64,000 nucleotides of DNA from Minwuia thermotolerans (GTDB lineage: Bacteria; Pseudomonadota; Alphaproteobacteria; Minwuiales; Minwuiaceae), in NCBI RefSeq assembly GCF_002924445.1, contig NZ_PIGG01000031.1, positions 434,001-498,000 of the forward strand, given 5' to 3'. Numbering within the stretch: the stretch's first letter is position 1; the number at the start of each line of letters is the position of its first letter. The position numbers and the translations under genes are program-made. Of the stretch, positions 1 through 64,000 are shown one piece after another. Below the pieces are notes generated by a model. It was not told the DNA's origin. It saw only the letters and a program-made list of their open reading frames with translations, and made no database searches.

Positions 1-257
1 CTGGTCGAACAGCTCCTTCTGGTCGCGGCGCTTCACGAAGATCGCGTGCAGGGTCCAGTAGAAGTCGTCGCGGCGGCGCAGGCCGGCGATCTCGACCGCG
101 CGGATCGCGTCCAGCATCTGGCCCGGGCCCACCGGCAGGCCGGCGGCCCTGAGGGCGCGCGCGAAGTACATGATGTTCTCGGCGAAGCGTCCGCCGCCGG
201 TGCTTCCGCCATCCCTCTCCGGGCCGCCGGCACCGGCGGCGGGCGGCATGTCGGGGC

Positions 258-261
<4 letters not shown>
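1..261 (-). CDS. VWA-domain (CoxE-like) protein, N-terminal fragment
   Basis: This gene runs off the left window edge; 87 codons are visible, starting at the ATG at 261-259. That ATG overlaps the TGA of the upstream MoxR gene by four bases (ATGA), so the two are translationally coupled. After a Gly/Pro-rich head the visible part reads FAENIMYFARALRAAGLPVG and continues through ALRRRDDFYWTLHAIFV-like sequence, which resembles the N-terminus of CoxE-type von Willebrand factor A proteins. Members of that family work with MoxR AAA+ ATPases in metal-centre insertion or protein assembly. The VWA domain with its metal-binding MIDAS motif would lie outside the window, so the family call rests on the N-terminal pattern and the MoxR partner. 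Confidence 0.75.
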
Positions 262-1184
<923 letters not shown>

Positions 1185-1240
1185 GCGGGATTTCTCCGGT
1201 TGGCGGGTTCAGCGGGACTTAGAGAGCGGGCTTCGGCCGG

Positions 1241-1426
1241 TCAAGCCGGCCAGCGGACCAGCAGTGTGGTGAAGATGACGAGCACGAGGACAAGCAGCAC
1301 GGCCCAGGTCCACGGGCCCATGGACCGGCGCGCGCGCGCCTCCCGGACGGCCCGTTCCGCGGCTTCCGCAGGCGAAGGGGCCGGAGCGCCGGTCTCCTTC
1401 TCCCCCGGCGCATTCCTGTCAGCCAT
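1241..1426 (-). CDS. Small single-span membrane protein, unknown
   Basis: A 61-residue protein with a charged, Ala/Glu/Arg-rich N-terminal half (about residues 1-35) and one hydrophobic segment, WTWAVLLVLVLVIFTTLLV, near the C-terminus. It looks like a C-tail-anchored or simple bitopic inner-membrane protein. Its start at 1426 overlaps the stop of the upstream dehydrogenase gene (ending at 1419) by eight bases, so it is probably read from the same transcript. I do not recognise a family. The coupling to a coding neighbour and the clean hydrophobic span are the reasons for calling it real. Confidence 0.6.
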   Translation of the reverse strand: MADRNAPGEKETGAPAPSPAEAAERAVREARARRSMGPWTWAVLLVLVLVIFTTLLVRWPA

Positions 1427-2306
1427 AGGATTTCTGGAGCTGCCGCAGACGCCGGATCAGACTGGAGGTATCCCAGCGGCCGCCGCCCATGGACTGGACG
1501 TCGCCGTAGAACTGGTCGACCAGACCGGCCACAGGCAGGCTCGCACCGATCCTTTTGCCTTCCTCCAGGCAGAGGCCCAGGTCCTTGCGCATCCAGTCGA
1601 CGGCGAAGCCGAAATCGAACTTGTCGTCCAGCATGGTTTCGTAGCGGTTTTCCATCTGCCAGGACTGGGCGGCGCCCTTGGAGATCACGTCGATCACCGC
1701 GCGGCCGTCGAGACCGGCTTTCTGGGCGAAGTGCAGCGCCTCCGACAGGCCCTGGACCAGACCGGCGATGCAGATCTGGTTGACCATCTTGGTCAGCTGG
1801 CCGGCGCCGACGCCGCCCAGCCGTTCGCAGGCGCGGGCGTAGCAGTCGATGGCCGGCTTCGCAGCGTCGAAATGCGCCTGATCGCCGCCGCACATCACGG
1901 TCAGCACGCCGTTTTCCGCCCCGGCCTGACCGCCGGAGACCGGCGCGTCGACGAAGCCCAGTCCCATCTCCGCGCCCTTGGCGGCAAGCTCGCGGGCGAC
2001 ATCCGCCGAGGCCGTGGTGTGATCGACGAAGATGGCGCCTTCCTTCATCCCTGCAAAGGCGCCCTCGGCGCCCAGCACGACGCCGCGAAGGTCGTCATCA
2101 TTGCCGACACAGGCCATGACGAAATCCGCGCCTTCGGCCGCTTCCCGCGGGGTTGCCGCGCTGCGGCCCCCGTGTTTGGACGTCCACTCCTCGGCCTTGG
2201 CCGCGGTGCGGTTGTAGACGCAGGTGTCGTAACCCTTCTGCTGGAGATACCCCGCCATCGGAAAACCCATGACGCCCAGTCCGATGAATGCCGCGCGCTT
2301 TACCAT
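1419..2306 (-). CDS. 3-hydroxyisobutyrate dehydrogenase-family oxidoreductase
   Basis: A 295-residue NAD(P)-dependent beta-hydroxyacid dehydrogenase. The N-terminal Rossmann motif is GLGVMG at residues 9-14, followed by the family signature FPMAGYL; the substrate-binding DAPVSGG motif and the catalytic lysine (K173, in GQLTKMVNQ) are present. Family members oxidise 3-hydroxyisobutyrate, tartronate semialdehyde or related 3-hydroxyacids. I chose the ATG at 2306 because the Rossmann strand begins a few residues later, as in the family; the longer open frame from 2441 adds 45 residues of unlikely composition. Substrate cannot be assigned from sequence. It is divergent from the acylase gene at 2471. 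Confidence 0.9.
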   Translation of the reverse strand: MVKRAAFIGLGVMGFPMAGYLQQKGYDTCVYNRTAAKAEEWTSKHGGRSAATPREAAEGADFVMACVGNDDDLRGVVLGAEGAFAGMKEGAIFVDHTTASADVARELAAKGAEMGLGFVDAPVSGGQAGAENGVLTVMCGGDQAHFDAAKPAIDCYARACERLGGVGAGQLTKMVNQICIAGLVQGLSEALHFAQKAGLDGRAVIDVISKGAAQSWQMENRYETMLDDKFDFGFAVDWMRKDLGLCLEEGKRIGASLPVAGLVDQFYGDVQSMGGGRWDTSSLIRRLRQLQKSYG

Positions 2307-2470
2307 CGCCTGTCTGCTCCCCTGTTCGGAAATTGCTTTCGTCTTTCCTACACCGGCGCGCGGCGGGGCGCAAAGCCAAGGCTGGCCGGGGCCTTGGCTG
2401 TTGTGGCGAATCACGTTTCGCGCGATGCTTTCGGGATGCAAGACAACTGCCCGCCGGGACGCCGCGCGCG

Positions 2471-4867
2471 ATGAAATGGATCTGGCGCATTCTGGGCACC
2501 CTTGTGGTGTTCCTGGCGATCGCGGTCATCGGCCTGTTCGTGGTCGGGCGCATGACGTTGCCGCAGGTCGATGGCGAAGTGGCGCTTCCCGCTCTGGAAG
2601 GCGAGATACGCATCGTGCGTGACCGCTTCGCCGTGCCGCATATCTATGCCGGCAGCCGGGAGGATACGGTCTTCGCTCTCGGCTTCGTCCACGCCCAGGA
2701 CAGGCTCTGGCAGATGGAACTGCAGCGCCGCATCGGTCAGGGCCGCCTATCGGAGTTCGCCGGCGAAAAGACGGTGCAGACCGATATCTTCCTGCGGACC
2801 CTGGGCTTCTACCGCGCCGCGGAAGCGACGGTCCCCAATCTCGATGCCCGCACCCGGAGCCTGCTGCAGCGATACGCCGACGGCGTGAACGCCTTCCTTG
2901 AGAACGATGGCGGCCTGCTGCCGCCCGAGTTCCTGATCCTCGGTATCGAGCCCGAACCATGGAAGCCCGCCGACTCGCTCGTCTGGCTGAAGATGATGGC
3001 GCTGGACCTGTCCGAAAACTGGACCAGCGAGGCCACGCGCGCCCAGGTCGCCCGGTTGCTGGGGCCGGAGCGGATGCGTCAGATCTGGCCGCCCTACCCG
3101 GCGGACGGCGCCGTGGCGCTGCCCGACCAGGCAGCTCTGGACGCCCTGCCCGACCTGGGACCCATGATCGCGGCTGCACGGCCCTTCCGCCGTCACGACG
3201 GCCTCGGTTCCAACAACTGGGTGGTCGACGGCAGCCGCAGCGCCACCGGGAAGCCATTGCTGGCCAACGACCCGCATCTGGGTCTGCAGACGCCGTCGGT
3301 CTGGTACTTCGCGCACTGGGACGACGGCGAGACGGCCGCCATGGGCGCGACGCTGCCGGGGCTGCCCTTCGTGGTGCTCGGCCGCAACCGCCATCTCGCC
3401 TGGGGCTTCACCAATACCGGTCCGGACACGCAGGACCTGGTGATCGAGCAGATCAACCCCGACAACCCGAACCAGTACCGCACCGAAGCCGGCTGGGCCG
3501 ACTTCGAGACCCGCCAGGAAGTGATCCGCGTCAAGGATGCGGCTGAACGCACCATCACCGTGCGCGAGACCCGCAACGGTCCCGTGCTGAACGAAGCCAC
3601 GGGCCGGGTGCGCGAATTCGCGCCCGAAGATCATGTCGTGGCCCTTCGCTGGCATGTTCTGGAAGCAAACGAGATGACCGCCCGCGCCGGTCTGCGGGCC
3701 GCCGACGCCCGGACGGTGACCGAACTGCAGGAAATCATGCGGGACTTCGACGGCGCCCAGCAGAACATCGTCATCGCCGACGTCGAGGGGAATATCGGTT
3801 TCGTCGCCGCCGGCAAGGTCCCGATCCGCGCCGACCGCTCGCCATGGCAAGGCATGCTTCCGGTACGCGGCTGGGAGCCCGGCGGCCAGCGTCTGGGATT
3901 TGTTCCCCACCGCCATCTCCCGTCGGCGGTCAATCCGGAAAGCGGCTTCGTCGTCACCGCCAACAACCGGATCGTCGGCGACGATTATCCCTATTTTCTG
4001 ACCAACGAATGGGCGCCGCCCTATCGCGCGCAGCGGATCACCGATCTGCTGACCGCCCGGAACGCTCATTCGGTCGAGAGCTTCAAGACGATCCAGGCCG
4101 ACCAGGTCTCGCTGATGGTGCGGGAGTTCCTTCCCCTGATGCTGGCCTTCGAGCCCGCCAGTGAGCGCGCCCGGGCGGTAGTCGCGGACCTGAAGATCTG
4201 GGACGGCGACATGTCGGCCGACCGGATCGAGCCGACGGTCTTCAGCGCCTGGTACCGGCAGTTCGTCCGCCAGGTCCTCATCGACGAGGGCCGGGGCGCC
4301 TTCGAGGAACTGTGGGCGCCGCGCGTGCTGTTCATGCGCCGCGTCCTGGCCGACGCGGACGGCATGAGTATCTGGTGCGACGATGTGGCGACAGATGCAC
4401 ATGAGACCTGCGCCGACATGCTGAGCCGGTCGCTGGATCTCGCCCTGGCCGATCTGGAGCAACGCTTCGGGGCCGACCGCCAGAACTGGGTCTGGGGCCC
4501 GATCCACGAGGCGCTGAGCGATCACAACCCCTTCACCCACGTGCCGGTGCTGCGCGACATCTTCGATATCCGCACGCCCGTCGGGGGCGACAGTTTCACC
4601 ATCAACGTTGCCCATTCCACGATGCGCCGGGAGCGCGATCCCTTCACCACGAACAGCGCGGCGTCGATGCGGGCGATCTACGATCTCGACGATCTGAACC
4701 GCTCCCTCTACATCCATTCGACCGGGCAGTCGGGCAACGTGCTGTCGGGCCATTACAGCGGCTTCGTCGACCGCTGGCAGCGTGTCGACTACATCCCGAT
4801 GTCGATGCGGACCGAGGACATCGAGCCCGGGGCCATCGGCGTGCTGCGGCTGGTACCGGCCAGATAG
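2471..4867 (+). CDS. Penicillin acylase-family (Ntn) hydrolase
   Basis: A 798-residue N-terminal-nucleophile hydrolase precursor. Residues about 5-27 form a signal-anchor or signal peptide (WRILGTLVVFLAIAVIGLFV). The alpha-chain region has IVRDRFAVPHIYA and FVHAQDRLWQMELQRR, typical of the family. The expected autoproteolytic site is before S247 in GSNNWVVDG, where the free serine becomes the catalytic nucleophile of the beta chain; NDPHLGLQTPSVWY follows. Family members cleave amides such as penicillins, acyl-homoserine lactones or cyclic lipopeptides in the periplasm. The substrate is not predictable here. The start at 2471 is chosen because it begins the membrane segment; the frame is open further upstream but overlaps the divergent gene. 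Confidence 0.93.
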   Translation: MKWIWRILGTLVVFLAIAVIGLFVVGRMTLPQVDGEVALPALEGEIRIVRDRFAVPHIYAGSREDTVFALGFVHAQDRLWQMELQRRIGQGRLSEFAGEKTVQTDIFLRTLGFYRAAEATVPNLDARTRSLLQRYADGVNAFLENDGGLLPPEFLILGIEPEPWKPADSLVWLKMMALDLSENWTSEATRAQVARLLGPERMRQIWPPYPADGAVALPDQAALDALPDLGPMIAAARPFRRHDGLGSNNWVVDGSRSATGKPLLANDPHLGLQTPSVWYFAHWDDGETAAMGATLPGLPFVVLGRNRHLAWGFTNTGPDTQDLVIEQINPDNPNQYRTEAGWADFETRQEVIRVKDAAERTITVRETRNGPVLNEATGRVREFAPEDHVVALRWHVLEANEMTARAGLRAADARTVTELQEIMRDFDGAQQNIVIADVEGNIGFVAAGKVPIRADRSPWQGMLPVRGWEPGGQRLGFVPHRHLPSAVNPESGFVVTANNRIVGDDYPYFLTNEWAPPYRAQRITDLLTARNAHSVESFKTIQADQVSLMVREFLPLMLAFEPASERARAVVADLKIWDGDMSADRIEPTVFSAWYRQFVRQVLIDEGRGAFEELWAPRVLFMRRVLADADGMSIWCDDVATDAHETCADMLSRSLDLALADLEQRFGADRQNWVWGPIHEALSDHNPFTHVPVLRDIFDIRTPVGGDSFTINVAHSTMRRERDPFTTNSAASMRAIYDLDDLNRSLYIHSTGQSGNVLSGHYSGFVDRWQRVDYIPMSMRTEDIEPGAIGVLRLVPAR

Positions 4868-4870
4868 GCT

Positions 4871-6064
4871 TCAGGCGGCGTCGTGGTCGGCATCGGCCGG
4901 CGGCGCGCCTATCCGTTCCTCCGCCACCTCGGCCAGGCGCACGCCAAGATGGGGGTGGCGGTTGATCAGCGGATTGAGGTCGCGCAGATCCAGCGCCATC
5001 ACCAGGCACTGGGACGAGGCGATGGCCATGAGATCGTCCTCGACGCGTTTCGCCGTCGCCGTCTCGCCGAAGAAATCGCCGTCCTCCAGGTGGAAGTCGC
5101 GCTTGCCGATCTCCAGATCGACGTCGCCGACAGCGAGGAAATACAGGCTCTCGACCGGCTCGCCGCGGCGCACGATGACCGCACCGACATCGTAGCGGAT
5201 GGCCCGCATCTGCCGCGTGAGACGGGCCGTCTCGCTGGGCGGCAGTTTCTCGAACAGAGATATTCGCTCCACCATGGAGCGTGTGACCACGAATTCGCGG
5301 CGCTTGACCTCCTGGGTGAAACCGGTCGCCAGAATGCCGATGGGCAGTGCGAACATGCCCAGCCCCAGCAGCATGACGATGCCGCCGATCATCTTGCCCA
5401 CCAGGGTCACCGGCACGATGTCGCCATAGCCCACCGTCGTCAGCGTCGCCAGACCCCACCACATCGCCGCAGGTATCGAGCCGAAACGCTCCGGCTGGGC
5501 GTGACGCTCCGCGTAGTACATGCCCGTCGAGGCGACGATCAGCAGACCGAGCATGATCAGCAGCGCAGCTACGAGGGCGCGCCTTTCGTCGTAGACGACA
5601 CGCTGCATGGTCATCATCGCCGCCGAATAGCGCATAAGCTTCAGGAAGCGGAGGAGCCGCAGCACCCGCAGCACCCGAAGATCGAGGCCCAGCAGGAAGG
5701 CGAGGTAGAAGGGCAGGATCGCCAGCAGGTCGATCAACGCAAAGAAACTCACGGCGTAGCGCAGACGGCTGCCTACCGGGCCGTACTGGCGGAACGAGGC
5801 GTGCTCCGGCGCGACCCAGATGCGCAGCACGTACTCGACCGTGAAGAGTGCCACCGAAACAATCTCGAAGACGTGGAATCCGGCCGCGAAGTCGTCGTGG
5901 ATCGACGGTACCGTCTCCAGCACCACGGCCGCGATGTTGAGCGTGATCAGGCCGATCAGGAACCAGTCGAACGCCTGACTGGGCCGGTCGCCGGGCGCGG
6001 CTTCCTCGACAATCTCGAAAGCGCGCCGCCGGGCGGTGAACTCGGCGACGCCCCTCCGGCCCAT
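4871..6064 (-). CDS. Six-TM potassium channel with C-terminal cyclic-nucleotide-binding-like domain
   Basis: A 397-residue ion channel. Hydrophobic segments S1-S4 occupy about residues 33-150; the S4-like stretch DLRVLRVLRLLRFLKLMR (128-145) carries regularly spaced arginines. The pore helix and K+ selectivity filter TTVGYGD are at 209-215. Residues about 265-380 resemble a CAP-type cyclic-nucleotide-binding fold with FLAVGDVDLEIG and FFGETAT. The architecture matches prokaryotic CNG-like channels such as MlotiK1. In the phosphate-binding cassette the residues after FFGETA are TAKRVEDD rather than the usual ALL..RTA pattern, so ligand binding may be altered. It ends four bases from the convergent acylase gene. 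Confidence 0.92.
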   Translation of the reverse strand: MGRRGVAEFTARRRAFEIVEEAAPGDRPSQAFDWFLIGLITLNIAAVVLETVPSIHDDFAAGFHVFEIVSVALFTVEYVLRIWVAPEHASFRQYGPVGSRLRYAVSFFALIDLLAILPFYLAFLLGLDLRVLRVLRLLRFLKLMRYSAAMMTMQRVVYDERRALVAALLIMLGLLIVASTGMYYAERHAQPERFGSIPAAMWWGLATLTTVGYGDIVPVTLVGKMIGGIVMLLGLGMFALPIGILATGFTQEVKRREFVVTRSMVERISLFEKLPPSETARLTRQMRAIRYDVGAVIVRRGEPVESLYFLAVGDVDLEIGKRDFHLEDGDFFGETATAKRVEDDLMAIASSQCLVMALDLRDLNPLINRHPHLGVRLAEVAEERIGAPPADADHDAA

Positions 6065-6069
6065 GCGCG

Positions 6070-8715
6070 TCAGCCCGCCAGCGCCGCCTCGACGGCCGAC
6101 AGGGCCTTGGCGGCCTGCGACCCGTCGGGTCCGCCCCCCTGGGCCATGTCGGGGCGGCCGCCGCCGCCCTTGCCGCCGATGGCGCCGACGCCGGCGCGCA
6201 CCAGGGCCACGGCGTCGGCCCGGTCCGTCAGATCCTCCGTGACCCCGACGACCAGCGCGGCCTTGCCGTCATTGATGCCGACCACGGCATAGACGCCGGA
6301 GCCGCCCGCCTTCATCGCATCGACCATGCCCTTCAGATCCTTCGCCGGCACGCCCTCGGCGATCTGGCCGACGAAGCGGATGCCGTTGATTTCCCTGGCC
6401 GCAGGGCCGGCCTGACCGCCGCCGCCGAGCGCCGCCTTGCGGCGCGCTTCGACGAGTTCGCGCTCCAGCCTGCGCCGCTCCTCGACAAGCTGGGCGACGC
6501 GCGCCGGCGCGTCCTGCGGCGTGGTCTTCAGCGCCCCGGCGATGGTGCGGAGCGCTTGCTCCTGCCCGCCGAGCCAGTCGAGCGCCGCCTGCCCGGTCAT
6601 CGCCTCGATACGCCGCACCCCCGCGGCAACCGCCCCTTCGCCGACAATGTGAAAAGCGCCGATATCGCCAGTGCGGCGGACATGCGTGCCGCCGCAGAGC
6701 TCGGTCGAGAATTCCGGCGCATCGCCGCCGCCCATGGAGACGACGCGGACTTCGTCACCGTATTTCTCGCCGAACAGCGCCAGCGCGCCCGCCTCGACCG
6801 CCTCGTCCGGGGCCATCAGCCGCGTCACGACCTCGCCATTGCCGCGGATCATGCGGTTGACCTCGGCTTCGACGTCGGCCCGTTCCTCTTCGGTCATCGG
6901 CTTCGGATGGGAGATGTCGAAGCGCAGCCGGTCCGGCGCCACCAGCGAGCCCTTCTGCACCACATGATCGCCGAGCCGGCGCCGGAGCGCCTTGTGCAGC
7001 AGATGAGTGGCCGAATGATTGGCGCGCAGGCGGTCCCGCCGCTCCCGGTCGATCGCGGCGGTCACCGTATCGCCGACGCGGACCTCGCCGCCCTCGACGC
7101 GGCCGACATGGACGTGCACGTCGCCGACCCGCTTCTGGGTATCGGAGACGCGGATCACGCCGCCGCCGGCCAGGCGGATCTCGCCGGAATCACCCATCTG
7201 GCCGCCGGACTCGCCGTAGAACGGCGTCTGGTTCAGCACCACCATGACGTCATCGCCGTCGCCGGCGCGTTCGACCGGCTCGCCGCCGGCGACCAGCGCC
7301 TGGACCTGCGCCTCGCCGACATCGGAGGTGTAGCCCAGGAACTCGCTGGCCCCGGCCTTCTCCCGGATGTCGAACCAGATCGCCTCGGTGGCCTGTTCGC
7401 CGGAACCCGCCCAGCTCCGCCGCGCCTCGGCGCGCTGGCGCTCCATGGCGGACCGGAAGCCTTCGGTGTCCACGCTGCGTCCCTGGTTGCGCAGGATGTC
7501 CTGGGTCAGATCGAGGGGGAAGCCGAAGGTGTCGTAGAGGCGGAAGGCGACCTCGCCGGAGAGCGCCTGTTTCCCGCCCAGCTTCGCCGTCTCCTCCTCC
7601 AGCAGCTTGAGGCCGCGGTCGAGGGTCTGCTTGAAGCGGCCCTCCTCCAGCTTCAGCGTCTCGGTGATCAGCGCCTCGGCGCGGACGAGCTCGCCGAAGG
7701 TGGCGCCCATCATGCGCACCAGTTCAGGCACCAGGCGGTACATGTGCGGATCCTGGCAGCCCAGCATGTGGGCATGGCGCATGCCGCGGCGCATGATCCG
7801 CCGCAGCACGTAGCCGCGCCCCTCGTTGGAGGGCAGCACGCCGTCGGCGATCAGGAAGGCGCTGGCGCGCAGATGATCGGCAATGACGCGGTGATGGACC
7901 GCCCCCCCGCCGTCGGGCTCCGTGTTCGAGAAATGCGCCGACTGCTCGATCAGGTTGCGCAGCAGATCGGTGGCGTAGTTGTCATGGGTGCCGTTCAGCG
8001 TCGCGGTCACGCGCTCCAGCCCCATGCCGGTGTCGATCGAGGGGCGCGGCAGCTCGATCCGTTCGCCATCGCTCCGCTGGTCGAACTGCATGAAGACCAG
8101 GTTCCAGATCTCGATGAAGCGGTCGCCGTCCTCGTCGGCACTGCCGGGCGGCCCGCCGGGCACGCCCTCGCCGTGGTCGAAGAAGATCTCCGAGCAGGGC
8201 CCGCACGGCCCGGTATCGCCCATCGACCAGAAATTGTCCGACGTCGCGATGCGGATGATCCGCTCGTCAGGCAGCCCGGCGATGCTGCGCCAGAGTTCCG
8301 CGGCCTGGTCATCGTCGGCGTAGACGGTGACCAGCAGACGATCCTTCGCCAGGCCGAACTCCTCGGTCACCAGCTTCCAGGCCAGTTCGATCGCCAGGTC
8401 CTTGAAGTAGTCGCCGAAGGAGAAATTCCCCAGCATCTCGAAGAAGGTATGATGCCGGGCCGTGTAGCCGACATTGTCCAGATCGTTGTGCTTGCCGCCG
8501 GCGCGGACGCACTTCTGCGAGGTCACGGCCCGGTTGTAGTCGCGCTTCTCCTGGCCGGTGAAGACGTTCTTGAACTGCACCATGCCCGCATTGGTGAACA
8601 TCAGGGTCGGGTCCTGATGCGGCACCAGGGGCGAAGACGCCACATGCTCGTGCCCGTTCGCCTTGAAGAAATCGACGAAGGCTTTGCGAATTTCGTTGCC
8701 GCCCGGCACGGTCAC
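6070..8715 (-). CDS. alaS: Alanyl-tRNA synthetase
   Basis: An 881-residue class II aminoacyl-tRNA synthetase of normal full length. The N-terminal catalytic core has [20 protein letters not shown] and the motif [18 protein letters not shown]. The editing domain has the zinc-binding HSATH and CGGTH motifs, and the C-terminal Gly-rich DHHA1-type domain ([13 protein letters not shown]) ends the protein. It charges tRNA-Ala in the cytoplasm and is essential. The gene stands five bases upstream of the K+ channel gene on the same strand, so the channel may be co-transcribed with it. The promoter should lie in the 8716-8904 gap. Confidence 0.98.
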
Positions 8716-8904
8716 CTCTTTCTAACGTCTTGTTTTTTCGACAAAAACACTGTTGAACAAGCGCTGTAATCTGGTCCCGCGACGCATGGGTGTCAAGCGC
8801 GCGCGCCCTCGCCCGCCCGCCAGCCGGCTTAACCCTTATTTAGCGCCATGGCCTCTAGGTTCCGCTGGCAATCAAGTACTGACCGAGACCGAACAGCCAG
8901 CGCG

Positions 8905-9813
8905 ATGCCGAAAGCCGCATTCCGGACGAGACTGAAGGCGTGGTGGGAGGGCTATGACCTCTCCGAGAAGCCGTCCGAAAAGCGCGTGACCCAACGCGCC
9001 GCGGAACCCCGCTATACGCGCACCTGCCGGTTCTCCCCCGCGGTGGACACCACGCACCTCCTGTTCGGCGACGCCCGCACCCTGCCGCTGGCCCCCGACC
9101 CCCTCGCCGCCCTGCCGGCGCCGCTCGACATCGGCCCGGGCGCGGTGGTGCTGCTGCTGGGCGCCGAGACCGGCGGTCCGGCCGTGGCCCTGGCCGGCCC
9201 TCGCGGCTTCCAGCTCAGCGTGCTGGAGCCCGACCGTCAGAACCTCTCGGTCTGCCAGGAGATCCTGCGCGACGAGAAACTGTTCGAGAAGGTCAAGACC
9301 GGGCCGGTGGACCTGGACAACGTGGAGTTGTCCAGCGCGCGCTACCATGTGGTCGTCTCGCGGCTGCTGCTGCATGGCGTCGCCAACCGCCACGGCATCT
9401 ACCGCAAGCTGGAGCGCACGCTGCGCCGCGGCGGACAGGCGATCTTCACGCACTATGTCGCCGCCGACAACGCCGACATCGAATCGGTCGAGCAGGAGAT
9501 GATCTCCCGGCTGGAGCCCCAGAAGCCGACGCTGCTCATCGAGCGCGACGAGACCCGGCGGCTGACCGAATCCGGCCTGCGCGTCTTCGCGGTCGAGGAC
9601 GCTACCGAGCGGTGCATCGACCGGGCCTCCGCCGCCTTCGGGCGCTGGCAGGCCACGGTCGAGCGCATCGCGCAGTATCAGGAACAGGCCCGCATGCTGC
9701 AGGAACTCGTGAACATCGTCGAGCACTGGCAGACGCGGCTGAAGCTGATGCAGAACGGCGAGATCCGCGTCCTGCGCATCCAGGCCGCGAAGATGGAGAA
9801 CGAGCTGCTCTGA
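8905..9813 (+). CDS. Methyltransferase-like protein with C-terminal coiled coil
   Basis: A 302-residue protein. After a short basic head ([17 protein letters not shown]) there is a Rossmann-like region from about residue 65: [31 protein letters not shown], then [16 protein letters not shown] and FTHYVAADN, in the order of a class I SAM-dependent methyltransferase. The motif-I glycines are atypical ([10 protein letters not shown]), so SAM binding is uncertain. Residues about 245-300 are predicted coiled coil, rich in Gln, Glu and Leu. The start at 8905 is preferred to 8848 because the upstream residues overlap probable promoter sequence. It converges on recA with only four bases between them. 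The function is unknown. Confidence 0.72.
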
Positions 9814-9817
9814 GCGC

Positions 9818-10918
<1,101 letters not shown>

Positions 10919-10939
10919 TGATCTTCTCCCATCATCCAC

Positions 10940-11287
10940 GGCCCGGACATGCCGTCAAACAGGAACAATGTACCGATTTTGTTCTCATTCCGCAAGCACC
11001 CTGCAAGCATCTGGAATCAAAGAGAAAGGCGGGAAATATTCCGCATCCGTTCACGGTCGGAACCACCCGCATGTATTCCCTTGGGACAGGCAGCGCGATT
11101 CGACGGGGCACGTCCGAGCCGCGGACAACCCCGCGCTCGGATCATGCCGGACTCCGATCTCGCTCCGACTTGATGAATCGGCTCTTCGAAGGCATCAGTT
11201 CGCCAATGGACGGATGCTCCTTGGCGAACTGATCGAGGCGGCCGAGACGGCAGACTTCTTCAAAGCCTAAGAGCCTATCTCGGGCCA
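10940..11287. other. Non-coding gap between recA and the AT-rich orphan gene
   Basis: About 350 bases with no convincing gene. It holds the GAACAA/TTGTTC repeat near recA and, further away, a perfect 13-bp inverted repeat with arms ATCAGTTCGCCAA at 11194-11206 and TTGGCGAACTGAT at 11221-11233. The second repeat follows the stop of the orphan gene but has no T-run, so it is not a standard intrinsic terminator. The short open frames crossing this gap look like chance. Confidence 0.6.
10963..10984 (-). promoter_or_regulatory. Inverted repeat GAACAA-N10-TTGTTC upstream of recA
   Basis: A perfect 6-bp inverted repeat with a 10-bp spacer, 45-66 bases upstream of the chosen recA start. The position suits an operator for SOS control. 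The usual alphaproteobacterial LexA box is the direct repeat GTTC-N7-GTTC, which this is not; only its GTTC half-sites match. It is therefore a candidate LexA or other regulator site, not a confident one. Confidence 0.35.
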
Positions 11288-11977
11288 TTAGTCACCTTTC
11301 ACTTCGTACAAATCTTCATCCTCATGTGTAATAAAAAATCGTATCCTATCGTTCGTATCCGATTTCAACATTTTCAAAACCGTATCATGATTTTGTGTCA
11401 TTCGTCCCGCAGCCTTTAATACTATGATATTTTGGGACTCATCAATAATTTGGCCGACGGGGCTGTCGCCGCGACCTCCCCACACGGGTATTGGATAGCT
11501 TGTCTTGATGTTTGGAATCGAAGCAAGTGTTATTGATTTTGATTCTCCCTTTTTATAATCCCCATCGTCTTCCACAACCCAACTTTTCGATTTCATTCTA
11601 GACCTTCCATCGTGTACGCATTCGAAAAGCTGGACAATTAATTTTCCCCGAAATGATCGAACAAAATGTATGTCTACCGTGACAACATCCTCCTCTGAAT
11701 TACTGGTGACACGTCGACGGCAGTTGATTGAATCAACATCAAAATACCGATATTTATAACGTAGCCACATTCGTAATTTTGATGTTGGATTTAGAATATC
11801 CGCATACAACGCACCGAGAAGAAATGCGACAGAACCTAATACGATGCCATCCCACGGCATTTCTTGCCACCAGTCAAAAGTGCTGCCTAACTCCATGACA
11901 GCGCTTTCAAATACGCGCACAAAGATGGGCAGCGCTGGGACAATGTATTTGAGGGCTGGTAGCCGTGATTTTCGCAT
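11288..11977 (-). CDS. AT-rich orphan membrane protein, unknown
   Basis: A 229-residue protein in a segment of visibly lower GC than everything around it, with many A/T-ending codons. Two hydrophobic stretches lie at about residues 11-30 and 43-62. They are followed by a soluble, beta-rich-looking region (VVTVDIHFVRSFRGKLIVQL, SKSWVVEDDGDYKKGESKSI). The start at 11977 (MRKSRLPALKY) is chosen because the longer frame to 12070 is GC-rich and overlaps the region before cckA. I do not recognise the family. Base composition and its position between recA and cckA suggest acquisition by transfer. Confidence 0.65.
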   Translation of the reverse strand: MRKSRLPALKYIVPALPIFVRVFESAVMELGSTFDWWQEMPWDGIVLGSVAFLLGALYADILNPTSKLRMWLRYKYRYFDVDSINCRRRVTSNSEEDVVTVDIHFVRSFRGKLIVQLFECVHDGRSRMKSKSWVVEDDGDYKKGESKSITLASIPNIKTSYPIPVWGGRGDSPVGQIIDESQNIIVLKAAGRMTQNHDTVLKMLKSDTNDRIRFFITHEDEDLYEVKGD

Positions 11978-12085
11978 ACTCGCTACTCTGCCTCCGCCTG
12001 CCGCAAAGGCAAGCGGCTTTCCCGCGTCGCTACATCGTTCCCGGAGCTGTAGACGGCCACCCGCACGCAAACGGCCGCGCTCGAA

Positions 12086-13960
12086 TCAGCGTTCGAGCTG
12101 TTCCTTCACCTTGGCGGCGAGCTGCTTGAGGCTGAATGGCTTGGGCAGGAAGTCGACGTCGCCCAGGTCGTCGCCCAGGCTGCGGCGGAAGGCTTCCTCG
12201 GCATAGCCGGAGATGAAGATGGCGCGGATGTCGGCGCGCAGTTCGCGGGCGTGACGGATCAGCGTCGGGCCGTCCATGTTCGGCATCACCACGTCGGAGA
12301 TCATCAGGTCGATCTCGGCATTGCGCTCCTTGATGATCTCCAGCGCGATCTCGCCGCTCTCGGCCTCGACCACGGTATAGCCCTTGTTGCGCAGCGCCCG
12401 GGCGGCGAACAGGCGCACCGCGTCCTCGTCCTCGACCAGCAGGACGGTGCCGCTGCCGGTCAGGTCGACGGCGGCGCGGCGGGCCAGCGCGCCCTCCCCG
12501 GCGGCGGGGTCGACGCGCACCTGGGGCAGGATGATGCGGAAGCTGGTGCCCTCGCCCTGGCGGCTCTCCACCTCCACGAAGCCGCCGGTCTGGCGGACGA
12601 TGCCATAGACGGTGGCGAGGCCCAGGCCGGTGCCGTGGCCGATGGCCTTTGTGGTGAAGAAGGGCTCGAAGATCTTTTCCAGGTGCTCTTCGGAAATGCC
12701 GTGGCCGGTGTCCGTCACCTCGATCTCGACATATTCGCCGGCGGACATGGTCTCGTCGCCGACCTGGCGGGGCGCGGCCTGGCTGAGATTGCGCGTCTCG
12801 ATGGTGACGGTGCCGCCGGCCGTCATGGCGTCGCGGGCGTTGACCACCAGGTTGGTGACCACCTGCTCGATCTGGCCCTGGTCGGCCTTGACCAGCCCCA
12901 GGTCGCGCTCGTGGACGATGCGCAGGTTGATGTGCTCCCCGATCAGCCGGCGCAGCAGGTCGGAGATGTCGGTCAGCACGTCGGTGAGGTTGAGGATCTT
13001 CGGCCTGAGCGTCTGACGCCGGGAGAAGGCCAACAGCTGACGGACCAGCGCGGCGGCGCGGTTGGCGTTCTGCTTGATGTGGACGATGTCGGTATAGGAC
13101 GGGTCGCCCGGCGGATGGCGCATCAGCAGCAGGTCGGCGAAGCCGATCATCGCCGTCAGCAGGTTGTTGAAGTCGTGGGCGACGCCGCCGGCGAGCTGAC
13201 CCACGGCCTGCATCTTCTGGCCCTGGGCGAACTGCGCTTCCAGACTGCGCTGGTCCGTGGCGTCGATCAGGTAGAATGCGGCCAGCCGTTCGCCGCGGTC
13301 GTCGTCGTCGACGAAGCCGCCATAGAGCAGGGCCACGCGCTCCGCCGGTCCGGCGAGCTTCAGTTCCACGGGCTTCTGGCGCTGTTCGCCCGCGATGATG
13401 AGGTCGAGTTGCTCCTGCGCCGCGGCGCGATCGGATTCGGCGAACAGATCCACGAAGCGGCCGCCCACCGGCGCGGCCTTCAGACCGGCCATTTGCCCGG
13501 CATTGGCGTTGGCGCGCAGCACCGTGCCCGCGGAATCGCTCAGCACGATGCCGAGCGGGGCGAAGCCGATCAGCCGGCTCAGCAGGTGTTCGGCGTGACT
13601 CTGGGCGCTTTCCAGTTCCTCGATGCGCGCGGTCAGCGCCGCCGCGGTTCCGTCGGCAATGTCCCGCTCCCGCGCGGCAGGAACCTGGACCTCGGTTTCC
13701 GGCCCGGGTGCGGGCGCCGCGGCCGGCGCCGCCCCGGCTTCGGCGCCGCGGCGCAGCAGCGAAAGAAGGACCAGCCCGACGCCTGCAAGGCCGCCGACGC
13801 CGAGGACCGCGCCCGAGATCTGGGGCACGCCCGCCAGGGCGGCCGCAGAGAGGACAGCGATCAGGCCGAGGCCGGCGATGGCGCCCAGCCCCAGCGGCGC
13901 CCGGCCGCGCAGGCCTTGCGCCGTCCGCCGATGGCCGGCGATGTCCGTCTGTTGGGTCAT
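12086..13960 (-). CDS. cckA: CckA-type hybrid sensor histidine kinase
   Basis: A 624-residue hybrid kinase. Two N-terminal hydrophobic segments (about residues 22-44 and 48-68) are followed by a coiled coil and a PAS region ([16 protein letters not shown]). The HisKA phosphoacceptor is H262 in [15 protein letters not shown], then an HATPase domain ([19 protein letters not shown]), and a C-terminal receiver domain whose phosphorylatable aspartate is D556 in [12 protein letters not shown]. This order and the H-box match CckA, the top kinase of the ChpT-CtrA phosphorelay that controls cell cycle and motility in alphaproteobacteria. Its place directly downstream of flhB, with recA beyond, fits. 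The start is the ATG at 13960, five bases after flhB. Confidence 0.9.
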
Positions 13961-13965
13961 GCTGT

Positions 13966-15048
13966 TCAGGCGCCACCCGCGCTGTAGCGGTTCTTCAGTT
14001 GCATGACGTAGCTGATCACGCCCGCCACCGCCTGATAGTGTTCGACGGGGATGGGTTCGTCCAGTTCGACGGTCGCGTGCAGGGCGCGCGCCAGCGGCGG
14101 ATTCTCGATCACGGGCACGCCGTTGGCCTCGCCGATCTCCCTGATCTTCAGCGCCACGGCGTCGATGCCCTTGGCGACGCATTCGGGCGCGGCCATGGTC
14201 TCCATGTCGTAGTGCAGCGCGACGGCGAAGTGGGTCGGGTTGGCGATGATGACGCTGGCCGACGGCACTTTCGACATCATGCGGCGCTTGGCGCGCTCCA
14301 TCCGGATGGCGCGGATGCGCTGCTTGATCAGGGGGTCGCCCTCGGCCTGCTTCTGCTCGTCCTTGATGTCCTGGCGCGACATCCGCATGTCGCGGTTGGT
14401 CTTCCATTTCTGGTAGACGAAATCGAGGCCGGCGATGACGGTCATGACCGCCAGCACGCCGCTGACCATGGTCAGCGCCTCCTCGCGCACGAACTCCATG
14501 ACGCCGAGCGGGGTGATCTCCATGAGCTGCGGCAGGGCCTGCAGGTCCGGCCAGATCAGCGCGAAGGCGACCGCGGCGACGATCGCCAGCTTGGCGATCC
14601 CCTTGAGGAACTCCATCACCGAATTGAGCGAGAACAGGCGCTTGAAGCCGGCGATGGGCGAGATCTTGGACAGTTCCGGCTTCAGCTTGGACGGCGTGAA
14701 CAGCAGGGGATGCTGGATCAGCGTCGCCGCCACGGCCAGCACCATCAGCACGCCCATGATCGGCAGGATGGCGACAGCCATGTCCATGGCGACCGTGGCG
14801 AGCAGGCCCTGCATGGCGCCGGGCGAGACGACGATCTGGTCGGGACTGGCGATGAACGCGCTGAGACCGCCGAAGAGGGCCTCGCCGGCGTGGCCGATCA
14901 TGAAGATCAGCATGCCGGCGACGCCCAGCATCATGAACCAGTGACCGACTTCCTGCGACTTGGCAACCTGCCCCTTGTCCAGGGCGTCCTGTTTTCGCTT
15001 GTCTGTCGGTTCCTCGGTTTTTTGCGAGGGATCCTGGTCTTCGGCCAT
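13966..15048 (-). CDS. flhB: Flagellar export switch protein FlhB
   Basis: A 360-residue component of the flagellar type III export gate. The cytoplasmic N-terminus QDPSQKTEEPTDKR is typical, four transmembrane segments follow (about residues 38-210), and the autocleavage motif NPTH is at residues 270-273 (VIIANPTHFAVAL). Cleavage between N and P switches export from hook/rod to filament substrates. It lies three bases downstream of fliR and five bases upstream of cckA on the same strand, so these are one operon. No irregularity was seen. Confidence 0.97.
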   Translation of the reverse strand: MAEDQDPSQKTEEPTDKRKQDALDKGQVAKSQEVGHWFMMLGVAGMLIFMIGHAGEALFGGLSAFIASPDQIVVSPGAMQGLLATVAMDMAVAILPIMGVLMVLAVAATLIQHPLLFTPSKLKPELSKISPIAGFKRLFSLNSVMEFLKGIAKLAIVAAVAFALIWPDLQALPQLMEITPLGVMEFVREEALTMVSGVLAVMTVIAGLDFVYQKWKTNRDMRMSRQDIKDEQKQAEGDPLIKQRIRAIRMERAKRRMMSKVPSASVIIANPTHFAVALHYDMETMAAPECVAKGIDAVALKIREIGEANGVPVIENPPLARALHATVELDEPIPVEHYQAVAGVISYVMQLKNRYSAGGA

Positions 15049-15051
15049 CCC

Positions 15052-15816
15052 CTATCCTCCGGCCAGGAACGTGGCGACGCCTTCCTCGAAATGCTCGAGG
15101 AACCAGAGCGCCATCGCCCCCAGCGTGATCATGAAGAACATCAGCGCGAAGGTGATCTGCAGCGGCATGACGATGAAGAAGACCTGCATCTGCGGCATCA
15201 GCCGGTTGATCAGGCCCATGCCGATGTAGAGCACCAGCGCATAGGCGATGAACGGCGCCGAGATCTGGATGCCGACCAGGAAGCTGCCGGCGACGAAGCG
15301 GGCTGCGGTCTGGGCGAAGTCGTCCAGCGGCGGCATCACCGCCGCGGGAAAGAGCTGATAGCTGTCGGTGACGGCCATCAGCATCAGGTGATGCAGGTCG
15401 GAGACGAAGATCAGGGTCATGCCCATGATGGTCAGGAAGCTGCCCAGCAGCGCGCCCTGGGTGCCCTGGGCCGGGTCGAAGAACTGTGCGAAGCCCAGGC
15501 TGGACTGAAACGAGATGACGATGCCGGCGACGTGCAGGGCCGAGACCAGCAGCCGGATCGAGCCGCCGATGAAGACGCCGATGACGATCTCGCCGAACAG
15601 CAGCGGCAGCAGGTCGAGCGGCTGCGCGGGCATGGCCGGCAGCGCGCCGCCGACCACCGGCTGGACCACGATCGACAGCGCCAGCGCGATCACCAGACGC
15701 ACGCGCGGCGAGATGTAGGCCTCGCCGAAGCCCGGCAGCACCATGAGCATCGCGCCGACCCGCGCGAAGACGAGCAGCAGCGAGAAGATCAGGGCTGGTA
15801 GCAGGTCGGCGAGCAC
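15052..15816 (-). CDS. fliR: Flagellar biosynthesis protein FliR
   Basis: A 254-residue, strongly hydrophobic inner-membrane protein with about six membrane spans, including LVLPGFGEAYISPRVRL and LPLLFGEIVIGVFIGGSIRL, typical of FliR. It forms the FliP-FliQ-FliR export channel at the centre of the flagellar basal body. It is placed between fliQ (20 bases upstream) and flhB (three bases downstream) on the minus strand, the usual order. Length is normal. Confidence 0.96.
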   Translation of the reverse strand: MLADLLPALIFSLLLVFARVGAMLMVLPGFGEAYISPRVRLVIALALSIVVQPVVGGALPAMPAQPLDLLPLLFGEIVIGVFIGGSIRLLVSALHVAGIVISFQSSLGFAQFFDPAQGTQGALLGSFLTIMGMTLIFVSDLHHLMLMAVTDSYQLFPAAVMPPLDDFAQTAARFVAGSFLVGIQISAPFIAYALVLYIGMGLINRLMPQMQVFFIVMPLQITFALMFFMITLGAMALWFLEHFEEGVATFLAGG

Positions 15817-15836
15817 GGGCGGCTCCCTTGTTCCGG

Positions 15837-16115
15837 CTAGCCGCCGTTCGGGGCGGTGTCCGAGATCCTGAGCGCGATCTGGTCCATGAAACCGGTCAGT
15901 TCCCCGATCATGTACGGCGAGAGCACGATAAGCGCGACGAAGATGGCGATGATCTTCGGCACGAAGGCCAGGGTCATTTCCTGCATCTGGGTCAGGGCCT
16001 GGAACAGGGAGACGGTGAGGCCGACGCCCAGCGCGATCAGCATGACCGGCGCCGCGACCTTCAGCAGCACCCAGATCGCCTCCCGGGCGATGTCGACGAC
16101 TTCAACGGGGGTCAT
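15837..16115 (-). CDS. fliQ: Flagellar biosynthesis protein FliQ
   Basis: A 92-residue protein with two transmembrane segments (about residues 15-37 and 48-70) and the family pattern VSLFQALTQMQEMTLAFVPK. FliQ packs around FliP and FliR in the flagellar export gate. It sits 12 bases after fliE and 20 bases before fliR, in one operon. Length and composition are normal for the family. Confidence 0.95.
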   Translation of the reverse strand: MTPVEVVDIAREAIWVLLKVAAPVMLIALGVGLTVSLFQALTQMQEMTLAFVPKIIAIFVALIVLSPYMIGELTGFMDQIALRISDTAPNGG

Positions 16116-16127
16116 GGCGCGGCCCCG

Positions 16128-16451
16128 TCAGATCGGCATGCGGATGATCTGCTGATAGGCGTCGATGACGCGGTCGCGCACCGCCACGACGGTCTGCAGC
16201 GCGATCTCCGCGTTGTTGACGGCATGGACGACGTCTGTGAGTTCCACCTTGCCGGCGACCGAGCCGACCGAGAGGGTCTCGGAGCTCTCCAGCGCGCCCG
16301 CGGCGCCCTCGCCCGCGGCCTTCACCATCGCGGCGAAGGAGCCGGACTCGCCGCCGGCGATTGCTCCGGCGCCATCCGACGGGCCGGCTTCGCCGCCCCG
16401 ATTGACGGCCTTGCCATAGGCCATGGCCGCATTCTGCAGCGTCACGTCCAT
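16128..16451 (-). CDS. fliE: Flagellar hook-basal body protein FliE
   Basis: A 107-residue FliE, the adaptor joining the MS ring to the rod. The C-terminal half (LTDVVHAVNNAEIALQTVVA, then AYQQIIRMPI) is diagnostic. I chose the ATG at 16451 (MDVTLQNAAMAYG) because a GGGAGG Shine-Dalgarno sequence lies about seven bases upstream; the frame is open nine codons further, to an ATG at 16478 that lacks a good ribosome site. It sits about 30 bases downstream of flgC and 12 upstream of fliQ. Confidence 0.93.
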   Translation of the reverse strand: MDVTLQNAAMAYGKAVNRGGEAGPSDGAGAIAGGESGSFAAMVKAAGEGAAGALESSETLSVGSVAGKVELTDVVHAVNNAEIALQTVVAVRDRVIDAYQQIIRMPI

Positions 16452-16482
16452 TTCTGGACCTCCCTGACTGAAAGCCATCCGC

Positions 16483-16890
16483 TCAACGCAGCAGATCCAC
16501 GGTGCGCGAGATCATGTGCTTGGCGGATTCGATGGAGGTCAGATTGGCCTCGTAGGACCGCTGAGCCTCCTTCATGTCGATCATCTCGATCAGCGCATTG
16601 ACGTTGGGCAGCTTGACGTAGCCGCGCCCGTCCGCCGCCGGATTGCCGGGATCGTATTTCTCGCGGAAAGGCGACTTGTCGAGGCTGACCTTGTCCACCT
16701 CCACCACCTGGGCGCTGGACTGCTGATCCAGCGCCTGGGCGAAGGTCAGCACCTTGCGGCGGTACGGATCCTCGCCGGGCCGGTTGGACGTGGAATTGGC
16801 GTTGGCGATGTTCTCGGCGATCAGCCGCATGCGCGCCGACTGGGCCCGCATGCCGGATGCCGCCGTTATCATCGATTTCTCGAGGTCCAT
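16483..16890 (-). CDS. flgC: Flagellar proximal rod protein FlgC
   Basis: A 135-residue rod protein. The N-terminal signature SGMRAQSARMRLIAENIANA and the C-terminal IEMIDMKEAQRSYEANL are characteristic of the rod/hook family and, at this length, of FlgC. It is exported through the flagellar gate to form the proximal rod with FlgB, FlgF and FliE. It lies between flgB and fliE in the minus-strand operon, with 33 bases between it and flgB. Confidence 0.96.
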   Translation of the reverse strand: MDLEKSMITAASGMRAQSARMRLIAENIANANSTSNRPGEDPYRRKVLTFAQALDQQSSAQVVEVDKVSLDKSPFREKYDPGNPAADGRGYVKLPNVNALIEMIDMKEAQRSYEANLTSIESAKHMISRTVDLLR

Positions 16891-16923
16891 TGCCTATCTC
16901 CCGTTGCCTGCCGTGACCCGGCC

Positions 16924-17331
16924 TCAGCCGCCGCGGCCGCCGATGGCCATCTTCACCATCTGCACGTGCTTGCGGTACAGCGAACTGGCGAGGTCATAGG
17001 CCATGCGCGTGTCGTTCACCTTGATGATCTCGTCTTCCAGCGAGACCGAATTGTCGGCCGGATTGGTGTCGTATCCGGTCTCCCGGCTGCGGCGGTAGTC
17101 GTCGCTCGCCTCGCCGCTGGGCGCGATGTGTCCGGCGTTCGTCTTCGCCACACGCATCGAATCGTCGGGGCGGGTCAGCAGTTCCCGGAAGCTGAGCCGC
17201 TCCAGGTCGCGTCCGCGGAAGCCCGGCGTGTCGGCGTTGGCGATGTTGTGCGACAGCACCTTCTGCCGCGACGCCAGCCAGTCCATCTGCCGCGTCAGGG
17301 CCGAGAATATCGGGATGTTCTTCAGAAGCAT
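16924..17331 (-). CDS. flgB: Flagellar proximal rod protein FlgB
   Basis: A 135-residue proximal rod protein and first gene of the operon flgB-flgC-fliE-fliQ-fliR-flhB-cckA. It has SRQKVLSHNIANADTPGFRG near the N-terminus and LEDEIIKVNDTRMAYDLASS in the C-terminal half, both standard for FlgB. The 199-base gap to the divergent fliO should hold the promoters for both directions. The length is usual. Confidence 0.96.
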   Translation of the reverse strand: MLLKNIPIFSALTRQMDWLASRQKVLSHNIANADTPGFRGRDLERLSFRELLTRPDDSMRVAKTNAGHIAPSGEASDDYRRSRETGYDTNPADNSVSLEDEIIKVNDTRMAYDLASSLYRKHVQMVKMAIGGRGG

Positions 17332-17402
17332 GAGGCGCCGTCACCGTCCGTCGAAGGGGCGAAATCCTGTTCCGCCACGGACCGGCAGTGTCAGCCGAAA
17401 GA

Positions 17403-17419
17403 GTTAAGGAAAGGTAAGG
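17403..17419. promoter_or_regulatory. Possible CtrA-like half site between flgB and fliO
   Basis: A TTAA at 17404-17407 followed after seven bases by TAAG resembles one and a half of the CtrA consensus TTAA-N7-TTAAC; another TTAACC lies at 17439-17444. The surrounding gap serves divergent flagellar operons, one of which ends in cckA, so CtrA control is reasonable biologically. The second half-site is poor, hence low confidence. Confidence 0.25.
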
Positions 17420-17530
17420 TTGGCCATTATCGGATCGTTAACCACGGCCCTGCCAAAGTGCCCAGGCCCGCGGGACAGAAGTCCCGGGCGTTGAATCCGA
17501 CGGAAAGCGGCAGAAGGCCAGCGCAGGCAT

Positions 17531-17815
17531 ATGGAATCCCTCGAATATATCCGGTTCGTGGCGGGACTCGCCGTCGTCGTCGGCCTCATCGCCGCCGCCG
17601 CCTGGGCGGCGCGCCGTTTCGGACTCGCCCCGCGCATATCGGGCGGCGGGGCGGGCCGGCTCGGCATCGTCGCGGTGCAGACCGTCGACACCCGCCGCCG
17701 CCTGGTCCTGGTCCGCCGCGACGACCGGGAGCACCTGATCCTGATCGGCCCCAACTCCGAAACCGTCATCGAAACCGGCATCGCGACGAAGCCGGTAGGG
17801 GAGAGCCCGCAGTGA
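17531..17815 (+). CDS. fliO: Flagellar biosynthesis protein FliO
   Basis: A 94-residue protein with one N-terminal membrane span (about residues 8-27, IRFVAGLAVVVGLIAAAAWA) and a short cytoplasmic domain with RLGIVAVQTVDTRRRLVLVR, the typical FliO core. FliO helps assemble the FliP ring of the export gate. Its stop overlaps the GTG start of fliP by four bases (GTGA), so the pair is coupled. FliO sequences are poorly conserved; the neighbour makes the call secure. Confidence 0.88.
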   Translation: MESLEYIRFVAGLAVVVGLIAAAAWAARRFGLAPRISGGGAGRLGIVAVQTVDTRRRLVLVRRDDREHLILIGPNSETVIETGIATKPVGESPQ

Positions 17816-18555
17816 CCGTGCGCCGGCTGCTGCCGCCCCTGTTCCTCGTCCTGGCGCTGCTGCTGCCGGGAATGGCGCTTTCGCAGGAACTGAACATCGA
17901 TCTCGGCGAGGGCGGCAGCTTCACCGGAAGGGTGCTGCAGCTCATCGCGCTGCTGACGGTGCTCAGCCTGGCGCCGGCCATTCTGGTCGTCGTCACCTCG
18001 TTCACCCGCATCGTCATCGTGCTCTCGCTGCTGCGTTCGGCGCTGGGCGTACAGACGACGCCGCCCAACGTGGTGATCATCTCGCTCGCCCTGTTCCTGA
18101 CCGCCTTCATCATGGCCCCGACCTTCGAGCAGGCCTGGGAGGACGGCATCCAGCCATTGCTGAACGAGGAGATCGAGGAGCGCGAGGCGTTCGATCGCGC
18201 CATCGTGCCGGTGCGCGCCTTCATGCTGACCCATGTCCGCGAAAAGGACCTCGCCCTGTTCCTGGACATCGGCAATATCGACACTTCCGGCCTGACGCCG
18301 GAGCAGACGCCGCTTCAGGCCCTGATCCCCGCCTTCATGATCTCGGAACTCCGGCGCGCCTTCGAAATCGGCTTCCTGCTGTTCGTGCCGTTCCTGGTGA
18401 TCGACATGGTCGTCGCCAGCGTGCTGATGTCGATGGGCATGATGATGCTGCCGCCGATCATCATCTCGCTGCCGTTCAAGCTGATCTTCTTCGTCATCGT
18501 CGACGGCTGGAACCTCGTCGCCGCCAGCCTGGTGCGCAGCTTCACCGGCGGTTAG
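17812..18555 (+). CDS. fliP: Flagellar biosynthesis protein FliP
   Basis: A 247-residue FliP, starting at a GTG at 17812 that overlaps the fliO stop. An N-terminal signal peptide ([19 protein letters not shown]) is followed by the diagnostic [38 protein letters not shown] and [18 protein letters not shown]. FliP forms the core of the export channel. An open frame continues far upstream, but that part overlaps fliO and flgB and is not coding in this frame. Its TAG stop and the TAA of convergent ntrC share the bases TTAG. Confidence 0.97.
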
Positions 18556-19997
18556 GACAGCCCGGCGCCGCGAATGACGCGGATGTCGAGATCGCGGATC
18601 TTCTTGCGCAACGTGTTGCGGTTCAGGCCCAGCAGCTCGGCCGCGCGGAGCTGGTTGCCGCGGGTCGCCGCCAGCGACAGCGAGATCAATGGCCGCTCCA
18701 GCTCCTTCAGCACCCGGTCGTAGAGGCCCGACGGCGGCAGGTCGTCGCCATGAGCCTCGAAGTACTTCGACAGGTGATACTCCACGGCCGAGCCAAGGCT
18801 CTCCCCGGCGGGGTTGACCTCCTCCACCGGCGTCGGCGTCGGATCGGCCAGCTCGCGCTCGATGATCTCGACGCCGATCACCTCCTCGGAATACAGCGCG
18901 GCCAGGCGGCGGACCAGATTCTCCAGTTCGCGGACATTGCCCGTCCAGCGGTGCCCCACCAGGCGGTCCATGGCGGCGCGGTCTATGGTCTTGGACGGCA
19001 GGCCTTCCTCGGCGGTGCGGTTGAGGAAGTGCCGCACCAGGTCGGGAATGTCCTCGCGCCGCTCACGCAGCGGGGGCAGACGGATCGGCACCACGTTGAG
19101 GCGATAGAACAGATCCTCGCGGAACAGTCCCTGGCCGATCTGCTGACGCAGGTCGCGGTTGGTCGCGGCGACGATGCGGACATCGGTCCGGATCGAGTTG
19201 CGGCCGCCGACGGTCGTGTACTCGCCCTGCTGCAGGACGCGCAGCAGCCGGGTCTGCGCCTCCAGCGGCATGTCGCCGATCTCGTCGAGGAACAGCGTAC
19301 CGCCCTCGGCCTGCTCGAAGCGCCCGACATTGCGCTGCGAAGCGCCGGTGAAGGCGCCCTTCTCGTGTCCGAACAGCTCGCTCTCGATCAGCTCGCGCGG
19401 AATCGCGGCCATGTTCACCGGCACGAAGGGGCCGTTGCGGCGGCGGCCGTATTCGTGCAGCGCCCGCGCCACCAGTTCCTTGCCAGTGCCGCTCTCGCCG
19501 GTGATCATCACCGTCAGGTCCGTCGTCATCAGCCGCGCCATCACGCGGTAGATCTCCTGCATCGCCGGCGAGCGGCCGATCAGGGGCATGCTGTCCTCGG
19601 CCTCCATCGTCGGCGGGACCTCGCCCTTCCGGGGCTGGTTGAGGGCCCGGTCGACGATCGACAGCAACTCCTTCAGGTCGAAGGGCTTCGGCAGATATTC
19701 GTAGGCGCCGCGCTCGGTCGCCTTGACTGCCGTGAGCAGGGTATTGCGTGCGCTCATCACGACGACGGGCAGCTCGGGCCGGCGCTTCTTGATCCTCGGC
19801 AGCAGGTCCAGGCCGTCCTCGTCGGGCATCACCACATCGGTGATCACCAGATCTCCCGCTCCGTCGGACACCCAGCGCCAGAGCGTCGCCGCGTTGCCGG
19901 TGGTGCGGACATCGTAGCCCGCCCGCCCCAGCGCCTGTCCCAGCACCGTGCGGATGCTGCGGTCGTCGTCGGCTATCAGGATCGATCTCGCGGTCAT
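18552..19997 (-). CDS. ntrC: Nitrogen regulation response regulator NtrC
   Basis: A 481-residue sigma-54 activator. The receiver domain has phosphorylatable D54 ([12 protein letters not shown]); the AAA+ domain has Walker A GESGTGKE at residues 167-174, the sigma-54-contacting GAFTGA at 214-219 and Walker B FLDEIGD; a C-terminal Fis-type helix-turn-helix ends the protein ([20 protein letters not shown]). NtrC turns on nitrogen-scavenging genes when phosphorylated by NtrB. The gene overlaps the ntrB stop by four bases. All catalytic motifs are intact. Confidence 0.97.
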
Positions 19998-21079
19998 TTC
20001 TTTTTCGCCTTCCCGTGCGCCACGGGCAGATAGATGTGGAACGTGGCGCCACGCTCGGCGCCGTCGAATTCGATGATTCCGCCATGGTCGTTGATGATCT
20101 TCGCCACCAGCGCGAGTCCGAGGCCGGTGCCGGCAGGTTTGGTGGTCACGAAGGGATCGAACATGTGCTGGCGCAGATCCTCGGGCACGCCCGGCCCGTT
20201 GTCGGAGATCGTCACCTCCAGCGGCAGCTGCACCCGCTCGCTGCTGCCAGGCACGGCCAGACGAACGCCGTGGCGGTAGGCCGTGGCCAGCACGATCTCG
20301 CCGTTCTTCTTCGGCACCGCCTCGGCGGCGTTCTTCACCAGATTGAGGAAGACCTGGATGAGCTGATCGCGGTTGCCCAGCACAAGGGGCAGCGATGGAT
20401 CGTAGTTCTCGACGAAGCGCACGTTCGGCGCGAAGCCGTTCTCGGCCACCCGGCGCGCCCGCTCCAGCACCTCGTGGATGTTGACCGCCGTGCGCTCGGA
20501 CGGCCGCGGGTCGGAGAACGCCTCCATCCGGTCGACCAGGGCGACGATGCGCTGGACCTCGTCGACGATCAGGCGCGTCAGTTCCTGATCGGGTTCGTCG
20601 ACGTTCTGTTCCAGAAGCTGCGCCGCGCCGCGGATGCCGGAGAGCGGGTTCTTCACCTCGTGCGCCAGCACCGCGGCCATGCCGGTCACCGCCCGGGCCG
20701 CGCCCCTGTGGGTCAGCGAGCGGTCCATCTTCGAGGCGATGGTGCGCTCCTCGATCTGGATCACGACGGAGCCGGGCTGCTCCACGATCGGCGAAAGCTG
20801 GATATTGACCGTCTTCACTTCGGAGCGTGGCGTACCCAGCAGAACGCCATATTCGGAAATCGCGCCCATCCCGTCCCGCGCCTGGCGGAACAGCGACAGG
20901 AGCGGGCTGCCGAAGGGCGCGATGTCGTTGATGGTCTGACGGCGGAGCATGGCCTGGCCGATGCCGAAGAACTCCTCGGCGGCGGGGTTGGCCAGCAGGA
21001 TCCGGCCCTGCCCGTCCACCACCAGAAGCGGGTCGGCGATGGCGCTGACGACCGCCTCGTGGCTCGGCGTCGCGGTCAT
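19994..21079 (-). CDS. ntrB: Nitrogen sensor histidine kinase NtrB
   Basis: A 361-residue soluble histidine kinase. An N-terminal PAS domain (about residues 8-100) is followed by the phosphoacceptor H140 in [14 protein letters not shown] and an HATPase domain ([27 protein letters not shown]). No membrane segment is present, as expected for NtrB, which reads nitrogen status through the PII protein. Its start overlaps the dusB stop by four bases and its stop overlaps ntrC, so the three genes form one coupled operon. Confidence 0.96.
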
Positions 21080-22050
21080 GCAGCCATGGCCCTTTCCCGG
21101 AAGTGGGATTCGATCGCCGTCAGCACGCGGTCCGGATCCGCCTCGGTCATCACCTCGCGGCGGAAGGCAGTCGGGTCATCGAGATGCTCGCCGTACCAGC
21201 CGAGATGCTTGCGCGCGATGCGCACGCCGTGCTCGAGATCGCCGGCGGCGACGATGTCGCGGTAGTGGTCCATGGCGATGCGGCCGATCTCCGCCAGGCC
21301 CGGGCCGGTCCAGTTGCGGCCGTTCAGTTCCGCGGCGATCCGCGCCGGCAGCCACGGCCGGCCCTGGGCGCCGCGGCCGATCATCACGCCGTCGGCCCCG
21401 GACTGAGCCAGACACGCCCGCGCATCCGCTGCGGTGCGGATGTCGCCATTGGCTATCACCGGCACGGAGACCGCGGCCTTGACCCGGGCGATGAAACGCC
21501 AGTCCGCCCGGCCCTTGTAGAACTGGCAGCGGGTACGGCCATGCACGGTGATCATCTTCACGCCGATGTCCTCGGCGATGCGTGCGAGTTCCGGGGCGTT
21601 GCGGCTCTCGTCGTCCCAGCCTGTCCGCATCTTCAGCGTCACCGGCACGTCGACCGCGCCCACCACGGCGCGGATGATCGCCGCCGCCTTGCCGAGGTCG
21701 CGCATCAGCGCGGAGCCGGCATAGCCGCCTGTGACCTGCTTTGCCGGACAACCCATGTTGATGTCGATGACCGCGGCGCCCCGGTCGGCGTTGAAGCGCG
21801 CCGCCTCGGCCATGATCGCAGGATCGCAGCCGGCGATCTGCACCGCCGGCACGCCGACGCCGTCCGGCGCCATCATGCGCCGCGCCCGGTTCTGGCCCGT
21901 CAGCGCCTGGCGGCCGGCCACCATCTCCGAGAAGGCGAGCGCAACGCCGAAGCGCTTGACGGCGCGGCGGAACGGCGGGTCTGTGATGCCCGACATCGGA
22001 GCCATGAGCACATGCCCGTCCAGCTGGATGTCGCCGATTTCAATGCTCAT
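21076..22050 (-). CDS. dusB: tRNA-dihydrouridine synthase (NifR3/DusB)
   Basis: A 324-residue flavin enzyme reducing uridine to dihydrouridine in tRNA. The FMN-binding barrel begins with [15 protein letters not shown]; the catalytic cysteine is C101 in [35 protein letters not shown] and [10 protein letters not shown] complete the family pattern. It is first gene of the dusB-ntrB-ntrC operon, the arrangement for which it was named nifR3 in alphaproteobacteria. It is divergent from ispDF across about 120 bases. No defect was seen. Confidence 0.97.
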
Positions 22051-22169
22051 AATTTGATCAACTGAGAACGCTGATTAATTCATAGCCAAACATGGCGCAT
22101 TGTCGCCCGAATGGCAAGCGGACCATCGAGCTATGGCGAAGCGGCGAAACGCTGTAGTAGCTTCCGGCC

Positions 22170-23351
22170 ATGAACTGCGCCGCCCTCATCGTCGCCGCAG
22201 GCAGAGGCCGCCGGCTGGGCGGTTCCCTGCCAAAGCAGTACCTGCCGCTCGGCGAGGGCGCGGTGCTGCGGCATACCGTAAAGGCATTTCTGGGTCATCC
22301 GGAAATCGGGGCCGTCCGGGTCGTCATCGGCGCGGAGGACCGCGCCCTCTACGAATCGGCGGTAGGCGACCTCGAACTGGAGCCCCCGGTGACCGGCGGC
22401 GCGGAACGGCAGGACTCCGTCCGCCTCGGCCTGCAGGCGCTGCGCGACTTCGCCCCCGAAAGGGTTCTGATCCACGATGCCGCGCGCCCTTTCGTCTCCC
22501 GGAAACTGATCGACGCCGTGCTGGCCGGACTGGCCGGCGCCGATGGTGCGCTGCCCGCGCTGGCCGTCAGCGACAGCCTGAAACGTATCTCGGGCGAGGT
22601 GATCGCAGAGGATGTGGACCGCGCCGGGCTGGTGCGGGCGCAGACGCCCCAGGGCTTCCGCTTCGACACCATTCTCGCCGCCCACGAGGCGGCGGCGGGA
22701 CAGGCGCTGACCGACGACGTGGCCGTCGCCCGCATGTACGGCATCGACGTGGTCACCGTCCAGGGCGAGGAAGACAACTTCAAGATCACGACAGCCGGCG
22801 ACCTCGCCCGCGCCCGCGGCCTCCTCGCCGGACGCGCAGCCGCGTCGCGCAGTTCCCACGTCTACCGGACCGGCAACGGCTTCGACGTACATCGCTATGC
22901 GGCCGGCCGGCCGATGGTCGTCTGCGGCATCGAGATCCCGCATGACCGGGGCCTCGCCGGCCATTCCGACGCCGATGTCGGCCTGCACGCCATCACCGAC
23001 GCCGTCCTCGGCGCCATCGCCGACGGCGATATCGGCGACCATTTTCCGCCAGGCGATCCGCAATGGCGCGGTGCGTCGTCCGACCGGTTTCTCCGCTTTG
23101 CCGCCGACCGGGTGCGGCAGCGGGGCGGCGAGATCGTCGCCGTGGACGTCACCCTGATCTGCGAGACGCCGAAGATGAAACCGCACCGCGAAGCGATGCG
23201 CGCTTGCATCGCCGCCATCGCCGCCATCCCGACGGACCGGGTCAGCGTGAAGGCCACGACCACCGAAAAGCTCGGCTTCACGGGCCGCGGCGAAGGCATG
23301 GCCGCCCAGGCCACGGCGACAGTGGCTCTCCCCGCCGGAACCACCGGATGA
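22170..23351 (+). CDS. ispDF: Bifunctional IspD/IspF isoprenoid enzyme
   Basis: A 393-residue fusion for two steps of the MEP isoprenoid pathway. Residues about 1-225 are the IspD cytidylyltransferase (AAGRGRRLGGSLPKQYLPLG; VLIHDAARPFVS). Residues about 232-393 are the IspF cyclase, whose metal-binding D239 and H241 are in GFDVHRY, followed by AGHSDADVGLHAITDAVLGA. Fusion of ispD and ispF is common in alphaproteobacteria. The stop overlaps the ATG of pgpA (ATGA), so translation is coupled. Confidence 0.97.
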   Translation: MNCAALIVAAGRGRRLGGSLPKQYLPLGEGAVLRHTVKAFLGHPEIGAVRVVIGAEDRALYESAVGDLELEPPVTGGAERQDSVRLGLQALRDFAPERVLIHDAARPFVSRKLIDAVLAGLAGADGALPALAVSDSLKRISGEVIAEDVDRAGLVRAQTPQGFRFDTILAAHEAAAGQALTDDVAVARMYGIDVVTVQGEEDNFKITTAGDLARARGLLAGRAAASRSSHVYRTGNGFDVHRYAAGRPMVVCGIEIPHDRGLAGHSDADVGLHAITDAVLGAIADGDIGDHFPPGDPQWRGASSDRFLRFAADRVRQRGGEIVAVDVTLICETPKMKPHREAMRACIAAIAAIPTDRVSVKATTTEKLGFTGRGEGMAAQATATVALPAGTTG

Positions 23352-23821
23352 TTGATCGCTTCGCGACCATGGTCGCCACCTTCTTCTGGGTCGGCAACGC
23401 CCGCTGGGCGCCCGGCACCATGGGCTCGATCGCGGCGGCGCCGGTCGGCTGGGCGATGCTGGAATTCGGCGGCAAGCCGGCGCTGCTGACCGGCGTCCTG
23501 ATCGCCTCGCTGCTGGGCTGGTGGGCGGCCAGCCGCCACATGCGCGTACGCGACCGCCGCGACGATCCGCAGGAGATCGTGATCGACGAGGCGGCGGGCC
23601 TGTGGATCGGCTATCTGGCGCTGCCGGACGCCGGCTGGGCCGGCTGCCTCGCGGGGCTGGTGCTGTTCCGCGTGATCGACATCTGGAAGCCCGGGCCCAT
23701 CGGCTGGGCCGACAGACGGCTGAAGGGTTCGCTGGGCGTGATGGTGGACGACCTGATGGCCGGGATGCTGGCCGCGCTGCTGCTCGGCGGCGGCTACTGG
23801 ATGATGGAGCAATGGGCATGA
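23348..23821 (+). CDS. pgpA: Phosphatidylglycerophosphatase A
   Basis: A 157-residue membrane enzyme that dephosphorylates phosphatidylglycerol phosphate in phospholipid synthesis. The N-terminal GNARWAPGTMGSIAAAPVGW and the central DPQEIVIDEAAGLWIGYLAL and DIWKPGPIGWADRRLKG are the characteristic PgpA motifs, with acidic residues for metal binding. About three membrane segments are visible. The start overlaps ispDF and the stop overlaps the CinA-like gene, each by four bases, so these three genes are a tightly coupled operon. Confidence 0.95.
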   Translation: MIDRFATMVATFFWVGNARWAPGTMGSIAAAPVGWAMLEFGGKPALLTGVLIASLLGWWAASRHMRVRDRRDDPQEIVIDEAAGLWIGYLALPDAGWAGCLAGLVLFRVIDIWKPGPIGWADRRLKGSLGVMVDDLMAGMLAALLLGGGYWMMEQWA

Positions 23822-24324
23822 CCACCGACAGCGGGGCGCTGCATCGGGCGGCGATCGATCTTCTGGAGGCGCTGAAGGCGCGGGAGGCGATGATCTGCAC
23901 GGTGGAAAGCTGCACCGGCGGCATGATCGCCGCGGCGCTGACCGATATCGCGGGCTCATCCGCCGCCGTCGCCGGGGGCCTGGTGACCTATTCCAACGAG
24001 GCCAAGCACGATCTGGCGGGGGTGCCGATGGCACTGATCGAACGGCACGGCGCGGTTTCGGAGCCGGTCGCCGTCGCCATGGCCGAGGGCGGGCTGCAGG
24101 CCTGCCGCGCCCATATCGCGATCGCGGTGACCGGCGTCGCGGGACCGGGCGGCGGCAGCGTCGAGAAGCCGGTCGGGCTGGTGCATTTCGCCTGCGCCGC
24201 CACGGGCAGCACGACGCTGCACGAACGCCACCTGTTCGCCGACCGCGGGCGCGCCTTCATCCGCCGCGAGACCGTGGCGCAGGCCTTCCGGCTCGTGCAC
24301 CGCATGCTGCGCGCACAAGACTGA
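23818..24324 (+). CDS. CinA C-terminal-type amidohydrolase (PncC-like)
   Basis: A 168-residue protein equal to the stand-alone C-terminal domain of CinA. The signature TVESCTGGMIAAALTDIAG is at about residues 24-43, followed by GGLVTYSNEAKHDL and AVTGVAGPGGGSVEKPVGLV. Such proteins hydrolyse nicotinamide mononucleotide to nicotinate mononucleotide in pyridine-nucleotide recycling; the N-terminal MoaB-like CinA domain is absent. Its start overlaps pgpA by four bases. Confidence 0.92.
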   Translation: MTTDSGALHRAAIDLLEALKAREAMICTVESCTGGMIAAALTDIAGSSAAVAGGLVTYSNEAKHDLAGVPMALIERHGAVSEPVAVAMAEGGLQACRAHIAIAVTGVAGPGGGSVEKPVGLVHFACAATGSTTLHERHLFADRGRAFIRRETVAQAFRLVHRMLRAQD

Positions 24325-24407
24325 GCCGGACGGCCCGAAGGACGCACGGCTCCACGTTCATTGAATTTCCCGATTGCCGCCGAAACCGGCCGGCCGGCGG
24401 CGCAGGT

Positions 24408-24659
24408 TCAGGCCCTGCGGGCTTCCTTAGGGTCGACGACGCGGAACTCGCTCGAGGCTCTTTCCTCGCCCGTCTCGCCAAGCTCCTCGTCCCTGACTTC
24501 CAGACCGCGCCGGATCAACTCACGGATCGCGGCCGCGCGGGTCGGCATCCGGTTGCGGAACCGCCAGTCGTCGACGGTTTCCAGCTCGTGATCGTCCAGC
24601 ATGAGCTGGAGCTTTTCGGTGCGCTTCGGCGGATGCGTATTCGATATGCTACTCGTCAC
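24408..24659 (-). CDS. Ribbon-helix-helix-like small protein, copy 1
   Basis: An 83-residue protein. The core PKRTEKLQLMLDDHELETVD then DDWRFRNRMPTRAAAIRELI reads as a short beta strand followed by two helices, as in MetJ/Arc-type DNA-binding proteins. The C-terminal tail is acidic and ends in SSEFRVVDPKEARRA. A close paralogue lies about 240 bases upstream at 24897-25139, in the same orientation. No toxin partner is visible beside it, so it may be a stand-alone regulator. The family call is by pattern only. Confidence 0.72.
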   Translation of the reverse strand: MTSSISNTHPPKRTEKLQLMLDDHELETVDDWRFRNRMPTRAAAIRELIRRGLEVRDEELGETGEERASSEFRVVDPKEARRA

Positions 24660-24896
24660 TGACCGCCCCTCCTCGCTGCGTGGTAACGCTCTTCATCACA
24701 GGGTGTCATTACAACACGCCAACGACCGCTTCGGCCAGTGCTGCCGCAGCAAGAGTTCCCCACCTACGCTCAGCGCGGCCGGCCCGTGACATTCAGCGGA
24801 ACCTGCAAGTTACCGAAATAGCTCGATAATCGGAAGCCATGCGTCAAGGACGGGTCAGAACCGCTCCGTGCTTCAGGGAACGCGCGGCGTTGCCGG

Positions 24897-25139
24897 TCAG
24901 TCCTTCTGTTCCCGGGCTTCGTCGGGATCGACGATGCGGAAATCCGTGGATGTCCGGTCGCTCAGATCCTCGGGCACATCGGCTGGCGAAAGCAGCCCCC
25001 GCCGGATCAACTCGCGAATGGCGGCCGCCCGCGACGGCATCCGGTTGCGGAACCGCCAGTCGTCGATCGCTTCCATCTCGAGGTCGTCCAGCATCAACTG
25101 GAGCTTCTCGGTCCTCTTGGGGGGATGCGCCTCAACCAT
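24897..25139 (-). CDS. Ribbon-helix-helix-like small protein, copy 2
   Basis: An 80-residue paralogue of the protein at 24408-24659. The two share PPKRTEKLQLMLDD, the central DDWRFRNRMP and RAAAIRELIRRGL, and similar C-terminal ends (STDFRIVDPDEARE). The start at 25139 (MVEAHPPKRTEK) is chosen so that it aligns with copy 1; the frame is open 17 codons further to 25190, through AT-rich sequence unlikely to be coding. Together they look like a tandem duplication that has since diverged in the linker. Confidence 0.72.
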   Translation of the reverse strand: MVEAHPPKRTEKLQLMLDDLEMEAIDDWRFRNRMPSRAAAIRELIRRGLLSPADVPEDLSDRTSTDFRIVDPDEAREQKD

Positions 25140-25450
25140 GCTACTCAACTCTCCAACCAAACATGATGGGACATTCATCCTAAGGCACATGGGTCACTTA
25201 CTCCAACTACTTATTTACCATCGGCCACGTCACCTGCGTCATATGCATGGGTTCACAATACTCGGTAGATAACTGAAAAACCAGCGGTACCATCAAATCA
25301 TGAATAGATGTGACATCACTATTTGGGTGAACTCCCCTACATGGATGAAATGTAGCAAGTAGATCATACGAAAATATTTGATCCGGTTCGCTTCGGTTTC
25401 TAGGTTCAGGGGCATGGCAACAACGCCATCAACGACAAGAAGGAGCCGAC
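25140..25450. other. AT-rich non-coding gap
   Basis: About 310 bases, clearly richer in A and T than the flanks, with no convincing gene or hairpin. It should contain the promoter of RHH copy 2 (leftward) and of the small-gene cluster from 25451 (rightward). I see no sequence I can assign confidently as -35/-10. Confidence 0.5.
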
Positions 25451-25642
25451 ATGCCCTTGCTGCTTTCGATCGTGGTCACCGAAGACATCCTCGACGATGT
25501 CACCAGGGGTCCCGGGGAGGTGAGGGATCCCGATGTCCGGGGCGCGCTGAAGACGGACGGAAAAGCCCGCACCGCGCGCCGGACGGCCAAGGAAGGCCGG
25601 GACATGGTCAAGGCTCTGGAAGAACGGAGTACAACAAGATGA
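25451..25642 (+). CDS. Small basic ORF coupled to entericidin, unknown
   Basis: A 63-residue frame, starting MPLLLSIVVTEDILDDV and continuing as a basic, Arg/Lys-rich tail. An AAGGAG sequence ends seven bases upstream of the ATG, and its TGA overlaps the entericidin ATG (ATGA), so its translation would couple to that gene. Third codon positions are mostly G or C, as in real genes here. There is no recognisable domain. It could alternatively be only a leader that feeds ribosomes into the entericidin gene. Confidence 0.42.
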   Translation: MPLLLSIVVTEDILDDVTRGPGEVRDPDVRGALKTDGKARTARRTAKEGRDMVKALEERSTTR

Positions 25643-25779
25643 GCATCCGCGAACGCATCCTCGCCTACATCGCCATTGTCGCCTTCGGCGGCGCGCTGAT
25701 CGCCTGCGAGAACACCATTCGCGGGGTCGATCAGGACGCCGAGGAAACCGGCGAAGCGATCGAGGACAGCTTCGAGTAG
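25639..25779 (+). CDS. Entericidin-family small lipoprotein
   Basis: A 46-residue lipoprotein precursor. A basic N-terminus (SIRERI) and hydrophobic segment (LAYIAIVAFGGALIA) precede the lipidated cysteine in ALIAC, and the mature peptide ENTIRGVDQDAEETGEAIED has the typical entericidin NTIRGVG-D-A-G-AI pattern. Entericidins are tiny membrane lipoproteins, first described as a toxin/antidote pair tied to stress and stationary-phase lysis. Only one clear entericidin is present here. Its ATG overlaps the preceding ORF's stop. Confidence 0.85.
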   Translation: MSIRERILAYIAIVAFGGALIACENTIRGVDQDAEETGEAIEDSFE

Positions 25780-25836
25780 ACGCCCGGACACAACCGGGCC
25801 CGATGAATCAATGCGTAGAGTAGACAGGAGGGCAAG

Positions 25837-26016
25837 ATGATCAGTGACCGTGCAGCAGGACGCCTGATCGCGATTGCAACGATACTCGTGGGCGCCATGG
25901 TTGCCATGGCGACGGAACCCCTGCCCGCTGCGACGCAGCACGAAACGAACTCCGGGCTGACCGAGATCGCGCCGACAGAAGCGCTGCAGCCCGATCTCGC
26001 CAGCCTGGTTCCCTGA
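25837..26016 (+). CDS. Small exported peptide, unknown
   Basis: A 59-residue frame with a strong GGAGG seven bases before the ATG. The first 32 residues form a signal peptide (SDRAAGRLIAIATILVGAMV then AMATEPLPAA); the remaining part, about 27 residues, is polar and acidic (HETNSGLTEIAPTEALQPD). It follows the entericidin gene by 57 bases in the same direction and ends before a clear terminator, so it may be part of the same small-envelope-peptide cluster. No family is recognised. Confidence 0.55.
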   Translation: MISDRAAGRLIAIATILVGAMVAMATEPLPAATQHETNSGLTEIAPTEALQPDLASLVP

Positions 26017-26138
26017 GCGGCGGAGCGGTGCGCGACCGCACATCCTCTGCAATGCCTGAATTCGGCCCCACAGGCAGAGTGAACCGGGATCGGTCAGTAC
26101 AATAACAAGACCCGGGAAAGGGCCAGGGGCCGAAAGTC

Positions 26139-26175
26139 GAGCAGTCACCTGAAAAGGTGGCTGCTCATTTTCTTT
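26139..26175 (+). terminator. Intrinsic terminator after the small-gene cluster
   Basis: A 12-bp stem (GAGCAGTCACCT paired with AGGTGGCTGCTC, one G-T wobble) closed by a GAAA tetraloop and followed by ATTTTCTTT on the plus strand. It lies between the small exported peptide gene and the convergent COQ10-like gene, and can serve the former; the opposite strand lacks a comparable T-run. Confidence 0.85.
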
Positions 26176-26617
26176 GGGCCGCCGTTTCGCCGTAGAGTGC
26201 GTCGGCACGTCTCTCGAACGCCGTCACCATGCGCCGCACGGCTTCGTTGAACAGGGGTTCCACCGCCCTGCGCAACAACCGGGAGCGGAACTCGAAATCG
26301 ACCATGAAGTCGACCTCGCAGCCCTTCTCGTGGTCGCGGAAGACCCAGTGGTTCTCGAGATACCGCATCGGCCCTTCGATATAGGCCACATCGATGCGCG
26401 GGGTCGCGGGCTCCAGGTCCACTTTCGAACGGAATCGTTCGCGGAACATCTTGAAGCCGATCAGCAGGTCGGCGGTGATCTGTTCGGCGCCGTGGGAGAC
26501 GATGCGAACGCCGACGCACCAGGGCAGGAACTGCGGATACTTCTCCACGTCCGCGACCAGCGCGTACATCTGTTCGGGCGTGTAGGGCAGCACGCGATTT
26601 TCGGAGTGTTTCGGCAT
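26165..26617 (-). CDS. COQ10/RatA-family SRPBCC protein
   Basis: A 150-residue START-like protein. MYALVADVEKYPQFLPWCVG near the N-terminus and the C-terminal VDFEFRSRLLRRAVEPLFNE are typical of the COQ10/RatA group, which binds ubiquinone or related hydrophobic ligands and supports respiration; E. coli RatA is described as a ribosome-association toxin. In alphaproteobacteria the gene usually stands next to lipA, as here (seven bases apart). Function as a coenzyme Q chaperone is inferred from family and neighbourhood. Confidence 0.9.
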   Translation of the reverse strand: MPKHSENRVLPYTPEQMYALVADVEKYPQFLPWCVGVRIVSHGAEQITADLLIGFKMFRERFRSKVDLEPATPRIDVAYIEGPMRYLENHWVFRDHEKGCEVDFMVDFEFRSRLLRRAVEPLFNEAVRRMVTAFERRADALYGETAAQRK

Positions 26618-26624
26618 CAGCCGG

Positions 26625-27578
26625 TCAGGATGCCGCCTTCAGGCGCCGTTCCCGCGCTGCGCGCAGCCGCTCGAAATCGTCGCCGGCGTGATAGGACGAC
26701 CGTGTCAGCGGCGTCGCCGAAACCATCAGGAAGCCCTTGCCATAGGCGCTCCGCTCGAGGCTCGCGAATTCGTCCGGCGTGACGAAGCGGTCGACCGCGT
26801 GATGCTTGCGGCTGGGCTGCAGGTACTGGCCGATGGTCATGAAATCGACCTCGGCGGAGCGCAGATCGTCCATGACCTGCAGCACTTCCTCCCGCCCCTC
26901 GCCCAGGCCGACCATGATGCCGGACTTGGTGAACATGGACGGGTCGATTTCCTTCACCCTGGAGAGGATGCGCAGCGAATGGAAATAGCGGGCGCCGGGG
27001 CGGACCTCGCCGTAAAGCCGCGGCACCGTCTCCAGATTGTGGTTGAAGACGTCGGGCCGGGCATCGACGACCTTCTCCAGCGCGCCGGGCTTCTTCTGGA
27101 AATCCGGGGTCAGCACCTCGATGGTGGTGCCGGGGCTGGCCTCGCGGATGCGCAGGATGGTCTGCGCCATGTGATCGGCGCCGCCGTCGTCGAGGTCGTC
27201 GCGGTCGACCGAGGTGACGACGACATGGTTCAGCCCCAGCTTCTTCACCGACTGGGCGACGCTCTCCGGCTCGAAGGGATCGAGCTGGCCGGGCCGGCCC
27301 GTCTTGACGTTGCAGAAGGTGCAGGCGCGGGTGCAGGTGTCGCCCATGATCATCATGGTGGCATGGCCCTTGGCCCAGCACTCGCCGATGTTCGGACAGG
27401 CCGCTTCCTCGCAGACCGTATGCAGCTTGTGCTCGCGCATGATCGCCCGGGTTTCCTGGTAGGCGGGCGAGGTCGGCGCCTTCACCCGGATCCAGGCCGG
27501 CTTCTTCTTCCACACCGGCTGGTCGGGCCTGTGGGCCTTCTCCGGGTGGCGCGGCGCGGCTTTGACGATGTCGGTCAT
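26625..27578 (-). CDS. lipA: Lipoyl synthase
   Basis: A 317-residue radical SAM enzyme inserting two sulfurs into octanoyl groups on lipoyl domains. The auxiliary-cluster cysteines C56, C61 and C67 ([12 protein letters not shown]) and the radical SAM cysteines C82, C86 and C89 (CTRACTFC) are intact; a C-terminal SSYHAGDDF contains the serine that ligates the auxiliary cluster. Its products, lipoylated E2 and E1-beta domains, are encoded immediately upstream (lpdA-pdhC-pdhB). It lies 30 bases after lpdA. Confidence 0.98.
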
Positions 27579-27608
27579 GCAGACCTCAGGACTTCCACGG
27601 AACTCGGA

Positions 27609-29009
27609 TCAGAAATGGATGGCCCGACCATAGGCGTCAAGCACGGACTCATGCATCATCTCCGACAGCGTCGGATGCGGGAACACCGTGTGCATCAGTT
27701 CCACCTCGGTCGTCTCCAGCGTCTTGGCGATGCCGTAGCCCTGGATCAGCTCGGTCACTTCCGCGCCGATCATGTGCGCGCCCAGCAGTTCCCCCGTCTT
27801 CCTGTCGAAGACCGTCTTGACCATGCCTTCCGGGTCGCCCAGCGCGATGGCCTTGCCGTTGCCCATGAAGGGGAAGCGGCCGACATTGACCTCGTGGCCC
27901 TTCGCTTTCGCCGCGGCCTCGGTCAGGCCGACGCTGGCGACCTGCGGCTGGCAGTAGGTGCAGCCGGGAATGTTGGTGACCTCGAGCGGGTGGACGTCCA
28001 TCCCGGCGATCTTCTCGACGCAGATGACGCCCTCATGGCTCGCCTTGTGGGCCAGCCAGGGCGGACCGCAGAGGTCGCCGATGGCGTAGACGCCGGGCTC
28101 GCCCGTGCGGCAGTAGCCGTCGATCTTCACGTGCGCGCGGTCGACCTCGACCTTCGTGTTCTCCAGGCCGATGTTCTCGACATTGCCGACGATGCCGACG
28201 GCCAGGATGACGCGCTCGACCGTGATCTTTTCGCTCTTGCCGTCCTTCTTCTTCACCGTCGCAGTGACGCCGTCCTTCGTCTTGTCCAGCTTCTCCACCG
28301 TCGCGCCGGTCATGATCTTCATGCCCTGTTTGGTGAAGGCCTTCTCGGCGAAGGCGGAGATCTCCTCGTCCTCCACGGGGAGGACGCGGTCCAGCACCTC
28401 GACCACCGTCACCTCGGCGCCCAGCGTGCGGTAGAAGCTGGCGAATTCGATGCCGATGGCGCCGGAGCCGACGACCAGCAGCGATTTCGGCAGGCTTTCG
28501 GGGACCATCGCCTCCTTGTAGGTCCAGATGCGGTCCCCGTCGGGCTCCAGGCCGGGCAGCGTCCGCGCCCGGGCCCCGGTGGCGAGCACGATGTGCTTCG
28601 CCCTGATCTCGTCGACCGCCTTGCCGTCCTTCGTGACCTTGACGACGCCCTTGCCGCCCAGCGCGCCGTGGCCGTCGAAGACAGTGACCTTGTTCTTCTT
28701 CAGCAGGTGCTTGACGCCGCCGGAGAGCTGGCCCGCCACCTTGCGCGAGCGCTTGACCACGGCGGCGGCGTCGATCTCGATCTTGCCGTCGATTCTGAAC
28801 CCGAAATCCCCGGCGTGCTGCATCAGGTGGTAGACCTCGGCCGATCGCAGCAGCGCCTTGGTCGGGATGCAGCCCCAGTTCAGACAGATGCCGCCCAGGT
28901 GCTCCCGCTCGACCAGCGCCACGTTCATTTTCAGCTGCGCCGCCCGGATCGCGGCGACATAGCCGCCGGGGCCGCCGCCGACGACGACCAGATCGAATTC
29001 CTTCGCCAT
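27609..29009 (-). CDS. lpdA: Dihydrolipoyl dehydrogenase (E3)
   Basis: A 466-residue FAD enzyme reoxidising dihydrolipoamide. The N-terminal FAD motif is VVVGGGPGGYVAA; the redox-active disulfide is C42-C47 in GGICLNWGCIPTKAL; the NAD-binding motif VVGSGAIGIEFASFY and the C-terminal active-site HTVFPHPTLSEMMHE are present. It closes the pyruvate dehydrogenase cluster, 18 bases after pdhC, and is probably shared with other 2-oxoacid dehydrogenases. Confidence 0.98.
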   Translation of the reverse strand: MAKEFDLVVVGGGPGGYVAAIRAAQLKMNVALVEREHLGGICLNWGCIPTKALLRSAEVYHLMQHAGDFGFRIDGKIEIDAAAVVKRSRKVAGQLSGGVKHLLKKNKVTVFDGHGALGGKGVVKVTKDGKAVDEIRAKHIVLATGARARTLPGLEPDGDRIWTYKEAMVPESLPKSLLVVGSGAIGIEFASFYRTLGAEVTVVEVLDRVLPVEDEEISAFAEKAFTKQGMKIMTGATVEKLDKTKDGVTATVKKKDGKSEKITVERVILAVGIVGNVENIGLENTKVEVDRAHVKIDGYCRTGEPGVYAIGDLCGPPWLAHKASHEGVICVEKIAGMDVHPLEVTNIPGCTYCQPQVASVGLTEAAAKAKGHEVNVGRFPFMGNGKAIALGDPEGMVKTVFDRKTGELLGAHMIGAEVTELIQGYGIAKTLETTEVELMHTVFPHPTLSEMMHESVLDAYGRAIHF

Positions 29010-29027
29010 TTCAGTCGTCCCCCTGGA

Positions 29028-30350
29028 TCAGAGCAGCATGGTGACCGGGTCTTCCAGGAAGCCCTTCAGGGTCTCCAGGAAGCGCGCGCCCTCGGCCCCG
29101 CCATAGACGCGGTGATCGCATGACAGCGTCGCGGTCATGACGGTGGCGACGGCCAGCGCGCCATCCTTGACCACCGGCTTCTGCTTGCCCGAACCCACCG
29201 CCAGGATGGTCGACTGCGGCGGATTGATGACGGCGACGAACTGGTCGATGCCGAACATGCCCAGGTTGGAAACCGTACAGGTGCCGCCCTGGTACTCCTC
29301 CGGCTTCAGCTTGCCGTCGCGGGCGCGGCCGGCCAGGTCCTTGGCCTGGTTCGCGATCTCCACCAGGCCCTTGCGGTCGGCATCGCGGATCACCGGCGTG
29401 ATCAGTCCGCCCTCGATCGCCACGGCGACCGAGACGTCGACCTTGCGATGCTGCAGGATTGCCTCGCCGGTGAACTGGGCGTTGATCTCCGGGTGGCGGT
29501 GCAGCGCGAGCGCCGTAGCCCGGATGATGAAGTCGTTGACCGAGATCCTGTAGGCGTCGGAGCGGCCGTTGAGATCCTTCCGCATGGCCAGCAGACGGTC
29601 GAGTTCGATGTCCATCGTGAGATAGAAATGCGGGATCGTCTGCTTGGCCTCGGTGAGGCGGCGCGCGATCGTCTTCCGCATCGAATTGAGTTTGATCTCC
29701 TCGTAGTCGTCCGTCGCCGGCGGATAGTCGCCGGCCACGGCAAGCGGCGTCGGCGCCGGCGCTGCCGCGGCGGTGGCAGCGGCCTGTGGAGCCGCCTTCT
29801 TCGCCGTCCCCGCCTTCACGGCGGCTTCGATGTCGCGCTTGACGACGCGGCCCTTCGGACCGGAGCCCTCGATGGCGGCGAGATCGAGGCCGGCCTGCTC
29901 GGCCATGCGCTTCGCCAGCGGGCTGGCGAAGATGCGTCCTCCGCCGCCGGATGCCGGCTTCGGCGCAGGCGCGCGGGCGTCGTCGGCCGCCGAGGCGGCG
30001 GGCTGTTTCGCCGGCCGCGGCGCTTCCGGTTCAGGTTGGGCCGTTTCCGCTGGCGGGGGCGCGGCCCCGCCCTCGGGTTCGTAGCCCTCCAGTGCGCTCT
30101 CGTCCTCGCCCTCTTCCAGCAGGACGGCGATGGGCGCGTTGACCTTCACGCCCTCGGTCCCCGCCTCGACCAGCAGCTTCCCGATCGTGCCCTCGTCGAC
30201 GGCCTCGACCTCCATGGTCGCCTTGTCGGTCTCGATCTCGCAGAGCACATCGCCGGCGGCGACCGTGTCGCCAGCCTTGACCTGCCAGCTGGCCAGCGTG
30301 CCTTCCTCCATGGTGGGCGACAGCGCGGGCATGGTGATGGTGATCGGCAT
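29028..30350 (-). CDS. pdhC: Pyruvate dehydrogenase E2 (dihydrolipoamide acetyltransferase)
   Basis: A 440-residue E2 protein. The lipoyl domain carries the lipoylated K43 ([11 protein letters not shown]); an Ala/Pro linker follows; the peripheral subunit-binding domain spans about 139-178 ([20 protein letters not shown]); the catalytic domain fills the C-terminus. The catalytic histidine H413 is in [15 protein letters not shown]. Here the usual HxxxDG motif reads HxxxGG: the aspartate is replaced by glycine at 417. The gene sits 13 bases after pdhB. Function is otherwise clear from domains and neighbours. Confidence 0.97.
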
Positions 30351-30363
30351 CTCGCGTCCCCCC

Positions 30364-31773
30364 TCAGTCGGCGTAGCAGACGGCCCGGGCCGCCTCGACG
30401 ATGGTCTCGGGTTGCGGCAGAGCCAGCTTCTCGAGATTCGCCGCGTAGGGCATGGGTACGTCCTCGCCGGTGACGCGCTTCACCGGCGCGTCGAGCCAGT
30501 CGAAAGCCTCCTCCATCACCCGGGCCGAAAGCTCCGCCCCGATGCCGCAGGTCGGGAAGCCTTCCTCCAGCGTCACCAGGCGGTTGGTCTTCTTCACCGA
30601 CCGGATCACGGTCGCGGTATCCATGGGACGGAGCGAGCGCAGGTCGATGATCTCCGCGTCGATCCCCTGTTCCGCCAGAATCTCGGCCGCTTTCAGCGCC
30701 TTCTCGATCATGATGGCGTAGCCGACCAGGGTCACGTCCGCGCCCTTGCGGACCACCTTGGCCTTGCCGATGGGCAGGACGAAGCCGTCGTCCTTCGGCA
30801 CCTCGCCGGTGCGGCCGTAGAGAATTTCGTTCTCGAGGAAGATCACCGGGTTCGGATCCCGGATCGCCGCCTTCATCAGGCCCTTGGCATCGGCCGCCGA
30901 CCAGGGCGCCACCACCTTCAACCCCGGAATCTGCGCGTACCAGGCGCCATAGTCCTGGCTGTGCTGCGCGCCGACACGGGCGGCCGCGCCGTTGGGGCCG
31001 CGGAAAACGATGGGGCAGCCCATCTGGCCGCCGGACATGTAGAGGGTCTTGGCCGCCGAATTGATGATCTGATCGATCGCCTGCATGGCGAAGTTGAAGG
31101 TCATGAACTCGACGATGGGCCTCAGCCCGCCGAACGCCGCGCCAACGCCGACGCCGGCGAAGCCGTGCTCGGTGATCGGCGTGTCGATCACCCGCTTCGG
31201 CCCGAAGCGGTCGAGCAGGCCCTGAGACACCTTGTAGGCGCCCTGATACTCGGCCACCTCCTCGCCCATCAGGAAGACGGTCTCGTCGCGCTCCATTTCC
31301 TCGGCCATGGCGTCGCGCAGCGCCTCGCGGACGGTCTGCTCGACCATTTCGGTCCCTGCCGGGATCTCGGGCTCCTCCTCGTCGTCGACCGCAACCGGCT
31401 GCGCGGAGCGCGGCTGCGCCTCCGCTTTCGGCGGCGGCGTGGCTGGCGCCTCGTCGACATGGGCGTCGCCTTCACGGTCCGGCGACGGCCCGCCCTTGGG
31501 CTCGTAGCCCTCCAGATCGGACTTGTCCTCGCCCTCGCCCAGCAGCACGGCAATGGGCGCATTGACCTTCACGCCCTCCGTGCCTTCCTCGACCAGCAGG
31601 CGGCCGATGGCGCCCTCGTCGACCGCCTCGACCTCCATGGTCGCCTTGTCGGTCTCGATTTCGCACAGCACGTCGCCGGGGGCGACGTCGTCACCCTCCT
31701 TGACCAGCCACTTGGCCAGCGTGCCCTCCTCCATGGTCGGCGAAAGGGCGGGCATCGTAATTGTGATCGGCAT
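30364..31773 (-). CDS. pdhB: Pyruvate dehydrogenase E1 beta with lipoyl domain
   Basis: A 469-residue E1-beta subunit carrying an N-terminal lipoyl domain (K43 in [11 protein letters not shown]) that E1-beta proteins of most other bacteria lack; this is a known alphaproteobacterial arrangement. After a Pro/Ala/acid-rich linker (about 85-135) the transketolase-like core begins ([20 protein letters not shown], then [20 protein letters not shown]) and contains [11 protein letters not shown]. It pairs with PdhA to decarboxylate pyruvate. The first 60 residues are nearly identical to those of pdhC, so the two genes share a stretch of near-repeat DNA. Confidence 0.97.
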
Positions 31774-31789
31774 CGCTCAGGCTCTCCCC

Positions 31790-32842
31790 TCAGGCCTCGC
31801 GCAGGATGTCGGTATAGAGTTCGGAGGGATCCGGCTCCGGGCTCTGCTGGGCGAACTCGGCCGCGTCGGAGACGATCCCCTTCACCTCGCGGTCGATCGT
31901 CTTCAACTCGTCCTCGCCGGCGTCGAAGTCCTCCAGCAGCCGGGCGCGGACCCGCTCGATCGGATCCTTCTCCTGGCGCATCTTGGCCACTTCCTCCTTG
32001 GAGCGGTACTTGGCCGGATCCGACATGGAATGGCCACGGTAACGATAGGTCTTCATCTCCAGGATGATCGGCCCGTTGCCCTCGCGCACGTATTTGACCG
32101 CCTCCTCGGCGGCGGCCTTGACGGCCAGGACGTCCATGCCGTCCACCTGCCGCCCCGGGATGCCGAAGCTCTCGCCGCGTTTGGCGAGTTCGACCTGCGC
32201 CGAGGACCGGGCCACCGAGGTGCCCATGGCGTACTGATTGTTCTCGATCACGTAGATCACCGGCAGCTTCCACAGCGCCGCCATGTTGAAGGCCTCGTAG
32301 ACCTGACCCTGGTTGGCGGAGCCGTCGCCGAAATAGGTCACGCTCAGCGCGCCCGTTCCCTTGTACTTCTCGGCCATCGCGAGACCCGTCCCGAGCGGCA
32401 CCTGGGCGCCGACGATTCCGTGTCCGCCGTAGAAGTTCTTCTCCCGGCTGAACATGTGCATGGAGCCGCCCTTGCCCCTGGAGTAGCCGCCGGCGCGGCC
32501 GGTAAGTTCGGCCATGACGCCGCCCGCCTCCATGCCGCAGGCCAGCATGTGGCCGTGATCGCGATAGGACGTGATTACCTTGTCGTCCGGTGTCAGCGCT
32601 GCCTGGATGCCGACGACGACCGCCTCCTGACCGATGTAGAGGTGACAGAAACCGCCGATCAGGCCCATGCCGTACATCTGGCCCGCCTTCTCCTCGAAGC
32701 GCCGGATCAGCAGCATTTCGCGGTAGAAGGACATCAGTTCGTCCTTGCTCGTCTCCGGCGGCGCGGCCTCCGCCTTGGCGGCGCCGGCGCGGCTGCGCGC
32801 GCGGGGCGCCCGGCTGGAACGGCTGCTGGTGGACTTGGCCAT
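31790..32842 (-). CDS. pdhA: Pyruvate dehydrogenase E1 alpha
   Basis: A 350-residue thiamine-diphosphate enzyme subunit. It has MYGMGLIGGFCHLYIGQEAV, GKGGSMHMFSREKNFYGGHG and the ThDP/Mg motif GDGSANQGQ ending at NNQYAMGTSV. The phosphorylation-loop-like YRGHSMSDPAKYRSKEE is typical of PDH E1-alpha. A basic, Ser/Arg-rich N-terminal extension (residues 1-30) precedes the conserved part. It is the first gene of pdhA-pdhB-pdhC-lpdA-lipA; the promoter should lie in 32843-32954. Confidence 0.97.
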   Translation of the reverse strand: MAKSTSSRSSRAPRARSRAGAAKAEAAPPETSKDELMSFYREMLLIRRFEEKAGQMYGMGLIGGFCHLYIGQEAVVVGIQAALTPDDKVITSYRDHGHMLACGMEAGGVMAELTGRAGGYSRGKGGSMHMFSREKNFYGGHGIVGAQVPLGTGLAMAEKYKGTGALSVTYFGDGSANQGQVYEAFNMAALWKLPVIYVIENNQYAMGTSVARSSAQVELAKRGESFGIPGRQVDGMDVLAVKAAAEEAVKYVREGNGPIILEMKTYRYRGHSMSDPAKYRSKEEVAKMRQEKDPIERVRARLLEDFDAGEDELKTIDREVKGIVSDAAEFAQQSPEPDPSELYTDILREA

Positions 32843-32911
32843 GCTTCCTCCCCGGCCCTGTTCGGGCCACTCACCTGGCGACGGGACACGGCGGACAGTA
32901 ACGCACAGATT

Positions 32912-32933
32912 TTCGCCCTCTGCACGGCGAAAC
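32912..32933. promoter_or_regulatory. Inverted repeat TTTCGCC-N8-GGCGAAA upstream of pdhA
   Basis: A perfect 7-bp inverted repeat, 70-91 bases upstream of the pdhA start, with a looser TAACT-N7-AGTTA dyad about five bases further on. Both lie between ftsB and pdhA, where the pdh promoter is expected. They could be operators; no regulator is known from the sequence. Confidence 0.3.
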
Positions 32934-32954
32934 TCCGCGTTAACTCGGAATCAG

Positions 32955-33287
32955 TTACCGCCCTGACGCGGAAGGCCCGGGGTGCAGGATGACGACCTCG
33001 TCGGGACGGCTCCATCCGAGGATGCGCCGCGCCTGTTCCTCCAGGATGTCGCCGTCGATCTCGGGGCCGCGGATCAGTTCGACCCGGCGCCGGAGCCGCT
33101 CTTGGCGCGCCTGCAGGTCCTCAAGTCTTTCCTGCTGGTGCCCGGCCTCTGCCTCCAGTTTCCTGAGCGCGACCAGGCCCCGCTCGCCATAGGCGGCGTG
33201 GAATCCGAAATAGAACACCAGGGCCGCGCCGATGAGCGGGGGCGCGAACTTCAGCAGGTGTCTCGATCCGGCGGTCGAAAGGGTCAT
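32955..33287 (-). CDS. ftsB: Septum formation initiator FtsB-like protein
   Basis: A 110-residue bitopic division protein. A short cytoplasmic N-terminus is followed by one membrane span (about residues 14-33, FAPPLIGAALVFYFGFHAAY) and a periplasmic coiled coil (about 38-75). The DivIC/FtsB pattern GERGLVALRKLEAEAGHQQE and EEQARRILGWSRPDEVVIL follows. FtsB acts with FtsL and FtsQ at the divisome. In alphaproteobacteria it commonly stands upstream of the pdh cluster, as here. Confidence 0.92.
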   Translation of the reverse strand: MTLSTAGSRHLLKFAPPLIGAALVFYFGFHAAYGERGLVALRKLEAEAGHQQERLEDLQARQERLRRRVELIRGPEIDGDILEEQARRILGWSRPDEVVILHPGPSASGR

Positions 33288-33669
33288 CGACGAATCGAAT
33301 CAGAACCGATTCGCCCGGTCAAACGGATTGCGCCGCCTTCATGTGCTTTTTCCGCCGAAGCGCCCAAAGCGTTGCCGAATTGACTCTTTTCCAGCGCACC
33401 GGACGGCTGACGCGAGGTCATCCTCGATCGATCGACGCCATTCCGCCGAAGGACAAATACTCATGAGTATAGTTTTTGATACCGATCAGTAAAAAGCACC
33501 CTGGCTCTGTTCTTTTCTGATTGCGGCCATTGCGTCATGCGCGCAGGCGAGGCTAAATGACCGCAACGAGGCGTCAGAAGAAGCGCCCGCTTTACCTGCG
33601 TCCAACTGCAGGAACCCGGCGAAACGCCGGAGGAAAAAGGGACCGGTGGTCCGCAAAGGGAGGTAGATC
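33288..33669. other. Divergent promoter gap between ftsB and the TRAP operon
   Basis: About 380 bases without a gene. It holds two dyads at 33457-33470 and 33480-33491 about 180-210 bases before the TRAP start. The rest shows nothing I can assign; GC falls near the dyads, as in a promoter. Confidence 0.6.
33457..33491 (+). promoter_or_regulatory. Tandem dyads upstream of the TRAP operon
   Basis: Site 1, ATACTCATGAGTAT at 33457-33470, is a perfect 14-bp palindrome. Site 2, TACCGATCAGTA at 33480-33491, is a near-perfect 12-bp dyad. Their centres are 22 bases apart, about two helical turns. Very similar sites in the same order precede the monooxygenase gene at 57542-57574, which suggests a shared, probably TetR- or GntR-type, regulator. 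Confidence 0.5.
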
Positions 33670-34719
33670 ATGAATCTCATCAAGACGTTGGGCGCGGTAG
33701 CGCTTGCGGCGAGCGTAACGCTCGCCATGTCGGCATCGGAAGCCGACGCGAAGAAGGTCCGCTGGAAGCTGCATTCCGCCTTCGGCACGAACGTGGCGGT
33801 TCTGGGGCCGGTCGGGCCGCGGATCACCGGCTGGGTGGACAAGGCTTCCGCCGGCGATTTCGACATCAAGGTGTTCGAGCCCGGCGCGCTGGCCGGCGGT
33901 TACGCCTACTACGACCCGATCAGCCAGGGCGCGTTCGAGGCGGCCTACGGCACACCGGGCGCCAATCAGGGCAAGAACTCGGTCTTCGCCTTCCTGTCGA
34001 CCTGGCCGTTCGGCCCGGGCGCGCTGGAGTTCAACGCCTGGCTGCAGTACGGCGGCGGCATCGAGCTCGGCAAGGAGTTCTACGGGCGCGACAACATCGA
34101 ATACTTCTACTGCGGCATGATCCCGCCGGAGACCTCCGGCTGGTTCCGCAACAAGATCACCAGCCTCGACGAGCTGAAGGGCCTGAAGATGCGCTTCTTC
34201 GGCATCGGCGCGAAGGTGATGCAGAAGTTCGGCGTGGCCACCCAGCAGCTCGCCGGCGGCGATATCTATCCGGCGCTGGAACTCGGCACCATCGACGCCA
34301 CCGAGTTCTCTATGCCGGCCATCGACCGCACGCTCGGCTTCTACCAGATCGCCAAGTACAACTACTTTCCCGGCTGGCATCAGCAGTCCACCACCAACGA
34401 GTTCCTGGTGAACCGCGACAAGTGGAACGAGCTGGATGACCAGAAGAAGGCGATCTTCGAGATGGCCTGCACGGCCAATATCGGCGTGGAACTGGCCGAG
34501 GGCGAAGCCCTTCAGTCCGCGGCGATGATCGCCAACGAGAAGGACGGCGTGGAGAATGTCGACTGGTCGCCGGAGATCCTCGACCAGCTCCGCGGCGCCT
34601 GGGGGGAGGTGCTCAAGGAAGAGCTTGCGGCCAATCCGGACGTCAAGCGCCTGTGGGACAGCTACACCGCCTTCCACGAGGAGTACAAGATCTGGGGTGA
34701 GCGCGGCTACCTGAGGTAG
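33670..34719 (+). CDS. TRAP transporter substrate-binding protein (DctP type)
   Basis: A 349-residue periplasmic binding protein. A signal peptide ends about residue 27 (ASVTLAMSASEADA), followed by the family pattern WKLHSAFGTN and GDIYPALELGTIDATEFSMP; the latter is the substrate-region signature of DctP proteins. PGWHQQSTTNEF resembles the TakP/alpha-keto-acid subgroup, so a small carboxylate or keto acid is a reasonable guess. GGGAGGT lies six bases before the ATG. It delivers substrate to the Q and M permeases encoded downstream. Confidence 0.95.
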   Translation: MNLIKTLGAVALAASVTLAMSASEADAKKVRWKLHSAFGTNVAVLGPVGPRITGWVDKASAGDFDIKVFEPGALAGGYAYYDPISQGAFEAAYGTPGANQGKNSVFAFLSTWPFGPGALEFNAWLQYGGGIELGKEFYGRDNIEYFYCGMIPPETSGWFRNKITSLDELKGLKMRFFGIGAKVMQKFGVATQQLAGGDIYPALELGTIDATEFSMPAIDRTLGFYQIAKYNYFPGWHQQSTTNEFLVNRDKWNELDDQKKAIFEMACTANIGVELAEGEALQSAAMIANEKDGVENVDWSPEILDQLRGAWGEVLKEELAANPDVKRLWDSYTAFHEEYKIWGERGYLR

Positions 34720-34880
34720 TCCGGCGTGACGCGGCGGCGGTCCTTGGTGGCCGCCGCCGCACCCGGTTTCGCAACGACCGGCGTGAGTACCCGCGCCGGT
34801 CGATTCTTGCCAACGGCACGGGCCCCGGCAGCGTCAGATCCGGGTCCGCGGACACCCACGAAGACGGGACTCCCGACAAG

Positions 34881-35534
34881 ATGCTCAAACTCGCCGACGC
34901 GGCCGACCGTTTCTCCCGCTCCATCGGGAAGGGCGTGAGCTGGCTGATCCTGCCGCTGATCATGATCATCATGTTCGATGTGATCACGCGGAAGATCGAC
35001 TTCATCAAGGACTGGTCCGCCGAGATAACGATCCACTACGGCTATTCCGTCTCCTTCATCCTGCAGGATCTGCAGTGGCACATCCACGGCGTGCTGCTGA
35101 TGCTGAGCTTCGGCTTCGCCTATCTGATGAACGCCCATGTCCGCGTCGACATCTTCCGGGAAATGGGCTCCCGGCGAACCCAGTGCTGGATCGAGTTCAT
35201 CGGCCTGGTCCTGTTCGCCATGCCGTTCCTGTGCTTCATGCTGGCCAAGTCCATCGACATGGTGGCCCTTTCCTACCATCAGGGTGAGGGGTCGGAATCG
35301 ATGGTCGGGATTCCCTGGCGCTACGTCATCAAGTCGGCGATGCCGATCGGCTTCTTCGTCATGCTGATCGCCGCCTTCGCCATGACCATCCGCGTCGCGG
35401 CCTATCTCTGGGGGTCGCCGGACGCGCGGGTCCGCGCCGAACAGGACATCCCCTTCTTCACCGATATCGACGTGCTGCCGAAGGTCTCCCTGGACGACGG
35501 GCCGGAAATCCTTTCGGTCGAGGGAGAGCGCTGA
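34881..35534 (+). CDS. TRAP transporter small permease (DctQ)
   Basis: A 217-residue inner-membrane protein with four predicted spans: VSWLILPLIMIIMFDVITRK, VLLMLSFGFAYLMNAHVRVD, FIGLVLFAMPFLCFMLAKS and SAMPIGFFVMLIAAFAMTIR. VDIFREMGSRRTQCWIEFIG is the typical DctQ loop. The C-terminal tail is acidic and longer than in minimal members. It stands 161 bases after the binding-protein gene and two bases before the large permease, so Q and M are coupled. No alternative function is likely. Confidence 0.93.
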   Translation: MLKLADAADRFSRSIGKGVSWLILPLIMIIMFDVITRKIDFIKDWSAEITIHYGYSVSFILQDLQWHIHGVLLMLSFGFAYLMNAHVRVDIFREMGSRRTQCWIEFIGLVLFAMPFLCFMLAKSIDMVALSYHQGEGSESMVGIPWRYVIKSAMPIGFFVMLIAAFAMTIRVAAYLWGSPDARVRAEQDIPFFTDIDVLPKVSLDDGPEILSVEGER

Positions 35535-35536
35535 CG

Positions 35537-37135
35537 ATGGAATTCTTCGAATGGCTGATTGACGATCACCTCTACGACTACATCGGCGGCTACATGTTCC
35601 TGGCGCTGGCCCTGGCCCTGTTCACGGGCCTGCCGGTCGCCTTCGCGCTCGGCGGCATCTCGCTGATCTTCGGCCTGCTGGGCATTGCCATCGGCGTCCT
35701 CGACTACGCCATCTTCTACCAGGTCATCAATCGCATCTGGGGCGGCGACGGCGCCTCGGGCGCGGTGCAGAACCCGATCCTGGTGGCCATCCCCTGTTTC
35801 GTGTTCATGGGCACCATGCTGGAGCGCAGCCGCGTCGCCGCCGACCTGCTGCACATCCTGCAGATCATGCTGCGCCGCGTGCCCGGCGGCCTCGCTCTCT
35901 CGATTACCGTCATGGGCACCATCATGGCCGCGACCACCGGCATCATCGGCGCCTCGGTCGTGATGATGACCCTGCTGGCGCTGCCGACCATGCTGCGGCG
36001 CGGCTACCAGCATTCGCTGGCCACCGGCACCATCGCCGCCAGCGCGACGCTGGGCATCCTGATCCCGCCCTCGATCATGCTGGTGCTGATGGCCAACCTG
36101 CTGGCGGTCTCAGTCGGCAACCTGTTCATCGGCGCGGTGCTGCCGGGTCTGGTGCTGTCCGGCCTCTACTTCATCTACATCATGACCCGGGCGACGATTA
36201 ACCCGAGCGTCGCCCCGCCGCTGCCCGAAGACATGATCCAGGTCGATCCGACGAACTTCCGGAACGTCGCCGTCTATTTCTCGGTCACCGCGGCCATCGT
36301 GATCGCCGTCTACATCCTCTCGCAACTGGGCATCGACTGGGTGAACTGGTCGCTGATCGGTTTCCTCGCCATCTTCACCTATTCGATGATGATGGGGCGC
36401 AAGGAGGGCAACACCATCTTCGGCGGCATCCTGAAGGGCTTCGTGCCGCCGATCTTCCTGATCATCATGGTGCTGGGGTCGATCTTCGCCGGCTGGGCCA
36501 CGCCGACCGAGGCCGCGGGCATCGGCGCCTTCGGCTCGATGATACTGGCCGCCTTCAACCGCACGCTGACCAAGGAGGTCGTGCGGGAAGTCTGCCACCG
36601 TACGGGGCTGACCACGGCGATGATCTTCTTCATCTTCGTCGGGGCGACGGCGTTCTCGACCGTCTTCCGCAACGTCTATGGCGAGGATCTGATCATCGAA
36701 CTGATCGAAGTCCTCGACCTGGGCGCATGGCCGCTGCTTTTCCTGCTGATGTTCTCGGTCTTCCTGATGGGGTTCTTCTTCGACTTCCTGGAGATCACCC
36801 TGATCATCCTGCCGGTCTTCGCCCCCGTCATCCAGGCCTTCGCACCCGAGTTCGCAAGCCATCTGGGCGTCGAGGGTCTGCCCTTCCAGCAGATCCAGGA
36901 ACAGGTGATCTACTGGTTCGCGATCCTCGTGGCGGTGAATCTGCAGACATCGTTCCTGACACCACCATTCGGCTTCGCGCTGTTCTACATGAAGGGCGTG
37001 GCGCCGCCGGAAGTGAAGATGCAATCGATCTACCGGGGCATCATCCCGTTCGTGACGCTGCAGGTGATCGGTCTCGGCGTCGTCATCCTGTTCCCGCAGG
37101 TCACACTCTGGCTGCCCAGACTGATGCTGCAATAG
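35537..37135 (+). CDS. TRAP transporter large permease (DctM)
   Basis: A 532-residue protein with about twelve membrane segments, longer than the usual ~430-residue DctM. It has the family pattern ALFTGLPVAFALGGISLIFG, PCFVFMGTMLERSRVA and ATLGILIPPSIMLVLMANLL near the middle, and GWATPTEAAGIGAFGSMIL. It carries the sodium-coupled transport path. The extra length resembles the DctM variants found with TakP-like binding proteins. Start 35537 is two bases after dctQ. Confidence 0.95.
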   Translation: MEFFEWLIDDHLYDYIGGYMFLALALALFTGLPVAFALGGISLIFGLLGIAIGVLDYAIFYQVINRIWGGDGASGAVQNPILVAIPCFVFMGTMLERSRVAADLLHILQIMLRRVPGGLALSITVMGTIMAATTGIIGASVVMMTLLALPTMLRRGYQHSLATGTIAASATLGILIPPSIMLVLMANLLAVSVGNLFIGAVLPGLVLSGLYFIYIMTRATINPSVAPPLPEDMIQVDPTNFRNVAVYFSVTAAIVIAVYILSQLGIDWVNWSLIGFLAIFTYSMMMGRKEGNTIFGGILKGFVPPIFLIIMVLGSIFAGWATPTEAAGIGAFGSMILAAFNRTLTKEVVREVCHRTGLTTAMIFFIFVGATAFSTVFRNVYGEDLIIELIEVLDLGAWPLLFLLMFSVFLMGFFFDFLEITLIILPVFAPVIQAFAPEFASHLGVEGLPFQQIQEQVIYWFAILVAVNLQTSFLTPPFGFALFYMKGVAPPEVKMQSIYRGIIPFVTLQVIGLGVVILFPQVTLWLPRLMLQ

Positions 37136-37235
37136 GGCGGCGGCCGGTGGGGCGGCGGAGGACCGCCCCCGGCCCCGCTGCAATCGCGGACCCGAGGCCC
37201 ATATGCGGGGAAACAGCATCCCCGGGAGGCCGACA

Positions 37236-37607
37236 ATGAAACTCTATGGCATACGCATCTTCGTCGACGATTTCGACAAGGCGCACGAATTCTATTCCGA
37301 CCTGCTGGCCCTGCCGACCAACTGGCGGGCCGACGGGATGCGGGCCGCCGGCTACGGCCTGGAGAATGCGGAACTGATCGTCGAGGAGGCGAAGGCGGCC
37401 GACAAGGGCCTGGTCGGCCGGTTCGTCGGTATCTCAATGACCATCGACACCATCGAGGCCGCCTACGAGACCCTCAGCGGCCGGGGCGTGCGCTTCGAGG
37501 GCCCGCCGGAAAAGCAGGAATGGGGCGGCACGCTGGCGCATTTCCGCGATCCGGCCGGCAATGTCCTGACCCTGCTGGAACAGGGCGGGGACGCCCGTGA
37601 CCGGTGA
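37236..37607 (+). CDS. VOC (glyoxalase/dioxygenase) superfamily protein
   Basis: A 123-residue single VOC domain. It begins KLYGIRIFVDDFDKAHEFYS and ends HFRDPAGNVLTLLEQGGD, the two ends of the beta-alpha-beta-beta-beta fold. A GGGAGG sequence six bases upstream supports the ATG at 37236 over the longer frame from 37203. The expected metal residues are only partly present (H near HFRDPAG and E in LLEQ), so enzyme activity is uncertain. The next gene starts inside its 3' end. Confidence 0.88.
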   Translation: MKLYGIRIFVDDFDKAHEFYSDLLALPTNWRADGMRAAGYGLENAELIVEEAKAADKGLVGRFVGISMTIDTIEAAYETLSGRGVRFEGPPEKQEWGGTLAHFRDPAGNVLTLLEQGGDARDR

Positions 37608-38016
37608 CGGCGGCGACCTGCCCGAGCACCTGCTGATCATGGACGGCGATTGCGCGCTGTGCTCCGGCGCCGCACGCTGGATCGCCCGCCACGACAGACG
37701 CGGCGAGTTCCGTATCGCCACGGCGGACAGTCCGCTGGGGCGTCGGCTTCTGGCCGGACAGGGCCTCGACCCGGACGACCCCGAAAGCTGGCTCTACATC
37801 GAACGGGGACAGGTCCGGACCTCCCTGGACGCCGTGATCGCCGCCGGCGCGCGGCTGGGCGGCGCCGGACGCCTGCTCGGCGCCTTCAGGGTCCTCCCCC
37901 GCCCGGCGCAGAACTGGCTCTACCGCCGCATCGCGCGCAACCGCTATGCTCTCTTCGGCCGGGCCGAACTCTGCGCCCTGCCGGACCCGGAACTGCGGAA
38001 GCGGCTTGTTCAGTGA
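37597..38016 (+). CDS. DCC-family thiol-disulfide oxidoreductase (DUF393)
   Basis: A 139-residue DUF393 protein. The namesake DxxCxxC motif is at about residues 16-22 (MDGDCALCSGAARWIARHD), and the C-terminal NWLYRRIARNRYALFGR is characteristic. The reading frame opens with a GTG at 37597, 11 bases inside the VOC gene. Its last ~40 bases are repeated, in diverged form, at 39698-39737 after the next gene. The stop overlaps the GTG start of the following gene (GTGA). Family function is thought to be redox, but substrates are unknown. Confidence 0.9.
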   Translation: MTGDGGDLPEHLLIMDGDCALCSGAARWIARHDRRGEFRIATADSPLGRRLLAGQGLDPDDPESWLYIERGQVRTSLDAVIAAGARLGGAGRLLGAFRVLPRPAQNWLYRRIARNRYALFGRAELCALPDPELRKRLVQ

Positions 38017-39749
38017 AAGTCTTCGTCATTGGCGGTGCAGGCGTGTTCGGCAGCCGGGTCGCGACCCTGCTTTGTCGTGATGGCCACCAGGTGGTTCTGG
38101 GCGGCAGGCGGCGGGCCCCCCTTCAAGAGCTGGCTCATCGTCTTGGGTGCGAATTCACCATTCTCGACCGATCGGATGACCTCACTCCGATCACATCCAC
38201 TGGCGTCGAGATCGTCGTCGACGCGGTCGGACCCTTCCATGCCTATGGCGAGGAACAATACCGGATTCCCCAGTACTGCGCCGAACATGGCCTGAGCTAC
38301 ATGGACCTCGCAGACGATGCGGACTTCGTCGCCGGCGTCGCCCGTCTTGATGGCGCTTTCCGCCGGGCCGACAGATTTGCGCTCTCGGGTGCATCAAGCG
38401 TTCCCGGCCTGTCCGCTGCGGCAGTGCGCGACATCGCCAGCAATATGGATCGCATCGATGTCATCGAGACGGCGATCCTGCCCGGAAACCGCGCGCCACG
38501 GGGATACTCGGTCATTGCCAGCATACTCTCCCAGGTCGGCGGCCCGATAGACCTCTGGCGTGGCAACCGCTGGGTCCGGTCCCGCGCCTGGAGCGAACCG
38601 CGCAACTATCGCCTCCCGAACGGGCAAAGGCGTCACGCCCGCCTTCTCCGCGTGCCCGACACCGCACTGTTTCCGGACCGATTCGGGGCAAGGTCTGTTC
38701 TCTTCCGAGCAGGCATGGAGCTTGGCGTGCTGAACGGCGGCGTTACGGTCGTTGCCTTGCTCAGGCGCCTCACCGGCGTCGCGCCACCACCCTGGATGAG
38801 CCGAGCGGCTCACCTCATCGCATCGGCCTCTCACCAGATGGGAACGGACGAGGGCGGTATGGAGGTGAGTGTCGTCGGCACACGCGACGGCGACATGGTA
38901 CGGGATCGATGGTCGCTGTTCGCATCGAAAGGCGACGGTCCGTTCATTCCGGCCATAACCGTACGGGCTCTGCTGAGGCGCTACGAAACCATTCCGCCGG
39001 GCGCGCGGCCCTGCCTTGGGGATTTGATGCTGAGCGACGCTGTTGCCGCCATGTCTGACCTCTCGGTCACGCAGCGGACAACGCATGAAATGCAGCCAAC
39101 TCTGTTCAGGGAAGCGCTCGGCGAACGATGGCGCGACCTTCCGATATGCGTGCGGCGGCTCCATTCAGTTCAGGACATCGAGAGTTTCACCGGACGCGCC
39201 GAAGTGATCAGAGGCAACAGTCTGATTGCTCGCTTTGCCGCATTCTTTTTTCGCTTTCCGAAGCCGGGCCGCGATGTTGCCTTGACCATCACCAAGACAC
39301 GCACGAGCCGTGGCGAGATATGGGAGAGGAACTTCGATGGCCGGATTTTTCGATCCTATCTCAAGCCCTCGCGGCGCCACCACTACCGCGAACGTTTCTG
39401 GGTTTTCGACTACGAACAGGAGCTCCCAGTTGTCGACGGGCGGATGAGCCTGCCGGTACGCCGTGGCTGGCTCATAAGGGTCCCCTTGCCCCGCTTCCTC
39501 CTGCCGCGAAGCGATAGCGTCGAATATGAAGAAGACGGCCTGTTCCGGTTCGATGTCGGTCTCTACGCACCGTTGGGTGGCGGGCTTATCGTACGCTACC
39601 GGGGATCGGTCGCGCCAAGTGGCGACCCAACGCCCGGCCAGGCGGCGTTCGCGGTTGAAGGTGTAGATGTCGGTGACCACGCCGATCAGGGGCCAACGGC
39701 CGGGCCGACCTCTGCGCCCTGCCGGACCCGGAACTGCAGCGGCGATTGA
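38013..39749 (+). CDS. Saccharopine dehydrogenase-like / DUF4166-like fusion protein with a scar-derived C-terminus
   Basis: A 578-residue protein starting at a GTG that overlaps the DCC gene by four bases. Residues 1-~130 are a Rossmann domain (KVFVIGGAGVFGSRVATLL; VEIVVDAVGPFHAYGEEQYR) of the saccharopine-dehydrogenase type. From about residue 380 the sequence (FFFRFPKPGRDVALTITKTR, GEIWERNFDGRIFRSYL, GLIVRYRGS) resembles DUF4166. The last ~40 codons from position 39628 are not native: they read through a diverged EamA 3' end in antisense and a diverged DCC 3' end. GC content is lower than the neighbours. Function is unknown. Confidence 0.8.
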   Translation: MKVFVIGGAGVFGSRVATLLCRDGHQVVLGGRRRAPLQELAHRLGCEFTILDRSDDLTPITSTGVEIVVDAVGPFHAYGEEQYRIPQYCAEHGLSYMDLADDADFVAGVARLDGAFRRADRFALSGASSVPGLSAAAVRDIASNMDRIDVIETAILPGNRAPRGYSVIASILSQVGGPIDLWRGNRWVRSRAWSEPRNYRLPNGQRRHARLLRVPDTALFPDRFGARSVLFRAGMELGVLNGGVTVVALLRRLTGVAPPPWMSRAAHLIASASHQMGTDEGGMEVSVVGTRDGDMVRDRWSLFASKGDGPFIPAITVRALLRRYETIPPGARPCLGDLMLSDAVAAMSDLSVTQRTTHEMQPTLFREALGERWRDLPICVRRLHSVQDIESFTGRAEVIRGNSLIARFAAFFFRFPKPGRDVALTITKTRTSRGEIWERNFDGRIFRSYLKPSRRHHYRERFWVFDYEQELPVVDGRMSLPVRRGWLIRVPLPRFLLPRSDSVEYEEDGLFRFDVGLYAPLGGGLIVRYRGSVAPSGDPTPGQAAFAVEGVDVGDHADQGPTAGPTSAPCRTRNCSGD

Positions 39750-39755
39750 TTGACG
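39628..39755. repeat. Chimeric duplication scar (EamA tail joined to DCC tail)
   Basis: Bases 39628-39704 match the 3' end of the EamA gene at 41445-41534 with a few substitutions and one 12-base deletion; bases 39698-39737 match the DCC gene end at 37957-37996 with one mismatch, and similarity continues weakly to its stop. The two matches meet at a shared CGGCCGGGCC. In the DCC frame this piece would read LCALPDPELQRRLIDGV and stop, compared with LCALPDPELRKRLVQ in the intact gene. The sequence looks like a junction formed by microhomology. Confidence 0.8.
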
Positions 39756-39766
39756 GGGTGTGACGC

Positions 39767-40288
39767 TCAGACCGCGTTGTGGACCCTGCCGCCCATGAGT
39801 TCCTCGACGAACAGGCCGACAAGCTGGGTGCGGTTGGAGACACCGGCCTTGGCGTAGATACGGGCAAGTTGGGCCCGAACGGTGCCCTGGGCTGCGTTGC
39901 GGAATCCGGCGATCTCGGCCACGTCGAAGCCCTTCAACGCGAGCATCGCCACGTCGGACTCCGCCGGAGTCAGTTTCCATCTGGCGAAATAGCTGTCGAT
40001 CAGTTCGACGAAGGCGCCGGATGCCACCGACAGCGCGGCTTCGGCACGCTGGTTCCGCTCCAGCGTGCGGCGCATCTCGAGCCCGCCAAGAACGACGCCC
40101 GCCACCAGCATCAGGGCGACCAGCGCTTCGAAGGCCGTGTGCAGATCCAGACCGACACGGCCGAAATCGGTGATCACATCGCCGACGAAGAAGACCGCGC
40201 AGAGCGCCTGGACGGCCAGCAGGACGGCCAGGATGGCCGCCCGCCGGTCGCCGGCGCCGTGTCCCGGATCTTTCCGCCCGGCGGTCAT
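39767..40288 (-). CDS. Membrane-anchored LuxR-type regulator
   Basis: A 173-residue protein with two N-terminal membrane segments (about residues 18-38 and 50-68) and a C-terminal LuxR/GerE-type helix-turn-helix (LTPAESDVAMLALKGFDVAE, then GTVRAQLARIYAKAGVSNRT, residues about 105-165). There is no periplasmic sensor domain beyond short loops. It is last in an operon behind a PepSY-like protein and a cytochrome b, with a four-base overlap, so it may report membrane or redox state to DNA. The target is unknown. Confidence 0.85.
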   Translation of the reverse strand: MTAGRKDPGHGAGDRRAAILAVLLAVQALCAVFFVGDVITDFGRVGLDLHTAFEALVALMLVAGVVLGGLEMRRTLERNQRAEAALSVASGAFVELIDSYFARWKLTPAESDVAMLALKGFDVAEIAGFRNAAQGTVRAQLARIYAKAGVSNRTQLVGLFVEELMGGRVHNAV

Positions 40289-40899
40289 TCGCGCCGGGAA
40301 CGCGGCGTCTCCCGCAGGCCCGTCACCATCTGCCGCGCCAGGTTCACGCCGGAGAGCCGACTCTCCAGGATCACGCCGCCGACATGCAGCGCCGCCAGCA
40401 GCAGAAGCAGATTGGCGAAGACCTCATGCACCTCTTCCAGAATCTCTTCTCCCTCGTCGTCGTGCTCGTCCTCTTCACGGGTCTCATATTGCTCCACCCG
40501 AGCGTCGGAAGCGGCCGGAAAGGGCGAGCTTTCCATCATCACGCCGGTCACGGAAACCAGCGCCAGCGACCCCCAGAGGGCATAAACCATCAGGGCCCCA
40601 AGCGGATTGTGGGAATCATGCCGCCGGTGGCGGCCGGTCATCAAGTCGCCAATATGCCCCAGCGCAGCCGACAGGCTTGGCGGGAAGGCCGAGAACCGGG
40701 CCGGGGCGGTGCCCACGAACCCCCACATGACCCGCAGCGCCAGCAGTCCGAGGGCCACATAGCCGATCCAGATATGGGCCAGCGCGTGCTCGTCTATCAC
40801 CAGACCGTTCAGCAGCACCGCAATCGCCACGCCCCAGTGGGTGAGCCGTACCAGCGGGTCCCAGATGCGGACCGGCCGGTTACCCGCTTCAGTGGCCAT
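40285..40899 (-). CDS. Cytochrome b561-like membrane protein
   Basis: A 204-residue membrane protein with four or five spans. It begins VRIWDPLVRLTHWGVAIAVL, the pattern of Ni,Fe-hydrogenase/formate-dehydrogenase-type b cytochromes; likely haem histidines include H21, one in the HIWIGY segment and one in LAALHVGGV. An unusual, very acidic loop (EQYETREEDEHDDEGEEILE) interrupts it before the last spans. It starts on the last base of the PepSY-like gene stop and overlaps the LuxR gene by four bases. It probably passes electrons between a periplasmic partner and the quinone pool. Confidence 0.88.
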   Translation of the reverse strand: MATEAGNRPVRIWDPLVRLTHWGVAIAVLLNGLVIDEHALAHIWIGYVALGLLALRVMWGFVGTAPARFSAFPPSLSAALGHIGDLMTGRHRRHDSHNPLGALMVYALWGSLALVSVTGVMMESSPFPAASDARVEQYETREEDEHDDEGEEILEEVHEVFANLLLLLAALHVGGVILESRLSGVNLARQMVTGLRETPRSRRE

Positions 40900-41306
40900 C
40901 AGTCGTCTTCCCGGACACGGAGAACGCGGCCGTCCACGCCATCGACATCGATCTCGTAGTGCCGTCCGTCGCGGATCGCCCTTATCTCGACCCGGCCATG
41001 CTCGCGCTCCATGCGCACGATGCGGTAGCCTTCGTCCGTCAGCCTGCGGGCGAGATCGTCATCGAACACCCGGGCTTCCGCTTCGCTGCGGCGATATCCT
41101 TCGTCCCCGTCTTCCTGATCGTTCCGGCGTTCATCATCCCGGTCGCCGCGCGTTTCGTGTTCACGGTCGCGCTCCCGGTATTCGCGTCGCTCATGGTCGC
41201 CATATTCGGCGCGGACGCCACGGTCGTCGCCCTGGCGATCGGACGCCATCGCAGGTGCGGCAATCAGAATTGGTGCGGTCAGGGCAAGCATGATCATGGC
41301 CTTCAT
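40899..41306 (-). CDS. PepSY-like exported protein
   Basis: A 135-residue exported protein. A signal peptide ends about residue 21 (TAPILIAAPAMAS), an extremely charged Arg/Glu/Asp-rich linker follows to about residue 75, and the C-terminal part (LARRLTDEGYRIVRMEREHG, then HYEIDVDGVDGRVLRVREDD) resembles one PepSY repeat. PepSY proteins often accompany b-type cytochromes and membrane regulators. It is first gene of the three-gene operon; a TAAGC-gcat-GCTTA dyad lies about 100 bases upstream (41406-41419). Confidence 0.8.
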   Translation of the reverse strand: MKAMIMLALTAPILIAAPAMASDRQGDDRGVRAEYGDHERREYRERDREHETRGDRDDERRNDQEDGDEGYRRSEAEARVFDDDLARRLTDEGYRIVRMEREHGRVEIRAIRDGRHYEIDVDGVDGRVLRVREDD

Positions 41307-41443
41307 CGGACATCTCCATCTCCGGTTCGCGGCGTCGCCGCCGCCCCCTTCAATGGCGCGTGGACCCGGGGTCCGATATCGACCCGACGCTTACAACGCC
41401 CCGCGTAAGCGCATGCTTATGCCGGAATTCCGCGGTTTCCGCC

Positions 41444-42319
41444 TCAACGCCCGGCCAGGCGGCGTTCACGGTAGAAGGTATAGATGCCGGTGACCACGAC
41501 GATGGCCGCACCGATCAGGGTCCATCGGTCGGGCCAGTGGCCGAAGACGACGATGCCGGAGAAGATAGCCCAGATCAGGATGGTGTAGCGGAAGGGCGAG
41601 ACGAAGCCGATGTCACCCACCCGCATCGCCGCTACCGATGACGTGTAGCCGGTGATCAGGAAGCAGGCCGCGCCGCCCAGCAGGGCGATCTCGTAGCCGC
41701 CGATGGGCCGCCATTCCTGCGTCGGCGCGAAGACCGCGCCCATCAGCGTGATGAAGAAGGCGGTGAGCAGGGCGACGAAGGCAGACGGAATCGACGCCGT
41801 CAGCCGCCGGGTCATGATGTCCCTGAGCACGATGAAGCAGACCGCAGCCAGCGCCCAGAGTGAATAGGCGTTGAAGCCCTCCGAGCCGGGCCGGACGATG
41901 ATGAGCACGCCCGCGAAGCCGACCAGAATGGCGCTGTAGCGCCGCCAGCCCACCGGCTCCCGCAGGAACAGCGCGCCCGCCAGCGTCACCGCCAGCGGCA
42001 TGGACTGCAGGATTGCCGTGGCGTTGGCGATCGGCATGTTGAACAGCGCCTGCAGGAAGCAGTAGGTGCCGCCGACCTCGCCGGCGATGCGCCAGGCGAG
42101 GACCGTCCGGTCGCCGCGCGGGACGGAGACCATCAGGGCGCCGCGCCGCCAGGCGATGAGCGCCAGCATGGTCGTGGCGAACAGTCCGCGCACCAGCAGG
42201 GCCTGAAAGAATCCCACATCCGCCGAGGCGAGCTTCATCATGGCGTCGTTGATGCCATAGCCGGCCATGCAGACCGACATCAGCAGAGCGCCCCGGAGAT
42301 TGTCGGCCGACGAGTTCAT
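41444..42319 (-). CDS. EamA-family (DMT) transporter
   Basis: A 291-residue protein with ten predicted membrane segments in two homologous halves; the first ends with ATAILQSMPLAVTLAGALFL and the second with YTILIWAIFSGIVVFGHWPD. These are EamA features, found in exporters of amino acids or metabolites (RhtA/YdcZ-like). The C-terminus is GIYTFYRERRLAGR. A diverged copy of this 3' end lies at 39628-39704. The gene is 79 bases downstream of the acyl-CoA synthetase on the same strand. Substrate is unknown. Confidence 0.9.
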   Translation of the reverse strand: MNSSADNLRGALLMSVCMAGYGINDAMMKLASADVGFFQALLVRGLFATTMLALIAWRRGALMVSVPRGDRTVLAWRIAGEVGGTYCFLQALFNMPIANATAILQSMPLAVTLAGALFLREPVGWRRYSAILVGFAGVLIIVRPGSEGFNAYSLWALAAVCFIVLRDIMTRRLTASIPSAFVALLTAFFITLMGAVFAPTQEWRPIGGYEIALLGGAACFLITGYTSSVAAMRVGDIGFVSPFRYTILIWAIFSGIVVFGHWPDRWTLIGAAIVVVTGIYTFYRERRLAGR

Positions 42320-42398
42320 CGCGCGATCTGGCGCGGAAGCGGCGCGGCCCGCAAGCGCGAACTTCGCCGGGCCGTCATTCGCAGCACCCGGCAGGCAG

Positions 42399-43949
42399 TC
42401 AGTTCACCTGCCGGTCCCGGCCTTCCCAGTAGGGCGCGCGCAGTTCCCGCTTCAGGATCTTGCCCGACGGGTTGCGCGGCAGCTCGGCGACGAAATCCAC
42501 CGACTTCGGCGCCTTGTACCCGGCGATGCGCTCCCGGGCGTAGGCGACCAGTTCGTCTTCGGTCAGGCGCGCGCCTTCCTTCAGCACGACCACGGCCTTG
42601 ACCGCCTCGCCCCACTTCACGTCGGGCACGCCGATCACCGCGATGTCGGCGATCGCGGGATGGCCGAACAGCGCGCTCTCCACCTCGGCCGGATAGATGT
42701 TCTCGCCGCCGGAGACGATCATGTCCTTGATCCGGTCGTGGATGTAGAGATAGCCGTCCGCGTCCAGATAGCCGGCATCGCCGGTGCGGAACCAGCCCTC
42801 GCGCAGCACCGCCGCGGTCGCCTCGGGGCGCTTCCAGTAGCCCTTCATGTTCTGCGGCGTCCGGCAGATGATCTCGCCGACCTCGCCGGCCGGCAACTCC
42901 CGGCCCTCGTCGTCGACGATGCGGATCTCGACCGCCTCGTGGGCCTTGCCGCAGGACTTCATGCGCGGGCCGCCCTCCGGACGGTGTTCCTCGGGCGGCA
43001 GATAGGTGATGGCGCCTGACGTCTCGGTCAGGCCGTAGACCTGGGCGAAGTCGCAGCCGAACAGGCCGACGGCGCGCTGCAGCAGGTCCAGCGGGATCGG
43101 CGAGGCGCCGTAGATCACCAGCCGCAACGAGGAGAAATCCGTGTCCTTCACCTTCGGATGCTGGGTCAGGAACAGGATCACCGCCGGCACGAACAGCACG
43201 ATCGAGACCCGTTCGGTCTCGATGGTCTCCAGGATCAGGCCCGGATCGACGTCGGCTTGCAGGATGTTGGTGCAGCCCGAGTAGAGACCGACGATGCCCC
43301 AGCCGCCGCCGGCAATGTGGAACAGCGGCATGCAGATCAGGTTGACGTCATCCGCATTCCAATTGGCCCAGCGCCGTGTCGCCGCCGGCATCAGGGACAT
43401 CAGGTTGCAGTGCATCAGTTCGACGCCCTTGGGGTGCCCCGTGGTGCCGGAGGTGTACATCTGGCAGGCCGTGTCCGTCTCCAGCACCTCGACGCCGCAT
43501 TCGTGGTCGCCGCCACGGTCGCGCCAGGCCAGATAGTCCGTCCATTCGTCGTCGGCGAAGTCGACGGCGACGATCCGCTTCACCGTCGGCAGGTCGCCCG
43601 CGATCCGGCGCACCAGGGCGGCATGGGCGGCATCGACGAAGAATGTCTCGGCCCCTGCATCGTTGACGACGAAGGCGACCTCCGGCGGCGCCAGACGGAA
43701 ATTGACCGGCACGAGAACGACGCCTGCCTTGGCGGCGCCGAACTGAAGTTCGAAGAAGCGGTCGGTATTCGCGGCCAGCAGCGCGATGCGCGCGCCCTTG
43801 CCCAGGCCCGCGGCGCGAAGCGCGTTGGCGACCCGGTTGGTCGATCGATCGAGATCCGCATAGCTGTGTTCGCGGCCGCCGAACTTCAGCGCCGTCTTGC
43901 CGCCCCGTTCGGCCGCATGATGACGAAGAATGTCGCCCAGAACCTTCAC
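42399..43949 (-). CDS. Acyl-CoA synthetase (AMP-binding, class I adenylate-forming)
   Basis: A 516-residue ANL-superfamily ligase. The phosphate-binding loop YTSGTTGHPKG is at residues 165-175; other motifs are VYGLTETSGA, YLDADGYLYIHDRIKDMIVS and the catalytic-lysine region PRNPSGKILKREL. It likely activates a medium- or long-chain or aromatic acid as its CoA thioester. I chose the GTG at 43949 because a GAGGGAGG sequence lies six bases upstream; the frame is open further (to 44021) through an Arg-rich stretch that lacks conservation features. Confidence 0.93.
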   Translation of the reverse strand: MKVLGDILRHHAAERGGKTALKFGGREHSYADLDRSTNRVANALRAAGLGKGARIALLAANTDRFFELQFGAAKAGVVLVPVNFRLAPPEVAFVVNDAGAETFFVDAAHAALVRRIAGDLPTVKRIVAVDFADDEWTDYLAWRDRGGDHECGVEVLETDTACQMYTSGTTGHPKGVELMHCNLMSLMPAATRRWANWNADDVNLICMPLFHIAGGGWGIVGLYSGCTNILQADVDPGLILETIETERVSIVLFVPAVILFLTQHPKVKDTDFSSLRLVIYGASPIPLDLLQRAVGLFGCDFAQVYGLTETSGAITYLPPEEHRPEGGPRMKSCGKAHEAVEIRIVDDEGRELPAGEVGEIICRTPQNMKGYWKRPEATAAVLREGWFRTGDAGYLDADGYLYIHDRIKDMIVSGGENIYPAEVESALFGHPAIADIAVIGVPDVKWGEAVKAVVVLKEGARLTEDELVAYARERIAGYKAPKSVDFVAELPRNPSGKILKRELRAPYWEGRDRQVN

Positions 43950-44420
43950 GGCTTGCCTCCCTCGGATCCGCCCTGCGACGGACCTACAGCCAGCGATCCG
44001 ACGGCGCAAGCCGATGCGCACCGATCACCGCCGGCCGGCGGGAGCGCCTTTGAGCGGATCGGGACCGGCGATCCGCCGGCCCAGGCACGGCGGGCTGTGA
44101 CATCGGTCATTCAAGAGATGGAATAATTCCATTTGGCATTGTCAGAAACGTTGGAAGCCCCATTTGCCTGAGCAGTGGCAAGGGACAGCCCGCGCCACCG
44201 ATTGCATCCGTGCCGGCATCTCCGTTCCGGCGAGGATCGCGGTATTCCGTGACCGCGTTGTGACCAACGCGATGCCCTTCCGTGATCCTGCTGGCGTTGT
44301 GCCGGAGCGATACCAGATTGAGGACAGTCGGGCGCGGTAGCCGGATCGCCCGACGCACCAAGGGAACGGCGCGGAACCGCATCTTCCATGCCCATGGAGC
44401 GGATGCGGCGCTCGCGCCTC

Positions 44421-44454
44421 GGAGGACCCGGCCACCCCCTCGGCCGGGTCCTCC
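44421..44454. repeat. 13-bp perfect inverted repeat
   Basis: Arms GGAGGACCCGGCC and GGCCGGGTCCTCC with an 8-base loop. No T-run follows on either strand, so it is not a normal intrinsic terminator. The very GC-rich stem would be stable in RNA. Confidence 0.7.
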
Positions 44455-44556
44455 CCCGCGGCGCAGGGCCACCGCCTGCTGTCCGCTCACCCCTGTTACC
44501 GGTTCGGCCCGCGGCCCGCACATTGCGTAGCGTCCGGCCGCGCCGCGAGCCGGAAA

Positions 44557-44590
44557 GGAAGCCTTCGCCGCTCCGGCGGCGGAGGCTTCC
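44557..44590. repeat. 15-bp inverted repeat with UCCG loop
   Basis: Arms GGAAGCCTTCGCCGC and GCGGCGGAGGCTTCC pair with one wobble around the four-base loop TCCG. It lies about 100 bases after the first hairpin and about 60 before the promoter-like sequence of the peroxiredoxin gene. No T-run follows on the plus strand. Confidence 0.7.
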
Positions 44591-44647
44591 ACCTCCGTGC
44601 CACGCTGCCGGGCGATCATCTTTATATTAAAATCATTCTAATTCGTA

Positions 44648-44676
44648 TTGACGCGCCCGTCCCCGACGCCTAAATC
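44648..44676 (+). promoter_or_regulatory. Sigma-70-like promoter of the peroxiredoxin gene
   Basis: TTGACG at 44648-44653 and TAAATC at 44671-44676, with a 17-base spacer, 39 bases before the ATG. The upstream flank (44620-44647) is AT-rich, as in an UP element. Confidence 0.55.
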
Positions 44677-44714
44677 GGGATCATCGAACAACACACGGGC
44701 AAAGGAGATTTTTC

Positions 44715-45248
44715 ATGCGCGTCCCATCCGTAACCTTCAAGACCCGCGTCCGCGACGAATCCGTCGAGGGGCCGAACAAGTTCCGCTGGCAGGACCGGAC
44801 ATCCGACGAGATCTTCAAGGGCCGCAAGGTCATCGTCTTCGGTCTGCCGGGCGCCTTCACGCCGACCTGCAGCTCGACCCACCTGCCCCGCTTCGAGGAG
44901 CTCCACGACCTGTTCATCGAGCAGGGCGTCGACGAGATCGTCTGCCTGTCGGTCAACGACGCCTTCGTGATGTTCCAGTGGGGCCGTCACCAGGGCATCG
45001 AGAAGGTAACCCTGCTGCCCGACGGTTCGGGCGAGTTCACCTCCAAGATCGGCATGCTGGTGAAGAAGGACAATCTCGGCTTCGGCTATCGCAGCTGGCG
45101 CTATTCCATGCTGGTCGAGGACGGCGAGATCGTCGAACTCTTCGAGGAGCCCGGCAAGGGCGATGACGTCGAGGGCGATCCCTTCGAGATCTCGAGCGCC
45201 GACCACATGATCGACGTCGTGCGCAAGCGCTACGCCAAGGCCGCCTGA
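44715..45248 (+). CDS. Peroxiredoxin (Prx5 family)
   Basis: A 177-residue peroxiredoxin with the peroxidatic cysteine C52 in FGLPGAFTPTCSSTHLPRF, the Prx5-family signature. A second cysteine (C77) is not in the typical resolving position, so it is probably reduced by glutathione/glutaredoxin or thioredoxin directly. It removes hydrogen peroxide or organic peroxides in the cytoplasm. AAAGGAG stands about seven bases before the ATG, and the gene is monocistronic between a promoter-like sequence and a clear terminator. Confidence 0.95.
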   Translation: MRVPSVTFKTRVRDESVEGPNKFRWQDRTSDEIFKGRKVIVFGLPGAFTPTCSSTHLPRFEELHDLFIEQGVDEIVCLSVNDAFVMFQWGRHQGIEKVTLLPDGSGEFTSKIGMLVKKDNLGFGYRSWRYSMLVEDGEIVELFEEPGKGDDVEGDPFEISSADHMIDVVRKRYAKAA

Positions 45249-45277
45249 ACCCGCGCCGACACTGCAAACTAACCCAA

Positions 45278-45308
45278 ATCCCCGCCGGGCTCCGGCGGGG
45301 ATTTTTCG
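45278..45308 (+). terminator. Intrinsic terminator of the peroxiredoxin gene
   Basis: An 11-bp perfect stem (ATCCCCGCCGG with CCGGCGGGGAT) with a three-base loop, followed by TTTTCGTT. It is 30 bases after the stop. Confidence 0.93.
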
Positions 45309-45455
45309 TTGTGCCCGGTTCGCGGCCTTCCGCCCCACATCGCCGGGCGGCAGCGCGATACAGATGAACTGTCCTTACCGGTTTAACCAAAACGAAAGTT
45401 CCTCCCATTACCACCTCGAAATGATCGGCTTCGAACAACCCCCAGGAGGAACGCC

Positions 45456-46028
45456 ATGAACCACGTTGTCCGGACGGCCCTCGCCGCCGCTCTCGCCCTC
45501 GCGGCCCTGCCGGCGGCAGCGAACGAATTCCGCGCCCCGCTGGAACAGCTCGCCCGGGGCGAGATCCGCAATATTGTCAGCGACGCCACGGTCGTCGCCG
45601 CGATCAACGCCCAGAACCAGAAGACCGCCGGATTGGGCCAGACCGATATCGACGGTCTCGACAAGAAGTGGCGCGCGGAGGTCGACGGCGGCGGCGAGAT
45701 GATCTCCGAAGTCCTCGCCAACAACCTCTCCGGCTATCTGAAAGCCCGCAAGGAAGCCGCAGGCGGCCAGTTCACCGAAATCTTCGTCATGGACGGCAAG
45801 GGCCTCAACGTGGGCCAGTCCGACGTCACCTCCGACTACTGGCAGGGCGACGAAGCCAAGTGGAAGGAAACCTTCCTGGCCGGCGCCGACTCGATTCACA
45901 TCGGCGATGTCGAGCTGGACGAGTCGACCCAGACCTATCAGAGCCAGGTCAGCGTTCCGATCGTCGACCCCGCCAGCGGCGCCGTAATCGGCGCGGCGAC
46001 GTTCGGCGTCGACGTTTCGTCTCTCTGA
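45456..46028 (+). CDS. Exported Cache-like sensor protein
   Basis: A 190-residue protein with a signal peptide of about 22 residues ([14 protein letters not shown]) and a mature part resembling a single Cache/PDC domain: an N-terminal helix ([20 protein letters not shown]), a beta region with [20 protein letters not shown], then [16 protein letters not shown] and a closing [20 protein letters not shown]. It has no membrane anchor after the signal peptide. AGGAGGAAC stands seven bases before the ATG. It is 19 bases before a chemoreceptor gene, so it may bind ligand and dock on that receptor. Confidence 0.82.
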
Positions 46029-46047
46029 TCCGACGGAGAACCCGGTC

Positions 46048-47730
46048 ATGACCGAACAGACCCAGTCCGCGCCCGCCCCGAAGCGGAAGGACGACATCCG
46101 CCGCTTCCGCGGCCTCGGGGCGCGGCTCATCGCCGTGGTGCTGCTCGGCGTCGTCGCCGGGTTCACCGCCATCATCGCGCTCCAGTTCACTGCGGAGCGC
46201 GAGCGCGTCAGGGAGTTTGTCGCCGCCGGCAATCTGGAGCAGACCCGGCTTCTGGCCGCCCAGGTCGGCGGCGCCGTACGCTTCGGCAAGGTCGAACACA
46301 TCCGCGACGCCTACCAGCCCCTGACAGCCGGCGAAGGAGCGGCCGTGGCCGCCATCCGCGTGATGAAGGCCGACGCCGGCGCCATCGTCGAGTACAATTC
46401 GGAGGCTCTGGCCGCCGCTGACGAAGCGGCGATCGAGGCCGCGGTGACGCGGTCCGCCGAAACCGGCGAGCCGTTCAACGCCATGGCCGGCGGTCAGCAG
46501 GTCGTCGTCACGCCGATCCGCTTCGGCCCGAACAACGACGTGGTCGGCACCCTCGCCATGGTCTGGGACTTCGGCCGCGCCGACGCCGAGATCCTGTCGG
46601 GCGCGCTGGAGGCGCTGGTGATCGCCGGCGCCATTGCCGCCGCGCTGCTGGCGGGCATCGTATTCATGATCTCGCGCATGGTTTCCCAGCCCATCCTGCA
46701 GATGAACCGGCGTATGCAGGCCCTCGCGGCCGGCGACACCGGGACCGCGGTGCCCTATCTGGACCGCCGCGACGAGATCGGAGCGATGGCGAAGTCCATC
46801 GAGGTGTTCAAGCGGAACGCCATCGAGAAGGCCGAACTGGAATTGCGTGAACGCGAAACGGAGACCCGCGCCGAAGCGGAACGCAAGGCAGCGATGCACG
46901 AACTCGCGGGCGAGTTCGAGCAGGCGGTTGGCAACATCGTGAAGGCCGTCTCCAGCGCCGCTACCGAGTTGCAGGCCGCGGCCCAGGCCATGACGGCCAC
47001 CGTGGACGAAACCAACAACCGCTCCGCCGCCGTTGCCAGCGCCTCCGAGCAGGCATCGGTGAATGTCCAGACCGTCGCCTCGGCCACGCAGGAAATGTCG
47101 AACTCGATCCGCAAGATCGGCCGCCAGGCGTCCGAATCCTCGACACGCGCCGGCACCGCCGAAAGGGAAGCCGACGAGACGGTCATCACCGTGCAGCAGC
47201 TTGCCGACACGGCGGAGAAGATCGGCGAGGTCGTGGCCCTGATCAAGGAAATCGCCGAGCAGACCAACCTGCTTGCGCTCAACGCCACCATCGAGGCTGC
47301 CCGCGCCGGGGACGCCGGCAAAGGCTTTGCGGTCGTCGCATCCGAGGTCAAGACGCTGGCCAGCCAGACCGCCAAGGCGACGACGGACATCGCCGAGCAG
47401 ATCCAGGCCATCCAGGCCGCCACCGGCAGCTCGGCTGCGGCGATCTCCCGGGTGACCGGCGCGGTCAAGGAACTGTCCGGCATCGCCTCGACGATCGCCG
47501 CGGCAGTGGAAGAACAGACCGCGGTCACCCAGGACATCTCCCAGAACGTGCAGCAGGCCGCTTCCGGCACGCAGGATGTCTCGGTCAACATCTCCGGCGT
47601 CACCGAGGCGGCGAGCCAGTCCAGTTCCGCCGCCGCCCAGGTTCTCGCTTCCGCCGGCGATCTCGCGCATCAGGCCAACGCCCTCAACACCGAGATCAAC
47701 GGCTTCCTGGAGCGCGTGCGCGCCGCCTGA
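46048..47730 (+). CDS. Methyl-accepting chemotaxis protein
   Basis: A 560-residue chemoreceptor. Membrane spans at about residues 25-46 and 187-208 flank a periplasmic sensor of about 140 residues; the HAMP domain is at about 210-262. The signalling hairpin tip reads [20 protein letters not shown] followed by [13 protein letters not shown]. The periplasmic region has a double-Cache/sCache look ([20 protein letters not shown]). It controls flagellar switching through CheA/CheW, which are not in the window. It is coupled with the exported Cache-like protein upstream and followed by a terminator. Confidence 0.95.
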
Positions 47731-47753
47731 CACGGATGATCACAGGCCAACCC

Positions 47754-47790
47754 ACAACCCCCGCCGCCCGCCGGCGGGGGTTGTTCGTTT
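47754..47790 (+). terminator. Intrinsic terminator of the chemoreceptor operon
   Basis: A 13-bp perfect stem (ACAACCCCCGCCG with CGGCGGGGGTTGT), five-base loop, then TCGTTT. It begins 24 bases after the stop and ends before dprA. Confidence 0.9.
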
Positions 47791-47824
47791 GTACCGGACG
47801 CGCAACCGGTGCATGCTGCCGGCC

Positions 47825-48943
47825 ATGAAACCGGCGGACACCGATGGCGAACGACTGGCCCGGCTGCGGCTGATCCGCAGCGAGAACGTCGGCCCCGTGA
47901 ATTTCATGCGCCTGCTGGCGCGGTACGGCGACGCCGAGGCGGCGCTGGAGGCGCTGCCCGATATTGCACGCCGCAATGGCCGCCGCAGGCTTCGGGTGGC
48001 GTCCGTCCAGCAGGCGGAGAGGGAAGTCGAAGGTCTTCGCCGCATCGGCGGACGGCTGATCATGGCCGGCGACGCCGATTATCCGGCCCGACTGGCGCAG
48101 GCGGAAGGCGCGCCGCCGGTGATTTCCGTGCTGGGTGACGCCAGCCTGCTGGAACGGCCGACGGTGGCCGTCGTCGGCGCCCGCAACTGCTCCGCCAACG
48201 GCCGCACGCTCTGCCGCCGCATCGTCGGCGAACTGGGCGCCCAGGGCCATGTCGTGATCTCGGGCCTCGCCCGCGGCATCGATGCCGAGGCCCACCGCGC
48301 CAGCCTCGATACCGGAACCGCAGCCGTCGTCGCCGGCGGCGTCGACATTTTCTATCCGCCGGAGAACGAAGCCCTGCAGAAGGAAGTCGCCGAACACGGC
48401 GTCATCCTGGCCGAACAGCCCCTGGGCGCAGAGCCCAAGGCGCGGCACTTCCCCCGCCGCAACCGGGTGATCTCCGGGCTCTCGCTGGGCGTTCTGGTGG
48501 TGGAAGCGGCATTGCGCTCCGGCACGCTGATCACGGCGCGCTACGCCGGCGAGCAGGGCCGCGACGTCTTCGCCGTGCCGGGTTCGCCGTTGGACCCCAG
48601 GGCCCGTGGCGCCAATCGCCTGATCCGCGAGGGCGCGCGTCTGGTGGAAAGCGCCGACGACATCCTCGAGGAGCTTGCCTCGGGCCGCACCAGCCTGTTC
48701 CAGCCCGTGCCGGCGCGCTTCGAGGGTCCGGTGGAGGATGCCGGCTTCGCTCTCGATCCGGGCGACGAGGCGCGCAGCGCCCTGGTCGAGGCCCTGTCGC
48801 CGGAGCCGGCGGAAGCGGACGTGCTGATGCGGGCCAGCGGCCTCGGTCCCTCCGATTTCAACGCGCTCATCGTCGAACTGGAGATTGCCGGCCGGGTGCA
48901 GCGTCATGCCGGCAACCGTTACGCCCTCAATCATGACGGGTGA
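47825..48943 (+). CDS. dprA: DNA-processing protein DprA
   Basis: A 372-residue DprA/Smf protein that loads RecA on incoming single-stranded DNA during natural transformation. The Rossmann-like core has VAVVGARNCSANGR, VISGLARGIDAEAHRASL and GGVDIFYPPENEALQ; the C-terminal winged helix follows (PSDFNALIVELEIAGRVQRH). An ATG at 47813 in the same frame gives four more residues (MLPA); I prefer 47825 because the preceding bases contain no better ribosome site. It is 104 bases before topA in the same direction. Confidence 0.95.
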   Translation: MKPADTDGERLARLRLIRSENVGPVNFMRLLARYGDAEAALEALPDIARRNGRRRLRVASVQQAEREVEGLRRIGGRLIMAGDADYPARLAQAEGAPPVISVLGDASLLERPTVAVVGARNCSANGRTLCRRIVGELGAQGHVVISGLARGIDAEAHRASLDTGTAAVVAGGVDIFYPPENEALQKEVAEHGVILAEQPLGAEPKARHFPRRNRVISGLSLGVLVVEAALRSGTLITARYAGEQGRDVFAVPGSPLDPRARGANRLIREGARLVESADDILEELASGRTSLFQPVPARFEGPVEDAGFALDPGDEARSALVEALSPEPAEADVLMRASGLGPSDFNALIVELEIAGRVQRHAGNRYALNHDG

Positions 48944-48965
48944 GACCTCCCGGCCGCGAGGGCCG

Positions 48966-48994
48966 TTGACAGCCTATGGGCCAGCCCCCATTTT
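48966..48994 (+). promoter_or_regulatory. Candidate sigma-70 promoter of topA
   Basis: TTGACA at 48966-48971 and CATTTT at 48989-48994 with a 17-base spacer, 53 bases before topA. The -35 is perfect, the -10 is weak. Confidence 0.4.
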
Positions 48995-49047
48995 CGCCGC
49001 TCACTGATCGGGCTTCCGGCCCCCTCCCCCCAACGCGCTGAGGTGCC

Positions 49048-51648
49048 ATGGACGTCGTTGTCGTCGAGAGCCCGGCCAAGGCCAAGACCATCAACAAGTA
49101 TCTGGGATCCAACTACAAGGTCCTGGCATCCTTCGGTCATGTGCGCGATCTGCCCTCCAAGGACGGTTCGGTCCTGCCGGAGGAAGACTTCTCCATGACC
49201 TATCAGGCCGACCCGAAATCGGCCAAGCACCTGAAGGCCATCGCCGACGCGGTGAAGGATGCGGATCGGCTGGTGCTGGCGACCGACCCCGACCGCGAAG
49301 GCGAGGCGATCTCCTGGCACGTGCTGGAGGCGCTGAAGTCCCGCCGGGCGCTGAAGAAATCGGTCGAGGTGGAGCGCGTCGTCTTCAACGAGATCACCAA
49401 AGGCGCCATCACCGAGGCGATGAAGCACCCCCGGGCGATCGACATGGACCTGGTCAACGCCCAGCAGGCGCGCCGGGCGCTCGACTATCTGGTCGGGTTC
49501 ACGCTGAGTCCGGTGCTCTGGCGCAAGCTGCCGGGCGCGCGCTCCGCGGGACGGGTGCAGTCCGTCGCGCTCCGGCTGATCGTCGAGCGCGAACTGGATA
49601 TCGAAAAGTTCAGGCCGCAGGAATACTGGTCGATCAAGGCCGTCTTCCGTACCGCCGCGGGGGAGGATGTCACCGCGCGCCTGACGCAGGTCGACGGACG
49701 CAAGCTGGACCGCCTGGACATCAAGACCGAGGCGGAAGCGATGGAACTGGCCCGCCGCGCCGAGGCGGGCAGCTTCACCGTGGGCGAGATCGAGACCCGT
49801 CAGACCAGCCGCCGGCCCTGGCCGCCCTTCATCACCTCGACCCTGCAGATGGAAGCCTCGCGGAAGCTCGGCTTCAGCGCACGCCAGACCATGCAGGTGG
49901 CGCAGAAGCTCTACGAAGGCGTGGACATCGGCGGCGAGACCATCGGCCTGATCACCTACATGCGGACAGACGGCGTCCAGCTCGCCTCCGAGGCCATTGA
50001 CGCCATCCGCGCGACCATCGGCGAGGAATACGGCCGGCCCTACGTACCCTCCAAGCCCCGTCACTGGGCGACCAAGGCGAAGAATGCCCAGGAAGCGCAC
50101 GAGGCGATCCGCCCCACCGACGTCACCCGCACGCCGGAACAGATGAAGCGCTACCTCTCGGCCGAGCAGTCCAGGCTCTACGAGCTGATCTGGAAACGCA
50201 CGGTGGCCAGCCAGATGGCCGATGCGCGCCTCGCCCAGACCGGCGTGGACATCCCGGACGCGGACGGCGGCATCGTCTTCCGCGCCACCGGCACGGTGGT
50301 CGAGTTTCCCGGCTTCCTGAAGGTCTACGAGGAGGGGCGCGACGACACCTCCGATGACGATGACGACCGCCGCCTGCCGAAGCTGACCGAAGGCGAGAAC
50401 CTCGACCGCCGCGAGGTGCAGCCGGACCAGCATTTCACCCAGCCGCCGCCGCGCTACACCGAAGCAACGCTGGTCAAGAAACTGGAGGAGCTGGGCATCG
50501 GCCGGCCCTCCACCTATGCCTCGATCCTCTCGGTTCTGCAGGACCGCGACTACGTCACCCTGGAGAAGAAGCGCTTCGTGCCCCAGGACAAGGGCCGCGT
50601 CGTCACCGCATTCCTGATCAACTTCTTCAGCCGTTATGTCGAATACGACTTCACCGCCTCGCTGGAGGAGGAACTGGACGACATCTCTGCCGCCAAGGAA
50701 GACTGGAAGGAGGTGCTGCGGCGCTTCTGGAAGGACTTCTCGGCGGCGGTCGACGAGACGAAGGAACTGCGGATCGGAGAGGTGCTGGAGGCGCTGAACG
50801 ATTTCCTGGCGCCCTCGCTGTTCCCGGAAAGGGAAGACGGCTCCGACCCCCGCCTCTGCCCGAACTGCAGCGAAGGCCGGCTGAGCCTCAAACTTGGCAA
50901 GTTCGGCGCCTTCCTTGGCTGTTCCAACTATCCGGACTGCAGGTTCACCCGCCGGCTGGGCGGCGACGACGATCAGAAGAAGGCCGAGATGGAAGGCGAC
51001 CGGGAGATGGGCGTCGACCCCGCCACGGGCGAGACCATCTGGCTGAAGATCGGCCCCTACGGCCCCTATCTGCAACTCGGCGAAGGCGCCCCGGGCGAGA
51101 AGCCGAAACGCGTCTCCCTGCCCAAGGGGCTGGAGCCGAACGATGTCGATCTCGAACTGGCCATCCGGCTGATCACCCTGCCGCGGCATGTCGGCGAGCA
51201 CCCGGAGACCGGCAGCCCGATCACGGCGGGCATCGGGCGCTACGGTCCGTTCGTCGAACATGAGAAGAAATATGCCAATCTGCCCGACTGGCGCGAGGTG
51301 CTCGACGTCGGCATCAACCGCGCCGTCACCGTGCTGGCGGAAAAGAAGAGCGGCGGGCGGGCGCAGCCGAAAGCGCTGAAGTCCCTCGGCGAGCATCCGG
51401 AAGAAGGCGGCGAAGTACAGGTTCTCGACGGCCGCTACGGTCCCTATGTAAAGCACGGCAAGGTCAACGCGACGATCCCGAAGGACGTCGATCCGCAGTC
51501 CATCACCATGGACGAGGCGGTGAGGTTGATCGCCGAACGTGCGGCGAAGGCCGGCAAGGGCAAGAAGAACACGAACTCGAAGACGGCGGCAAAGGGCGCG
51601 GCGAAGACATCGACTAAGAAGGCCCAGCCGAAGTCGAAAGCGAAGTAG
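49048..51648 (+). CDS. topA: DNA topoisomerase I
   Basis: An 866-residue type IA topoisomerase relaxing negative supercoils. The Toprim domain begins VVVESPAKAKTINKYLG with acidic DPDREGEAISWHV; the catalytic tyrosine is Y304 in LITYMRTDGVQLA. One zinc-finger-like CPNCSEGRLSLKLGKFGAFLGC motif and repeated GPYGPY / GRYGPF C-terminal modules follow, ending in a Lys-rich tail (about residues 830-866) typical of alphaproteobacterial TopA. It is two bases before rnr, so both are probably co-transcribed. Confidence 0.98.
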   Translation: MDVVVVESPAKAKTINKYLGSNYKVLASFGHVRDLPSKDGSVLPEEDFSMTYQADPKSAKHLKAIADAVKDADRLVLATDPDREGEAISWHVLEALKSRRALKKSVEVERVVFNEITKGAITEAMKHPRAIDMDLVNAQQARRALDYLVGFTLSPVLWRKLPGARSAGRVQSVALRLIVERELDIEKFRPQEYWSIKAVFRTAAGEDVTARLTQVDGRKLDRLDIKTEAEAMELARRAEAGSFTVGEIETRQTSRRPWPPFITSTLQMEASRKLGFSARQTMQVAQKLYEGVDIGGETIGLITYMRTDGVQLASEAIDAIRATIGEEYGRPYVPSKPRHWATKAKNAQEAHEAIRPTDVTRTPEQMKRYLSAEQSRLYELIWKRTVASQMADARLAQTGVDIPDADGGIVFRATGTVVEFPGFLKVYEEGRDDTSDDDDDRRLPKLTEGENLDRREVQPDQHFTQPPPRYTEATLVKKLEELGIGRPSTYASILSVLQDRDYVTLEKKRFVPQDKGRVVTAFLINFFSRYVEYDFTASLEEELDDISAAKEDWKEVLRRFWKDFSAAVDETKELRIGEVLEALNDFLAPSLFPEREDGSDPRLCPNCSEGRLSLKLGKFGAFLGCSNYPDCRFTRRLGGDDDQKKAEMEGDREMGVDPATGETIWLKIGPYGPYLQLGEGAPGEKPKRVSLPKGLEPNDVDLELAIRLITLPRHVGEHPETGSPITAGIGRYGPFVEHEKKYANLPDWREVLDVGINRAVTVLAEKKSGGRAQPKALKSLGEHPEEGGEVQVLDGRYGPYVKHGKVNATIPKDVDPQSITMDEAVRLIAERAAKAGKGKKNTNSKTAAKGAAKTSTKKAQPKSKAK

Positions 51649-51650
51649 GC

Positions 51651-53879
51651 GTGAACGACGGCAATCTGCCGACCAAGAAGGAAATCCGGGATTTCATCGA
51701 CGAATCCGGCGGGACCGCCGGAAAGCGGGAGGTGGCGCGCGCCTTCGGCATCAAGGGCCAGGACCGCATCTGGCTGAAACGCGTGCTCAAGGAAGTCGCC
51801 GCCGAGCGCGGAGCCGAAACCGAGGAGAAGGGCCGCCCGCCCGGCCGCCTGCCGCCGGTCATGGTGCTGGACGTCACCGCCATCGGCGAGGACGATGACG
51901 TGCTCTGCCGGCCAGCCAAGTGGGAATCGGAAGCTGAATGCCCGCGCATCGTGCTCGATCCCGACACGGTCCGCGGCCCGGCGCCGAAACCGGGCGACCA
52001 GTTCCTGGCCCGTCTGTCCCGGCACCGGTACGGCTACGAGGCCCGCGCGATCCGGCGGCTGCAGATCACGCCGCGGCGCATCCTGGGCGTGCTGCAGATG
52101 GTCGGGGCCGAGGGCCGCGTCCGCCCCGCCGACCGCAAGCTGCGCGACGAGATGATCGTGCGCGCCGGCGACCTAAAGGGCGCCCGGTCCGGCGACCTTG
52201 TGGAGATCGAGGCCCTGCCCGGCCGCGCGCTGGGACCGCGGCACGCGAAGGTCGTCGACGTGCTGGGCTCCTTCGACAATCCCCGCGCCATCTCGCTGAT
52301 GTCGATCCAGACTCATGGCATACCGAAGGACTTCACCGCGGAGGCACTGGGCGAGGCGGCGGAAGCGCTGCCGGTGACGGAACTGCACGGCCGCGAGGAT
52401 CTGCGCGATGTGCCGCTGGTCACCATCGATCCTTCTGATGCGCGCGACCATGACGACGCGGTCTGGGCGGCGGACGACGACGACCCCGAGAACGAAGGCG
52501 GTTTCCGCATCATCGTCGCCATCGCCGATGTCGCCCATTACGTCCGGTCGGGCAGTGCCCTCGACAAGGCGGCTCAGGAACGCGGCGTCTCCTGCTATTT
52601 CCCCGACCGGGTCGCGCCCATGCTGCCGGAGACCCTGTCCGCCGACCTCTGCTCGTTGATGCCCGGCGAGGTCCGGCCCGTTCTGGCGGCCGAGATCGTG
52701 ATCGACGCCAAGGGCCGGAAGCTTCGCCACCGCTTCCGGCGCGCGCTGATGCGCTCGGCGGCCAACATCGCCTACGAGGACGTGCAGGCGGCGATCGACG
52801 GCGCGCCGAGGCCAGAGGTCGAGCCGCTGCTGGACAACGTCCTGAAGCCGCTCTTCGCCGCCTACCGGCTGCTGGCGAAGGAGCGGGACCGCCGGCAGCC
52901 GCTGCACATCGAACTGCCGGAACGCAAGGCGGAGATCGGCGAGGACGGCTACATCGCGGCGATCCGGCCGCGCGAACGACTGGAGGCGCACAAGGTCATC
53001 GAGGAGATGATGATCCTGGCCAATGTCTGCGCCGCGGAAACACTGGAGAAGCGCAAGAAGATCTGTGTCTACCGCGTCCACGAACCGCCCGACCCGGAGC
53101 GCCTCAAATCGCTGAAGGAGTTCCTCGAGACCCTGGAAATCGACTTCACCATCGGCGAGGTGATGCGGCCGAAACAGTTCAACAAGGTGCTGGACCGGGC
53201 CTCCGGCACCGACGAGGAAGCGATGGTCAACGAGGCGGTGCTGCGGGCCCAGACGCAGGCCTATTACAGCACCGACAACATGGGCCATTTCGGCCTCTCG
53301 CTGAAGCGCTACGCCCATTTCACCTCGCCGATCCGCCGCTACGCCGACCTGCTGGTGCACCGCGCCCTGATCGACGCCATGCGCGCCGGCAATGACGGCC
53401 TGCGCGACATGGACAAGGCGGCGGTGGAGAAACTGGCCGAACAGACATCCGAATTCGAGCGCCGGGCCATGCTGGCCGAGCGCGACGCCATGGACCGCTT
53501 CACGGCGATCTACCTGAAGGATCAGATCGGCGGCATGTTCGCGGGCCGGGTGTCGGGCGTGACCAGGGCTGGGTTGTTCGTCAGCCTCGCCGAGACGGGC
53601 GCCTCCGGCATCGTGCCCATGCGCACCCTGGGCGACGATTACTACGACTTCGACGAGCAGGCGCGCATGCTGGTCGGGCGGCGCACCGGCCGTCTCTGGA
53701 GGCTGGGCGACCCGGTGACCGTGAAGCTGCAGGACGCGGTGCCGGTGACCGGCGGTCTGGTGCTGGAGATCGTGGCGAGCGAGAAGAAAGACGCCAGGGC
53801 GAAGGCCCGGCCCGGACCGAAACGCCCCGCCGGCGGCCGTCCGCCGCGGGAGAAGCACCGCGGCCGAAGGCGTCGCTGA
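51651..53879 (+). CDS. rnr: Ribonuclease R
   Basis: A 742-residue 3'-5' exoribonuclease. Residues about 1-60 form a helix-turn-helix domain (TKKEIRDFIDESGGTAGKRE), then cold-shock-type domains, the RNB catalytic domain (VTIDPSDARDHDDAVWAADD, with the Mg-binding aspartates; YCTHFTSPIRRYADLLVH-like KRYAHFTSPIRRYADLLVHR), a C-terminal S1 domain and a basic tail. It degrades structured RNA. The GTG at 51651, directly after topA, is the only reasonable start. Its tail is Arg/Pro/Lys-rich, as in many RNase R proteins. Confidence 0.96.
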   Translation: MNDGNLPTKKEIRDFIDESGGTAGKREVARAFGIKGQDRIWLKRVLKEVAAERGAETEEKGRPPGRLPPVMVLDVTAIGEDDDVLCRPAKWESEAECPRIVLDPDTVRGPAPKPGDQFLARLSRHRYGYEARAIRRLQITPRRILGVLQMVGAEGRVRPADRKLRDEMIVRAGDLKGARSGDLVEIEALPGRALGPRHAKVVDVLGSFDNPRAISLMSIQTHGIPKDFTAEALGEAAEALPVTELHGREDLRDVPLVTIDPSDARDHDDAVWAADDDDPENEGGFRIIVAIADVAHYVRSGSALDKAAQERGVSCYFPDRVAPMLPETLSADLCSLMPGEVRPVLAAEIVIDAKGRKLRHRFRRALMRSAANIAYEDVQAAIDGAPRPEVEPLLDNVLKPLFAAYRLLAKERDRRQPLHIELPERKAEIGEDGYIAAIRPRERLEAHKVIEEMMILANVCAAETLEKRKKICVYRVHEPPDPERLKSLKEFLETLEIDFTIGEVMRPKQFNKVLDRASGTDEEAMVNEAVLRAQTQAYYSTDNMGHFGLSLKRYAHFTSPIRRYADLLVHRALIDAMRAGNDGLRDMDKAAVEKLAEQTSEFERRAMLAERDAMDRFTAIYLKDQIGGMFAGRVSGVTRAGLFVSLAETGASGIVPMRTLGDDYYDFDEQARMLVGRRTGRLWRLGDPVTVKLQDAVPVTGGLVLEIVASEKKDARAKARPGPKRPAGGRPPREKHRGRRRR

Positions 53880-53929
53880 ACTGTCATCCGGCGGCGCGAA
53901 CATGGTCGCCGGACCCTGGAGGAACGAAC

Positions 53930-54634
53930 ATGACCGACCTGGCCGCCGACCGGCGGCGCGTCTATCTGATGCGTCATGGCGATGTGAACTACTACGACGA
54001 GAACGGCGTCCGCGTCGCCGAGCCGGACAAGGTGCCGCTGACCGATCTGGGCCACGAACAGGCCGCGGCCATGGGCGAGGCGCTGCGCGAGGTCCATTTC
54101 GACCGCGCCGTCTGCTCGGGCCTGCTGCGCACGGTGCAGACAGCGGAAGGCGCGCTGGGCGGCCGCACCGACCCGAAACTCGAGGTCATCGGCGGGCTGC
54201 GGGAGATCAGGTCCGGCGCCGCCGCCCTGATGAACCGGTCCGAGTCGCTGTCCGAAATGGTCTACGCCTTCGAACGCGCCCACGAGCCCGGCATGCGCTT
54301 CGCCCGGGGCGAGGCCTTCGACGATTTCTACGAACGGGTGACGAAGACCATCCACGAACTGCTGATCGAGGACGACTGGCGCACCATGCTGATCGTCGCC
54401 CATGGCGGCGTGAACCGGGCCGTCTTCTCCTGGCTGGCACATGCGGGTCTGCACGGGCTGGCGCGTTTCGAACAGGACACGGCCTGTCTGAACATCATCG
54501 ATCTGGACGTCGCCGACGGACGGCTGCAGCGCTATTTCCTGCGCATGCTGAACTGGCGGCCCGACGAGCCATGGCGTCTGGACGACCGCCGCACCAACCA
54601 GGAACGCTACTTCGCCCAGCGCGCCGACGCCTGA
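53930..54634 (+). CDS. Histidine phosphatase-family protein
   Basis: A 234-residue phosphoglycerate-mutase-like protein. The phosphate-binding RHG motif is at residues 15-17 (VYLMRHGDVNYYD), with the second histidine in VAHGGVNRAVFSW. It has LTDLGHEQAAAMGEAL and VCSGLLRTVQTAEGA, which point to a phosphatase rather than a mutase. Substrate cannot be assigned. It lies 50 bases after rnr and about 60 before the molybdopterin oxidoreductase gene. Confidence 0.9.
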   Translation: MTDLAADRRRVYLMRHGDVNYYDENGVRVAEPDKVPLTDLGHEQAAAMGEALREVHFDRAVCSGLLRTVQTAEGALGGRTDPKLEVIGGLREIRSGAAALMNRSESLSEMVYAFERAHEPGMRFARGEAFDDFYERVTKTIHELLIEDDWRTMLIVAHGGVNRAVFSWLAHAGLHGLARFEQDTACLNIIDLDVADGRLQRYFLRMLNWRPDEPWRLDDRRTNQERYFAQRADA

Positions 54635-54697
54635 TCCGCTTGCCGCCGCGTCGGGCGGACGCTAGGTGTATTTGCGTTGGGAACCTGGGAGGCCGCC

Positions 54698-56779
54698 ATG
54701 AACGCGCCCGTCACCGTCGCCTATTCCGCCTGTCCGCACGACTGTCCGTCGACCTGCGCGCTGGAGGTGGACGTCCTGGCGCCGGACCGGATCGGCCGCG
54801 TGCGCGGGTCGAAGGACAACAGCTACACCGACGGCGTGATCTGCGCCAAGGTCGCCCGCTACGCCGAGCGCATCCACCATCCCGACCGGCTGACGAAGCC
54901 GATGATCCGCACCGGCCCCAAGGGCTCCGGGCAGTTCCGCGAGGCGTCCTGGGACGAGGCGCTGGACCTGGTGGCGGAGAAGTTCCTTGCCATCGAGGCC
55001 GAACACGGCGCCGAGGCGATCTGGCCCTATTATTACGCCGGGACCATGGGCCTGGTGATGCGCGACGGCATCAACCGTCTGCGCCACGCCAAGGGCTACA
55101 GCCGGATGCACGGCACCTTCTGCACGACGATGGCCTTCACCGGCTATATCGCAGGCACCGGCCTGCTGGCCGGCGTCGACCCGCGCGAGATGGCCAAGTC
55201 GGATTGCGTCGTGATCTGGGGCACCAACCCGGTGAACACCCAGGTCAACGTCATGACCCACGCCATCAAGGCCAGGAAGGAACGCGGGGCGAAGATCGTC
55301 GCCATCGACGTCTACCGCAACGGCACCATCGACCAGGCCGACATGGGCCTGATCCTGAAGCCGGGCACCGACGGCGCACTGGCCTGTGCGGTCATGCACA
55401 TCGCCTTCCGCGACGGCCATGCGGACCGCGACTACATGGCGAAGTACACCGACGATCCGGCGGGCCTGGAGGCGCATCTGGCCGACAGGACCCCGGAATG
55501 GGCGGCGGAGATCACCGGCCTCGGCGTCGAGGAGATCGAGGCCTTCGCGAAGCTGGTGGGCGAGACGCCACGGACCTTCTTCCGGCTGGGCTACGGCTTC
55601 ACGCGCGGGCGCAACGGCTCGGTGAACATGCATGCGGCGCTTTGCGTGCCGGCGGTTCTGGGCTCCTGGCGGCACGAAGGCGGCGGCGCCTTCCACAACA
55701 ACGGCGCCATCTATCACTGGGACCGCGGCCTGATCGAGGGACTGGACGCGCCGGGCCGCCACACCCGCATCCTGGACCAGTCGCGCATCGGCCCGGTGCT
55801 GACGGGCGATCGGCGCGACCTGGGCGACGGGCCGCCGATCATGGGCCTTTTCATGCAGAACACCAATCCGGCGATGGTCGCGCCGGAACTGAACAAGGTG
55901 CATGCGGGACTGGCCCGAGAGGATCTGTTCACCTGCGTCCACGAGCAGTTCCTGACCGAGACGGCGCAGTTCGCCGACGTCGTGCTGCCGGCGACCATGT
56001 TCCTGGAGCACACCGACCTCTACCAGGGCGGCGGCCATCAGCACATCCTGCTGGGTCCGAAGGCGGTCGACGCGCCCGAGGGCTGCCGCAGCAATCACGA
56101 AGTGATCTGCGCCCTGGCCGAGCGGCTGGGCGCCGAGCATCGCGGCTTCGCCATGGGCCCGGAAGAGATCATCGACGAGACGCTGAAGAACTCGGGATGG
56201 CCGGGAATCGACGAATTGCGCGAAAAACGCTGGTTCGACGTGCAGCCGGATTTCGAGACCGCGCACTATCTGAACGGCTTCGGCCATCCGGACGGCCGGT
56301 TCCGTTTCCGCCCCGACTGGTCGGAATGCGCGCCGAAGGGATTCGGACCGGACGGCGCGCCCGGCGACATGCCCGCCTTCCCCGACTACTGGGGCCGCGA
56401 GGACCGGGCGACGCCGGAGAAGCCCTTCCGGATGAGCACCAGCCCGGCCAGGAACTTCCTCAACTCCTCCTTCACCGAGACGCCGACCTCGAAAAAGCGG
56501 GAGAACCGCCCGACCGTGAAGATCGGTCCGGCCGACGCCGGGAAGCTGGGCATCGCGGACGGGCAGCTCGTGAGGCTTTCCAACGAGCGCGGCACCGTGC
56601 GCCTCCATGCGGAGGTCTTCGACGGCCTCCGCCCCGGCGTGATCATCGTCGAATCGGTCTGGCCCAACGCCGCCTTCGTCGACGGGCTGGGCATCAACGC
56701 GCTGACCAGCGCCGAGCCCGGCGCGCCGGTCGGCGGCGGCCTGTTTCACGACACGGCGGTGGCGGTCGAAGCGGCCTGA
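54698..56779 (+). CDS. Molybdopterin oxidoreductase (BisC/FdhF-like)
   Basis: A 693-residue DMSO-reductase-superfamily protein. Cysteines C12, C16, C20 and C49 (YSACPHDCPSTCALEV, GVICAKV) would bind one [4Fe-4S] cluster. The Mo-bis-MGD core follows (GTMGLVMRDGINRLRHAKGY, VVIWGTNPVNTQVNVM, ADVVLPATMFLEHTDLYQGG), and the C-terminal cap has KPFRMSTSPARNFLNSSF. There is no twin-arginine signal, so it is cytoplasmic. The ATG at 54698 has GGGAGG eight bases upstream and is preferred to 54677. Substrate is unknown; no electron-transfer partner is encoded beside it. Confidence 0.93.
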   Translation: MNAPVTVAYSACPHDCPSTCALEVDVLAPDRIGRVRGSKDNSYTDGVICAKVARYAERIHHPDRLTKPMIRTGPKGSGQFREASWDEALDLVAEKFLAIEAEHGAEAIWPYYYAGTMGLVMRDGINRLRHAKGYSRMHGTFCTTMAFTGYIAGTGLLAGVDPREMAKSDCVVIWGTNPVNTQVNVMTHAIKARKERGAKIVAIDVYRNGTIDQADMGLILKPGTDGALACAVMHIAFRDGHADRDYMAKYTDDPAGLEAHLADRTPEWAAEITGLGVEEIEAFAKLVGETPRTFFRLGYGFTRGRNGSVNMHAALCVPAVLGSWRHEGGGAFHNNGAIYHWDRGLIEGLDAPGRHTRILDQSRIGPVLTGDRRDLGDGPPIMGLFMQNTNPAMVAPELNKVHAGLAREDLFTCVHEQFLTETAQFADVVLPATMFLEHTDLYQGGGHQHILLGPKAVDAPEGCRSNHEVICALAERLGAEHRGFAMGPEEIIDETLKNSGWPGIDELREKRWFDVQPDFETAHYLNGFGHPDGRFRFRPDWSECAPKGFGPDGAPGDMPAFPDYWGREDRATPEKPFRMSTSPARNFLNSSFTETPTSKKRENRPTVKIGPADAGKLGIADGQLVRLSNERGTVRLHAEVFDGLRPGVIIVESVWPNAAFVDGLGINALTSAEPGAPVGGGLFHDTAVAVEAA

Positions 56780-56809
56780 GGGCGCCGCACCGAGGGGGAA
56801 GACGACAAC

Positions 56810-57220
56810 ATGCATATGGATTTCGCGGGCTTCTTCAAGCGCTGGCTCATTGCCCTCGTACTGGTGCTGGTGACCTACAACCCGACCGCCTTCAACTATC
56901 TCAGCTGGACCTTCGACGAGTTGCAGGTCGACCTGCCCTACAAGCTGCTGGTGGGCCTCATCCTCGTCGTCGGCTACGTCATCTTCCTGCGCGCGACCTT
57001 CCGCTCCATCGGCATCTTCGGAATCGTGCTGATTGCCGCGATCTTCGGCGTGATCATCTGGATCCTGGTGGACCAGCAGATGCTGGATCCGACCAACCGC
57101 GACGCCCTGATCTGGATCATCCTGGTCGTGGTCGCGACGATCATGGGCGTCGGCGTCAGCTGGAGTCACGTACGCCGGCGCATTTCCGGTCAGGCCGACG
57201 TTGACGACGTCGAGGAATAG
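56810..57220 (+). CDS. Small membrane protein, DUF6524-like
   Basis: A 136-residue protein with four hydrophobic segments (LIALVLVLVTYNPTAFNYLS, LLVGLILVVGYVIFLRA, IGIFGIVLIAAIFGVIIWIL, LIWIILVVVATIMGVGVSWS) and a short acidic C-terminal tail (SGQADVDDVEE). The YNPTAFNY pattern and size fit a family of alphaproteobacterial membrane proteins of unknown function that I recall as DUF6524; this is from memory and not verified. It is 30 bases after the oxidoreductase gene and 76 bases before rpmG. Confidence 0.75.
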   Translation: MHMDFAGFFKRWLIALVLVLVTYNPTAFNYLSWTFDELQVDLPYKLLVGLILVVGYVIFLRATFRSIGIFGIVLIAAIFGVIIWILVDQQMLDPTNRDALIWIILVVVATIMGVGVSWSHVRRRISGQADVDDVEE

Positions 57221-57232
57221 GCCCACTTTCCA

Positions 57233-57260
57233 TTGACATCCACGCCCGCGGGATTATCTT
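57233..57260 (+). promoter_or_regulatory. Candidate sigma-70 promoter of rpmG
   Basis: A perfect TTGACA at 57233-57238 and TATCTT at 57255-57260, spacer 16 bases, 36 bases before the ATG. Position and match suit the constitutive ribosomal gene. Confidence 0.6.
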
Positions 57261-57296
57261 CCGCGCTCCGGAATTCAGACTGAGACGAGACACGCC

Positions 57297-57464
57297 ATGG
57301 CCAAGCCAGTTGTTCAGAAGATCAAGCTCGTGAGCACCGCCGGCACGGGCTACTACTACGTGACCAAGAAAAACCCGCGCAACCTGACCGAGAAGATGTC
57401 GCTGAAGAAGTACGATCCGGTCGCGCGCAAGCACGTCGAGTTCAAGGAAGCCAAGATCAAGTAG
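57297..57464 (+). CDS. rpmG: 50S ribosomal protein L33
   Basis: A 55-residue ribosomal protein: [20 protein letters not shown], then [20 protein letters not shown] and a [14 protein letters not shown] end. It is the proteobacterial L33 form without the zinc-binding cysteines. It is short and was identified by direct translation. A promoter-like sequence lies upstream and a terminator downstream, so it is monocistronic. Confidence 0.97.
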
Positions 57465-57497
57465 GCTTCCGCCGGCAGTTCGGAATCCAAGCGAAGA

Positions 57498-57522
57498 GGC
57501 CGCGGCGACGCGGCCCCTTTTG
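57498..57522 (+). terminator. Intrinsic terminator of rpmG
   Basis: A 7-bp stem (GGCCGCG with CGCGGCC) closed by a GCGA loop and followed by CCTTTTG, 33 bases after the stop. Confidence 0.85.
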
Positions 57523-57541
57523 CATTTCCGGCATCGCCTTG

Positions 57542-57574
57542 ATACTCATTGGTATAATTTACATCTGATCGGTA
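57542..57574 (+). promoter_or_regulatory. Tandem dyads upstream of the monooxygenase
   Basis: Site 1, ATACTCATTGGTAT at 57542-57555, matches the TRAP site 1 at 12 of 14 bases. Site 2, ATCTGATCGGTA at 57563-57574, matches the reverse complement of TRAP site 2 at 10 of 12 bases. Centres are 20 bases apart. The pair stands 55-87 bases before the chosen start, overlapping where a promoter should be. Confidence 0.5.
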
Positions 57575-57628
57575 GGCTTCACGGATTGCATCGAAGCTGA
57601 CAGTTTGGCCGTGGGGAGGAGCAAGCCA

Positions 57629-59566
57629 ATGAAGATCGAGATTCACGACCTGCCGAAAGACAAGCTGGAGGTGGCGCTCGACGAGGCCGACTATCGCGTG
57701 CTGCCGATGGTCCTCTATCACATGACCGGCGACCGCAAGTGGCTGGAGGAGCCGTTCCGGCCCGCCCGCGACGTGCGCCTGATCGCCGACGAGACCGCCG
57801 GCCTCTCCGAGGAAGCGCGCGCCGAACTGCGCCGCGCCGCAGTCGAGATTCTCTCGCGTCCTGGCCTGGAGCCGGCGGTGCGGGACCCCGGCGACGAAGT
57901 GATGGTCGAGATGATGAACACCTGCCTGGGCGAACGCATTCCGCCCGAATACGCGCCCATGATGCGCGAGCAGGTCGGCCTGGCGTCGCAGCACAACGGC
58001 TGGCGGCGGCCGCAGGAGACGACGCCCGTCGACGAGCGGCCGGTGCTGATCGTCGGTGCCGGCGCCAGCGGCATCGCCCTTGGCTCCCGGCTGAAGGATC
58101 TGGGCGTTCCCTTTCGTATCGTCGAGCGCAACGACCGCGTCGGCGGCACCTGGTACGAGAACATCTATCCCGGCTGCGGCGTCGACACACCGAACCACGC
58201 CTATTCGTTCTCCAATGCGCGGCCCTATCGCTGGCACCGGTATTTCTCCACCCGCGACCAGCTGCACGACTATCTGGAGCGTTCGGTCGACGAATTCGGC
58301 CTGAACGACCGGATCAGCTTCCGCACCGAGGTGGTGAAGGGCGAATGGGACGAAGGCGGCCGTTTCTGGCGCGTCGAACTGCGGCGCGCCGACGGCTCGA
58401 TCGAAGCGGTCGAGACCAAGGCGCTGGTCAGCGCCATCGGCCAGCTCAGCCTGCCGACCCTGCCCGAGATCAAGGGGCTGGACAGCTTCAGGGGGCCGCT
58501 GTTCCACACCGCAGAGTGGCCGGAGGGCCTGGACCTGAAGGGAAAGCGGGTCGCCGTGATCGGCACCGGCGCCTCGTCCATGCAGGTGGTGCCGTCCATC
58601 GTCGACGAGGTGGCCGAACTGCATGTCTATCAGCGCAGTGCCCAGTGGGCGCGTCCGATCCCGCGTTATCACGATCCCATCGGCGAGGGCGCCCAGTGGC
58701 TGCTGGAGAACGTGCCCTTCTACGCCGCATGGTTCCGGCTCACCATGCTCTGGCGCTATGGCGACGGCCTGCTGCCGACGTTGCGCAAGGATCCGGACTG
58801 GGAGCATCCCGAGCGCTCGCTGAACCGCGCCAACGAACGCCACCGCCAGGAAATGGCAGCGCATATCGAGAAGGAGCTGGAGGACCGCCCCGACCTGATC
58901 GAGAAGTGCATGCCCACCTACCCGCCCTACGGCAAGCGCATCCTGCTGGACAATGGCTGGTATCAGGCGATCAAGAAACCGAACGTCGAACTGATCACCG
59001 ACCGGGTCGAGCGCATTGCGGAGAACGGCGTCGTCACCGAGGACGGCCGGCTGCGGGAGGTCGACGTCGTCATCATGGCGACCGGCTTCAAGGTCTCGCT
59101 CATGGCGGCCCGGCTCAACCTGACGGGCGCCGGCGGACGGAAGCTGGAGGAGGACTGGGCCGACGACGACCCGCGCGCCTATCTCGGCATCACGGTGCCG
59201 CACTTCCCCAACCTGTTCGTCATGCAGGGCCCGAACACCGGCCTTGGCCATGGCGGCAGCGCCATCTTCCAGGCCGAGTGCCAGGCGAACTACATTGCCG
59301 AGGCCCTGAAGACGATGATGGAAAAGGACATCGAGGCTCTGGAGCCGACCGAGCAAGCCCAGGAGGACTGGTGCGCCAGGGTCGACGCCGAGCACGAACA
59401 GATGATCTGGACCCATCCGGGCATGACCACCTACTACCGGAACAAGGCGGGCCGGGTCTACTCGGTCACGCCATTCCGGCTGGTGGACTACTGGCACTGG
59501 ACCCGCGACATCGACCTGTCGAAATACCGCATCGAGCCGGCGGGCGACGCCGCCAGCGCCGCCTGA
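57629..59566 (+). CDS. Flavin-containing / Baeyer-Villiger-type monooxygenase
   Basis: A 645-residue class B flavoprotein. After an unusual N-terminal extension of about 135 residues, the FAD motif GAGASG is at 143-148 (VLIVGAGASGIALGSR). The BVMO fingerprint FxGxxxHxxxWP occurs as FRGPLFHTAEWP (residues 287-298) and a second NADPH motif GTGASSMQVVPSI follows. Such enzymes insert oxygen into ketones to give esters or lactones. I chose the ATG at 57629, preceded by GGAGGAG, over 57605. It is 10 bases before the PNPOx-like gene. Confidence 0.93.
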   Translation: MKIEIHDLPKDKLEVALDEADYRVLPMVLYHMTGDRKWLEEPFRPARDVRLIADETAGLSEEARAELRRAAVEILSRPGLEPAVRDPGDEVMVEMMNTCLGERIPPEYAPMMREQVGLASQHNGWRRPQETTPVDERPVLIVGAGASGIALGSRLKDLGVPFRIVERNDRVGGTWYENIYPGCGVDTPNHAYSFSNARPYRWHRYFSTRDQLHDYLERSVDEFGLNDRISFRTEVVKGEWDEGGRFWRVELRRADGSIEAVETKALVSAIGQLSLPTLPEIKGLDSFRGPLFHTAEWPEGLDLKGKRVAVIGTGASSMQVVPSIVDEVAELHVYQRSAQWARPIPRYHDPIGEGAQWLLENVPFYAAWFRLTMLWRYGDGLLPTLRKDPDWEHPERSLNRANERHRQEMAAHIEKELEDRPDLIEKCMPTYPPYGKRILLDNGWYQAIKKPNVELITDRVERIAENGVVTEDGRLREVDVVIMATGFKVSLMAARLNLTGAGGRKLEEDWADDDPRAYLGITVPHFPNLFVMQGPNTGLGHGGSAIFQAECQANYIAEALKTMMEKDIEALEPTEQAQEDWCARVDAEHEQMIWTHPGMTTYYRNKAGRVYSVTPFRLVDYWHWTRDIDLSKYRIEPAGDAASAA

Positions 59567-59576
59567 GGAGACAATC

Positions 59577-60101
59577 ATGCCCAAGCTGACCGACGCGGAG
59601 CGCAACGCGTTTCTGGCCGAACGCAAGGTCGTCATGAAGATCGGCGTCGTCCGCCCAGACGGCAGCCCCTTTGTCACGCCGCTGTGGTTCATTCACGAGG
59701 ATGGCGCCATCTGGTTTACGCCCCGCGAGCGTTCGGAGTGGTTCGACTGTCTGCGCCGCGACCCGCGCTGCTCGCTGTGCATCGACGAGCAGCCCCTGCC
59801 CTACCGCAAGGTGATCGTCGAGGGCCGGGCAGAGCTGGTCCATGACGTCGGCGAGGATGACGAATGGCGCGACCTCTACCGGCGCATGGCCGCGCGCTAC
59901 GTGCCGGAGAAGGACGCCGAAGCCTATGTGCGAAACACCATCGGCGAAAGACGGGGCCTGTTCCGGGTGAAGCTCGCCGATGCGAAGGTGCGCACCTGGC
60001 GCCTGCCGCTCAAGGATGAGCCCGGCGAGGGCATCTGGGCGAAGCGCTACTTCCAGGACCCGAACGTGCAGTTCGACACCCGCGGGCCGGAGAAGAGCTG
60101 A
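59577..60101 (+). CDS. PNPOx-like flavin- or F420-type oxidoreductase
   Basis: A 174-residue split-barrel protein. It starts KLTDAERNAFLAERKVVMKI and has the typical VRPDGSPFVTPLWFIHEDGA and CLRRDPRCSLCIDEQPLPYR of the pyridoxamine 5'-phosphate oxidase superfamily. Members bind FMN, F420 or haem; this subgroup is often annotated from the fold only. It is 10 bases after the monooxygenase and probably co-transcribed with it, so it may supply reduced flavin or act on the product. The activity is not established. Confidence 0.88.
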   Translation: MPKLTDAERNAFLAERKVVMKIGVVRPDGSPFVTPLWFIHEDGAIWFTPRERSEWFDCLRRDPRCSLCIDEQPLPYRKVIVEGRAELVHDVGEDDEWRDLYRRMAARYVPEKDAEAYVRNTIGERRGLFRVKLADAKVRTWRLPLKDEPGEGIWAKRYFQDPNVQFDTRGPEKS

Positions 60102-60122
60102 GAGCTGATCAACAACCGTGGC

Positions 60123-60189
60123 GTCCTGGAGCTCGACCCCAGGACACAGTCCTTCCTATTACCGGGCCCTTGGATCCAGTCCAAGGGCC
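60123..60189. repeat. Two adjacent palindromes in a convergent gap
   Basis: Arms GTCCTGG (60123-60129) and CCAGGAC (60139-60145), then GGCCCTTGGA (60165-60174) and TCCAAGGGCC (60180-60189), the latter a perfect 10-bp stem with a five-base loop. They fill the gap between convergent genes. Neither has a T-run, so they may terminate poorly; the layout resembles a REP-like element, but no second copy was seen in the window. Confidence 0.55.
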
Positions 60190-60199
60190 ACACCATTTC

Positions 60200-61339
60200 C
60201 TACAGCTGCCGCGCGTCGCCGACGGCCTTCGGCGCCGTCCGGCGGCGATGGGCGAAGGCCTGCGGCCATTTCGACGGCAGGGCGCGGGCGTACTGCGCCG
60301 GGTAGGGAATCTCGACACCCAGCTCCTCCGCGGCATGCCAGGCCCATCGCGGGTCGTACATCATGCCCCGGGCCAGCATGACGAAGTCGGCGCGGCCCTC
60401 GGCGATGATCGCCTCGGCCTGCTGCGGCTCGGTGATCATGCCGACCGCCATGGTCGGGATCTCCGCCTCCCGGCGGATCTGTTCGGCGAAGGGCACCTGA
60501 TAGCCGGGGCCGATCGGGATCTGCTGGCGCGGATCGAGGCCCGACGTGGTGACGTCGATGAAATCGCAGCCGCGGTTCTTCAGTTCGCGCGCCAGCTCCG
60601 CCGTCTCCCCGAGCGTCCAGCCGCCCTCCACCCAGTCGGTCGCCGATAGGCGGATGCCGAGCGGGCGATCATGTGGCCAGACCGAGCGCACGGCGTCGAA
60701 GACCTCCAGCGGAAAACGCATGCGCCCCGCCAGGTCGCCACCATAGGCGTCCTCGCGCCGGTTCGAGATCGGCGAGAGGAACTGGTGCAGCAGATAGCCA
60801 TGGCCGCCATGCAGTTCGAACAGGTCGAAGCCGATGCGCGCGGCGCGGATGGCGGCCTGCACGAACTCCTCGCGGACCCGGGCGAAATCCTCGGCCTGGA
60901 AGGCGCGCGGCGTATGCCAGCCCTCGGCATAGGGCAGCGCCGACGGCGCGATCGTCTGCCAGGCGCCCTGCTCCGACGGCAGCGGCTTGCCGCCGCGCAG
61001 CGGGATGTCCGTCGAGGCCTTGCGGCCGGCATGGCCGACCTGGATGCCCAGTTTCGCCGTGCCGTGGCGGCGGCAGAAATCGATGGCGCGGGCCAGCGCC
61101 GCCTCGTTCTCGTCCGAATAGAGGCCGAGGCAGTTGTGCGTGATCCGCCCCTCCCGGCTGACATGGGTCGCCTCGACGATCAGCAGCCCGGCGCCGCTCA
61201 TGGCCAGGTTGCCGAGGTGCATCAGATGCCAGTCGGTCGCCGAGCCATCCTCGGCCAGGTACTGACACATCGGCGAGACAACGACCCGGTTGTCGAACGT
61301 CATCCCGCCCAGCTCGAATTCGGAAAACAGTGCGCTCAT
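60200..61339 (-). CDS. NADH:flavin oxidoreductase (old yellow enzyme, YqjM/NamA-like)
   Basis: A 379-residue FMN-dependent TIM-barrel reductase. It starts ALFSEFELGGMTFDNRVVVS, with the YqjM-type regulatory cysteine at about residue 25 (SPMCQY), the HGGHGYLLHQFLSPISNRRE active-site region and GHAGRKAST. It probably reduces activated C=C bonds of enones. It is convergent with the PNPOx-like gene and divergent from the enoyl-CoA hydratase, with 86 bases between starts. The C-terminus (PSKWPQAFAHRRRTAPKA) is basic. Confidence 0.94.
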   Translation of the reverse strand: MSALFSEFELGGMTFDNRVVVSPMCQYLAEDGSATDWHLMHLGNLAMSGAGLLIVEATHVSREGRITHNCLGLYSDENEAALARAIDFCRRHGTAKLGIQVGHAGRKASTDIPLRGGKPLPSEQGAWQTIAPSALPYAEGWHTPRAFQAEDFARVREEFVQAAIRAARIGFDLFELHGGHGYLLHQFLSPISNRREDAYGGDLAGRMRFPLEVFDAVRSVWPHDRPLGIRLSATDWVEGGWTLGETAELARELKNRGCDFIDVTTSGLDPRQQIPIGPGYQVPFAEQIRREAEIPTMAVGMITEPQQAEAIIAEGRADFVMLARGMMYDPRWAWHAAEELGVEIPYPAQYARALPSKWPQAFAHRRRTAPKAVGDARQL

Positions 61340-61425
61340 GCCTTCGGCCCCTCCCCTTCGGCCTTTGACCCCGTCACGGTCGCGGGCGAAGATAGTGCGA
61401 AGATCCGGACAAGGGGAGGCTTGGA

Positions 61426-62196
61426 ATGACCGACGCGACCGTGCTGCTGCGGATCGAAGGGGATATCGCCCACATCACCTTGAACCGTCCGAAGGCGAAG
61501 AACAGCCTCCGCCCCGAGGATCTGGCGCTGCTGGCCGATTGCCTGGCGCAGGCCGAACAGTCCCGCGCGCGCTGTCTGGTGCTCTCGGGCGCCGGCGGCG
61601 CCTTTTCCGCCGGCCGGGACATCGCCGGCACCGACCCGGCGAACGACGACAATCTGGGCCTGCTGCGCGACACCATTCACCCGGTGCTGAAAAAGGTCCG
61701 CGATCTGCAGGTGCCGACCGTCGCCATGGTCGAGGGCCCCTGTCTCGGCGTCGGCTTCGGCCTCGCCTTCGCGTGCGACATGGTGATCGCGGCGGACGAC
61801 GCGGTGATGGGCAGCCCCTTCCGCAATATCGGCGTGATCCTGGACTCGGGCGGCCACTACCACCTGAAGACCCGGATCGGCGTCCATCGCGCCTTCGAAC
61901 TGATCTACACCGGCCGACTGATCAAGGGCGCCGAAGCCGCCGACATGGGCCTGATCAACCGCGCGGTCCCGCAGGCCGACCTGAGAGGCGAGGTGACGAA
62001 GCTCGCCGGCCACATCGCCGCCGGTCCGACGAAGGCGTTCCTGATCTCCAAGCGCATCCTGAACAGCGATCTCGGCTTCGAGGCGACGCTGGACGAGGAG
62101 GCCCAGGGTCAGCAGGAAGCCTGCACCAGCGCCGACGGCGTCGAGGGTTTCAGGGCCTTCCAGGAGAAGCGGAAACCCGTCTTCCGCGGCGAGTAG
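61426..62196 (+). CDS. Enoyl-CoA hydratase/isomerase (crotonase family)
   Basis: A 256-residue crotonase. It has HITLNRPKAKNSLRPEDLAL, the oxyanion-hole sequences LSGAGGAFSAGRDIAG and VEGPCLGVGFGLAFACD, and the trimer-forming C-terminal helix region (FLISKRILNSDLGFEATLDE). It acts in fatty-acid or branched-acid CoA metabolism. AGGGGAGG stands eight bases before the ATG. The next gene is about 190 bases downstream. Confidence 0.93.
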   Translation: MTDATVLLRIEGDIAHITLNRPKAKNSLRPEDLALLADCLAQAEQSRARCLVLSGAGGAFSAGRDIAGTDPANDDNLGLLRDTIHPVLKKVRDLQVPTVAMVEGPCLGVGFGLAFACDMVIAADDAVMGSPFRNIGVILDSGGHYHLKTRIGVHRAFELIYTGRLIKGAEAADMGLINRAVPQADLRGEVTKLAGHIAAGPTKAFLISKRILNSDLGFEATLDEEAQGQQEACTSADGVEGFRAFQEKRKPVFRGE

Positions 62197-62389
62197 CGGC
62201 AAAACGCCGAACGCGGATACACGGCAATGATTTCAACCGTCTGGCATCTTTTCCCGATTGCGCCGATCACTGGAAATCATTAATATAATGTGAATATATG
62301 TTCGGATTGACCGGCTGGCGATGACATTTGCTCACCGTGTACGTCGGAGCCGGGAATGTACCCGAAATCAAGAATGACCGAGTCTGACG
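62197..62389. other. AT-rich gap before the RTX-type gene
   Basis: About 190 bases with markedly more A and T (around 62270-62310, TTAATATAATGTGAATATATG) than the flanks, likely the promoter of the following gene. No dependable -35/-10 pair or hairpin is seen. Confidence 0.5.
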
Positions 62390-64000
62390 ATGCTCGAAGA
62401 GTCCGCTGCGGCGGAAATTGAACCGAGCTTCAGGGGAGCCGATATTGCGGGGTCCCGGGGAGTCGATTTGGACACATCGGGCATTTCACGTTTCGACGGT
62501 TTCGGCATACGCACGTTCGCGGGCGTCGGCGACGTGAATGGCGACGGCCTTGACGACATTGCCGTGGGCTCGCTGTGGGCGTCCGCGCGGGATTTCGTGA
62601 CCGTCGGCAACTTTTCCGTCCTGTCGGCGGAAACCGCTGCAGCGTCGGAAAGCCGCGTCGAAGCGCGCCTGCTCTATCGCACCGACGGAAGCGACAGCCT
62701 GCTGGAAGGTTTCTCCTTCTCGACCACCGGCGATTTCGACGGGGACGGCAATGGGGAATTTCTTGTCGGCCGCGATCCGCGCGTCTTCGCCGGTTCAGGT
62801 CTGGCGGACCAGGGTCGGCATCTGCTCCATGAGATCGGCGACAACGGCATCACGCCGGGAGCCAGCCTGTTCACCATGGGTGGAAGCGAGACCGATTTCG
62901 TTGGCGACATCAACGGTGACGGTTTCGACGACCTTTTCGTCACCGTCCCGACTGGCCATTCGATCTTGCTCGGCAACGCCGAAGGAGCGGTCGACCGGGC
63001 CGTCGTTCTTGCCGGCGAAACGGGTATCGGAGCCTTCACCCTCGGTCGGGCGACATCAGGGGGCGGCGACCTGAATGGCGACGGTTTCGGCGACTTTGCG
63101 ACGTTGATCCGCAATCAGTCCGCCGTTCGGGCAATCCATGGCCGCGCCGAGTTGTCGGGGATCGATCTGGGAGGAGGTGAGAACGGCTTCCGACTCGCAT
63201 TGCCCGGCGCCGCGACCAATGTCGAGATCCTCTCCGATTTCGACGGTGACGGCACGAGCGACCTGCTGGTCTCCTGGCGTGGCGGCGCAGCCGTTCTGCT
63301 CGATACCGCAGCGCTGGAAGGAACGCTTTCGCTCGCGGATCTGGACGCGAGCAGGCGGATCCTGATCGAATCCACCGGTTTCAACGACCTCGCCCGGGCC
63401 GTGGGCGACATCAATGGAGACGGCCGGGAGGACATCAACTTCTCGCAGCGCCTTCCTGACGGAAGCGTCAACGTCGGCGTTCTGTTCGGAAGCGGGCAGC
63501 TTCCGGGCAACGTGGGGCTGGCCGACCTGGACGGCGTCAACGGCTTCGTCATCAGCGGCGCGCGCGCAGGCAAATCGGTCGGCGACGTCAATGGTGACGG
63601 AATCGATGATATGATGCTCCGCACGGACCGGGGCACGGGTTCGGCCATGACCATTCTGTTCGGTCGCCCTTCCCCGCCTCTGGATGAGGGTGCGCCCCCC
63701 GACAAGGCGGCTCCGGTGGACGCTCCGGGAGAAACTCTCCGCGGAACCGCGGAAGACGATGTCATTCATGGCGGCCTGACCGATGATTACATCGCCGGCG
63801 AGCGGGGCGATGATTCCCTGTACGGCGGCGATGGCGACGACACGCTGCGGGGCGGCCGGGCGAACGATATGCTGTCGGGGGGCGCCGGCGCCGACGTCCT
63901 CAACGGCGGCGAAGGCGAAGACACCGTCGATTTTGGCGACTCAGGCGGCGGCGTCTTCATTCGCCTGATGATATCGAAGGGGCTGGGGGGCGAGGCCGCC
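62390..64000 (+). CDS. FG-GAP repeat protein with RTX calcium-binding repeats, 5' part
   Basis: An open frame of 537 codons that leaves the right edge of the window without a stop. Seven FG-GAP/VCBS-type calcium-binding repeats are visible: VGDVNGDGLDDIAVGS, TGDFDGDGNGEFLVGR, VGDINGDGFDDLFVTV, GGDLNGDGFGDFATLI, LSDFDGDGTSDLLVSW, VGDINGDGREDINFSQ and VGDVNGDGIDDMMLRT. Together they would fold as a seven-bladed integrin-like propeller. From about residue 445 RTX-like GGxGxDxL repeats begin (YGGDGDDTLRGG, LSGGAGADVLNGGEGEDTV). There is no signal peptide, which suggests type I secretion. In-frame TGA just upstream and the ATG at 62390 define the start. Confidence 0.9.
   Translation, partial: MLEESAAAEIEPSFRGADIAGSRGVDLDTSGISRFDGFGIRTFAGVGDVNGDGLDDIAVGSLWASARDFVTVGNFSVLSAETAAASESRVEARLLYRTDGSDSLLEGFSFSTTGDFDGDGNGEFLVGRDPRVFAGSGLADQGRHLLHEIGDNGITPGASLFTMGGSETDFVGDINGDGFDDLFVTVPTGHSILLGNAEGAVDRAVVLAGETGIGAFTLGRATSGGGDLNGDGFGDFATLIRNQSAVRAIHGRAELSGIDLGGGENGFRLALPGAATNVEILSDFDGDGTSDLLVSWRGGAAVLLDTAALEGTLSLADLDASRRILIESTGFNDLARAVGDINGDGREDINFSQRLPDGSVNVGVLFGSGQLPGNVGLADLDGVNGFVISGARAGKSVGDVNGDGIDDMMLRTDRGTGSAMTILFGRPSPPLDEGAPPDKAAPVDAPGETLRGTAEDDVIHGGLTDDYIAGERGDDSLYGGDGDDTLRGGRANDMLSGGAGADVLNGGEGEDTVDFGDSGGGVFIRLMISKGLGGEAA

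Follow-up and report, generated by a model that had tools for sequence, protein, structure and literature searches.

A two-part scar behind a saccharopine-like gene, probably marking the right-hand edge of DNA inserted into the 3' end of a DCC gene

The saccharopine-like gene SACC ends in a scar in which the 3' end of an EamA transporter gene is joined to the 3' end of a DCC gene. This scar probably marks where the right-hand side of an insert was joined to the DCC 3' end in the lineage of the genome carrying the window (G000), the incoming DNA deriving from a related strain or species. The window is the whole stretch of 64,000 nucleotides that was analysed, and for the comparison with a site lacking the insert one close relative of G000 was used, the congener G006, which is about 97% identical. 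The features are the following.

37597-37996, plus strand: body of the resident gene for a DCC1-like thiol oxidoreductase (DUF393; Pfam PF04134, E 1e-26)
37956-37996, plus strand: left copy of a 41-bp direct repeat (DCC end, CGGCCGGGCC...GGAACTGC)
37997-38016, plus strand: DCC tail A (...LRKRLVQ*), missing in G006; it shares GTGA with the start of SACC
38013-39749, plus strand: SACC, a saccharopine-dehydrogenase-like NADP-binding domain plus DUF4166 (Pfam PF03435, PF13761), complete and open, with its stop TGA at 39747-39749
39627-39706, minus strand: EamA 3' remnant with a 12-base deletion and the stop TGA changed to TGG
39697-39706, no strand: joint, CGGCCGGGCC common to the EamA remnant and DCC; native EamA has CGGTCGGGCC
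39697-39737, plus strand: right copy of the 41-bp direct repeat, 40 of 41 positions identical to the left copy
39738-39763, plus strand: DCC tail B (...QRRLIDGV*), intact and in frame in G006
39767-40288, minus strand: LuxR/GerE-type regulator (PF00196), directly after DCC in G006
41444-42319, minus strand: resident full-length EamA transporter (PF00892), 98% amino acid identity to G006

BLAST of positions 39600-39799 against the rest of the window returned two matches, one to the EamA end (39628-39706 with 41445-41535, 7 mismatches and one 12-base gap, 86 bits, E 1e-19) and one to the DCC end (39697-39743 with 37956-38005, 1 mismatch and one 3-base gap, 72 bits, E 3e-15). None of 500 dinucleotide shuffles scored above 42 bits, far below both matches, which bears out the two-part composition proposed in a preliminary description of this DNA. 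As that description had it, the parts meet at a common sequence, CGGCCGGGCC at 39697-39706; since native EamA reads CGGTCGGGCC, exact identity at the joint amounts to only 6 bases plus 3, that is, a microhomology CGG(C/T)CGGGCC of 6-10 bp. The final ~40 codons of SACC fall in the scar together with the stop, which, again as described before, is supplied by the scar, the TGA being DCC-derived sequence read in another frame. Behind SACC, the EamA remnant lies in the orientation of EamA and the DCC end in that of DCC. Taken together, the region is colinear with two consecutive versions of the interval from DCC to EamA, first DCC(tail A)-SACC-EamA', then DCC'(tail B)-LuxR-cytochrome b561-PepSY-EamA, and the inner EamA'-DCC' junction sits at the microhomology. 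A recent tandem duplication is rejected, as two non-adjacent gene ends are involved, one of them 89% alike with a 12-bp deletion, and the earlier proposal of a rearrangement joint with microhomology is supported in its place. A transposon or insertion sequence was likewise discarded: no inverted repeat pairs the ends of the insert, SACC is its sole gene, and the duplication comprises 41 bp of coding sequence instead of the short target duplication expected.

The window matches G006 in two pieces, 33201-38005 (97.1%) and 39697-46936 (96.1%), which abut in G006 with an overlap confined to the repeat. The gene order of G006 is DCC, LuxR, cytochrome b561, PepSY and EamA, without SACC. Its DCC gene, the product of which shares 95% amino acid identity with that of G000, runs through the same 41 bp into tail B, followed by LuxR, and its end, ...GACCCGGAACTGCAGCGGCGATTGATTGGCGGGGTGTGA, equals the G000 sequence up to 39763 with one base changed. 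The 97% nucleotide identity of the G000 DCC gene to G006 stops at 37996, allowing a 3-base gap, and the left breakpoint of the insertion is 37996/37997. The two genomes are colinear, with no recipient sequence missing and 41 bp duplicated. Because the same sequence is the real DCC end in G006, what the scar contains of DCC is most likely the resident gene's original 3' end, displaced to the right by 1741 bp, and the present DCC end of G000 (37997-38016, LRKRLVQ*) most likely arrived with the insert. Of the earlier reading, the microhomology-mediated rearrangement stands, whereas the DCC part is most likely no stray copy. Furthermore, the scar would be only the right edge of the insertion; the left breakpoint had been missed, as had the loss of the EamA stop, which is TCA on the plus strand at 41444-41446 and CCA in the scar at 39627-39629. 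The repeat copies differ at one site, where copy 1 encodes E like G006 and copy 2 D like the other congeners, a distribution that fits a reciprocal crossover and could also be due to one mutation.

Adjoining the insertion, the DCC end at 37831-37982 comprises some 150 bp without differences from G006, and dS of DCC is only 0.02; this is possibly a conversion tract, or chance. On the other side, 39738-41646, which covers LuxR, cytochrome b561, PepSY and the terminal portion of EamA, differs from G006 at 7.2% of positions (138/1909), compared with 2.7% to its left and 1.4% to its right. Within this block dS is 0.15-0.28, and the best-fitting segment, 40345-41634, ends inside EamA. The block was probably imported by homologous recombination in one of the two genomes.

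DCC and SACC form a conserved alphaproteobacterial pair that overlaps or nearly so (G001-G004, G130, G233, G258 and others), and with its GTGA overlap the pair in G000 has the layout of these named genomes. In tail A and SACC, part of this conserved pair is thus preserved intact. SACC aligns end to end with its relatives at 45-49% identity over residues 1-541. Its homologues end 1 to about 30 residues past a conserved RYRG motif. The preliminary description had named a C-terminus conserved across relatives as the finding that would speak against a scar; no such conservation was seen in the SACC homologues, since their tails past RYRG are unrelated, and the scar as conserved coding sequence is rejected. 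GC3 of SACC is 0.71, as against 0.86 for DCC and 0.85-0.93 (about 0.89) for most neighbours. In the SACC tree G000 joins G128 and G231 of another family (support 100/99), and the AU test rejects placing it in its own genus (p 5e-5). Tail A (LRKRL) resembles the DCC ends of G128 and G231, and in the DCC tree, built to see whether DCC has the same history as SACC, the AU test gives p 0.06 for grouping with the genus and 0.08 for grouping with these two genomes, so that neither is rejected. G128 and G231 carry the DUF4166 part only; at the respective loci (L159 and L158) DCC is directly followed by a gene that encodes DUF4166 alone, with no NADP-binding domain. Elsewhere in the window, which has 66% GC, the ORF region at 11288-12070 has a GC of 0.455 and a GC3 of 0.415 and is a possible foreign gene.

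How could such an arrangement arise? Probably the source, a related strain or species, carried a DCC end (tail A) followed by SACC and by an EamA tail facing SACC. At the left edge, a crossover would have occurred within the 41-bp stretch at the DCC end, and at the right edge the incoming EamA tail would have been joined illegitimately to the resident DCC at CGG(C/T)CGGGCC. Equivalently, a single crossover within the 41 bp may have integrated a circle closed at that microhomology. Either route would cost no resident base, double the 41 bp and shift the resident DCC end by the length of the insert, 1741 bp made up of tail A (37997-38016), SACC and the decayed EamA tail. The EamA remnant and the displaced DCC end would be dead DNA that now provides SACC with its ~40 terminal codons and stop. 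For an insertion count the break of the G006 alignment at 37996 and its resumption at 39697, the conserved DCC-SACC pair, the likeness of tail A to G128 and G231, the remnants, which lie in the same order and direction as DCC and EamA, the E in copy 1 and D in copy 2 as a reciprocal crossover would leave them, and the foreign origin of SACC suggested by its GC3 and its place outside the genus in the tree. Against it counts that the SACC frame meets no stop codon ahead of the EamA remnant, which calls for a further joint or for a small deletion at 39627.

The EamA remnant bears on the age of the arrangement. The resident EamA is related to the source of the remnant, which is about equally distant from the EamA genes of G000 and G006. 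Relative to both it has 7 private changes, read by eye from the aligned sequences and mostly altering amino acids or the stop, plus the 12-bp deletion; over the same stretch the EamA genes of G000 and G006 differ almost only at silent sites. Given the lost stop, the deletion and the mostly amino-acid-changing substitutions, the remnant appears to have decayed as dead DNA for some time, perhaps for longer than the time since the G000-G006 split. Its divergence of 9% is somewhat above one lineage's share, as dS of the neighbouring genes between G000 and G006 is about 0.1 (0.096). This keeps alive an explanation that is rather unlikely on the whole, namely that the composite of tail A, SACC, EamA remnant and tail B predates the split and was lost from G006 by deletion between the repeats. 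The repeats are suitable for such a deletion, being identical at 40 of 41 positions and 1.7 kb apart, and it would yield the exact G006 layout, with the E of copy 1 and the tail B that follows copy 2; the decay of the remnant and its equal distance from both EamA genes agree with it, as does the DCC-SACC order, which is the usual one in the genus. However, two events instead of one are required, SACC is still compositionally foreign and outside the genus in the tree, and the repeat copies have diverged by just 1 base in 41. The same remnant argues against a replication-based template switch, by which the EamA end would have been copied as filler DNA from 1.8 kb away during DCC-SACC integration, with no EamA from the donor. 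The source would indeed be near and equally oriented, and at about 79 bp the remnant is short, but it lacks a clear G000-specific EamA state, and over this length its 7 private changes and 12-bp deletion exceed the ~5% per lineage expected from half the dS of 0.096, an excess that is not decisive. Such a switch is considered quite improbable. An artefact of assembly or strain mixture, two alleles of the DCC-EamA interval being joined in silico, is more improbable still. The joint overlap of only 10 bases, the 82 contigs and 3.6% estimated contamination of the G000 assembly and the unusual divergence of the next 1.9 kb from G006 could be taken as hints of it, but the scar lies inside a 538-kb contig, joins over 10 bases are not normal for assemblers and the reading frame of SACC continues uninterrupted across the joint.

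For the insertion in the G000 lineage a donor was sought by several routes. With the EamA protein the best match on genome contigs was 62%, from no close relative; with SACC there was no match among viral contigs and at most 44% among plasmids. A DCC-SACC-EamA arrangement was found neither among 60 relatives and 385 class members nor in the families of G128 and G130, and none of the genomes searched has EamA beside DCC or SACC. As the searches yielded no donor and the comparison covers one close relative, a gain in G000 is favoured over a loss in G006 but not proven. A more specific version, in which the repeat copies are the reciprocal mosaic left by a circle closed at CGGCCGGGCC and integrated by one crossover, with the DCC-EamA interval serving as an exchange spot for alternative cargos, is unlikely.

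The proposed event would work like homology-facilitated illegitimate recombination, described in Acinetobacter, S. pneumoniae and P. stutzeri and for E. coli conjugation, or like its circle variant (PMC3240628). Alike are the microhomology joint of 6-10 bp on the right side and the ~1.7 kb of incoming DNA; on the left side, where identity to G006 reaches 37996 before tail A and SACC begin, a homologous anchor is likely. In experiments on one-sided integration, microhomology of 3-10 bp is usual at illegitimate joints (PMC3240628), and CGG(C/T)CGGGCC at the right end (39697-39706) falls in this range. In contrast to the canonical process, no recipient DNA is deleted at the illegitimate side in G000 relative to G006 and 41 bp are doubled, and the event is therefore not assigned to homology-facilitated illegitimate recombination in the strict sense. 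The doubling is nearer to the integration of circles by single crossover, which duplicates the anchor (PMC3240628). As a trace of gene exchange the locus is clear but ordinary, an illegitimate recombination of known kind that leaves the known mechanisms unchanged. It is of value as a natural example: the two breakpoints, the microhomology, the insertless relative and the displaced resident end are all legible, so that an additive one-sided integration can be followed step by step down to single bases, and the joint shows how a gene acquires a new C-terminus and stop. A stepwise additive insertion that shifts the old 3' end downstream has been proposed for the T6SS effector-immunity arrays of Vibrio cholerae and for Rhs loci (PMC5361080). 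There as here, a new gene stands behind a conserved upstream stretch and the old 3' end is shifted downstream and kept; unlike in those arrays, the displaced piece is here the 67-bp dead end of a housekeeping-type gene with an EamA remnant beside it, and toxin or immunity genes are absent.
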